A stretch of 34,031 nucleotides of DNA, taken from the IMG/VR virus record IMGVR_UViG_3300042907_001323, positions 1 through 34,031 of that record; one strand, written 5' to 3'. The notes below the pieces were generated by a model. The model was not told the origin of the DNA and made no database searches. It saw only the letters and a program-made list of their open reading frames with translations. Positions 1 to 34,031 of the stretch are shown here, piece after piece; the stretch's first letter is position 1, and each line of letters starts with the position of its first letter. Position numbers and translations under genes: made by a program. This DNA is from a virus.

Positions 1-2
1 GC

Positions 3-581
3 GTGAGGCTCGTGGAGGTGCGATGTACCGCTAGCACTGACGCCGCCGTGCAGGCGATGGACTGCATCGAGATCGCCAGCAAGGCTCAGATCGAGATAGC
101 TTCGCTCTGCCTTCCTTTGGCAAAGAGAATATCTGAGGACGGCTTTAAGGCTTGCCTGTCAGGAGAGGCCGCAGACGAGCTGTTCGGTGGCTACGGAAAC
201 TTCTGCATCCAAGCATCTTCAGCGACTGACGCTGAAGTGGTCGCATTGCGAAAAGAGTCCTTGGCGAAAATGGCTCGCGGAAACTTCGTGCGATGCAATA
301 AGGCGTTCATGTCAGCAGGGGTCGAGTGTCGCCTGCCGTTCATGGAGCAGTCACTGGTGGAAGCGGCCGTGCAGTTGACCAAGCGAGAGAGCGTGCCGGG
401 TAAAAAACTGCTGAAAGACGCCGCCAAAAGCATTCTGCCGAAGTGGGTTATCTCTCGACAGAAAGACACGTTTCAGGGTGGCAGCGGGGCGTCGCAGGTG
501 CTTGCGAGCGAGATTGCAAATCCGATTACGTTCTACAACGCAACGCTCAAGAAGCGTTTCGGCTATCTACCGAAGGACTGA
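3..581 (+). CDS. Asparagine synthase-like C-terminal domain (5' partial)
   Basis: The frame is open at the left edge of the window and encodes at least 192 residues of an asparagine synthetase-type amidotransferase. The signature CLSGEAADELFGGY (about residues 50-63) matches the ATP/substrate-binding SGExxDExFGGY motif of AsnB. The later GVECRLPFME and KKLLKDAAKSILP segments match the family's E-x-R-x-P-F-(L/M) and KxxLR...LP regions. The PP-loop SGGxDSS, normally about 100 residues before this motif, is absent, so the gene must begin outside the window; the GTG at 3 is probably not the start. Whether an N-terminal glutaminase domain exists cannot be seen. The methyltransferase start lies 5 bases beyond its stop. 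In phages such enzymes may amidate a modified base, glycan or protein; the substrate here is unknown. Confidence 0.8.
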   Translation: MRLVEVRCTASTDAAVQAMDCIEIASKAQIEIASLCLPLAKRISEDGFKACLSGEAADELFGGYGNFCIQASSATDAEVVALRKESLAKMARGNFVRCNKAFMSAGVECRLPFMEQSLVEAAVQLTKRESVPGKKLLKDAAKSILPKWVISRQKDTFQGGSGASQVLASEIANPITFYNATLKKRFGYLPKD

Positions 582-586
582 CGACC

Positions 587-1240
587 ATGAGGATACCATC
601 GAACTGGACGTTCAAAGACGCTGGCGTAGCTGATGGGTTTGACGCCCACGTCAGGGAGCAACTGCCCTGGTACGACATGGCCACCGACGCAGTCGTCCAC
701 ATAGTTAGGCACTACCTTCCTGAGCACGGCCTGGTCTACGACATCGGTGCTAGCACCGGAAACATCGGACGAGCGATTGCCCCAGTCCTCGAGCAGCGCA
801 GCGCAAAGCTCATTGCCGTCGAGGAAAGCCGGGAGATGGCTGCGAAATACGACGCCCCCGGCAGCGTGGAGTGCATGGACGCCTACGAGGTGTCCTATCA
901 GCCGTTCGACGTCGCGGTGTGTTTTCTCGTCCTAATGTTCATGCCGATCGGAAAGCGGGCCACTCTCGTCGAGAACCTAAGGCGGTCGCTCCGCAAGGGC
1001 GGCGCGATCATCGTCTTCGACAAGGCCATGCCGGCCTGCGGCTACTTTGGGACCGTCATGAGAAGACTGACCATGTCGTGGAAGCTCAACAACGGGGCGA
1101 CGCCGCAGGACATCATCTCGAAGGAACTGAGCCTGTCAGGAGTGCAGAGGCCTCTTAACCCTGCGGTGCTGGGGCCAGACGCTCGGCAGTTCTTCGCGTT
1201 CGGGGAGTTTGCTGGCTACCTTATCGAGAACCCGGAGTAG
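587..1240 (+). CDS. Class I SAM-dependent methyltransferase
   Basis: A 217-residue Rossmann-fold methyltransferase. Motif I (SAM binding) is DIGASTGNIG at residues 52-61, and an acidic motif II, IAVEES, lies near 77-82. A hydrophobic strand, FDVAVCFLVLMFMP, corresponds to the post-I/motif IV area. The overall look recalls CmoA/UbiE-type small-molecule or tRNA methyltransferases. No DPPY/NPPY motif of N6-adenine or N4-cytosine DNA methylases and no PC motif of C5 methylases is present, so methylation of an unmodified DNA base is unlikely. The ATG at 587 was chosen because it directly follows the upstream gene and the frame before it overlaps that gene. It sits between the asparagine synthase-like gene and terminase, so it may modify the same product. 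Confidence 0.75.
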   Translation: MRIPSNWTFKDAGVADGFDAHVREQLPWYDMATDAVVHIVRHYLPEHGLVYDIGASTGNIGRAIAPVLEQRSAKLIAVEESREMAAKYDAPGSVECMDAYEVSYQPFDVAVCFLVLMFMPIGKRATLVENLRRSLRKGGAIIVFDKAMPACGYFGTVMRRLTMSWKLNNGATPQDIISKELSLSGVQRPLNPAVLGPDARQFFAFGEFAGYLIENPE

Positions 1241-1243
1241 CTC

Positions 1244-1756
1244 ATGGGAAAGCGCGGCCCGCCGCCTGATCCGTCCGTCATCCAGATGCTCAAGGGCAAT
1301 CCTTCGAAGAAGGGCGTCAACCGCGACGAGCCGACGCCGGAAGCAGTGCCTGAGAACTACCCTGCCCCGCCTGAGCTTGAAGGGCGGACGGCGGAAATCT
1401 GGCGGGACTTTGTCCGCACGGCGTCGAACATGCGGGTGCTGACGCAGGCCGATCTGTTCACGATCGCCCGATACTGCATTGAGCGCGACCTTTACCTCAT
1501 CTGCTATCAACAGGTGAAGCAGGGCGGAGAGTATTTCACGGTCTACGAAGTTGATCCCGACACGAAGAAAACGCGGATCAAGTTCACGCAGGTGGCCCCG
1601 TGGGCAACGCAGATGCACCGTCATCACGCCGCCTGCCTGCGGATCGAACAAGAGTTTGGGATGACGCCGAGCAGCCGCTCGCAGGTGAAAACGCATGGAA
1701 GCGCCGACCCCCTTTCCGCCCTGGCTCAGTGGCGCGCCCGCCATTCGGCAGGCTGA
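1244..1756 (+). CDS. terS: Terminase small subunit, P27 family
   Basis: A 170-residue DNA-recognition subunit of the packaging motor. The N-terminus (MGKRGPPPDPSVIQMLKGNP) is the characteristic opening of P27/Terminase_4 small subunits from HK97-like phages. Next come an acidic-proline linker and a helical core with W49-x-D-F and the L-T-x-A-D segment typical of the family. It starts 3 bases after the methyltransferase stop and overlaps the large subunit by 62 bases in another frame, a common arrangement. The family is found mainly in cos-type phages, so cohesive ends are plausible, but no cos site was identified next to it. Confidence 0.9.
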   Translation: MGKRGPPPDPSVIQMLKGNPSKKGVNRDEPTPEAVPENYPAPPELEGRTAEIWRDFVRTASNMRVLTQADLFTIARYCIERDLYLICYQQVKQGGEYFTVYEVDPDTKKTRIKFTQVAPWATQMHRHHAACLRIEQEFGMTPSSRSQVKTHGSADPLSALAQWRARHSAG

Positions 1757-3326
1757 GTACGTCCCCGGCTTTGTCTACGACGAAGCGGTGGCGCTCCGGG
1801 TCGAGGACTTCATCGAAGCACTCTGCTGCCACGTGAAGGACAGCCCCACTGCCCGCGCCGGGGAGCCGGTCAAACTTCTCGACTGGCACCGCGACTGGCT
1901 GATCCGGCCGCTGTTCGGATGGCTGGAAGACAACGAGGACCGTCTGCGGAGATTCCGCCTGGGCTATATCGAGGTGCCGAAGAAGAACGCCAAGTCTTCG
2001 GCCTTGGCGTGGCTTGGCGCCTACATGCTGTTGGGCGACGGGGAGCCAGGGGCGCTGGGGTGCATTGCTGCCAAGACGCGGAAGCAGGCCAGCGTCATCT
2101 ACAACGAATTGGCGGACATGACGGAGCGTTCCCCGGGGCTGGCGGCCGAACTGGAGGTGGTCCGCTCGACGCGGACGATCTACCACCGGGCCAGCGGTTC
2201 GAGCCTGTCGGTCATTTCCCGTGACGCCGGCGGGGCTGAAGGCCCCAGCTACTCGTTTGTTTTCTTCGACGAGCTCCACACGCAGCCCGACGCGCTCCTG
2301 TGGGAGTCGCTGCGGTACTCGGGACGATCCCGCCGGCAGCCGCTCATCATCACTATCACGACGGCCGGGAGCGACCGGCAGAGCCTCTGCTGGGAGCAGC
2401 ACGAGTACGCTGAGCAGTGCATCGCAAATCCCGCCTACGACCCGCGCTTCTACGGCAAAATCTACGGGCCGAAGCCGGGTGAGGACTACTTCTCCCCGGA
2501 GGTGTGGGCCCGGTGCAACCCGGGCATGGGAATCACCATGAAGGCGGAAATCTTTGCTGCGGAAGCGGCCGAGGCGAAGAACATGCCGAGCCGGCTGAAT
2601 GGCTGGCTCCGGCGCTCCTTGGGAGTCTGGACGGAGTCAACGAGCCGGTGGATTGACCCGGAGCGGTGGGCGGCTTGCGCTGGCTCTGTGGGCAATCTGG
2701 ACGGCCGGAAATGCGTTCTCGGGATGGACCTGTCGAAGCGGATCGACTTCTCCGCGGCGGCGGCTTGGTTCCCCAACGACGACGGGACGTTTGACTTGGT
2801 TTGCACCCTGTTCATGCCCCGGGACCGCATCCAAGAGGCCGAGACGCGCGACCGGATGCCCTACGGCCGATGGGTCGACGAAGGCCTGATTGTGGCGACA
2901 GACGGCGACGTGATCGACCACGCACGGATTCGGGAATGGGTGCTGGAGTTTTCCCGAAAACACGTCGTTGAGCAGATCGTCGTGGACATCACCGGGGCGA
3001 CTCAGTTGGCCGTAGAACTGCAAGGGGAGGGGCTGAAAGTCAAAGAATACCCCCAATCTTTCCGCGCCATGTCGAGCCCCACGAAGCGATTCGAGGCGCT
3101 CGTTTTGGAGCGAAAGATTCGGCACGGCGGCAACCCGGCCCTGGCGGCGCAGGTGGCCGCGGTGACGGTTGACACCAATCCGTTCGAGGACGTTCGCCCG
3201 GTCAAAAAGAAGTCGACTGGACGCATCGACGGCGTGGTGGCGGCGATCTTTGCCCTCGGGTGGTGGGAGCAGGACCAGATGGTGAACAAGGCCCCGAAGC
3301 CGAAACCCGGAATCGTTGTCCTATGA
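1695..3326 (+). CDS. terL: Terminase large subunit, HK97 type
   Basis: A 543-residue packaging ATPase-nuclease. The N-terminal ATPase has a variant Walker A, EVPKKNAKSS (93-102), Walker B FVFFDE (188-193) with the catalytic glutamate, and a coupling motif ITTAG (221-225). The C-terminal RNase H-fold nuclease shows acidic residues at D345 and D351 (GMDLSKRIDFSA), D431 (VVDITGA) and D512 (RIDGVVAAIFA). The length is normal for HK97-type TerL. The start overlaps terS by 62 bases; a downstream start would remove family-like N-terminal sequence. Its stop overlaps the portal start as ATGA, indicating coupled translation. Confidence 0.95.
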   Translation: MEAPTPFPPWLSGAPAIRQAEYVPGFVYDEAVALRVEDFIEALCCHVKDSPTARAGEPVKLLDWHRDWLIRPLFGWLEDNEDRLRRFRLGYIEVPKKNAKSSALAWLGAYMLLGDGEPGALGCIAAKTRKQASVIYNELADMTERSPGLAAELEVVRSTRTIYHRASGSSLSVISRDAGGAEGPSYSFVFFDELHTQPDALLWESLRYSGRSRRQPLIITITTAGSDRQSLCWEQHEYAEQCIANPAYDPRFYGKIYGPKPGEDYFSPEVWARCNPGMGITMKAEIFAAEAAEAKNMPSRLNGWLRRSLGVWTESTSRWIDPERWAACAGSVGNLDGRKCVLGMDLSKRIDFSAAAAWFPNDDGTFDLVCTLFMPRDRIQEAETRDRMPYGRWVDEGLIVATDGDVIDHARIREWVLEFSRKHVVEQIVVDITGATQLAVELQGEGLKVKEYPQSFRAMSSPTKRFEALVLERKIRHGGNPALAAQVAAVTVDTNPFEDVRPVKKKSTGRIDGVVAAIFALGWWEQDQMVNKAPKPKPGIVVL

Positions 3327-4870
3327 TCGCTTACGCCCCGCGGATCCCACGTGCCGGCCTGTGGCTGCCGGACAGCGTTTCCGAAAGCCTGCTTGGCTCC
3401 GTGCGCGAGGAGGAGCGCAACTTCCTCTGGGACAACGACGCTGGCCGGTTTCTGGCCGCTGGTTCAGCGAACCCTTCCGGCGTGCGAGTTGACGCCGAGG
3501 AGTCCTTGCGGTCGACGGTCTTCCTGGCGTGCCTGCGGCGAATCGCGGTGACGCTGGCAAACCTTCCGATTCGCATGATGCAGAAGACGGCCGACGGCGA
3601 GCGTTACGCGGCCGAGCACTGGCTGAATCGACTCTTCCTGCACGGCCCCAACACCACGCAGACGACGTGGGAGTGGGTGGGACAGATGGTTGTCCACATC
3701 GGCACATCAGGCCAAGCCTTCAACGAGAAGGTCTACACCCCCGACAGCGAGCTCGGCCTGACGCCCCCGGAAGTGATGGCCCTCGAGCCGCTGCACCCGA
3801 CCCGCATGAAGGTCCGCAGGCTGGAGACGGGCCGCCTGGGCTACATCTACCGCGACGACGACGGCCGCGAGCAGCACTACCGGCAGGAGCAGTTGACGCA
3901 TTTTCGCTGGATCACAAACGACGGCATCAATGGGATCGTCCCGCACGAAGTGGCGCAGGACGCGATCGGACTTGCCCGCGCGCTGGAGATTCACGGAGCC
4001 GCCTACTTCGGCAACGGGGCCCGGCCGGGGATCATCCTGGCGACCGACAGCGACGAGCTTTCCCAGGAAGCCCGCGACGAAATCCGCTACGCCTGGGAGA
4101 AGAGCCATCGCGGCCCGACCCGCGCCCACCGGCCGGCGGTGCTGACCGGGGGGCTGAAGCCGATCCCCTTCGAGGGCAACAACCAAGACAGCCAGTTCCT
4201 CGAGTCGCGCAAGTTTCAGGCCGAGGAAATCTGCCGCATCCTCGGTGTGCCGCCACACCTTGTTGGGATGCTGGACCGCTCGACGAACAACAACATCGAG
4301 CAGCAGGGCTTGGACTTCCTGACCTACACGATGACCGAGTGGTGTTGCCGTTTTGAGACGACGCTTTGCCGCGACGTGCTGACCTACGCCGACCGCGAGG
4401 CAGGCTACTACCCCGAGTTCGATACGTCGCAGCTTCGTCGAGGAGACGCCGCTTCCCGGTCCGCCTACTACCATTCGGGCCTGCAGGACGGCTATTTGTC
4501 GATCAACGACGTGCTCCGCATGGAGCACATGAACACCGTTGACGGCGGCGACCAGCGGTTTGTCCAGATGAACATGCAGACGCTTCAGCAGGCAGCCCTC
4601 AACGCTGCGGCGACGGCCGCGAAGAACGCTGCGGCAACCGTGGACGTCAACGGCGTGCTGGCGATCCTGGCGCAGGTTTCTGGCGGCGTGCTGTCGAAGG
4701 CTTCCGCCGTGGAGCTGCTGACCGTGGCCTATCCGACGCTTGGGCGGATCGAGGCGACCCGAATCGTCATGGGATCTGAGCCGCCTACTGCGGCCCCTGC
4801 CCCGGCTCCAGGCTCGCTGCCCATCGGTTCCCCCCACCTCCAAGGCCCTGCCGCGGGGGCTGCCGCATGA
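3323..4870 (+). CDS. Portal protein, HK97 family
   Basis: A 515-residue dodecameric portal forming the DNA entry channel of the head. The ATG at 3323 overlaps the TerL stop (ATGA) and replaces an earlier in-frame start inside terL. Family features are the early STVFLACLRRIAVTLANLPI segment, the W-x-x-x-G-Q-x-x-x-H-x-x-x-x-G-Q-A domain, the GPSRAHRPAVL-like GPTRAHRPAVLTGG segment, and the highly conserved ICRILGVPPHLVG-(M)-LDRSTNNNIEQQ region, which is diagnostic for HK97 portals. The C-terminus is Ala/Pro-rich and probably disordered. It is followed by the protease gene, again with ATGA overlap. Confidence 0.95.
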   Translation: MIAYAPRIPRAGLWLPDSVSESLLGSVREEERNFLWDNDAGRFLAAGSANPSGVRVDAEESLRSTVFLACLRRIAVTLANLPIRMMQKTADGERYAAEHWLNRLFLHGPNTTQTTWEWVGQMVVHIGTSGQAFNEKVYTPDSELGLTPPEVMALEPLHPTRMKVRRLETGRLGYIYRDDDGREQHYRQEQLTHFRWITNDGINGIVPHEVAQDAIGLARALEIHGAAYFGNGARPGIILATDSDELSQEARDEIRYAWEKSHRGPTRAHRPAVLTGGLKPIPFEGNNQDSQFLESRKFQAEEICRILGVPPHLVGMLDRSTNNNIEQQGLDFLTYTMTEWCCRFETTLCRDVLTYADREAGYYPEFDTSQLRRGDAASRSAYYHSGLQDGYLSINDVLRMEHMNTVDGGDQRFVQMNMQTLQQAALNAAATAAKNAAATVDVNGVLAILAQVSGGVLSKASAVELLTVAYPTLGRIEATRIVMGSEPPTAAPAPAPGSLPIGSPHLQGPAAGAAA

Positions 4871-6216
4871 TCGTTGCCCTCGACTTCGACCGCACCTACG
4901 CCCGCGCGCCGGAGCTTTTTAACGCGCTGCTGACCTACGCCAACGACGACAGCGTGGTTGTGTGGTGCATCACGCGCCGCGAGGACACTCCCGAGAACCG
5001 CCAGGAAATCAAAGACACGTTTGGCGAGCGGTTCTCGCTGCTGGGCGGCCTGATCCTCTGCGGGCCGAGCGTGCAGAAGGAAGACGCGGCCAGGGCGGCC
5101 GGCATCACTGTTGACGTGTGGATCGACGACTCCCCCGAGAAGATTCCTGCCGCCGGCTACCGAGGCGGGGAGTCTCGCGCCATCTACGACGGCATCGACT
5201 TCACGCCCCCGGCCGGCGTCCGCGAGGAGGCGGCCCGGGCCCTGGCGTGGCGGCGAGAGTTCGGCCGCGGCGGGACGGAAGTGGGCATCGCTCGAGGGCG
5301 CGACCTGAGCAACGGCGTGACCATCAGCCCTGACACGGCCCGGCGGATGGTGAGCTACTTCGCTCGGCACGAAGTCGACAAGCAGGGCGAAGGCTTTTCC
5401 CCCGGCGAGCCCGGCTTTCCGTCGAACGGCCGGATTGCGTGGGGGCTCTGGGGCGGCGACCCAGGGCAGGCCTGGAGCGCAAAACTTGCCCGGCAGATGG
5501 ACGCCAGAGACGAATCGTCAACGAACCAACGGAGCAACCCCATGAACATCGAACGTCGAACCCTGCTCAACACCGCCGTCAGCTTCCCCGCGATCCGCGT
5601 CGAGAAGCGGAGCGAAGAGGTGATTGTCGACGGCGCCCCGCAGCAGGTCGAGCGGGACTGGTGTGTGGGCTACGCATCCGTGTTTGGGCTCCTGTCGCTC
5701 GATCTGGGGGACTTTGTGGAGCGGATTGACTCCCGGGCCTTCGACAAGGTTCTTGCCCGCAGGGGCGACGACGGAGTGGCTACGCGAGCCCTCTGGAACC
5801 ACAACAGCGACTATCCCCTCGGCCGCCGTCCTGAGACGCTGACGCTGACCCCCGACGAGAAGGGGCTGCGGTACGAGTTTCCCTTCGGCCGGGCTAGCTA
5901 CGCCCAAAATCTTCGGTTCAACATCGAAGACCAGATCGTGAAGGGTTCGAGCTTCGGATTCGTTGTGGCCCCTGGCGGGGAGCGGTGGAGCAAGGAGCAG
6001 GGCCGCAACGTCCGCACGGTCATGGAGATCGAGGCGCTCTACGACGTCTCTCCCACGACCTACCCGGCCTACCCCGAGAGCGACGTGGCGGTGGCCAAGC
6101 GGTCGTTCCACCACGCGATGGAGTCCGGACTGGTCAAGCCACCGGCCAAGCCTGCGCCGCGGCGATCGATTGCCCTTCGGGAGTTCCTCTCAACGCATGG
6201 CCGAAAAGTCGGGTGA
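4867..6216 (+). CDS. HAD phosphatase-like domain fused to S78 prohead protease
   Basis: A 449-residue multidomain protein. Residues 1-95 look like a HAD-superfamily phosphatase with all four motif residues: DFDRT (motif I), CITRRED (II), the lysine of VQKEDAA (III) and WIDDSPE (IV). Residues about 150-215 form a separate uncharacterised segment (SPDTARRMVSYFARHEVDK...AWGLWGGDPG). From about residue 226 the protein is an HK97-type Peptidase S78 prohead protease with candidate catalytic H312 (WNHNSDYPLG) and S362 (KGSSFGF). Ordinary prohead proteases are about 200 residues. An internal ATG at 5542, behind GGAG, begins MNIERR exactly where the protease domain starts, so both the fusion and a free protease could be made. 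The HAD substrate is unknown. Confidence 0.85.
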   Translation: MIVALDFDRTYARAPELFNALLTYANDDSVVVWCITRREDTPENRQEIKDTFGERFSLLGGLILCGPSVQKEDAARAAGITVDVWIDDSPEKIPAAGYRGGESRAIYDGIDFTPPAGVREEAARALAWRREFGRGGTEVGIARGRDLSNGVTISPDTARRMVSYFARHEVDKQGEGFSPGEPGFPSNGRIAWGLWGGDPGQAWSAKLARQMDARDESSTNQRSNPMNIERRTLLNTAVSFPAIRVEKRSEEVIVDGAPQQVERDWCVGYASVFGLLSLDLGDFVERIDSRAFDKVLARRGDDGVATRALWNHNSDYPLGRRPETLTLTPDEKGLRYEFPFGRASYAQNLRFNIEDQIVKGSSFGFVVAPGGERWSKEQGRNVRTVMEIEALYDVSPTTYPAYPESDVAVAKRSFHHAMESGLVKPPAKPAPRRSIALREFLSTHGRKVG

Positions 6217-6373
6217 CGCCTGCCCGGGGTGCCGGGCCGGCAGATACGGGACGGTCAGCAGCGTGCGCTGTGGCGCGCAGCAGGTTCGCTATCTGCGCTG
6301 CGACCGATGCGGAGCGACGGCGAAGCAGATTGTTTCCACAAACGAACTGCGGAAGAGGCCGGGCGTTCAATAA
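6197..6373 (+). CDS. Small zinc-ribbon protein
   Basis: A 58-residue basic protein with two CxxC knuckles (C9-x2-C12 and C35-x2-C38) and an extra C25, the pattern of a single zinc ribbon. It overlaps the end of the protease gene by 20 bases and precedes the capsid gene. It is too small to be an enzyme. A DNA- or protein-binding role in head assembly or late regulation is only a guess. It is not a family I can name. Confidence 0.6.
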   Translation: MAEKSGDACPGCRAGRYGTVSSVRCGAQQVRYLRCDRCGATAKQIVSTNELRKRPGVQ

Positions 6374-6375
6374 AA

Positions 6376-6406
6376 GACCCCTGCCCTTGAACTGCAAGGG
6401 ACGGGG
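6376..6406 (+). promoter_or_regulatory. Hairpin upstream of capsid gene
   Basis: CCCC-TG-CCCTTG (6378-6389), loop AACTG, CAAGGG-AC-GGGG (6395-6406) can fold into a 6-bp plus 4-bp stem with a small internal loop. It lies in the 95-base gap before the capsid start. There is no U-tract, so an mRNA stability or processing element is more likely than a terminator. Inference from sequence only. Confidence 0.35.
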
Positions 6407-6468
6407 CTCCGAGTCGGAAAGTGCGGACACGCGACCAATCGCACCGCACCCGCACAGGAGCCCCCCAC

Positions 6469-7857
6469 GTGGCCACTTCCCAGATCAAAGTTTTGCTCGA
6501 TGAGTTGGTGAAGGTGCTCGCTGAAATGGGCGCCCTCGAGGACATGCCCGAAGGGGAGCAAATGTCCGACGAGAACGTCGCCAAGATGGAGACGCTCACC
6601 GAGCGAGCCGAGAAGATCAAGGCCCGCGTTGCGTTCCACGAGCGCATGGACGCCAAGCAGAAGGAACTTCGCGGCATCCTGAACAAGGGCGCCCCGGCCG
6701 GCAAGGGTCGCACCGGCGATCCGAAGGACGGCGAGGGCGACGAAGGCGACGAGGGCAAGGGCGAAGGCACCGTCGAGCGCCGGAAGGTGTTTGCCCTGCC
6801 CCGCGGCGAGCAGCGCTCGAAGGTCTTCCGCGGCCCCGACGCCGACCTGAACGCCTTCCGCGCCGGGATGCATCTTCGGGCCTACGTCTTCGGCAAGGCT
6901 GACGCCCGGAAGTGGTGCGAAGACCACGAGGTGCGGGCCCAGTCCGGTTCGGTCAACGCCCTCGGCGGTGTCCTGACGGCCCCCGAGTTCGGCACCGAGG
7001 TGATTCGCTTGGTCGAAGAGTTTGGTGTGTTCCCGGCTGATGCCAAGCGGCGGAAGATGACGAGCGACCAGCAGTTCGTTCCGCGCCGCGTCGGTGGGCT
7101 GACTGCCGTGCCGATCGGTGAGAACGACACCCCGACCGAGAGCACCGTCACCTACAACCAAGTCGAGCTGGTGGCGAAGCTCTGGGGGATTGGCAACCGC
7201 ACGCCGAACAGCCTGATCGAGGATTCCCCGATCTCGCTGGCTGACGAGCTGGCGACCGAAACGGCCCTGGCGTTCGCCCAGGCGTTCGACGACGGCGGGT
7301 TCATCGGGACCGGGGCGCCGGCCTACCACGGCTCGGTCGGCATCGTCACGGCCCTGCAGAACCTGACCAGCGCGAAGGGCGTTGTGGCTGCCGGCAGTGG
7401 CCGCACCACGTTCGACACGCTGACGCTGGCCGACTTCACCAACGCGATGGCCCGCCTGCCGGTCTACGCCCGGCGCAATGCGAAGTGGTACATCAGCCCT
7501 TACGGCTGGGCGGCTGGCATGGCCCGGCTGATGATTACGACCAACGGCAACCGCAAGGACGACGTCTCGGGTCCGATCCCGGATGTGTTCATGGGCTACC
7601 CCGTTCGTCAGGTGGTGTCGATGCTCGGTGATGCGACCGGCACCGCGGGCAAGATCCTGGCCCTCTTTGGCGACCTATCGCTGTCGAGTTCGTTCGGTGA
7701 TCGTCGGCAGATTGCGATTCGGACTTCGGCCGACCGCTACATGGAGTACGACCAGACGTTCACGTTTGCGACGACTCGCGCCGCGATGGTCAACCACGAC
7801 ATCGGCACCACGGCCGTTGCCGGCCCGATCGTGGCCCTGAAGGCTGCCGCGTCCTGA
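6469..7857 (+). CDS. Major capsid protein, HK97 fold
   Basis: A 462-residue capsomer subunit. The GTG at 6469 was chosen over an upstream GTG at 6421 because AGGAG (6456-6460) lies 8 bases before it. Residues 1-about 75 are charged and predicted coiled coil, like the HK97 delta/scaffold domain, followed by a Gly/Asp/Glu-rich linker. The mature-like shell begins near residue 158 (SGSVNALGGVLTAPEFGTEVIRLV), a typical start after protease cleavage. The N-arm, E-loop and P-domain style segments (NRTPNSLIEDSPISLADEL, DDGGFIGTGAPAYHG, YMEYDQTFTFATTRAA) follow. The prodomain is longer than HK97's roughly 100 residues. It is the likely substrate of the upstream protease. Confidence 0.95.
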   Translation: MATSQIKVLLDELVKVLAEMGALEDMPEGEQMSDENVAKMETLTERAEKIKARVAFHERMDAKQKELRGILNKGAPAGKGRTGDPKDGEGDEGDEGKGEGTVERRKVFALPRGEQRSKVFRGPDADLNAFRAGMHLRAYVFGKADARKWCEDHEVRAQSGSVNALGGVLTAPEFGTEVIRLVEEFGVFPADAKRRKMTSDQQFVPRRVGGLTAVPIGENDTPTESTVTYNQVELVAKLWGIGNRTPNSLIEDSPISLADELATETALAFAQAFDDGGFIGTGAPAYHGSVGIVTALQNLTSAKGVVAAGSGRTTFDTLTLADFTNAMARLPVYARRNAKWYISPYGWAAGMARLMITTNGNRKDDVSGPIPDVFMGYPVRQVVSMLGDATGTAGKILALFGDLSLSSSFGDRRQIAIRTSADRYMEYDQTFTFATTRAAMVNHDIGTTAVAGPIVALKAAAS

Positions 7858-7869
7858 TAACTGACTGAC

Positions 7870-7901
7870 GCCGGCGGGGAGCGCCCAAGTTCCCCGCCGG
7901 C
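7870..7901 (+). terminator. 11-bp perfect hairpin after capsid gene
   Basis: GCCGGCGGGGA (7870-7880) and its exact complement TCCCCGCCGGC (7891-7901) flank a 10-base loop. No T-run follows (GGCCCTCTC). It may attenuate transcription or protect the 3' end of the abundant capsid mRNA rather than act as a full intrinsic terminator. Confidence 0.5.
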
Positions 7902-7957
7902 GGCCCTCTCGCAACTCACCTACCCGCACAGCCAACACGCCTCCCGGAGAACCTGCC

Positions 7958-8464
7958 ATGAACTTTGTCGAAGCCTCGAAGACCGTTGCCGCGCTGGACG
8001 AGAACCTGACCGTCAGCCAGACGCACACCCCGGTGATTGACACCCTCGGATTCTGCTACGCGTCCATCGACGTTGTGTTTGAAAAGGTCGCCGCGGCCGG
8101 CACCAACTCGGCTGTGGCGACCGTGCTGAAGCTCCAGCAGGGTGACGGCACGACCTACTCGGACATCGTGGCGTTCACCGGCTCGACTTCCACGACCCTT
8201 CCGGCGACGGCTGGGTTCACGATCCCCACCCCGACGAACACGACCACCGACAACGTCGTGCGGTTCGATGTGGACACCAAGGCGGCTCAGGGCCGCTACC
8301 TCCGCGTGGTTGCCACCGGCAACGCTACGGGCTCGATCTACTCCGTGGCCCGACTCTCGAAGGCCGAGCAGCCCCCAGCCAGCGCCGCCCAGAAGGGCGC
8401 CCTGGCGGCCGTCAGCGGCCAGCTTGGCGTCGCGCTCTCCGCTGGCACGTCCTACGTCGGCTGA
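7958..8464 (+). CDS. Probable head decoration or structural protein
   Basis: A 168-residue Thr/Ser/Ala-rich protein of beta-sandwich appearance with no charged coiled coil, signal peptide or enzyme motif. It lies directly after the capsid gene and is followed by a strong terminator, the position where capsid-stabilising or head-fibre proteins are usually encoded. A GGAG ribosome-binding site precedes the ATG. The C-terminal 30 residues are Ala/Gly-rich. I cannot assign it to a named family; the role is inferred from position and composition. Confidence 0.6.
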   Translation: MNFVEASKTVAALDENLTVSQTHTPVIDTLGFCYASIDVVFEKVAAAGTNSAVATVLKLQQGDGTTYSDIVAFTGSTSTTLPATAGFTIPTPTNTTTDNVVRFDVDTKAAQGRYLRVVATGNATGSIYSVARLSKAEQPPASAAQKGALAAVSGQLGVALSAGTSYVG

Positions 8465-8500
8465 TCCGCTTGACAGGCCAGGCAGGCTGACAACGCCCAC

Positions 8501-8536
8501 GCGGGCGGGGCGCAATGCCCCGCCCGCTGTTGTTTT
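8501..8536 (+). terminator. Intrinsic terminator
   Basis: A perfect 11-bp GC stem, GCGGGCGGGGC (8501-8511) with GCCCCGCCCGC (8517-8527), a 5-base loop GCAAT, and a T-rich tail TGTTGTTTT (8528-8536). It closes the capsid/decoration transcription unit, so high-level head transcripts may end here. Confidence 0.85.
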
Positions 8537-8557
8537 GCTACTCACGGAGCGCTGCCC

Positions 8558-9307
8558 ATGCTGGTCGAGATCGGTTCCACGAAGTGCGACATCCGCGTGA
8601 AAGCCGTCATGTCGATGCCGCGGCTGAGCTTCACGGCCAACCACATGGTGTGGTGGAAGGCGCTGCTGCCGCTTAACATCGAGCCGACCATCGTGCAGGG
8701 GGCTTTCTGGTCGCAGTGCCTCTCTCGGGCGTTCGAGCAGGTCATTGACGACTGCGAATACATCTTGGCGGTGGACTACGACTCCTTCATGCTCCGCGAG
8801 GACATCGAGCAACTGCTGGCTACGGCGTTTGCTCTCCAGTGCGAGGCCCTGGCGCCGCTGCAAACGAAGCGCGACGACGGCCGCCCGATGATTACCCCGC
8901 TGGGGACGTTTGCCGGTGCGGGCACCACGAAGAGCGCGGGGCTCACGCCCGACTGGTTTGCGGCCCCGGTCCAAGAGGTAGACGCCGCACACTTCGGATG
9001 CACCGTCATATCGACGGCAGCGCTCAAGAGAATGCGCAAGCCGTGGTTCTGGAGCACCCCCAGCGAGCGAGACGATTGGAACGACGGACGCGTTGATGAC
9101 GATATGTTCTTCTGGCAGCAGTGGCGAGCCAGCGGCCTCCGCTGCTTCGTCACTCCTCGAGTCTGCATCGGCCACGGCGAATACAACATCACTTGGCCGG
9201 GGGCTGATCTGGCAACGCCGGTGATCCAGTCAACGCGGGATTTCACGCAAGGCGGAAAGAAGCCTGACGGCATCTGGCGGATCGGAAACAAAGAGGACGC
9301 CGCATGA
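8558..9307 (+). CDS. Glycosyltransferase-like protein (GT-A type)
   Basis: A 249-residue protein with the layout of a small GT-A nucleotide-sugar transferase. A DYD-S motif at residues 73-76 (YILAVDYDSF) fits the metal/UDP-binding DxD. AAHFGCTVISTAALKRM recalls the acceptor-side strand of GT2-like enzymes, and VDDDMFFWQQWRASG...PRVCIGHGEYN recalls the D-D-x-x-F-x-x-x-x-x-x-x-G...V-x-H ending seen in phage glycosyltransferases. GGAG precedes the ATG. It sits between decoration and connector genes, so modification of virion proteins is possible. The donor sugar and acceptor are unknown. Confidence 0.65.
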   Translation: MLVEIGSTKCDIRVKAVMSMPRLSFTANHMVWWKALLPLNIEPTIVQGAFWSQCLSRAFEQVIDDCEYILAVDYDSFMLREDIEQLLATAFALQCEALAPLQTKRDDGRPMITPLGTFAGAGTTKSAGLTPDWFAAPVQEVDAAHFGCTVISTAALKRMRKPWFWSTPSERDDWNDGRVDDDMFFWQQWRASGLRCFVTPRVCIGHGEYNITWPGADLATPVIQSTRDFTQGGKKPDGIWRIGNKEDAA

Positions 9308-9945
9308 CCACGCAGCGATCAAACGACCGCAGCTACGTCGAGTACCGATCCTTGATCCGGCTGACGCAGCCGACGGTAGAGCCGGTGTCGATTGCGGAGG
9401 CGAAGGCTCAGTGCCGCATTGACGACACCGGCGAGGATCTGCTGCTGCTGGCGACCTACATTTCCGCGGCCCGGGAATGGGCGGAAGCCTACACGCGACG
9501 AACCTTCATCCACACGCAGTGGCAGCTTCGCACAGACTCGTTTCCGTTTGAGTTCCGGCTGCCGTTCCCGCCGATGGCTACGGCGACTGGGTACACGACG
9601 GTGGCGGTGACTTACACCTCGAGCATCGTCAGCGGAGTCGGCACGGTGGCGACGCTCCCAACCGACCAGTACCGCGTTGACCGCGAGCAGACCCCGGGGG
9701 GCCTCCGTCCGCTCTACGGCCAGTCGTGGCCTGGGCACATCGTTGACCGCAACGCCGTTACCGCCACGTGGTGGGCCGGCTACGGCGAGGACGGGACGAA
9801 GATCCCGAAGGCGGTCAAGCCGGCAATCATGATGCTGGTCGCACACCTCTTTCGCAATCGTGAAATGACCGCCGAGATGGCCTTGAAAGAGGTTCCTTTC
9901 GGCGTGAAGACGCTGTTGAACACCGTCCGCTGGGAGGGCTACTGA
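9304..9945 (+). CDS. Head-tail connector, gp6-like
   Basis: A 213-residue protein related to HK97 gp6/SPP1 gp15 connectors. It shows the conserved P-V-S-x-A-E-A-K-x-x-x-R-I-D-D-x-x-x-D-x-x-L-x-x-x-I-x-x-A-R-x-x-x-E-x-x-T-x-R opening (about residues 20-63) and the closing helix PKAVKPAIMMLVAHLFRNRE. The protein forms the ring that docks under the portal. The start overlaps the glycosyltransferase stop (ATGA) and the stop overlaps the next start by one base. Confidence 0.85.
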   Translation: MTTQRSNDRSYVEYRSLIRLTQPTVEPVSIAEAKAQCRIDDTGEDLLLLATYISAAREWAEAYTRRTFIHTQWQLRTDSFPFEFRLPFPPMATATGYTTVAVTYTSSIVSGVGTVATLPTDQYRVDREQTPGGLRPLYGQSWPGHIVDRNAVTATWWAGYGEDGTKIPKAVKPAIMMLVAHLFRNREMTAEMALKEVPFGVKTLLNTVRWEGY

Positions 9946-10280
9946 TGCCCGTCAACGCTGGCGATCTCTCAGAGCGGGTGAACGTCTACGAGGCCGTGGT
10001 AAGCCGCAACGACACCGGCGAGGCGACGCTGACGCCGTCGCTGGTGGCGAAGGTCTGGGCTGAGGTGCGGCCCCTGTCGTCTCGGGAATCTATGCAGTAC
10101 GGGCAGCAAGTCGGCACGACCATGTACAAGGTCAAGATCCGGCTGCTTTCCACGCTGACTTCCGATATGTGGATTGTCCACCGCGGCCGGAAGCTGGAGA
10201 TTGCGTCCATCGACGAGTACGAGCAGCGGCTCTACCAGATGCTGACCTGCACTGAACGGCACATCCCTGGGGAGGCGTGA
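9945..10280 (+). CDS. Head-tail adaptor (head closure) protein
   Basis: A 111-residue member of the phage head-tail joining/SPP1 gp16-like family. It begins with the family-typical A-G-x-L-x-x-R-V-x-V-Y, contains VWAEVRPLSSRESMQYGQ (compare V-W-A-x-V-x-P-x-x-G-x-E) and ends with a beta-rich RGRKLEIASIDEYEQR segment. It plugs the connector and links it to the tail. Start and stop lie within one base of the neighbours. Confidence 0.85.
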   Translation: MPVNAGDLSERVNVYEAVVSRNDTGEATLTPSLVAKVWAEVRPLSSRESMQYGQQVGTTMYKVKIRLLSTLTSDMWIVHRGRKLEIASIDEYEQRLYQMLTCTERHIPGEA

Positions 10281-10281
10281 A

Positions 10282-10713
10282 ATGCCAGACGACATGAACC
10301 GCGGTCTGGCGGCCCTGGTGTCGACCCGGCTGACGAGCCACGCCGATTCCGCCCCTGTCTTCGGCACGCGGGTGTTCCCGGTGATCGCGCCGCAGAATAC
10401 CCCCTACCCCCTGCTCTGCTACCGGCGACTGAGCGTCCAGGCGACCGCCTCGCTGTCAGGCACCGTTGAAAGGCCCGTAGTCACGCTGGAACTGAAAATC
10501 TACGACCGAACCTACGCCGGGGCGGTTGACGCTGCGAAGGCCGCACGCAAGGCCCTGAACGGCTTCCGGGGCACGCTGGGGAGCTGCACCGTGCAGCGGA
10601 CGACGTTCACCGGTGAGACAGACAACGCCGAGGTGCCGATGGATGCCCAGATGCTGCCCGACTACACCGTCACGCAGACCTACGAAATGCGATGCGAGGA
10701 CGTGACCGCATGA
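10282..10713 (+). CDS. Tail completion/terminator protein, DUF3168-like
   Basis: A 143-residue protein with the alpha-beta layout of DUF3168/gp17 tail completion proteins: an N-terminal helix, the VFPVIAPQNTPYPLLCYRRLS strand pair, VTLELKIYDRTYAGAVDAAKAARKAL and a C-terminal DYTVTQTYEMRCED strand. GGGGAGG precedes the ATG. The order connector, adaptor, this gene, gp10-like gene, tube is the standard siphovirus order. The DUF assignment is from memory of the family pattern. Confidence 0.75.
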   Translation: MPDDMNRGLAALVSTRLTSHADSAPVFGTRVFPVIAPQNTPYPLLCYRRLSVQATASLSGTVERPVVTLELKIYDRTYAGAVDAAKAARKALNGFRGTLGSCTVQRTTFTGETDNAEVPMDAQMLPDYTVTQTYEMRCEDVTA

Positions 10714-11264
10714 CCGACACGTGGCGGATCGAGGGGGCCCCCCCGAACAGAAAGCCGTTCATGGACGTGTCCGCGGTGGCCGCGTCCGTGGCTTCGGGCG
10801 CCGTCGATCGCGCGGTCAAGGAAGCCGGGCTCATCGGCCTGGCGGCGCTCCGTCAGCAGGTGGCAAGCATCGGCCGGGTCACCGGAAATCTGGCCAACTC
10901 TGTGATGATGCGGGTTGAGGTTCGCGGGCCCGGTCGGGTGTTCGCTCGAGTTGGCTTCCATCATGCCGGCGGCCGTCACGCCCATCTGGTTGAGTTCGGC
11001 ACCCTGCCCAGGGCGACGAAGACCAAGGGGATTTTTTCGTCTGCCGCTTCCCGCGGGAAATGGGTCGGGATGGGCACTTACCCGATGAACTTCATCTCGG
11101 GCAAGGAGTTTGTTCGCGGGATGCCGGCCCTTCGGCCGCTCCAAAAGGCGATGGAAAAGTCACGGGCCCAGATGACGGCGGTGCTTGAGGGCCGGATGCG
11201 GGTGGCGGCGCTGGCAGCGATCCGCGCCGGGGCGGCCCGCGAACTGCAAGGGTCGGCGGCCTGA
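10710..11264 (+). CDS. Tail completion protein, HK97 gp10-like
   Basis: A 184-residue basic protein of the HK97 gp10/minor tail family. It contains GLAALRQQVASIGRVTGNLANSVM, the central ARVGFHHAGGRHAHLVEFGT segment (Y/H-x-x-x-V-E-F-G-T is the family hallmark) and a C-terminal helix. The ATG at 10710 overlaps the upstream stop (ATGA); an earlier start at 10692 lies inside the previous gene. The predicted role is finishing the tail-to-head interface. Confidence 0.8.
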   Translation: MTDTWRIEGAPPNRKPFMDVSAVAASVASGAVDRAVKEAGLIGLAALRQQVASIGRVTGNLANSVMMRVEVRGPGRVFARVGFHHAGGRHAHLVEFGTLPRATKTKGIFSSAASRGKWVGMGTYPMNFISGKEFVRGMPALRPLQKAMEKSRAQMTAVLEGRMRVAALAAIRAGAARELQGSAA

Positions 11265-11303
11265 CCCGCAAACTGGCGGCACACACTCCCAGGAGCGCCT
11301 CAC

Positions 11304-11663
11304 ATGGCTGACGATTCCCAGGGCACAATCCTCACGTTTGCCGGCAGCACCTTCGAGGCGACCAACCTCGATCTGGGCGGCTCGGTGTCGATGCTTGACT
11401 CCGCACACCTCGGCCAGGCCAGCGGCTCTTTCAAGCGAACCCAGAAGGCTCCGCTGAAGGATCCGCGGAAGGTGACCATGAGCATCCTCGGCACGACCAT
11501 GCCGGCCGAGGGCGCGTCCGGCGTGATCTCCCTTGTCAGCTACGTTGCCGGGGTGACCGCGCAGCAACTGACCGGGGCGACCGCAACGTGCGAATCGTTC
11601 TCGGTGACGTGGGCGACAAACGAACTGGTCAAGGGTCAGGTCACGTTCACCGTCGTGCAGTGA
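11304..11663 (+). CDS. Tail tube-like protein, copy 1
   Basis: A 119-residue beta-rich protein with AGGAG before its ATG. It begins MADDSQGTILTFAGSTFE and ends with the strand-rich TATCESFSVTWATNELVKGQVTF, consistent with the single-domain fold of siphoviral tail tube proteins. It lies between tail completion and tail chaperone genes, exactly where the major tail protein belongs. It resembles the next gene in its opening (QGTILT-W/F-x-G), so the two are probably paralogous. Which one builds the tube cannot be told from sequence. Confidence 0.6.
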   Translation: MADDSQGTILTFAGSTFEATNLDLGGSVSMLDSAHLGQASGSFKRTQKAPLKDPRKVTMSILGTTMPAEGASGVISLVSYVAGVTAQQLTGATATCESFSVTWATNELVKGQVTFTVVQ

Positions 11664-11678
11664 CGACCGGGGGGAACA

Positions 11679-12032
11679 GTGGCCTACGACGCACAGGGAA
11701 CGATCCTCACTTGGAACGGCGTCCCGCTGGGCGAAGTGGTGGGGATCGATCTGAGCTTCGGGTCAGCCGCGTCTTCGGACTATTCCCCGCTGGCGGGCAC
11801 CGGCCGCGTGAAGAAGTTCGTGCCGGGCGACATCGACCCCGGGGCCGTGTCGGTGGTGCTTCGCTCGTCGGTGGCGATGAGCCGCACCAATATCGGCTTG
11901 ACGGCGACCCTACAACTCAACGGCCCGGACATCACGGCTTCGTGGTCCGTGGCGATGTTCAACGACCCGAAGTGGCGCGCGAGTGTCAACGCGTTGCAGG
12001 AGTGGTCAGTCAATTTCAAAGTGAGGGCATGA
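11679..12032 (+). CDS. Tail tube-like protein, copy 2
   Basis: A 117-residue beta-rich protein starting at GTG 11679, 15 bases after copy 1, behind GGGGGAA. It begins VAYDAQGTILTWNGVPLGEV and shares the xDxQGTILT(F/W)xG opening with copy 1, then diverges. The end, ASVNALQEWSVNFKVR, parallels the ESFSVTW ending of copy 1. It may be the true tube subunit or a minor tube/tip variant. No enzymatic motif is present. Confidence 0.6.
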   Translation: MAYDAQGTILTWNGVPLGEVVGIDLSFGSAASSDYSPLAGTGRVKKFVPGDIDPGAVSVVLRSSVAMSRTNIGLTATLQLNGPDITASWSVAMFNDPKWRASVNALQEWSVNFKVRA

Positions 12033-12033
12033 C

Positions 12034-12567
12034 GTGGGAATCCTGACGCGCGAGCAGATTCAGGCCGTTGACGACCTTCGCTCGAGGATCGTCTGCGTTG
12101 ACGTTCCCGAGTGGGGCGGATCGGTCAACATCCGGCCTATGGACGTGCGTGAACTGGACGAGTATTCCAACGAGGCGATGCGGAGCAAGGCAACGGGGCT
12201 GAGGGACTTTCGCACCAAGTTGGTGGCCTACTGCCTGTGCGACGAAAACGGCAATCGGCTCTTCTCCGAGAAGGACATCGATGTGCTTGCTGCTAAGTCT
12301 GGGACGGTGATGGATCGCCTCTACCGCGCGTGCGACGAGCTCAACGACATCGGCCCAAAGAAGATTGAGGAAATTGCGGGAAACTCGCCCGCCGGCCAGT
12401 CCGACTCTTCAAGTTCCGACTTGCCGGCCATCTCAAGTGCAGTCTCGACGACATCGATCGAATGCCCGTCCCCGAGTTCCGGCTCTGGCAGTCCTTTGAC
12501 CGACACCACGAACCCTTCGGCCGAGAGTGGCAGCAGGTCTACCGAATCATCGTCGCCCTCGGCGTGA
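12034..12567 (+). CDS. Tail assembly chaperone G-like
   Basis: A 177-residue zero-frame product starting at GTG 12034, next to the tube gene and just before the tape measure. Residues 1-115 look globular (GILTREQIQAVDDLRSRIVC...LYRACDELNDIGPKKIEEIAG). After residue 117 the sequence becomes a Ser/Thr/Pro-rich tail, the expected by-product of overlapping a second, constrained frame. In lambda-like phages G and GT bind the tape measure during tail assembly. The slippery site GGGAAAC at 12378-12384 is in register. Confidence 0.85.
   Translation: MGILTREQIQAVDDLRSRIVCVDVPEWGGSVNIRPMDVRELDEYSNEAMRSKATGLRDFRTKLVAYCLCDENGNRLFSEKDIDVLAAKSGTVMDRLYRACDELNDIGPKKIEEIAGNSPAGQSDSSSSDLPAISSAVSTTSIECPSPSSGSGSPLTDTTNPSAESGSRSTESSSPSA
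12378..12384 (+). other. Programmed -1 frameshift slippery site GGGAAAC
   Basis: The heptamer G-GGA-AAC has GGA and AAC as zero-frame codons (residues 116-117), the X-XXY-YYZ register needed for tandem slippage. After a -1 shift the reading runs on from CTC at 12384 without a stop to 12686. It matches lambda's G/GT site GGGAAAG except for the last base. An upstream in-register CCCAAAG (12354-12360) would meet TGA within a few codons and is not productive. Confidence 0.9.
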
Positions 12568-12686
12568 AGAACAAGGACGGATCGGTGGTGCGCGAGGAGC
12601 AGGTGACGCCGTTGATCCCGGCCCCGATGACGCCCGAGCAACTTGCCGCCCGAGTGCGGATGATGAAGCAGCAGCCGGAGCAGTGA
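12384..12686 (+). CDS. Tail assembly chaperone T part, made as -1 frameshift fusion GT
   Basis: The -1 frame after the slippery site encodes 100 residues beginning LARRPVRLFKFRLAGHLKC and continuing SLDDIDRMPVPEFRLWQSFD, the kind of sequence typical of the T extension of GT proteins (D-x-x-x-M-P-x-x-E-F-x-x-W). The fusion of 117 G residues with this part would be 217 residues long. The frame also contains an ATG at 12462 but no good ribosome-binding site before it, so frameshifting is the likelier route. It stops one base before the tape measure ATG. Confidence 0.85.
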   Translation, partial: LARRPVRLFKFRLAGHLKCSLDDIDRMPVPEFRLWQSFDRHHEPFGREWQQVYRIIVALGVKNKDGSVVREEQVTPLIPAPMTPEQLAARVRMMKQQPEQ

Positions 12687-12687
12687 C

Positions 12688-15192
12688 ATGGCTCAGGATC
12701 TTGGACTATCGTTCCGGCTGTCGGCAGATGCCTCGGGCATGACGTCTGGCATTGCGCGGGCGGAAAAGAGCCTCCAGCGTGTCGGTGGCCAGGCCCGGGT
12801 GACGTCGCGCGACTTCAAGGAAGCGGCCCGGGTTACAGAGGCCGTGCGAACCCCCGCAGAAAAGTATGCCCAGACCGTTTCCCGCCTCGACGGGCTGCTT
12901 CAAAAGGGGCTCGTCACCCAAGACGTTTACGGTCGAGCCGTGGCCAAGGCAGATGCCGAACTTGGCGATGCCGAGGGGACGCTCGACAGCTACGGTGCGG
13001 CTGCCAACAGAGTGGAGTCCATCGTCAATCGTGTGTCGGCTGCTATCCAAGGCGTTGGAGACGCTTCAGGCGCGATTGCAGATTCGGCCGACAAGTTTGT
13101 TGACCTCGGCTCGAAGATCTTCAAGGTCAGCGCCGTCTATGCGACGTTTCGAGCATTGACGACGAAACGGGAGGGCCAAGGATCGATTGTCACTCTAGCT
13201 CTCGGCTTCACGAAGACAATCGGCGTGATTAAGGCGGCTCAGTTCGCGCTCAATGCGTTCGGCGTTGAGGCTGAAGGTGCATCGAAGGTCGCTGTTGCGG
13301 CGGCCGTTGGCGCGACCGCGCTCAAGGCCGCAGCGATGGCCGGATGGGACGCTGCTGGCATTAAGAAATACGCAGCGGGCATTGATGAAGCCTACAAACT
13401 GTCAGGGCTTGCGACGAAGGGCATGACGATGCTCGGAATCTCCGCGGCATCGCAGGCGAAGGTCTTTGCCGGTCTGGGGACAGCCGCAGAAGGTAGCCTG
13501 GGGCTCATTACGTCTGCTACTACGTTGTCTGTGCTGTCGCTGGCAAACTACGCCGCGACCGCCTACATGGTGGCGAAAGTAATGTTCGCGGCGAAGGCAT
13601 CAATTGAGGCTACGGCAACGTCCGTGCGTGCCCTGTCCCTGGAAGCCGCGATGGCTGGCAAGACGTTCAACGACTTGCAGATCGAGAAGGCCCTCAACGC
13701 AGGCGCCGCCAGCGAGGACATCCTGCGTCTCGGCTTGGCGATTGGAGCCCTTGACCGATCCCACCTCGACCAGCTTGGCGCGTCGATGGAGAAGTCGGAG
13801 AAGGCAGCGGCTCGATACAACGCCGTGTGGAGCAACATCGGCACGACGCTTGGCTCCCCGCTGATGGGACTGTTCACGGCCGTGCGGTCTGGCTTCAACG
13901 CGATCACCGATGGCATGACCGACTTCGGCGTTGGCCTGCTCTCGCTGATGCAGCCCATCGGCCAGGTGCTGCGACCGTTCGGCACGCTTGCCGGTGCTGC
14001 GGCCGAAGTTGTCCTGCGGTTGATTGGCGGGCTGCTGTCCGGCGTCGGCGTAGTGCTGCGGATTGCAGGAGCGTTTGCCTCGCTGTCGCTGGCTATTCCC
14101 ATCGTTGGATTCAACAGCTTTGCCGACTCGATCCGCGGCAGCGTTGGCCCAGTCTTCGAGTGGTTCGGGAAGAAGATTGAGTACGTCCACAAGCAACTCG
14201 ACTCCTTCTTCAACTACCTCGCCAACACTCCAATCCTCGGGGCCGCGTTCGCAACGAACGTGAAGGGGCCTGGTCAGGCTGTTGAGCCGGGCCGCGTTGA
14301 TATGAACGTGGCCGATCCTGCTATCGCTCTTGCTGAAGATGCAGAGATTGAGAAGGAGTTTATTGACAGCATTTCCGACGCCCTCGACAGCCAGACAACC
14401 GCGCTAGGAAAGGCAATCGACCGGGCGATGCAGTACGGCGATGTGGGCATGGAGGCCGCGACGAAGTACCAAGATTCGCAAGCATCTCTGAACGATCAAC
14501 TTGGGCGGGCGGCGATCAACACGACAACGTACCTGCGCGAGTCCGAAAAGCTTGCTGCCGCGTTCGACGATCAACTTGACGCTGTCGACGCGTTGACCGA
14601 GGCCCGGAGCAAGCTGGCCGAGCAGGACATGGAGGACGAGCGTTCTGGAACGGACGCAATCACGCGAGCCACCAACGCATACTTTGAGGCGACCAAGGCC
14701 GCTGAGAAGTACGGCGCGGCCGGTGCTGCTGCGTCTGCCGAGTACGAAGGCGGGCTGACTTCCCTGGCTCAAAAGCTCCAGGACAATCGAATAAACCAGA
14801 CCACCTTTGCTCAGGAAGCCGCAAAACTTGGCGAGAAGTTTGGCAAAGACGTTGAAGGGCTGAAGGTTGCGGCCGACGCGGAGCGCAGGCTTGGCGACGC
14901 GAAACTGAGGCGGGCCGGCGACATCGAGAAGATGCAGGGCCGCGTTGACGAGGCCGGGGCGTTTCAGGCAGAAGCCCGCAAAGCGATTGACACCCCGGAA
15001 TCAAAGGCCCTCGAGGTTTCTGACGTTCGCTCCTCCGAGGGCATTGCCTCGTTCATGGCCCTGGCATCAGGCCGCGAGGATCCCGCGATCGCTGAGTACC
15101 GCAAGCAGTTTGCCGCGCTCCAGGGGATTCAGGCCGAGTTGCGAGCCCTCCAAGCGGCGCCGCTCGAAATCGCTGGCGGGGCAGGAGGCTGA
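12688..15192 (+). CDS. Tail tape measure protein
   Basis: An 834-residue protein that sets tail length. The N-terminal 150 residues are helical and charged (SLQRVGGQARVTSRDFKEAARVTEA). The centre holds several hydrophobic segments (about residues 165-300 and 395-475, including LMQPIGQVLRPFGTLAGAAA and LIGGLLSGVGVVLRIAGAFA) that could enter the host membrane. The C-terminus is a coiled coil with two related repeats (AAINTTTYLRESEKLAAAFD and DNRINQTTFAQEAAKLGEKF). At about 0.15 nm per residue a tail near 125 nm is predicted. It follows the chaperone genes directly. Confidence 0.9.
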   Translation: MAQDLGLSFRLSADASGMTSGIARAEKSLQRVGGQARVTSRDFKEAARVTEAVRTPAEKYAQTVSRLDGLLQKGLVTQDVYGRAVAKADAELGDAEGTLDSYGAAANRVESIVNRVSAAIQGVGDASGAIADSADKFVDLGSKIFKVSAVYATFRALTTKREGQGSIVTLALGFTKTIGVIKAAQFALNAFGVEAEGASKVAVAAAVGATALKAAAMAGWDAAGIKKYAAGIDEAYKLSGLATKGMTMLGISAASQAKVFAGLGTAAEGSLGLITSATTLSVLSLANYAATAYMVAKVMFAAKASIEATATSVRALSLEAAMAGKTFNDLQIEKALNAGAASEDILRLGLAIGALDRSHLDQLGASMEKSEKAAARYNAVWSNIGTTLGSPLMGLFTAVRSGFNAITDGMTDFGVGLLSLMQPIGQVLRPFGTLAGAAAEVVLRLIGGLLSGVGVVLRIAGAFASLSLAIPIVGFNSFADSIRGSVGPVFEWFGKKIEYVHKQLDSFFNYLANTPILGAAFATNVKGPGQAVEPGRVDMNVADPAIALAEDAEIEKEFIDSISDALDSQTTALGKAIDRAMQYGDVGMEAATKYQDSQASLNDQLGRAAINTTTYLRESEKLAAAFDDQLDAVDALTEARSKLAEQDMEDERSGTDAITRATNAYFEATKAAEKYGAAGAAASAEYEGGLTSLAQKLQDNRINQTTFAQEAAKLGEKFGKDVEGLKVAADAERRLGDAKLRRAGDIEKMQGRVDEAGAFQAEARKAIDTPESKALEVSDVRSSEGIASFMALASGREDPAIAEYRKQFAALQGIQAELRALQAAPLEIAGGAGG

Positions 15193-15193
15193 C

Positions 15194-16087
15194 ATGGGTG
15201 TCATCGACTACGAGGAGCTGCCGCGCGAACCAGCCACACGAAGGTTTGGCGAACCGCCTGTGCTCGGCCGCAAGTGGCTTGTCCGCGTCGACGATCCGGC
15301 AACCCCGGAAACTACGGTGGTCAACGCCGTGCCGGTGGTGTTCCTCGATCCCCACCCCGAGGCCAACTACCTGCGGGCGTTCGACGTTTCGCGCGACTAC
15401 CACGACGGCAACCGATGGGCTCACGTTGTCACGTGGAAATACGAACTGCCGAAGCAGCAGAACCTTGACCCGAACCCGCTGGCCCGTCCCGACATCTGGA
15501 AGTGGTCGACGGGTGGCGTCCAGATTCCCTGCCTGACTTACTACGACAACAGCGACACGCTTCGGGCCTTGGTCAACACCGCGGGCGACTTCATCGAGGG
15601 GCTGACCGAGGAAGAGCCGACGTTGACCGCGAGCATCAGCGGCAACCGGGCGACCTACGACTACAACCTGTCCGCGTCGGTTCACGGCGCGCTGAACAAC
15701 GCTCCCTATCTCGGCTTTGCGAAGTGGTGCTGGCAAGTCAACGGCATCCGAGGCGAACCCGCCGTTGAAGTCGTCAACGAGCAGGAAATCCGCTACTTCA
15801 AGGTGGAAGTCGAGTTGACCGCGAAGGCATCAACCTGGGTGCTGCAACTGCCCAACGTCGGGTGGAATTACGTCAGCGCCGGGGAAAGGGATCGAGTCTG
15901 GGTGTGGTTTGATCCAGGTGAAGGGCAACCAAAACAGAAGGTTCCCGCGAGCAACCCGCAGCCGCTCGACGCCAACGGCAACATCGTCACGGTATCCCCG
16001 GGCGAGGGCAACCCGCCGATGATCCTTCAGCGCCGCACCAAGAAGCAGATCAACTTCCCGCAATTCTTCGGCACCCCGCCCCAGTGA
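15194..16087 (+). CDS. Putative distal tail/minor tail protein
   Basis: A 297-residue protein starting at ATG 15194, one base after the tape measure stop, with GGAGG (15184-15188) ahead. It is rich in aromatic residues and beta-strand patterns (WLVRVDDPATPET, FDVSRDYHDGNRWAHVVTWKYELP, STWVLQLPNVGWNYVSAGERDRVW) and lacks a signal peptide or enzyme motif. By position it should be a distal tail or baseplate component. It does not match the Dit or Tal sequences I know, so the assignment is positional. Confidence 0.6.
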   Translation: MGVIDYEELPREPATRRFGEPPVLGRKWLVRVDDPATPETTVVNAVPVVFLDPHPEANYLRAFDVSRDYHDGNRWAHVVTWKYELPKQQNLDPNPLARPDIWKWSTGGVQIPCLTYYDNSDTLRALVNTAGDFIEGLTEEEPTLTASISGNRATYDYNLSASVHGALNNAPYLGFAKWCWQVNGIRGEPAVEVVNEQEIRYFKVEVELTAKASTWVLQLPNVGWNYVSAGERDRVWVWFDPGEGQPKQKVPASNPQPLDANGNIVTVSPGEGNPPMILQRRTKKQINFPQFFGTPPQ

Positions 16088-16100
16088 AAGGCAGCGACCA

Positions 16101-16469
16101 GTGGCAGACTCGACCATGTCGTTTCAGGTTCAGGCGACGAAGGGGAGTTTTTCCCAATCGCTCGTTGCGTCAGGCATCACGGCCGACATGGCTGCGGCTG
16201 GTGTCATGGCGATTCCCGCGACGCTTGGGACGACCCCGGTGACGCTGTCGACCGCGGCCCTGTCCTCCCTCGGAATCGCGGTCGTCCACAACCTTGCCAC
16301 TGAGTCAACGCACGTGGTGACGTTCGGCCGCTGGGATGGAACGACGCTGTGGGGCTCTGCGGCCCTCCGTGGGGGCGAGAAGGCTATTTTCCGCATGGAG
16401 CCAGGCAACTACGCCTGGAGTGGCAACGTGGCTGGCGTGCGGGCCCTGGTGCAGATCCTCGAGGGGTGA
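16101..16469 (+). CDS. Small structural protein, unknown
   Basis: A 122-residue beta-rich protein starting at GTG 16101, 13 bases after the previous stop. Its composition (Thr, Ala, Gly, few charges) and the ending RMEPGNYAWSGNVAGVRALVQ suggest a virion component that supports ligand or tail-tip contacts. No family is recognised. It belongs to the compact tail-tip operon; neighbours on both sides are 4 to 13 bases away. Confidence 0.55.
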   Translation: MADSTMSFQVQATKGSFSQSLVASGITADMAAAGVMAIPATLGTTPVTLSTAALSSLGIAVVHNLATESTHVVTFGRWDGTTLWGSAALRGGEKAIFRMEPGNYAWSGNVAGVRALVQILEG

Positions 16470-16472
16470 TCC

Positions 16473-16955
16473 GTGGCGGAAGACGCTGGCCGACGATTTG
16501 TGCGGTTCACCCGAGGCGCCGGCGAGCGGATCGGCCGGGCTGTCGTTGGGTTTGAGCGGCAGACGAAGGGCGCTTCTCCGCTGACGTTTGAGCATCAGAC
16601 GCCGAGCGTTGCACCGTCGGCGGTAATTCGCAAGTCGACGTTCACGGGGGCGTGGGCGAAGGACTCCTACAAGACGCTGGTGCTGACGATCAACGGAGTC
16701 ACTTCGACGGTGTCGGTGGAAAACTTTCTCTACACCCTGCCGGACGAAGGCTCCAAGACAATCTCGATAGCGAAAGACGGGGGCGATTGGTTCCTCGTCA
16801 ACGTCGCGCATGTCACGCAGAATGTCATTTGGAACGTGTCGCAGTCGTCTACCGCGTTGACGTTCGACCGGATGCAGATTTGGGTGCCGGCGAAGATCAC
16901 GCAGTCGCCAATCATCATCGGTTTGGCCGAGTGCGTCACCGGCTACACGGGGTGA
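16473..16955 (+). CDS. Putative tail-associated protein, unknown
   Basis: A 160-residue protein starting at GTG 16473, 3 bases after the upstream gene. The first 30 residues are basic (RRFVRFTRGAGERIGRAVVG). The remainder alternates short strands (TLVLTINGVTSTVSV, TALTFDRMQIWVPAKI) like a small jelly-roll or beta-sandwich. No catalytic pattern is seen. Position suggests the tail tip or an adhesin; this is inference. Confidence 0.55.
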   Translation: MAEDAGRRFVRFTRGAGERIGRAVVGFERQTKGASPLTFEHQTPSVAPSAVIRKSTFTGAWAKDSYKTLVLTINGVTSTVSVENFLYTLPDEGSKTISIAKDGGDWFLVNVAHVTQNVIWNVSQSSTALTFDRMQIWVPAKITQSPIIIGLAECVTGYTG

Positions 16956-16958
16956 CCG

Positions 16959-17306
16959 ATGCCGCTCATGACCTACAACGGCACGCTCATTTCAGGGCTG
17001 ACGGCCGACGTTAACTGCTGCTGCTCGGCGTATACGTGCTACTGCTTCCGTCAATTCACGGACTACGGTTCAACGCTCGTTGAACGGCGGCGAGAGTGCT
17101 ATCGCGCACCGTTTTGGGACGGGTCTGCTTGGGTGTTCCCTGACGGCCAGCCGTGCGTGCCAAACCCCGGATGCACGGTGACGTTCGCTGGCATCCTGGT
17201 CAACGTGTGCTCTTGCCCGGGCGGCGGTATCAATCCATTCCAGTGGGCCCTCATTGGCAACGCGGCAGAATGGGCCGACTGCACAACGGTGTCACCCCCA
17301 CCATGA
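16959..17306 (+). CDS. Cysteine-rich small protein, unknown
   Basis: A 115-residue protein with 11 cysteines, including an N-terminal cluster NCCCSAYTCYC (about residues 19-29) and later C-x(n) pairs (PNPGC, NVCSC, ADC). It is rich in Tyr, Trp, Gly and Pro. The density suggests several disulphides or a metal site. There is no signal peptide. It lies in the tail-tip operon, 3 bases after the preceding gene, and its stop overlaps the next start (ATGA). It may be a virion protein exposed outside the cell. I do not recognise a family. Confidence 0.6.
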   Translation: MPLMTYNGTLISGLTADVNCCCSAYTCYCFRQFTDYGSTLVERRRECYRAPFWDGSAWVFPDGQPCVPNPGCTVTFAGILVNVCSCPGGGINPFQWALIGNAAEWADCTTVSPPP

Positions 17307-17761
17307 CGCTTGTCCTCATTTTAGCCATCCACAACGTTGCACCGGATCGCCCCGCTGGCTACGCCGAGGAAGTGCTTGCCGCTGGCACTCCGGTGACCAC
17401 GCCGGACGGCGAGTTCATCGACATCCCTGACGAGGCGTACGACGCGCTGGCCGAGAAGTATTCCGGCAAGGCAGCGATCAAGGGGCCGGGATCGGTGCTG
17501 CATCGGGCGCTGGAGGCAATCGGCATCAAAGCCCTTCCGTCATGCCCGTGCCTGAAGCGGAAAGCGATCATGGACCAGTGGGGCTGGGACGAGTGCCAGA
17601 AGCCCGAGCGGCTCGACGAGATCACGGGGTGGATGGAGGAGGAAGCGACGATCCGCGGTCTGCTGTTCTTCCGGCCCGCCGCGAGGCTGGCCCTGGCTGC
17701 CGGCCTTGCCACCGGGGCACTGGTCTACGGCAACTCAAAGCCTTCCCAGCCCGAGGCGTAG
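17303..17761 (+). CDS. Unknown protein with CxC/WGW motif and C-terminal membrane segment
   Basis: A 152-residue protein whose ATG at 17303 overlaps the preceding stop. It contains SCPCLKRKAIMDQWGWDEC (about residues 77-95), a pattern C-x-C-x-x-R/K-x-x-x-M-D-x-W-G-x-x-x-C that I recall from other unannotated phage proteins. A hydrophobic helix near the end (RLALAAGLATGALVYG) could span a membrane. It ends the tail operon, the place where lysis genes often lie, so a lysis or superinfection role is possible, but no holin, spanin or endolysin family is recognisable. Confidence 0.5.
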   Translation: MTLVLILAIHNVAPDRPAGYAEEVLAAGTPVTTPDGEFIDIPDEAYDALAEKYSGKAAIKGPGSVLHRALEAIGIKALPSCPCLKRKAIMDQWGWDECQKPERLDEITGWMEEEATIRGLLFFRPAARLALAAGLATGALVYGNSKPSQPEA

Positions 17762-17787
17762 CATCCGCCCATCAAGGGAGTCTCCCG

Positions 17788-17982
17788 ATGGCAAAGCGGC
17801 GGAAGCGGAATCCCTGTCAGACGTGGCCGGGGCTTGAGCCGGGCGAGGGGAGCCCCTTCGACGACGACACCGACTGCGACGGTGGGCTGGTCGAGTTTGA
17901 TTCGCGCAGCGCCGAAAAAGAGCAGCCCGAGCAGCGTCCCGACACCGAGGAGCGGACATGCCGAAAGCGAAAACGGGGTTGA
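17788..17982 (+). CDS. Small charged protein, unknown
   Basis: A 64-residue protein with a basic start (MAKRRKRNPCQTW), an acidic centre (DDDTDCDGG) and a basic end (CRKRKRG). AGGGAG lies about 8 bases before the ATG. The 26-base gap after the preceding gene holds only this ribosome-binding site. It overlaps the next gene by 25 bases. No family or function is recognised, and the composition suggests disorder. Confidence 0.5.
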   Translation: MAKRRKRNPCQTWPGLEPGEGSPFDDDTDCDGGLVEFDSRSAEKEQPEQRPDTEERTCRKRKRG

Positions 17983-18218
17983 TGGACGAGATTCGTCGCG
18001 CGGTCGTTGCCGCGAAAAAAGGGCCTCAGGGCTGGTTCGATAAGCTCCCGCCCGAGCGGCAGGCCGAACTGAACGCGATCGCTGAGGAGTTCTTCGCCGG
18101 CAAGCTGGAGGGGAACAGGACGGCGGTAGCGAAAAGCATCCACAAAATCTACACGGCTCACGGGCTGATCTCCGTTGGATGCTCGGAGGTGCTGCGATGG
18201 CTCAACCAAAAAGCCTGA
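17958..18218 (+). CDS. Small helical protein, possible DNA-binding
   Basis: An 86-residue helical protein. The pattern GWFDKLPPERQAELNAIAEE followed by NRTAVAKSIHKIYTAHGLIS and CSEVLRWLNQK resembles a compact helix-turn-helix of the type found in small phage packaging or regulatory proteins. Overlaps with both neighbours (25 and 22 bases) suggest coupled translation with the phosphoesterase. Function not assigned. Confidence 0.55.
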   Translation: MPKAKTGLMDEIRRAVVAAKKGPQGWFDKLPPERQAELNAIAEEFFAGKLEGNRTAVAKSIHKIYTAHGLISVGCSEVLRWLNQKA

Positions 18219-19270
18219 AGCAGGACATCCACGCGGGCGTCGACCAGGCCGACCGGCTGCGGGCTGATGCCGATCTGGCACGGCTTCGTGCCGAGCTTGC
18301 TGCCACGCAGGGCCGATACAAAGCAGCGCTACGGCAGATCGACGCAGAGCGGGCGCGAGCCGATTCCCTGGCGGGGCTTGCCGGCCTCCAGGCCAAGCCG
18401 ATGCCGAGGAAGTTCCGGCCCGCGAAGGCCAACTCTGCAACGGCTCTTGTAGTGCTGTCGGATTGGCACGTTGAAGAGACGGTCACCAGGGAGCAGACCG
18501 CGAACCTCAACGCTTTTGACCTCGAGGTTGCTGACCGCCGAATCGTGGAACTGGCCAAGCGGATCGGAGTCCTCGTCGAGCATGAACGGCAGCTGGTGAA
18601 GGTTGACAGGATCGTGATTGCCGCCCTCGGTGACTTCATCTCAGGGCACATCCACGAAGAACTGGTCGAGACGTGTTCGCTCGCGCCGATGGCTGCTACG
18701 CGGTGGGCTGCGGCCCGGCTGCGGGGAATCATCGACATGGCCGCTGACATGGCCCGCGAGGTGATCGTCGTCACCCAGCCGGGCAACCACGGCCGCAGCA
18801 ACTTCGGGAAGCCTCGGAAGGCGACGGAACACGACCACTCGTTTGAGCAGAACGCATACCTGATGATGGCATCGAACGAGACTCGGCCAAACGTCCGCTG
18901 GAAGATAGCGGCCGGTTATCTCGGCTACCTCGATCTTGACGGGTTTACCGTGCGCTATCACCACGGCCACGAGATCCGCTACCAGGGTGGAATCGGCGGG
19001 ATTGCGGTTCCGGTGAACAAGGCCATATCCGCGTGGAACCGCAGCCGACCGGCCAACCTCGACGTCTTCGGGCACTGGCATCAATGGGGCTGGCTTCGCG
19101 GGAAGTACGTGTCGAACGGCAGTCTGATCGGAATGTCGGCATTTGCCCTCCGCATCAAGGCCGAGTTCGAAGCGCCATGCCAGTCGCTCGTCATCGTTGA
19201 CCACGGCCGGCGGGAAGTGTCGCGGGCGTTCCCGATCTGGTGCGATGCAGATTTGCGGGGGGTGGCATGA
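18197..19270 (+). CDS. Calcineurin-like metallophosphoesterase
   Basis: A 357-residue protein. Residues 1-70 are a charged coiled coil; residues 80-357 are a metallophosphoesterase with the full set of metal ligands: D89-x-H91 (LSDWHVEE), GD146, GNH (196-198), H258 (HHGHEI) and GHWH (292-295). The fold covers Mre11/SbcD nucleases and protein or nucleotide phosphatases. No capping domain of SbcD is visible. The ATG at 18197 was chosen because GGAGG lies 8 bases upstream. Its stop overlaps the dNMP kinase start (ATGA), linking it to nucleotide or DNA metabolism. Confidence 0.85.
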   Translation: MAQPKSLKQDIHAGVDQADRLRADADLARLRAELAATQGRYKAALRQIDAERARADSLAGLAGLQAKPMPRKFRPAKANSATALVVLSDWHVEETVTREQTANLNAFDLEVADRRIVELAKRIGVLVEHERQLVKVDRIVIAALGDFISGHIHEELVETCSLAPMAATRWAAARLRGIIDMAADMAREVIVVTQPGNHGRSNFGKPRKATEHDHSFEQNAYLMMASNETRPNVRWKIAAGYLGYLDLDGFTVRYHHGHEIRYQGGIGGIAVPVNKAISAWNRSRPANLDVFGHWHQWGWLRGKYVSNGSLIGMSAFALRIKAEFEAPCQSLVIVDHGRREVSRAFPIWCDADLRGVA

Positions 19271-19791
19271 AACGACGCATCATCGGATTGACGGGCGCTG
19301 CTGGCGCCGGCAAAGACCTTGTTGCCTCGATGGTCCCTGGGGCCTGTCGGGTTGCGTTTGCCGACCCGATCTACCAGGGATTGTCGACGATGCTTGGCGT
19401 CCCCGAAGCTGAATTGCGGGATCGATCCGCGAAGGAGCGGCCCATCGTCGGGCTCGGGGCCAGCCCCCGGCAACTCCTCCAGACCCTGGGGACGGAGTGG
19501 GGCCGGCGGATGATCCGCGACGACATCTGGCTCCGCGTGGCGTTCTGGCGGTGGGAGCAGTTGGCTGCCGGTGGGATATCGCTGATTGTGGTTCCCGACG
19601 TTCGGTTTGAGAACGAAGCCCGGCTGATCCACGGCCAGGGCGGCGAGGTGTGGCTGATCCACCGGCCGGAGTTGGAGCCCGTGGCGACCCACGTGTCGGA
19701 GGCTGGCATCCCCCTTGGGCAGATCGACAAACTCATTGTCAACGACGGAACGGTCGACCAACTGCGGGAGCGCGTAGAGGAGACGTTGTGA
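19267..19791 (+). CDS. Deoxynucleoside monophosphate kinase-like
   Basis: A 174-residue P-loop kinase with GAAGAGKD at residues 10-17, the G-x-x-x-x-G-K-D variant used by T4 gp1-type dNMP kinases and dephospho-CoA kinase. It also contains the LQTLGTEWGRRMI segment and VVPDVRFENEARLI, both hallmarks of phage dNMP kinases. The enzyme phosphorylates dNMPs, including modified ones in T4. The start overlaps the phosphoesterase stop. With the amidotransferase and methyltransferase at the left edge this raises the possibility of modified DNA, but no base-synthesis gene is visible. Confidence 0.85.
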   Translation: MKRRIIGLTGAAGAGKDLVASMVPGACRVAFADPIYQGLSTMLGVPEAELRDRSAKERPIVGLGASPRQLLQTLGTEWGRRMIRDDIWLRVAFWRWEQLAAGGISLIVVPDVRFENEARLIHGQGGEVWLIHRPELEPVATHVSEAGIPLGQIDKLIVNDGTVDQLRERVEETL

Positions 19792-19803
19792 GGGGTGCGG
19801 ACA

Positions 19804-19836
19804 CCGCGGACAAAATGCCGCGGAGTTTGTCCGCGG
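19804..19836. promoter_or_regulatory. Inverted repeat CCGCGGACAAA / TTTGTCCGCGG
   Basis: Perfect 11-bp arms (19804-19814 and 19826-19836) flank an 11-base spacer that holds a third CCGCGGA. It begins 12 bases after the kinase stop in the 126-base gap before the next gene. No T-run follows. It could be an operator for a dimeric regulator or an mRNA hairpin. Confidence 0.5.
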
Positions 19837-19917
19837 GCCCCTCGGCAACTCAAAGCCTGCTGGCAGCGCCGCATAGGCTTCGGCCATGCCACGCTGCACC
19901 GGCCGGGGGAGACGCCC

Positions 19918-20103
19918 ATGCCCGACGATCGACTGTTTGCCCTGAGTGCCGACGACGTTGCCCGCATCGAGGACAGGGCCCGTACCGCGTGCCAGACGGC
20001 CAAGCCCGGCACCCATGCCTACCGACTCGGAATCGACGTGCTGCGGCTGCTCGAGGAGCGACAGCGGCTCTTGGTTGCTGGGGCCTCTACCCATGCCCCG
20101 TGA
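19918..20103 (+). CDS. Small helical protein, unknown
   Basis: A 61-residue protein starting at ATG 19918 behind GGGGGAGA. It is mostly helical: LSADDVARIEDRARTACQTA and YRLGIDVLRLLEERQRLLV. A longer frame beginning at 19795 would cross the inverted repeat and has Arg/Cys-rich non-protein-like sequence, so the short form was preferred. It overlaps the next gene by 11 bases. No family is recognised. Confidence 0.5.
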   Translation: MPDDRLFALSADDVARIEDRARTACQTAKPGTHAYRLGIDVLRLLEERQRLLVAGASTHAP

Positions 20104-20512
20104 CGCCCAGCCCCTGCTGTGGGGAGAATGGGCGCCAGCCTTCCACGCGAGCGGCACCTGCATGGTGCTGTTGACGCCCCGCAACGACGCCCGGCCGCAC
20201 CTCTACGTATTTGCGGACCCCATGCCCGAGGATCCGCAGCGAGGCCAAAGAAATCGGCGGGTGATGTGCCGCATGCTGGCTGACTGGATGAGCGGGCGAG
20301 AAGAACGCCCCGTGTGGCTCGACGACTTCGAACCGCGGGGGGAATCGGCAGGCGAGGCGATCACCGGGGCAATGATCGTGGCCACCGGGCCCTGGCTGAG
20401 GCGAAAGGCCGTGCCGGGGCAGTACCGGCAGGACCAGAACCCTGAGGCGCAGCGGGCCCGCAGGCTCCTGATTGCCACCGTCTTGGGGCGATCACCCGAC
20501 GCCTGGCTGTGA
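20093..20512 (+). CDS. Unknown protein
   Basis: A 139-residue protein starting at ATG 20093, overlapping the previous gene by 11 bases. It has a Trp-rich N-terminus (LLWGEWAPAFHASGTCMVLL), a middle RRVMCRMLADWMSGREERPVWLDDF and a basic C-terminus. There is no catalytic motif, membrane helix or signal. It is the last gene before a 320-base gene-free region, so it probably ends this transcription unit. Confidence 0.5.
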   Translation: MPRDAQPLLWGEWAPAFHASGTCMVLLTPRNDARPHLYVFADPMPEDPQRGQRNRRVMCRMLADWMSGREERPVWLDDFEPRGESAGEAITGAMIVATGPWLRRKAVPGQYRQDQNPEAQRARRLLIATVLGRSPDAWL

Positions 20513-20751
20513 CAGCCTGCGGCTCCAGACGGCCCGCAGAACGCAATCCCGGGGCTCGGGGGACGGTGCGTGACCAGCGGACCCCAGGGGGGGTGCAATT
20601 CCTTGGGGAACGCGCGCCGCTAAACCATGGGTATTAGTACTAGGGGGGTGCCCGGGGGTTTTCGTAGGGGGGGTCTAATCGCCGTCCGAAGCCCAAGCCG
20701 CCCCTAGCTCCCGGCCCTCGACCCCCGAAATCTGGCCCCTGAAAATCTTTT

Positions 20752-20778
20752 TTGGTTTAGCCGTGGACACACTATAGA
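20752..20778 (+). promoter_or_regulatory. Candidate promoter for the mini-gene region
   Basis: TTGGTT (20752-20757) and TATAGA (20773-20778) are separated by 15 bases, shorter than the usual 17. It is one of the A/T-richest places in the window and lies about 60 bases before the first mini-gene. The -10 box overlaps the palindrome at 20775, which suits repressor control. Confidence 0.4.
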
Positions 20779-20788
20779 CGATCGTCTA
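20775..20788. promoter_or_regulatory. 14-bp palindrome TAGACGATCGTCTA, candidate operator
   Basis: A perfect two-fold symmetric site over the candidate -10 box. Its size and location fit an operator bound by a small HTH dimer, possibly one of the HTH proteins encoded at 21975, 23281 or 23781. No second copy was noticed in the window. Confidence 0.5.
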
Positions 20789-20824
20789 AAGTAGGAAGAG
20801 AAGAGAACGACACCCCGAACCTGA

Positions 20825-20838
20825 GGAGACGAACGATG
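20825..20838 (+). repeat. Start-associated sequence, first copy
   Basis: GGAGACGAACGATG covers the ribosome-binding site and start codon. The identical 14-mer recurs at 21149-21162. Close variants are GGAAACGAACGATG (21388-21401), GGGGAACGAACGATG (24195-24209), AAGGAACGAACCGTG (24532-24546) and looser forms before 21646, 24873 and 29165. The conservation goes beyond a Shine-Dalgarno match (GACGAACG follows it), which suggests the mini-genes spread or are regulated as cassettes. Confidence 0.7.
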
Positions 20839-21093
20839 CGGCTCAACGAACAACGCGACACGCTGGTTGAGGCTGTCGAGGACGCGGCGCTGGACTTGGT
20901 TGCCATGCGTGCGGCCATCCTGCGGAAGATTGCCTCGCCCTACGGCGACGGAAGCAGGTCGAACATGGTTAACGCCGAGACGGACGTGCTGCCCCGCCTC
21001 GCCGCGATCCTTGACGCGTTGCAGACCGCGGTTGACGCGGTCGACGTCAAGAGCTGCCGGCCGCGGGTTTCGGAAGCGGTCCGGATTTGGTGA
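20836..21093 (+). CDS. Mini-gene product, helical, unknown
   Basis: An 85-residue, almost entirely helical protein (LVEAVEDAALDLVAMRAAIL, LPRLAAILDALQTAVDAVDV). It is the first gene after the candidate promoter and carries the start-associated sequence GGAGACGAACGATG. It is followed by a GC hairpin (21116-21140) before the next mini-gene. Possibly a small host-takeover or regulatory protein; no family is recognised. Confidence 0.55.
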   Translation: MRLNEQRDTLVEAVEDAALDLVAMRAAILRKIASPYGDGSRSNMVNAETDVLPRLAAILDALQTAVDAVDVKSCRPRVSEAVRIW

Positions 21094-21115
21094 AAGGCCG
21101 ATAGCCAACGACTTT

Positions 21116-21140
21116 GCCCGGAGGCACTTTTGCCCCGGGC
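21116..21140 (+). repeat. Repeated intergenic hairpin, copy 1
   Basis: GCCCGG-A-GGC, loop ACTTTT, GCC-CCGGGC: a 9-bp stem with one bulged A. The same arms with a different 6-base loop recur at 24498-24522. In both places the hairpin ends about 20 bases before a start codon carrying the start-associated sequence. Confidence 0.65.
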
Positions 21141-21159
21141 CGCGACACGGAGACGAACG

Positions 21160-21333
21160 ATGAACGCAGCCAACAACGTCTGGGCCGAAAAGAAGGTGGA
21201 CCGGATGCTGAAGCAACTGAAGGCCAGCGGGTTCTTTGCCGAGGGCATTGCGGAAGCAAAGCACCTCCAGAGCACCTACGGCTACGTCTGGGACGTTGCC
21301 CTCAAAATCTCCTGCGACTACTGGTGCCGCTGA
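21160..21333 (+). CDS. Mini-gene product, unknown
   Basis: A 57-residue protein (MNAANNVWAEKKVDRMLKQL...) starting at ATG 21160 behind GGAGACGAACG. It is amphipathic helical with an aromatic end (STYGYVWDVALKISCDYWCR). It is enclosed between the repeated hairpin (21116-21140) and a terminator-like hairpin (21343-21374). Unknown function. Confidence 0.55.
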   Translation: MNAANNVWAEKKVDRMLKQLKASGFFAEGIAEAKHLQSTYGYVWDVALKISCDYWCR

Positions 21334-21342
21334 CAACTCGGT

Positions 21343-21374
21343 GCCCCGTGGCAATTCTGCTGCGGGGCTTTCTT
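21343..21374 (+). terminator. Terminator-like hairpin between mini-genes
   Basis: GCCCCG (21343-21348) pairs with CGGGGC (21363-21368), with an inner GCA/TGC pair block, followed by TTTCTT. It may reduce readthrough into the next mini-gene. Confidence 0.6.
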
Positions 21375-21398
21375 CCACAAGCCAAAAGGAAACGAACG

Positions 21399-21578
21399 AT
21401 GAACGCTCAAATCAAGACCCTGAACAGCGGAACCCAGGTTGTTGTGCTCAAGACGGAGCAAAAGCCCCACGTCGGCACCGTCTACACCTGCCGCCGGTTC
21501 ACCCTGTCCGCTGACGGCTCGATCGTCCCCGAGCTTGGCACGCCGCTGCGTCTGCCGGCCGACTGCTTCCAGGCTTGA
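21399..21578 (+). CDS. Mini-gene product, beta-rich, unknown
   Basis: A 59-residue protein starting at ATG 21399 behind GGAAACGAACG. It looks like a small beta-barrel: TQVVVLKTEQKPHVGTVYTC, then RRFTLSADGSIVPELGTPLR. It is flanked by hairpins at 21343-21374 and 21593-21617, again a one-gene cassette. No named family. Confidence 0.55.
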   Translation: MNAQIKTLNSGTQVVVLKTEQKPHVGTVYTCRRFTLSADGSIVPELGTPLRLPADCFQA

Positions 21579-21592
21579 TCAAACCCCGCCCA

Positions 21593-21617
21593 CCCGCCCG
21601 GCACTTCGCCGGGCGGG
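21593..21617 (+). terminator. 10-bp perfect hairpin between mini-genes
   Basis: CCCGCCCGGC (21593-21602), loop ACTTC, GCCGGGCGGG (21608-21617). No T-run follows. Its position matches the other hairpins that separate the mini-genes. Confidence 0.5.
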
Positions 21618-21645
21618 CCACACCCCAAGGAAAAGGAACGACACG

Positions 21646-21978
21646 ATGAATCCGAACACGAACATCACCACTGCCGATCTCGCTTTTGGGCTGAAGCTGT
21701 TGGGCCGAGCCAGCGTCGGCGGCAGGATATGGGTGGCGTTCGATGACGGGGCTTATCGGCACGTGGTCGAGCGGTGCCACTGGAACAACGCAACTGCGAT
21801 GCTTCCCGGCCAGGACACGGCCGATGCGTACACGGACTGGTGTAACAGCGGCCGTGAGTGCTGGGCAGACGACGCCACTGCGGAGATTGTGGCCCGCCAG
21901 TGCAGCTTGACATACGTCAATTCCGCAACCGACGGCGCTTGCGGACGCATTGACATCGACCTGGACGGTGACGCATGA
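21646..21978 (+). CDS. Mini-gene product, unknown
   Basis: A 110-residue acidic protein (MNPNTNITTADLAFGLKLLG...IDIDLDGDA) starting at ATG 21646 behind AAGGAACGACACG, a diverged start-associated sequence. It has four cysteines and several Trp (CHWNNATAM, DWCNSGRECWADD). Its stop overlaps the next gene's start (ATGA). No family is recognised. Confidence 0.55.
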   Translation: MNPNTNITTADLAFGLKLLGRASVGGRIWVAFDDGAYRHVVERCHWNNATAMLPGQDTADAYTDWCNSGRECWADDATAEIVARQCSLTYVNSATDGACGRIDIDLDGDA

Positions 21979-22244
21979 CCCGCATCAACACCACCGACTA
22001 CGTCCGGCCGTCCACCGCGGCCACGCTCGCCGGCGTGAGCCGCGCCCTGGCCTACCGGATGTTGAAAGACGGGATCGTCCCGAGCATCGAGATTGACGGC
22101 ACCGTGTTCGTTCACCGGAGCGACGTTGCGAAAATTGTGGCTGCTCCGGGGATGGGCAGGCCGAAGGGAAGCAGCCCGAAGAAGCGGAAGCGCAAGCCCC
22201 GAGTCACGGCCCCGGCATCAACTCCCGGGGCAGCCGGCGGTTGA
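21975..22244 (+). CDS. Small HTH protein, candidate excisionase/regulator
   Basis: An 89-residue protein with a MerR/Xis-type helix-turn-helix: PSTAATLAGVSRALAYRMLK followed by DGIVPSIEIDGTVFVHRSDV, the usual wing. The C-terminus is very basic (RPKGSSPKKRKRKPR). It runs convergently into the integrase gene, overlapping its 3' end by 41 bases. Such small HTH_17-type proteins next to integrases often act as excisionases. Regulation of lysogeny is the alternative. Confidence 0.65.
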   Translation: MTRINTTDYVRPSTAATLAGVSRALAYRMLKDGIVPSIEIDGTVFVHRSDVAKIVAAPGMGRPKGSSPKKRKRKPRVTAPASTPGAAGG

Positions 22245-23073
22245 CCCCCAAAATCTCCTGGTCGAGGTAGTTGACGGCCGCGACCCGCGACCCCGGCCGG
22301 TGGCCGAGGAACGCCGTTGCCGATCCGGCCTCCGCGAGCTCGACGTCGGTGGCTGATCCCCGCCGCAACCACTTCCACGTTCCCCGCCGGATGCCTGCCA
22401 GCCGGACGAGGTGGGCGACCTGCTGGCTGAAGGTTTCGTGCGAGCCCGTCCACGGCAGCAGGGTTTCCCGGGGGCAGTCCCAGACCGTCTGGCGCGCGAG
22501 GGCCCAGGTGCTCGGGGACAGGCGGCAGAGGAGCGGCCGGCGAACCTTCGACTGCTGAAGTCGCACCAGCCCGCCCTCGGTGATCTGATCGACGCTGAGG
22601 GCCGTCAGATCGCCCCAGCGGAGGCCGGTATCCCAAGCGACCCGAACGGCCAGGGCGAACCACGCCGACCGCCTGAGGCCGCAGGGGTGCCACCGTTGGA
22701 GGCAGGAGCACGCCGCGAGCAACTGCCCGGCCTCGGCATGCGTCCAGGCCACCGGATCCGGCTGGGGGACGCGGACGCTTCGCACCCGGCGCATCGGCGG
22801 GGAGCACAGCCCGTCGTCGGCCGCGGACCGCCAGAGCAGCATCACTTGCACCCGCTTTGCCCGAACGGTTGAGGGGGCCCGGCTGGCGGACAGATCCCGA
22901 AGCCACGCGGACACCTGAAGCGGGTCCAACTCGAGCAGACGCACCGGGCCGCCGCTCCACCGTTCAAAGAGCCTGACCGAGATTTCGTACTGGCGTTGCG
23001 TCTCTGGCCGGATTTCGTGCTGGAGGGCGTAAACGTCCGCGAGGTAGGCGGACAGGGTCAGCGGGCTGGACAT
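22204..23073 (-). CDS. int: Tyrosine-family integrase
   Basis: A 289-residue site-specific recombinase, the only leftward gene in the window. An N-terminal SAM-like arm/core-binding domain (residues 1-100) precedes the catalytic domain with R152 (DTGLRWGDL), K176 (QSKVRRP), R237 (WKWLRRGSAT), H258 (FLGHRPGS) and nucleophile Y269 (VNYLDQE). The usual H of H-x-x-R is K234, a tolerated but less common variant. On its strand AAGGAG lies 8 bases before the ATG, confirming the start. It reads away from the tRNA-like attP core, whose left edge is about 90 bases upstream of the start. Confidence 0.9.
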   Translation of the reverse strand: MSSPLTLSAYLADVYALQHEIRPETQRQYEISVRLFERWSGGPVRLLELDPLQVSAWLRDLSASRAPSTVRAKRVQVMLLWRSAADDGLCSPPMRRVRSVRVPQPDPVAWTHAEAGQLLAACSCLQRWHPCGLRRSAWFALAVRVAWDTGLRWGDLTALSVDQITEGGLVRLQQSKVRRPLLCRLSPSTWALARQTVWDCPRETLLPWTGSHETFSQQVAHLVRLAGIRRGTWKWLRRGSATDVELAEAGSATAFLGHRPGSRVAAVNYLDQEILGVNRRLPRELMPGP

Positions 23074-23076
23074 GTT

Positions 23077-23100
23077 GGATGCTCCTTGGTGAAGGCATCC
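23077..23100 (-). promoter_or_regulatory. Inverted repeat around the integrase ribosome-binding site
   Basis: GGATGC (23077-23082) and GCATCC (23095-23100) flank the integrase Shine-Dalgarno AAGGAG (on the minus strand). In the mRNA the pairing would place the site in the loop. It may be an operator or a translational control hairpin; weak evidence. Confidence 0.35.
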
Positions 23101-23163
23101 GTGCCCGTTTGTTCTCCCCCGCTCCTACTACGCGCAGGGCAGAACGGGGGCGCTACCCCCCTG

Positions 23164-23226
23164 TCAAGGGGATAAAGCATCGGTCTACGGAACCGAAGGT
23201 TGCTGGTTCGAGCCCAGCGGGGTGTA
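23164..23226 (+). other. attP: Candidate attP core: 3' part of a tRNA-Arg(ACG) gene
   Basis: From the D-loop onward the sequence is tRNA-like. The anticodon arm is TCGGT-CTACGGA-ACCGA (23180-23196) with anticodon ACG, then a 5-base variable region. The T arm is GCTGG-TTCGAGC-CCAGC (23202-23218), followed by a 7-base acceptor strand GGGGTGT (23219-23225) and discriminator A. The 5' side is degenerate: D-stem pairs 10-25, 11-24 and 13-22 fail. This is what is left when a phage carries only the part of a host tRNA gene it must restore on integration. No CCA is encoded. Confidence 0.75.
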
Positions 23227-23280
23227 TTCCTTTGGACAGTACCCAGGTTTCCGACGGGAAACCACGGAGGCCCCCCGAAG

Positions 23281-23742
23281 ATGGCATCTCGTGCAGTCGA
23301 AAGTTCTCCCGGCGGAACAAGGGTTGGGAGCGATCTGGTCAGCGTCCAAGAGGCGGCAGACGCGCTGGGGTGCAGCCCGGTCTGGGTCTTGAAGATGCTG
23401 AAGAACGGTCGCCTGACGGGCCGGATGCTGACGCCACGGTCATGGATGGTTACCCGGAAATCCGTGGCGGACAACCTCGAGGAGCACCGGACACGCAGCC
23501 CGAAGCGCGCCGGTCGTCCGCGGTCGAATCCCCCGGGAATCTCGGCGGTTCCAAAGTTTGACCGCATCAGCCACGACCCGAAGGTGTTTGCCGGCGAGGC
23601 CTGCATCAGAGGAACGCGGATCAGGGTCGCGGCCCTGGCGGCGCTCGTCGCGCGGGGCGTGTCTGAGCGAGAGCTGCTTGACCTGCACGCCGATCTGACA
23701 GCAGAGGACGTTCGCCAGGCTGTCCGGTATTCGCGCGCGTAA
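23281..23742 (+). CDS. HTH protein with C-terminal DUF433 domain
   Basis: A 153-residue protein. Residues about 20-65 (VSVQEAADALGCSPVWVLKM...RSWMVTRKSVADNL) form a DNA-binding helix-turn-helix with wing. After an Arg/Pro linker, residues 95-153 match DUF433/VapB45-like antitoxin domains (DPKVFAGEACIRGTRIRVAA...). The ATG at 23281 was chosen because GGAGG lies 10 bases before it; an earlier start at 23200 would run through the tRNA fragment. No toxin gene is adjacent, so a regulator of the lysis-lysogeny decision beside attP is likelier than an antitoxin. Confidence 0.7.
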   Translation: MASRAVESSPGGTRVGSDLVSVQEAADALGCSPVWVLKMLKNGRLTGRMLTPRSWMVTRKSVADNLEEHRTRSPKRAGRPRSNPPGISAVPKFDRISHDPKVFAGEACIRGTRIRVAALAALVARGVSERELLDLHADLTAEDVRQAVRYSRA

Positions 23743-23780
23743 CCGGGGCCGATTGTTCCCACAAGGAAATCGAGGGTACG

Positions 23781-24071
23781 ATGGAGGAGAACGGATCAGG
23801 AGAAGGTGAAGTGGTTGCCCCCGTCTACATTTCGTCGAGCGAAGCGGCCCGCCGGCTCGGCGTGTCGGCCGTCACCGTTTCGCGCGTCAGCCGGAAGCAC
23901 GGCGTCGGCGTGTTCGTGGAGGGCGGACGGTTTGCCGCTCTGGACGTCAAAGAACTTGGTCGCCTCAGGATGCTGATTCGAGCGACCCCGGGAAACCCGG
24001 ACTGGATCGCTGCCACGGGGACAGGGAAACGCCCCGGCAAGCGGAAGCGGTCGCGGCCGAAATCGGCCTGA
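23781..24071 (+). CDS. Small HTH DNA-binding protein
   Basis: A 96-residue protein with a helix-turn-helix, SSEAARRLGVSAVTVSRVSR, and a wing-like KHGVGVFVEGGRFAALDVKE, followed by a basic Lys/Arg tail (GKRPGKRKRSRPK). It lies 38 bases after the DUF433 protein, with GAGGG ahead of the ATG. A Cro- or repressor-like role is plausible from context. The related layout of the 21975 gene (HTH plus basic tail) suggests a common origin. Confidence 0.65.
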   Translation: MEENGSGEGEVVAPVYISSSEAARRLGVSAVTVSRVSRKHGVGVFVEGGRFAALDVKELGRLRMLIRATPGNPDWIAATGTGKRPGKRKRSRPKSA

Positions 24072-24124
24072 ACCCTCGTTTTTCCCTGGAAAACAGGCCT
24101 AAAAAAAATCTTCCACGCCCCCTA

Positions 24125-24153
24125 TTGCAGACTTCTAAACATTAGGGTACATT
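24125..24153 (+). promoter_or_regulatory. Candidate promoter
   Basis: TTGCAG (24125-24130) and TACATT (24148-24153) are separated by 17 bases in an A/T-rich part of the 135-base gap after the HTH gene. Downstream lies GCGGACACCGCGG and a start-associated sequence. Matches to the -35 box are modest. Confidence 0.4.
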
Positions 24154-24206
24154 GGTCACATGACGCGGCGGACACCGCGGCCGGGAAACGACGAGGGGAA
24201 CGAACG

Positions 24207-24482
24207 ATGCAGATCAACGTGACGGAAGTGAGCCGAATCGAGAAGGACGGGCTCGAACTGGTTTTCGTGACGATGGACGTCGGCAAGCATCAGGCAGCGG
24301 TGATTGTTGCGACCGGCACTTCCCGCTACGTCCGCGTGACGGTGAAGAACGCTGCCCACAAGGCTTGGAGAGGGCTTGGCAAGCGGTTCGCCAACCTTGC
24401 CGCTGCGACCGCCGCCTACAAGACCGATGCTATCCGCCAGATGATTGCCACAGCCTGCGAGCTTGCCGCAGCCCAAGCCTGA
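24207..24482 (+). CDS. Mini-gene product, unknown
   Basis: A 91-residue protein starting at ATG 24207 behind GGGGAACGAACG. The first half is beta-rich (LELVFVTMDVGKHQAAVIVA, SRYVRVTVKNAAHKAW); the second half is a helix (LGKRFANLAAATAAYKTDAI). Followed by the second copy of the repeated hairpin. Early-region location and small size suggest a regulatory or host-interaction role; no family known to me. Confidence 0.55.
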   Translation: MQINVTEVSRIEKDGLELVFVTMDVGKHQAAVIVATGTSRYVRVTVKNAAHKAWRGLGKRFANLAAATAAYKTDAIRQMIATACELAAAQA

Positions 24483-24497
24483 CCGACTTCGCCCCCT

Positions 24498-24522
24498 GCC
24501 CGGAGGCAATCCCGCCCCGGGC
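24498..24522 (+). repeat. Repeated intergenic hairpin, copy 2
   Basis: GCCCGG-A-GGC, loop AATCCC, GCC-CCGGGC. Arms and bulge are identical to 21116-21140; only the loop differs. It ends 21 bases before the next start codon. Confidence 0.65.
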
Positions 24523-24543
24523 CCACTGCCCAAGGAACGAACC

Positions 24544-24705
24544 GTGACCGCTGCCGAACTGATGACGAAGATCGAGAGCCTTGCGAACGACACCAGCGAC
24601 GCGGCTGCGGTGACGATGACCGAGGCTATGAGCAAGCTGTATCGGATGTTGAGCCACACTGACTACTGTGCCTTTTGCGACCGCGTGTTTGGCAACTGGG
24701 GCTGA
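24544..24705 (+). CDS. Mini-gene product, unknown
   Basis: A 53-residue protein starting at GTG 24544 behind AAGGAACGAACC (VTAAELMTKIESLANDTSDA...). It is helical with a C-terminal C-x-x-C-D-R-V-F-G-N-W-G motif (YCAFCDRVFG) that may bind metal. A longer frame exists upstream but crosses the hairpin. No family is recognised. Confidence 0.5.
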   Translation: MTAAELMTKIESLANDTSDAAAVTMTEAMSKLYRMLSHTDYCAFCDRVFGNWG

Positions 24706-24786
24706 TTGGTCCGACAACCAAACCGCTGCGATGCCTGACCGCCCTACGAACGCTGGGCCGGCAGGCGATTGTTCCGACAACGAAAC
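24704..24786 (+). repeat. Pair of 20-bp direct repeats
   Basis: GATTGGTCCGACAACCAAAC (24704-24723) and GATTGTTCCGACAACGAAAC (24767-24786) agree at 18 of 20 positions, 63 bases apart. The first also forms TTGGT...ACCAA. They lie in the 167-base gap before a terminator, and a further GTCCGAC occurs at 24790. Candidate operator or recombination sites. Confidence 0.6.
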
Positions 24787-24796
24787 TTTGTCCGAC

Positions 24797-24843
24797 GCCG
24801 CGGGGCTGGGTTTCCACCGTTCCCCCCTGCCCCGCGGCTTTTT
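24797..24843 (+). terminator. Intrinsic terminator
   Basis: GCCGCGGGGC (24797-24806) and GCCCCGCGGC (24829-24838) form a perfect 10-bp stem followed by TTTTT (24839-24843). The 22-base loop is long but the stem and T-run are convincing. It separates the mini-genes from the recombination operon. Confidence 0.75.
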
Positions 24844-24872
24844 CAACGGAACGGAATCCGAGGAGACGACGC

Positions 24873-25286
24873 ATGGATAGCGAAACGATGGCCGGTGATG
24901 CAGAAGCGGCCGGGGCGATTGCGGGGATGATTGAGACGTACGGCGTGGCGGTGCCCACCGACGCCCGGGTGTTCACGATCTACGTCAGCCCGACCTGCGG
25001 CAATGACGGCAGCCAGTACACCATTCACGAGTACCAGTGCCTTGGGCTGCTCCCCGGCGACCTTGCCGCCCTTCGGTTTGTCCACGGCGGCAAGCCTCAC
25101 GGCAGCATCTTTTTCCACCACACCAGAAGCGCCGGCCCGCTCTACAACAGCCGGCGCGAGGCGATTGACGCGGTCGCTGCGGCGCTTGACTGCAAGTGGC
25201 AGGCCCTCGGCGCGCAGATCAACACGCTCCGCGATCTGTCCGGCCGCCTCAGCGCGGTTGTCCCCCACGTGGAGGACATCGCTTGA
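24873..25286 (+). CDS. Unknown protein opening the recombination operon
   Basis: A 137-residue protein starting at ATG 24873 behind GAGGAGACGACGC. It is alpha-beta (VFTIYVSPTCGNDGSQYTIH, LRFVHGGKPHGSIFFHHTRS, then a C-terminal helix AQINTLRDLSGRLSAVVPHV). The stop overlaps the next start (TTGA). No family is recognised; the operon position before the exonuclease suggests a link to recombination or early functions. Confidence 0.55.
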   Translation: MDSETMAGDAEAAGAIAGMIETYGVAVPTDARVFTIYVSPTCGNDGSQYTIHEYQCLGLLPGDLAALRFVHGGKPHGSIFFHHTRSAGPLYNSRREAIDAVAAALDCKWQALGAQINTLRDLSGRLSAVVPHVEDIA

Positions 25287-25630
25287 ACGGCACCCTTCGG
25301 CTTGATGTGACCGACGACGACGACGTGCTCGGCCTGGGGTGCGCGGTGATTGCGGTGGAGGTGGCCTACACCATTCTTCGCGGCGATCCGGGGTGCAGGC
25401 GAGACGCGAACGGCGACGGCTGGCCGCCAGAGCCCGATTCGGTGGAGGTGCTGGGCACGCGGGTGCTGCACGTTACGGCCGCAGACGCGCTGCCGAACGT
25501 CCGGCTGTTCCCGAAGGTGTGGCAGCGCGTCACAGGCTTTGTCGATGGCCACGTTCACGACTCGGCCGCAGAGATTGAGACGACCATCCTTGAAGAGGCG
25601 CAGGCTGCCGCGGAGGACCGTCATGGATGA
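25283..25630 (+). CDS. Unknown protein with TTG start
   Basis: A 115-residue protein. The TTG at 25283 overlaps the preceding stop (TTGA) and has GGAGG (25271-25275) 7 bases upstream. Upstream residues in the frame are Arg/Pro/Gly-rich shadow sequence, so the rare TTG start is preferred. The product is acidic (TLRLDVTDDDDVLGLGCAVI...) with a C-terminal helix. Overlaps at both ends show translational coupling. Not a recognised family. Confidence 0.55.
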   Translation: MNGTLRLDVTDDDDVLGLGCAVIAVEVAYTILRGDPGCRRDANGDGWPPEPDSVEVLGTRVLHVTAADALPNVRLFPKVWQRVTGFVDGHVHDSAAEIETTILEEAQAAAEDRHG

Positions 25631-25808
25631 CCGGCCTGACCTTTCACCGTTTCACCGGATGGAGCTGCTGGCGCTCGAGGCCAAGATGTTCCCCGCTACT
25701 GCCCAGCGGAACCTTCGGCAGATTCTGACGCTCGCGCTTGGCGAGCAACGGAGGATCAGAGAGGCCCGCGGGGCGATTCAGCCACGCACCACCAGGGGGA
25801 CGCGATGA
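25623..25808 (+). CDS. Small helical protein, unknown
   Basis: A 61-residue basic helical protein (PFHRMELLALEAKMFPATAQ, RNLRQILTLALGEQRRIREA), starting at ATG 25623 inside the end of the previous gene and ending 4 bases into the exonuclease gene (ATGA). It could be an exonuclease partner; nothing specific is recognised. Confidence 0.5.
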   Translation: MDDRPDLSPFHRMELLALEAKMFPATAQRNLRQILTLALGEQRRIREARGAIQPRTTRGTR

Positions 25809-26707
25809 GCATGACGACTGACCGAGAAGCATGGTTGGAGCGGCGACGTGCGGGGATCGGCGGCAGCGACGTTGCCGGCATCCTTGGCCTTTCCCGCTGG
25901 CGCTCGCCGCTGGATGTGTACCTCGACAAGACCGGGCAGGCCGAGCCGATTCCCGACAACGAGCCGATGCTGTGGGGGAGACTCCTCGAGCCACTGGTGA
26001 TTGCCGAGTTCTCCCGCCGGCATGGAATCACGGTCGACGGGCTGACAGGGGTGCTTGAGCATCCCGAGCACCCTTTCATGCTGGCCAGCCTCGACGGTTG
26101 GGCGCCGGACCTGAAAGCCGTTGTGGAGGCGAAGACGGCCCGCACGGCGGACGGCTGGGGCGAGCCCGGGAGCGACGAAATCCCGGCCTACTACCAGACC
26201 CAGGTGGCTCACTACATGGCCGTCACCGGGGCGCAGATGGCGTTTATCCCGGTGCTGATTGGTGCCTCGGACTTCCGCACCTATCAGGTGGAGCGCGACG
26301 AGGACTTCATCACCGATCTGATTGAGGCCGAGCGGGCTTTTTGGCACGACCACGTCCTGGCCAACGTGCCTCCCGATCCGGTCAACGCTGCCGACGCGGC
26401 TCGGCTTTGGTCAAGGGACAACGGCACGACCCTTGAGGTGCCGCCAGAGATTGCCGACGACGTCGACGAGCTGCGGGCGCTGAAGGCCGACGCGAAGGAG
26501 TTGGAGGAGCGAATCGACTCCATCGAGGAGCGGCTCAAGGTGACGTTCCGCGATGCCGCGGAGATTGCGACCGGAGGCCGGACGCTGGCGACGTTCAAGG
26601 CCCAGACGCGAAAGGGGCTCGACACGAAGGGCCTGACCGCGGCCCACCCTGCGATTGCGGACGCCTTCCGCACCGAGACGACATTCCGAGTTCTACGCCT
26701 CAAGTGA
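25805..26707 (+). CDS. YqaJ-type viral exonuclease (lambda Exo-like)
   Basis: A 300-residue PD-(D/E)XK nuclease for resecting double-strand ends. The YqaJ signature is clear: an R-R-x-G-I-G-G-S-D-V-A opening (15-24), LWGRLLEPLVIAEF (57-69), D97 in ASLDGWAP, then E108-x-K110 (VVEAKTA) and Q131/Q133 in the YYQTQVAHYMAV helix. The C-terminal 100 residues are a charged coiled coil (LKADAKELEERIDSIEERLK). It starts within the small helical gene (ATGA) and is followed by the probable annealing protein, the usual exonuclease-annealase pair. Confidence 0.9.
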   Translation: MSMTTDREAWLERRRAGIGGSDVAGILGLSRWRSPLDVYLDKTGQAEPIPDNEPMLWGRLLEPLVIAEFSRRHGITVDGLTGVLEHPEHPFMLASLDGWAPDLKAVVEAKTARTADGWGEPGSDEIPAYYQTQVAHYMAVTGAQMAFIPVLIGASDFRTYQVERDEDFITDLIEAERAFWHDHVLANVPPDPVNAADAARLWSRDNGTTLEVPPEIADDVDELRALKADAKELEERIDSIEERLKVTFRDAAEIATGGRTLATFKAQTRKGLDTKGLTAAHPAIADAFRTETTFRVLRLK

Positions 26708-26739
26708 TCTCCCGACCCGACACCCAACGGAGTCTTGCC

Positions 26740-27702
26740 ATGAGCACGACCATGACGACGACGATCGACGACGACCAGACCAGCACCGCGCTGAACCCTT
26801 TTTCCGGCTCCGTGGCGGAAGCCCGCGGGGGCGCTGCGGCCGAGACGGAATCGCAACGGGCGATTGCAGAAGTGAAGGCGGCTCTGATTTCCGCGAAGCA
26901 GTTTCCCCGCGATCAGTTGGCCGCAACCGAGAGGATCCTGTCGGCGTGTTGCCGGCCGACGCTGGCCGAGTCTGCCGTCTACTCATACACCCGCGGCGGT
27001 GCGGAGGTGACGGGCCCTTCGATCCGGCTGGCCGAGGCGATCGCGCAGGCCTGGGGCAATCTCCAGTTCGGGATCAGGGAGCTTTCCCAGAGCGGCGGCA
27101 AGTCAACCGTGGAAGCCTTTTGTTGGGATGTCGAAACCAACACCCGGCAGGTGAAGGTGTTCGAGGTGCCGCACATTCGGCACACCCGCCAAGGCGCGAA
27201 GCTCCTGACCGACCCTCGCGACGTTTACGAGTTGGTCGCCAACCAGGGGGCCCGCCGGCTCCGGGCCTGCATCCTCGGTGTGGTGCCGGGGGACGTTGTC
27301 GACGCGGCTCTGTCGCAGTGTGAGGCCACGCTGAGGACGAAGGTTGACGTTACCCCAGAGGGGATCAAAGCCCTTCTGGGAGCGTTTGCGGAGATCGGCG
27401 TTACGGGCGATCAGGTGGCGCAGAAGCTCGGCCACCGGGCCGACTCCATCGTGCCCGCCGAGGTGGTGCGGCTGCGGAAGATTTACCGCGGCATCAAGGA
27501 CGGGTACTCGACGGTGGAAGCCGAGTTTCCCCGGGCTGACGGCGATGCCCCGGTGAGGAGTGCGGCCGCGACAGCGGCGGCATCTGCGGCAGCGGCGAAG
27601 GCTGGCAGGAAGCCCGCCGCGTCCAAGCCGGCGGCACCGATCAGCGATGAAGACCGCGGAGACGCCTTCGAGCCTGACGTGAACACGAATCCTTACGGGT
27701 GA
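26740..27702 (+). CDS. Probable single-strand annealing protein (recombinase partner)
   Basis: A 320-residue protein starting at ATG 26740 with GGAG 10 bases before. The core GPSIRLAEAIAQAWGNLQFG...VEAFCWDVETNTRQVKVFEV and LVANQGARRLRACILGVVPG belongs to a conserved phage family usually encoded beside YqaJ exonucleases. RecT/Erf-like annealing of ssDNA is inferred from this pairing, not from a RecT motif. The last 60 residues are an Ala/Lys-rich flexible tail with an acidic end (ISDEDRGDAFEPDVNTNPYG), reminiscent of annealase tails that bind SSB. An upstream ATG at 26704 lacks a ribosome-binding site. Confidence 0.65.
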   Translation: MSTTMTTTIDDDQTSTALNPFSGSVAEARGGAAAETESQRAIAEVKAALISAKQFPRDQLAATERILSACCRPTLAESAVYSYTRGGAEVTGPSIRLAEAIAQAWGNLQFGIRELSQSGGKSTVEAFCWDVETNTRQVKVFEVPHIRHTRQGAKLLTDPRDVYELVANQGARRLRACILGVVPGDVVDAALSQCEATLRTKVDVTPEGIKALLGAFAEIGVTGDQVAQKLGHRADSIVPAEVVRLRKIYRGIKDGYSTVEAEFPRADGDAPVRSAAATAAASAAAAKAGRKPAASKPAAPISDEDRGDAFEPDVNTNPYG

Positions 27703-27732
27703 TCCTTGATTGACGGACGGGCCGCGGCAAGA

Positions 27733-27801
27733 CGCCGGCGGCATGGAGCCTGCGGAGCAGGCTTGCACGGACGGCGCCCGTCGGTGGTGGAACCGCCGGC
27801 G
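27733..27801 (+). ncRNA. Candidate structured leader RNA (three-way junction)
   Basis: The 138-base gap before the coiled-coil gene can fold with a closing stem CGCCGGCGG/CCGCCGGCG (27733-27741 with 27793-27801), hairpin AGCCTGC-GGA-GCAGGCT (27747-27763) and hairpin GACGG-CGC-CCGTC (27770-27782). All three stems are perfect. It lies about 40 bases upstream of the start codon. No known riboswitch family is recognised. Confidence 0.4.
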
Positions 27802-27840
27802 GGACTTTCGACAACCGAACAACCAACGAAAGGGACGATC

Positions 27841-28941
27841 ATGGCGACGACGAGCGACGAAGAGACGGGGACGGACATTGAGCAGGTTCAGGGGGTGCTG
27901 GCGAAGTTCTCCCGCGTGGAGGCGGGGCTGGCGGCGTTGCGGGAGAAGCACGGCAATACCGTCTACCCCGTGGCAACGACCGCCGGCATGGCAGACGCCA
28001 AGGCGGCCCGAGCGGAGATCCGGGCGGGGCGGTTTGCGGTTGAGACGCTGCGGAAGACGGCGAAGACTCCGCTGCTTCAGATCGGACGGCGGATCGATCA
28101 AGAGGCCATCCGCATTACGGAGGCGATCCTCGAAGTCGAGCAGCCGATTGACGACCAGATCAAGGCCGAGGAGGCCAGGCGGCTGGCAGACCGCGAGGCG
28201 AAGCGCGCCGCGGAGGTTGAACGGCTGCGGCTGGAGGCGGCCGAGAAGCTGCGGATCGAGCAGGAGCAGTTGGAGGCGCAGCGGGCCGAGATCGCCGCGG
28301 AGCAGGCGCGGCTTGCGGAGGAGCGGGCCAGGATCGACGCCGAAGCGGCTGCGGCCAGGAAGAAGGCAGACGCTGAAGCCGCGGAGGCACGGCGTGAAGC
28401 CGAGCTCGAGATGGCTGCTCAACGCAAGGCCCTTGCCGACGAGCGGGCCCTGGCGGAAGCGGAGGCCAGGCGAGTGGCTGACGCTCAGGCCGCAGAGGCG
28501 AAGCGACTGGCCGATGCCCAAGAGGAGATCGACGCTCAGCAGAGGGCGCTCGAGCGCGAGCGTCAGAAGGCCCGCGAGGAAGCGGAACGAAACGCCGCGG
28601 ATGAGCAGGATCCAGGGATTGCTCAGATCGTGGGTTTTGTCATGGCGGCCGATGCGTCGCTCCGAGGAACGGAAGGGACTGCTGCTGCCGCGGCCCCGGA
28701 GAAGTACCACCCAGGGGCTTTTGAGCTCGGCCCGGTGTGGGGCCACAAGCCGCAGACCGCCGAGCCCGTGCCGACAGGCCCTGCCGACCCGATGGCCGTC
28801 TGGGACGACCTGAAGGCTGTCTGGGAGTCGCTCGACATCGAGGACGCTGACGCCGTTGAAGAGTGGGCTACCTGCGTGCTGAACGAGGGCGAGCAGCAGG
28901 CCAAGCGGCTGACGGAGGCCCTGGCTGACCGGGTTGCATGA
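27841..28941 (+). CDS. DUF1351-like coiled-coil protein of the recombination module
   Basis: A 366-residue protein starting at ATG 27841 behind AAAGGGACGATC. Residues 15-100 (LAKFSRVEAGLAALREKHGN...ATTAGMADAKAARAEIR...PIDDQIKAEE) fit the DUF1351-type family common next to phage annealases. Residues 95-260 are an uninterrupted Ala/Arg/Glu coiled coil. A C-terminal segment with VWGHKP and DPMAVWDDLKAVWESL is acidic and helical. The role is unknown in the family; association with exonuclease and annealase suggests a structural partner in recombination. A longer frame from 27706 runs through the leader hairpins and was rejected. Confidence 0.75.
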   Translation: MATTSDEETGTDIEQVQGVLAKFSRVEAGLAALREKHGNTVYPVATTAGMADAKAARAEIRAGRFAVETLRKTAKTPLLQIGRRIDQEAIRITEAILEVEQPIDDQIKAEEARRLADREAKRAAEVERLRLEAAEKLRIEQEQLEAQRAEIAAEQARLAEERARIDAEAAAARKKADAEAAEARREAELEMAAQRKALADERALAEAEARRVADAQAAEAKRLADAQEEIDAQQRALERERQKAREEAERNAADEQDPGIAQIVGFVMAADASLRGTEGTAAAAAPEKYHPGAFELGPVWGHKPQTAEPVPTGPADPMAVWDDLKAVWESLDIEDADAVEEWATCVLNEGEQQAKRLTEALADRVA

Positions 28942-29164
28942 CGATCACGCCCGCCCTGGCGCCGCTGCACTCATCGGCGGATTGGGCGCGTCAGCCGGAG
29001 GAGCGCAGCGGGTTTTGCATCCGTTTACCGCAATCACCGGCGACCGCTGGGCCCCGCTTTTCCTCGGGAGCAGCAGCGGCAACCACCCTCGGACACGGGC
29101 CGGGCGCCGATCGACGCGGCGGGGTGGGATGGATCGAACGAGCGACACCACAAGGAGGACAACG

Positions 29165-29587
29165 ATGGCAGTCGGCACTTACCAGACGGAAACGACTCAG
29201 GCGTGCGTCCGGTGCAAGGAGTTCAAAGCACCGGGGAAGTTTGCGATGAACCGGCGACGGAAGGACGGGCGAAACAGGGTCTGCAAGACGTGCCTTGCGT
29301 TGGCTTCGCAGGAGCGCGAATCGACGCTGCGGGCGATGCCCGTTGACGAGCGAGTGACTATCCGCGGTTTCACTTCGTGCAGCGTTGGCGAAATCACGGC
29401 TGAAAAGATCGTTGCCCGCCGCGACGAACACATCCTGCTGCTGGGCGCGGCGTTCGCGCGTTGGAGGGCATGCGAGGATCAGGAGGAGCGGCAGGCAGCG
29501 ACGGCGGCACTGGTCTATCGGTCTCGGCAACTCATCGAAGCCGAGCGGAGGTGCAAGGCCTGTGGCGAGGAAGGGGGCGCGGAATGA
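29165..29587 (+). CDS. Zinc-finger protein, possibly HNH-related
   Basis: A 140-residue basic protein starting at ATG 29165 with AAGGAGG 8 bases ahead. C14-x2-C17 and C40-x2-C43 flank KEFKAPGKFAMNRRRKDGRN, the C-x-x-C-x3-K-x(n)-F-x(n)-DGR-x(n)-C-x-x-C zinc ribbon often attached to phage HNH endonucleases; the HNH part itself is missing. A second C130-x2-C133 (CKACGEEG) closes the protein. A 223-base gap before it holds no convincing gene. Its stop overlaps the next start. DNA binding is likely; the exact role is unknown. Confidence 0.65.
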   Translation: MAVGTYQTETTQACVRCKEFKAPGKFAMNRRRKDGRNRVCKTCLALASQERESTLRAMPVDERVTIRGFTSCSVGEITAEKIVARRDEHILLLGAAFARWRACEDQEERQAATAALVYRSRQLIEAERRCKACGEEGGAE

Positions 29588-29937
29588 CGTACCCCCAAGG
29601 CCAGATGGGCCTGCCCTTCCTCGATCCGAGGCTGCCAGTGCCGATGCCTTCCGCCAGGGCGACCGATCCGCCGACGAGCCACAAGGCTGGGAAGCGGTCG
29701 GAGGCGTTTGCCCCGAGCCAGAAGGAGCAGATCCTCGAGGCGCTGCGGATGGGGCCGGCGAGCAAGACCGAGATCAGCCGGCGGACGGGAATCAACGACG
29801 TGGCCGTGGCGCGGCGGTGCTCAGAGTTGGTCAAGGAGCGGAAGGTGCTGGTGTTGTCCGAGGACGGCAAGAGCGCTTCCGGCAACGACGAGCGAGTCTA
29901 CGGGCTCCCGTGGCAGGCGATGCGGGGGGCGACATGA
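29584..29937 (+). CDS. Winged-helix DNA-binding protein
   Basis: A 117-residue protein. After a Pro-rich N-terminus, residues about 32-92 form a winged helix: TSHKAG, then QKEQILEALRMGPASKTEIS, RRTGINDVAVARRCSELVKE and the wing RKVLVLSEDGKSASGNDERV. This layout is common in phage regulators just upstream of replication genes. Start and stop overlap both neighbours (ATGA). Probable transcriptional regulator of the replication module. Confidence 0.7.
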   Translation: MTYPQGQMGLPFLDPRLPVPMPSARATDPPTSHKAGKRSEAFAPSQKEQILEALRMGPASKTEISRRTGINDVAVARRCSELVKERKVLVLSEDGKSASGNDERVYGLPWQAMRGAT

Positions 29938-30155
29938 CATTCTGGCTGCCATGGCGCAACACGAAGCAGCGGGCTCAGGACGAGCGTTATGAGGACATGC
30001 GGCAGCAGATCGTCCAGGCGGCGACCGTCGACGAGGTGGAGATGGTGGTGGTGACGGTCCCCGGGCTGAGGCTGGCCAAGCGGATCAGCCCGACGCACGT
30101 GCGGGAATTGCTGTTTGAGGCGGGGAAGCGGGTTGAGGCGATTCGCGGCTGCTGA
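29934..30155 (+). CDS. Small unknown protein
   Basis: A 73-residue protein starting at ATG 29934 overlapping the winged-helix stop. It begins with an aromatic stretch (MTFWLPWRN) and contains a beta-strand EVEMVVVTVPG between two helices. No recognised family. The 49-base gap after it carries GGTT-GATCT-AACC and the AAGGGGAG ribosome-binding site of the replication gene. Confidence 0.5.
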   Translation: MTFWLPWRNTKQRAQDERYEDMRQQIVQAATVDEVEMVVVTVPGLRLAKRISPTHVRELLFEAGKRVEAIRGC

Positions 30156-30204
30156 GCGGCGACGTGACGGTTGATCTAACCACGGACGGAAGGGGAGCGA
30201 GCGG

Positions 30205-31014
30205 ATGGCCAAGAGCCCTGGATTCTGGTTTTTCACTGGCGACTGGATGAAAGACCCCGAGCTTCGGTTTTGCTCGATCTTTGCTCGCGGTTTGCTTGTC
30301 GATTTGCTTTGCATCTTGTTCGAAGCAAAAGAGCGCGGCTACGCGAGCAATCCTGATGGCACACCGAGAACCGACCAGCAGATCGTTGACGCGGTCGCTG
30401 GGAGCTCCCGGGAGGAAAAGTTGGCGGCCCTGCTGGAGTTGGAGAGGAGCGGCGTTCTTTCCCGCGATAAACGAGGGGTTTTGTTCAGCCGGCGGCTGGC
30501 GAGACTTGCCGAGGTGAGCGAAACGCGAAGCAAAAGCGGAAGCAACGGCGGAAGCAAAACTCAAGCAAAACTCAAGCAAACCGCCGAGCAAAAAGACAAG
30601 CAAAACAGGGGGGTTTCGGATTCGGTTTCTGATTCGGTTACTGATACGGGACACACTCGCTGCGCTCGTGTGTCTTCCGACGCGACAACCGCACGCGAGG
30701 GGGGCGAGGACATCCAGGGAATCTGGGAAACCTTCCGCCAAGCCTGGAACAAAACCCCGAACACGAAGCCGTGGAACGGCCTCGGTTGCCCGACCGACGC
30801 CTTCGAGATCGTCAGCGACCTGTCATTCGTCGCGGGATACCCGGCGGCCCTCGAGCGACTGCGAGCCTCGAAGTTCTTCACCGACCCGGCCGCGATGACG
30901 TGGTTTCTCCGCAACTGGCACCGAGTGCTGGCGGGGGAGTTCGACGGCCGGATTGAGCTGGCCGGCAAGCCGAAGCGGAAGATTTTCTCTCTCGACGAGG
31001 AGGTGGCGACATGA
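30205..31014 (+). CDS. Replication initiator protein (O-like)
   Basis: A 269-residue protein. The N-terminus, FWFFTGDWMKDPELRFCSIF-ARGLLVDLLCILFE, is the DUF1376-like winged-helix opening of phage replication proteins (compare F-Y-x-G-D-W-x-x-D-x-x-x-x-x-L). The middle (residues 105-150) is a Lys/Ser/Gln linker ending in three VSDS-type repeats. The C-terminal domain has IWETFRQAWNKTPNTKPWNG and a helical ending. Like lambda O, the gene encloses origin-like repeats, which the linker and part of the N-terminal domain encode. Rare Leu TTG and A-rich codons there differ from neighbouring genes. AAGGGGAG precedes the ATG. Confidence 0.75.
   Translation: MAKSPGFWFFTGDWMKDPELRFCSIFARGLLVDLLCILFEAKERGYASNPDGTPRTDQQIVDAVAGSSREEKLAALLELERSGVLSRDKRGVLFSRRLARLAEVSETRSKSGSNGGSKTQAKLKQTAEQKDKQNRGVSDSVSDSVTDTGHTRCARVSSDATTAREGGEDIQGIWETFRQAWNKTPNTKPWNGLGCPTDAFEIVSDLSFVAGYPAALERLRASKFFTDPAAMTWFLRNWHRVLAGEFDGRIELAGKPKRKIFSLDEEVAT
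30268..30309 (-). repeat. Iteron array A (inverted orientation), four copies
   Basis: TTTGCT begins at 30269, 30280, 30291 and 30303, spaced 11, 11 and 12 bases. On the minus strand the copies read CGAGCAAAAC, CGAGCAAAGA, CAAGCAAACC and AAAGCAAATC. They are built from unusual TTT/TTG/CTT codons for this GC-rich genome. A lone forward copy GAAGCAAAAG follows at 30322. Confidence 0.75.
30528..30606 (+). repeat. Iteron array B (direct orientation), seven copies
   Basis: AGCAAA (one AGCAAC) begins at 30529, 30541, 30553, 30564, 30575, 30587 and 30599, spaced 12, 12, 11, 11, 12 and 12 bases, about one helical turn. Consensus CRAGCAAAMC; CAAGCAAACC occurs in both arrays. This is typical of binding sites for an initiator stacked along one DNA face. 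Confidence 0.85.
30613..30648 (+). repeat. Three tandem 12-mers, candidate unwinding element
   Basis: GTTTCGGATTCG, GTTTCTGATTCG and GTTACTGATACG follow one another without gap, seven bases after array B. They encode VSDS-VSDS-VTDT. They are T-rich relative to the surroundings and recall the AT-rich repeated DUE next to iterons. Confidence 0.7.
30650..30674 (+). repeat. Hairpin at the end of the origin-like region
   Basis: GACACAC (30650-30656) pairs with GTGTGTC (30668-30674), with an inner GC/GC contact. It lies directly after the 12-mers. It may be a priming or assembly structure of the origin. Confidence 0.5.
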
Positions 31015-31565
31015 ACCGCGGCGAGTTTGGCGGCTGGGTGAAGCGGCATCAGGCCCTTTTCCCGAACCTGTCGTCGTGGTTCGAGCAGCAGCCCGAGCCC
31101 CGCGTGATCCTCGACGCCTGGGCGAAGGCGCTGGAACATTGCTCAGCGATCCACGCGGCCGATGCGACCGACCGGATGCTCAGGGGCGTGGCACCGGTGG
31201 TGGGGTTTCAGGACTGGGCCAGCCTGCCATCCGTGGTGCTCCAGCACTGCCGAGTGATGGGCTCGGGCAGGCCCGAGAAGACTGGCGGCCCGGGGTACGC
31301 TCCGGGGGCGATGAAGGCTCTGCAGAAGGCTTTTTGCGAGATGGCCCCGGGGACGGACGGCGAGACGTTCCGCGACTTCGAGGCGCTCATCGGCGTGATG
31401 GACCCGGTTGACTTGACCGACACGAAGCGGCGGATCCTCGACGCGATGGACGCGGGCAAGCTCGGGGCCCACTCTGCGAACCGGCTGCTGGTCAGCGCGG
31501 CGAGGCGGGCCGGGGCGAAGGGGAACGGCAACGCGGGTGACGCATGGGAAGGGGGCCAGGAATGA
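31011..31565 (+). CDS. Putative helicase loader-like protein
   Basis: A 184-residue protein whose ATG overlaps the initiator stop. The N-terminal helical region (FGGWVKRHQALFPNLSSWFE, then ILDAWAKALEHCSAIHAADA-TDRML) resembles the short helical domain of G39P/DnaT-type helicase loaders or replisome organisers. The gene follows the O-like initiator, as P follows O in lambda. No Walker motif is present, so it is not itself a helicase. The C-terminal 80 residues are helical and basic. The family assignment is an inference from layout. Confidence 0.55.
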   Translation: MNRGEFGGWVKRHQALFPNLSSWFEQQPEPRVILDAWAKALEHCSAIHAADATDRMLRGVAPVVGFQDWASLPSVVLQHCRVMGSGRPEKTGGPGYAPGAMKALQKAFCEMAPGTDGETFRDFEALIGVMDPVDLTDTKRRILDAMDAGKLGAHSANRLLVSAARRAGAKGNGNAGDAWEGGQE

Positions 31566-32188
31566 CCAGAACCAACGGACGACAGGCCGGCAACACCACC
31601 GGGAAGGGCCCTAGGATTGTTTCTCCGGGCAAACCAGTGGCCGGGGGGCTCCCGAGACGCCCGGAGGGCGAAGGGGCCGCAGAGGCGACGCTAGGGGCCG
31701 GGGCGAGCGGGCGACCATTCGCCGCATTCTCCCCCTATGCCCGGCGCGAAATCCTCGCCATCGACCCAGGCCCGACCCGGAGCGCTTTCGTTCGGTGGGA
31801 TGGGCAGCGAGTCGTTGACGCGGCGTGGTGCGACAACGAAGAGGTGCGCGACGTGATTGCGATGAACCGCAGGAAGGGGCCGATTGCGATTGAGATGATT
31901 GCGAGCTACGGGATGGCCGTTGGCGCCGACGTCTTTCAAACCTGCGTGGAGATCGGCCGTTTCGTTGAAGTTGCTGAGGGGAACGTGTCTCTGGTCTTTC
32001 GCCGCGACGTGAAGATGCACCTCTGCGGATCTGCTCGAGCGAAGGACGCGAACATCCGGCAAGCCTTGCTCGACCGCCTGGGCCCTGCTGGCACGAAGAA
32101 GGCCCCCGGCCCGCTCTACGGGGTGAAGAGCCATATCTGGGCGGCCCTGGCCGTTGCGATCACGCATGAAGCGGCGGTGAAGGCATGA
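31562..32188 (+). CDS. RuvC-like/RNase H-fold nuclease
   Basis: A 208-residue protein. After about 60 low-complexity residues the RNase H fold starts with ILAIDPGPTRSAFVRWDG (D68), followed by IAIEMIASYG (E111), RRDVKMHLCG-SARAKDANIRQALLDRLG (D162) and KSHIWAALAVAI (H191). This is the order of RuvC-type Holliday junction resolvases. The last acidic position carries His, as in some RuvC proteins. It lies in the replication operon (ATGA overlaps on both sides) and is likely to resolve branched DNA before packaging. Confidence 0.8.
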   Translation: MTRTNGRQAGNTTGKGPRIVSPGKPVAGGLPRRPEGEGAAEATLGAGASGRPFAAFSPYARREILAIDPGPTRSAFVRWDGQRVVDAAWCDNEEVRDVIAMNRRKGPIAIEMIASYGMAVGADVFQTCVEIGRFVEVAEGNVSLVFRRDVKMHLCGSARAKDANIRQALLDRLGPAGTKKAPGPLYGVKSHIWAALAVAITHEAAVKA

Positions 32189-32658
32189 GCGACCAACCCA
32201 CCGGCTGGGCGACGGCGTTCGACCGCCTGGAAGCGGCGATCCGTGGCCGCAGGCTCAGGAGCGCTGCTGACCTGGAACTTGTGACCGCCGTTAGTTTGGC
32301 CGCTGTTGCCGGCAACGAGGCGACGAAGCGCGCGGAGGAGCTGGGGGCCGACGTGGCCGCGCTCCGCTCTCAGGTGCGGGAGCTTCGGGCGGCTGGGCTG
32401 CGACCGATGCCCCCGGTGGTGGCGATCCATCGATACGGCGATCTGGTGGTACTCGATCCGCAGGGGGCGAGGATCATTGCGACCGTCACCGGCGTGATGC
32501 TCGAGGGCGAAGACTTCAAAGGCGTTTCGTACCGACTGGTCTGGTTCAACGACCGGACATTGGTTGTCAATTGGATTGAGGCCCGGCTGGTTGAAGCGGC
32601 GGACGACGACGCGACCCGGGCCGCGGTGGCGTATGGCGGGATGAGGAACGATCAGTAA
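32185..32658 (+). CDS. Unknown protein with small barrel-like C-terminus
   Basis: A 157-residue protein overlapping the nuclease stop. Residues 1-75 are helical and charged (FDRLEAAIRGRRLRSAADLE, RAEELGADVAALRSQVRELR). Residues 78-140 alternate strands (VVAIHRYGDLVVLDPQGARI, VSYRLVWFNDRTLVVNWIEA), like an SH3-like barrel. No family is recognised. It is the last gene of the replication operon. Confidence 0.55.
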   Translation: MSDQPTGWATAFDRLEAAIRGRRLRSAADLELVTAVSLAAVAGNEATKRAEELGADVAALRSQVRELRAAGLRPMPPVVAIHRYGDLVVLDPQGARIIATVTGVMLEGEDFKGVSYRLVWFNDRTLVVNWIEARLVEAADDDATRAAVAYGGMRNDQ

Positions 32659-32687
32659 CAGCGGTTTATTACCTAAAGGAGTTTCCT

Positions 32688-33050
32688 GTGCGTTTTGTTT
32701 CTGTTGCGATTGCGGTGGCGGCTCTGGCTCTCGTTGGTGCGTCCAGCCAGGGAGCGATGGCCCCTCGGAAGTCGCCGGTCCCTGCGGTGATTCCACGGAC
32801 GACGCTGTTCCGCGGCTGGGTGACGGTGACGATCAACGGGCAGACGTTCCCCGGCTACGCCGATTGGCGGGGCTTTCCCGACTCGGTTCCGACCGGCGAT
32901 CCGACCACATGGGTGTTCGTGGGCAGCGGATCGTCCTGGCGGTTGCTGTCGCAAGCGGAGTTGCGGGGCGCGACGGTCAGGCTGGTGCAGCTTGACATGG
33001 GCTACTCCAACGGGCCGTACAAGCCTGGGACGACGGCGACGGGGATGTGA
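32688..33050 (+). CDS. Exported protein with signal peptide, unknown
   Basis: A 120-residue protein starting at GTG 32688 with AAAGGAG 6 bases before. MRFVSVAIAVAALALVGASS followed by QGA looks like a Sec signal peptide with cleavage near residue 20-23. The mature part is beta-rich (GWVTVTINGQTFPGYADWRG, TWVFVGSGSSWRLLS). A phage protein sent to the envelope suggests superinfection exclusion or lysogenic conversion. It sits outside the replication operon, 29 bases after it. Function not known. Confidence 0.6.
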   Translation: MRFVSVAIAVAALALVGASSQGAMAPRKSPVPAVIPRTTLFRGWVTVTINGQTFPGYADWRGFPDSVPTGDPTTWVFVGSGSSWRLLSQAELRGATVRLVQLDMGYSNGPYKPGTTATGM

Positions 33051-33117
33051 GACAACGGGCTGAAGGTTAAATAGGGGATCGCGTTATTCAAGCGGCAACG
33101 CCGCGGGAGGGGTGAGG

Positions 33118-33351
33118 ATGGGTGACAAGAAGCAAGACGCTTTGCTCCACGCGGCCGAACACGCCGACTGGGGGCAGGTGGTGGCAAACGGTGGCCCGCC
33201 GTGCTTCCACCTCTGCGAAGACGGGACGTTTTGCCTGCGGGCGAAGCGCTGGGCGGGCCACGGGGCCAACGCCTACGACGGGAGCCATTCGTTCCTTCCG
33301 TTGCACGCGATGTTAGCGGACTGCATGCGAAAGGAGGGCGAGAAGTGTTGA
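33118..33351 (+). CDS. Small Cys/His protein, unknown
   Basis: A 77-residue protein starting at ATG 33118 behind GGGAGG (33105-33110). It contains CFHLCEDGTFCLRAKRWAGH and later HAMLADCMRK, so C-x3-C-x5-C with several His could bind a metal. A GTG at 33112 is an alternative start. A small GCGGC-AAC-GCCGC hairpin (33092-33104) sits just before the ribosome-binding site. Its stop overlaps the next start. Unknown function. Confidence 0.5.
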   Translation: MGDKKQDALLHAAEHADWGQVVANGGPPCFHLCEDGTFCLRAKRWAGHGANAYDGSHSFLPLHAMLADCMRKEGEKC

Positions 33352-33440
33352 CCAAGGCTCTTTGGTGGCTCACGGCTTTCAACATGGGCATGGCCGTCGC
33401 GTTTCAGATTGCTCGTCTCGCAGTGGAGGCCGCCCGATGA
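33345..33440 (+). CDS. Very small membrane protein, 31 residues
   Basis: GTG at 33345 (or TTG at 33348) follows AAGGAGGG (33331-33338) at a good distance. It encodes a single hydrophobic helix (LWWLTAFNMGMAVAFQIARL) and overlaps both neighbours. The size and one membrane helix recall tiny phage membrane proteins, for example superinfection or lysis regulators, but nothing more can be said. Confidence 0.45.
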   Translation: MLTKALWWLTAFNMGMAVAFQIARLAVEAAR

Positions 33441-34031
33441 CTCACGCATGGTGTTCCGATCCGTCAAGGGACGCCGCCGTCCGAGCGGCCGAGGACAACC
33501 GGACGGGGCCGCTGCCGACGCTTGCAGAGGCCATTGCCCGCCCCTTTGCCGAGGCCGCTGAACGCTCATCGACGGTGGGCAAAACCGGCGAGGGGCAAAG
33601 TGGGAGGCGGACGGAGCGGGTGACGCTGGAGTTTGAAATCGAGCGAGGGTCGCCGCCAAGCGAATGGCCCTGGAGCTACATCCTGAGCCGATCCGATGCA
33701 CTCAAGATGCGTCCTGGCGAATCCGTCCGCGTCGTCGAGGAGACGTGTCCCGACGCATGGGCGCAGACGTTTGCCAGACTAGAAGCCGAGCGTGACGCCG
33801 CGATCCGCGAGCGGGAGGATTCTGTGTCGTTCTGGAAGGGCGAGTTGCGGTCAAGGACGGCAGAGCGTGACGCGGCCCGTGCCCGCGTGGCCGAACTGGA
33901 GGCCGCGAGCGGCGGCGGGGAGGGGGAGCCGGTGGCGATCAGCCCGGCAGAGCGCGACGGGCTACAGGTAATCGTCGATGGAGTTGTCCGGCACGGCAAC
34001 GGGTTCGTTGTCGTTCCTGGGTCAGATTCGC
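33437..34031 (+). CDS. Coiled-coil protein, 3' partial
   Basis: The frame starting at ATG 33437 (ATGA overlap with the preceding stop) stays open to the end of the window, giving at least 198 residues. The middle has a beta-rich ERVTLEFEIERGSPPSEWPW segment. Residues about 110-160 form a coiled coil (ARLEAERDAAIREREDSVSF...AERDAARARVAELEAASGG). It ends in VAISPAERDGLQVIVDGVVR. Unknown function; truncated by the window edge. Confidence 0.6.
   Translation, partial: MTHAWCSDPSRDAAVRAAEDNRTGPLPTLAEAIARPFAEAAERSSTVGKTGEGQSGRRTERVTLEFEIERGSPPSEWPWSYILSRSDALKMRPGESVRVVEETCPDAWAQTFARLEAERDAAIREREDSVSFWKGELRSRTAERDAARARVAELEAASGGGEGEPVAISPAERDGLQVIVDGVVRHGNGFVVVPGSDS

Follow-up and report, generated by a model that had tools for sequence, protein, structure and literature searches.

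The origin of replication of phage lambda is located in gene O, where iterons between the DNA-binding and the C-terminal domains are followed by an easily opened tract (PMC7466680). In phage SPP1, the gene of the replisome organizer gp38 itself contains direct repeats and an unwinding element (oriL), and both the helicase loader and the DnaB-like helicase are encoded by the phage (PMC6316719). The rep gene of plasmid pSK41 encodes a winged-helix N-terminal domain, and its origin encodes the linker, with the Rep boxes located centrally in rep (PMC5703833). The basal unwinding system of bacterial origins consists, in this order, of DnaA boxes, a short GC-rich spacer and periodic DnaA-trios (PMC8287927), and the recognition element of DnaD was reported as 5'-TnnT-3' (PMC10201434).

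Here, these systems are compared with a locus in the virus record IMGVR_UViG_3300042907_001323, the whole 34,031-bp stretch of which was analysed and is called the window. The region is very probably a theta origin within the gene of its own winged-helix initiator and resembles lambda O in its logic. The following features were identified:

30205..31014, plus strand: predicted initiator gene (replisome-organizer-like), 269 amino acids, based on the open reading frame, PHROG matches, a structure model and viral fold matches
30269..30308, minus strand: inverted iteron array, four AGCAAA (TTTGCT on the top strand), in codons 22-35 of the DNA-binding domain
30324..30329, plus strand: lone direct AGCAAA adjoining the inverted array, shared in position by most clade A relatives
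30480..30485, minus strand: possible degenerate inverted site TTTGTT, weak; the GTT and TTG codons there are mostly conserved
30517..30604, plus strand: direct iteron array, a degenerate AGCGAA at 30517 and seven AGCAA(A/C), with conserved phase and in three frames
30607..30612, plus strand: G tract (six G) separating the direct array from the TTC tract; in relatives, this position is occupied by a run of G or C
30613..30648, plus strand: putative unwinding tract in which TTC recurs at 6-bp intervals, exactly in four units and in degenerate form thereafter
30650..30674, plus strand: hairpin with a 7-bp stem, GACACAC/GTGTGTC, local fold -13.8 kcal/mol
31011..31565, plus strand: next gene, 184 amino acids, overlapping the initiator gene by 4 bp; by its position a candidate helicase-loader gene

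An AlphaFold model based on 38 sequences divided the protein into a winged-helix domain (residues ~10-114), a linker (~115-165) and a C-terminal domain (~170-242). The winged helix was modelled confidently over residues ~21-110 and the C-terminal domain more weakly, while residues 136-163, which are encoded by the TTC tract and the sequence after it, had very low confidence. A Ser-rich disordered stretch followed the low-complexity linker. The PHROG matches of the window protein were weak (primosomal protein, E 0.0011; replisome organizer, E 0.005), whereas relatives with the same N-terminal domain and the same arrays strongly matched replication-initiation PHROGs. Among viral models, DUF1376, Lin1244 and replisome organizer proteins were found as fold matches with E values of 3e-4 to 5e-4. 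No Pfam family, DUF1376 and RepA_N included, was found for the window protein up to E 1. The fold search of the model against the PDB gave no confident match (best Foldseek E 0.14, VIA Z <7), which does not imply a new fold. Judged from sequence and model, the gene product is predicted to be a winged-helix protein of the phage replisome-organizer type, related to the DUF1376/Lin1244-type initiators.

The TTTGCT copies of the inverted array start at 30269, 30280, 30291 and 30303, with spacings of 11, 11 and 12 bp, and the array begins 65 bp after the start codon. The direct array is located ~325 bp inside the gene, in codons ~105-133 between the winged helix (to residue 114) and the C-terminal domain (from residue 170). 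Its AGCAA(A/C) copies start at 30529, 30541, 30553, 30564, 30575, 30587 and 30599 (spacings 12, 12, 11, 11, 12 and 12 bp), with AGCAAC at 30541, and the sequence between the iterons is largely unrepeated. The original prediction had placed both arrays at these coordinates with an 11-12 bp phasing, but had missed the direct copy at 30324 and the degenerate copies at 30517 and 30480. In the entire 34 kb, the only 6-mers with at least three copies at 10-13 bp were those of these two arrays. DnaA boxes were not above chance in the window, and none with at most one mismatch was present in or near the gene. A minimum of the cumulative GC skew near 30600, which had been suggested as a check, was not observed; the skew was positive almost throughout the window.

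The position of the inverted array would also be plausible for a roadblock, and winged helices of this kind are common in transcription factors too. The arrays could then be an operator only, by which the protein or a repressor controls its own operon while replication starts elsewhere. We regard this as unlikely: the direct array lies well within the gene, ahead of a conserved tract of low stability as in known origins, and no other iteron array, and hence no second origin of this kind, was found in the 34,031 bp of the window, a possibly incomplete record.

Two null models were used to assess the arrays. In the first, the protein was kept fixed and codons were sampled from ten other window genes; in the second, codons were permuted within the gene (20,000 draws each). 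Four TTTGCT in the array segment were obtained in 0/20,000 draws under both models, and six AGCAAA in 0/20,000 draws with sampled codons and 3/20,000 with permuted codons. The arrays had been thought to force rare TTG, TTT and AAA codons. TTG and AAA are indeed uncommon, as they account for 33/300 Leu and 29/149 Lys codons elsewhere in the window, but TTT (46/134 Phe) is only moderately so.

The codons of the inverted array were also strongly constrained among homologues. In 22 genes, the mean synonymous entropy of codons 22-35 was 0.27 bits, compared to 1.04 bits in the rest of the domain, and an entropy as low as that of the array codons was reached in 0/20,000 permutations. Two leucines are encoded by TTG in 22/22 genes, and at the adjoining site at 30324, the codons GAA (21/22) and GCA (20/21) are held. 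The excess over the synonymous-codon nulls and the near-frozen synonymous sites argue that the inverted array is held at the DNA level, so that the selection on DNA proposed earlier was borne out. This opposed array within the codons of a DNA-binding domain is a clean example of a sequence that carries two codes at once.

A search of viral contigs gave 19 close homologues, and an alignment-based search yielded 62 loci. These include clade A (L002-L021, L028 and L037-L039) and its sister clade B (L022-L027 and L029-L036, 8 distinct). The phase of both arrays is kept in about 25 relatives. In clade A, the inverted sites are fixed at gene positions 65, 76, 87 and 99 and read AGCAAA in 83 of 84 cases. 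The direct sites are mostly at gene positions 326/337/349/360/371/383(/395), and 135 of 138 linker sites have the form ANCAAA. Linker spacings are 11 or 12 bp in 114/115 cases and all three reading frames are used, while the linker residues and the frame differ among relatives (SKTQAKLKQTAEQK, SKTSSKRAANRVANEQQ, SKKVANEKANRIANGKQ). Autocorrelation against a synonymous null gave peaks at 11, 34 and 23 bp. Thus, as the original prediction had expected of homologues, in clade A the repeats and their phase are conserved while linker codons, frame and residues vary.

In clade B, the linker sites are 32 AACAAA, 13 AGCAAA and 3 ATCAAA, and silent changes (TGC to TGT and CTT to TTA) have turned 2/4 sites of the inverted array into AACAAA. 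The co-shift of the two arrays is one evolutionary event, yet it is what would be expected of a single protein reading both. The more distant relatives L041-L063 keep the domain with 21-34% identity over the alignment. Many of them have other short linker repeats, e.g. CAACCAAA, CAAAGG, GTAACGC or TGTCACG, with a top autocorrelation lag of 11 bp (z 6.2). No inverted array was recognised in L041-L063; it is therefore specific to clades A and B plus L040. In L041 (4001-4896), the start of the linker with the array recurs near the contig end in the same frame, perhaps as an assembly or terminal-repeat effect.

A scan of a genome collection with the close alignment gave no loci, and with the broad alignment 21 loci. 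Bacteroides phage Versailles (L186), a remote homologue called replisome organizer, has no array. The expectation was then fixed beforehand for 20 unseen homologues, which came from the genomes of Acidobacteria, Planctomycetes, Acetobacter and other bacteria. In this set, the top lag was again 11 bp (z 3.1) and runs of at least three TTC were present in 10/20, which is a partial and weaker confirmation of the layout. Some unseen homologues lacking TTC have another 6-bp repeat at the same place: CTACAC in L311, GAAGCA in L312 from Acetobacter cerevisiae LMG 1625 and GAGACA in L314 and L317, which encode TPTPTP, AEAEAE and ETETET, respectively. A 6-bp periodicity may therefore be more general than TTC.

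The linker is of low complexity and is followed by the Ser-rich disordered stretch, as would fit repeats that do no more than specify a conserved helix and a flexible, basic linker rich in Q/K/S, together with codon bias. However, the 11-bp period is not a multiple of three, sites occur in all three frames with differing linker residues, and codon nulls with the protein kept fixed fail to reproduce the arrays. Moreover, Asp, Val and Thr in the tract are almost only GAT, GTT and ACT, as described below. Such a protein-level origin of the repeats is very unlikely.

In the window, TTC starts at 30615, 30621, 30627 and 30633. The segment 30612-30648 belongs to the lowest 0.4% of the window in stability, and no other 36-mer region of the gene is as unstable. 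In 58/64 sequences, many of which are closely related, the array is directly followed by three or more TTC spaced exactly 6 bp apart. The tract is read in the frame Ser(TCN)-x(NNT). For the codon test, runs were chosen by protein only (S-x-S-x-S-x), which resulted in 47 distinct runs. Compared to the rest of the same genes, Asp is GAT in 62/62 cases (317/722 elsewhere), Val is GTT in 53/54 (170/568) and Thr is ACT in 11/11 (92/582), while Ser is never AGC (0/248, compared to 222/858). Since residue x changes (D, V, S, T, A, L or I) and its third base stays T, the tract is kept as DNA.

The units of the window tract are mixed (TTCGGT, TTCTGA, TTCTGT and TTCGGA) and TTC alone is constant, which argues against plain slippage. 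The three exact 12-mer tandem repeats that had been described at 30613-30648 are not exact, as the further units match the first at 11/12 and 9/12 positions. Similar tandem hexamers are frequent in viral contigs outside initiator genes, and the arrays and the tract could in principle be functionless products of repeat expansion. In addition to the mixed units, the largely non-repeated sequence between the iterons, the persistence of the phase over strongly diverged proteins and the location of the inverted array in a conserved, indel-free domain oppose this, and we consider it extremely unlikely.

TTC-type hexamers were also considered as a stand-alone origin marker and rejected: a scan with the degenerate clade A form gave mostly plain tandem repeats outside initiators, so that the tract alone is no marker. 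A scan with exact (TTCATC)4 recovered further initiators, some of them DUF1376-like by sequence appearance. In L257, a gene resembling another phage replisome-organizer type (FINTKFWSDNYIVNL...) ends in (TTCTGA)n, encoding SDSDSD, which is possibly a convergent use of the tract.

The predicted hairpin at 30650-30674 was found with a perfect stem, but it is lineage-specific. In L002, the stem is kept by a two-sided change (GACACGC/GCGTGTC), and in L003-L020 the hairpin is absent and a CA repeat is present instead. It was therefore rejected as a general part of the origin. Many others among L021-L058 have a run C5-C5-G5 at this place that is able to form a hairpin.

Compared to the described systems, the locus has DNA-level repeated sites in an initiator gene, between the domains, with an adjoining element of low stability, as in-gene iteron origins do. 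This order is shared with lambda, which also has a helicase-loader gene downstream. In lambda, four iterons of 18 bp start at intervals of 20-24 bp and the tract is simply AT-rich, whereas the window has a 6-bp core at 11-12 bp, and iterons of ~18 bp at a spacing of 20-24 bp are not present in it. The TTC-phased tract and the second, opposed array are likewise unlike lambda. The window protein did not match the O-like family; L037, with the same arrays, matches phrog_678 at 1.1e-14. SPP1, compared by description, has a second origin ~13 kb away, whereas the window has no second array outside the initiator gene. The RepA_N structures 4pql, 5kbj, 4pt7 and 4pta were among the best structural matches, with Z 5.8-6.5, tied with unrelated winged helices, and the window protein has no RepA_N Pfam domain. 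The DUF1376/Lin1244 organizers have a similar overall model, with PHROG 13246/9327 matches that are weak for the window protein and strong for its relatives. Among open-licence papers, none was found that describes arrays like these for this family.

The order of boxes, short GC-rich spacer and periodic tract of short units in the window is the same as in the basal unwinding system. The (TTCATC)n tracts of relatives fit the (.A.)n trio pattern on the matching strand and also the DnaD element 5'-TnnT-3'. The window tract (TTCGGW/TTCTGW) fits neither pattern throughout: stretches of three or more NAN trinucleotides in a row are absent from the proper strand, as A is found in every other triplet only. 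The likeness is therefore a lead and does not indicate membership. The window is also unlike the DnaA system in that it has no DnaA box, and the initiator is not AAA+ by any match found.

None of the window genes could be identified as a helicase gene, and the next gene (31011..31565) had no family match in Pfam or PHROG. In relatives, the gene after the initiator encodes DnaB in three cases and a DnaC-like (IstB-type) ATPase in two, and in cyanophage Pam1 a DnaB-type helicase gene directly precedes the initiator homologue; relatives with a helicase or loader neighbour are thus L023, L033, L043, L040, L045 and Pam1. In L043 (5056-7644), the DnaB gene after the initiator homologue has an intein with a LAGLIDADG domain, and the initiator homologue itself has an inserted stretch in the linker. 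In the same region of the window, an exonuclease similar to YqaJ/RecE and a protein resembling Holliday-junction resolvases are encoded at 25805-26707 and 31544-32188.

The analysis shows two arrays and a tract that are conserved and under selection as DNA, and the arrays co-vary. Since relatives keep this DNA label also at places where the encoded residues differ, the stretch is most likely gene and origin at once. The predicted reading of an in-gene origin with the logic of lambda O is thus supported by the homologues, the initiator-type families and the helicase or loader neighbours in relatives. Plasmid iteron arrays act in copy control too. That the arrays are a partition or incompatibility site for segregation or copy control of an extrachromosomal prophage, for which two opposed arrays could pair, is nevertheless next to negligible, as their place between initiator domains and the adjoining unwinding-type tract point to initiation.

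For the preferred in-gene origin, binding, opening and helicase loading are inferred by analogy to lambda, SPP1 and pSK41 (PMC7466680; PMC6316719; PMC5703833). The winged-helix N-terminal domain would bind the AGCAAA iterons within its own gene. With neighbouring copies separated by about one helical turn, the protomers would stack on the same face of the DNA, about one per turn. Assembly on the direct array and across the G tract would open the adjoining TTC tract, after which the C-terminal domain and the loader would recruit the DnaB helicase. The opposed array may be a second binding site for the same protein, which either joins the complex by looping of the ~220 bp in between or limits or autoregulates initiation; looping and a separate regulatory role seem about equally likely. 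No mirror-image unwinding tract was seen by eye beside the inverted array.

In-gene origins as a kind are known. In the open-licence literature, no paper was found that describes a TTC-phased tract or in-gene iterons of phages at 11-12 bp, which is weak evidence of novelty; the second opposed array was not found described there either. The locus is a well-supported candidate for an in-gene origin. More tentatively, a large and diverse group of phage initiators might share a grammar of in-gene origins. Short, helically phased iterons of changeable sequence would be combined with a G/C spacer and a TTC tract with a 6-bp phase, which the initiator or its helicase loader would read in single-stranded form, as a phage counterpart of the DnaA-trios. 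In one clade, silent codon choice would then have placed a second, opposed array within the coding sequence of the very DNA-binding domain that reads it.

Only a few model phages and plasmids are known to have in-gene origins, and the repeats differ from one to the next. Among the relatives studied here, a common layout with changing iterons was found both in viral contigs and in bacterial genomes, including those of Acidobacteria and Planctomycetes. Since the layout recurs across these relatives, origins could be read off the genomes of uncultured phages, and the TTC tract offers a concrete and cheap test of a sequence code for strand opening by phage initiators.
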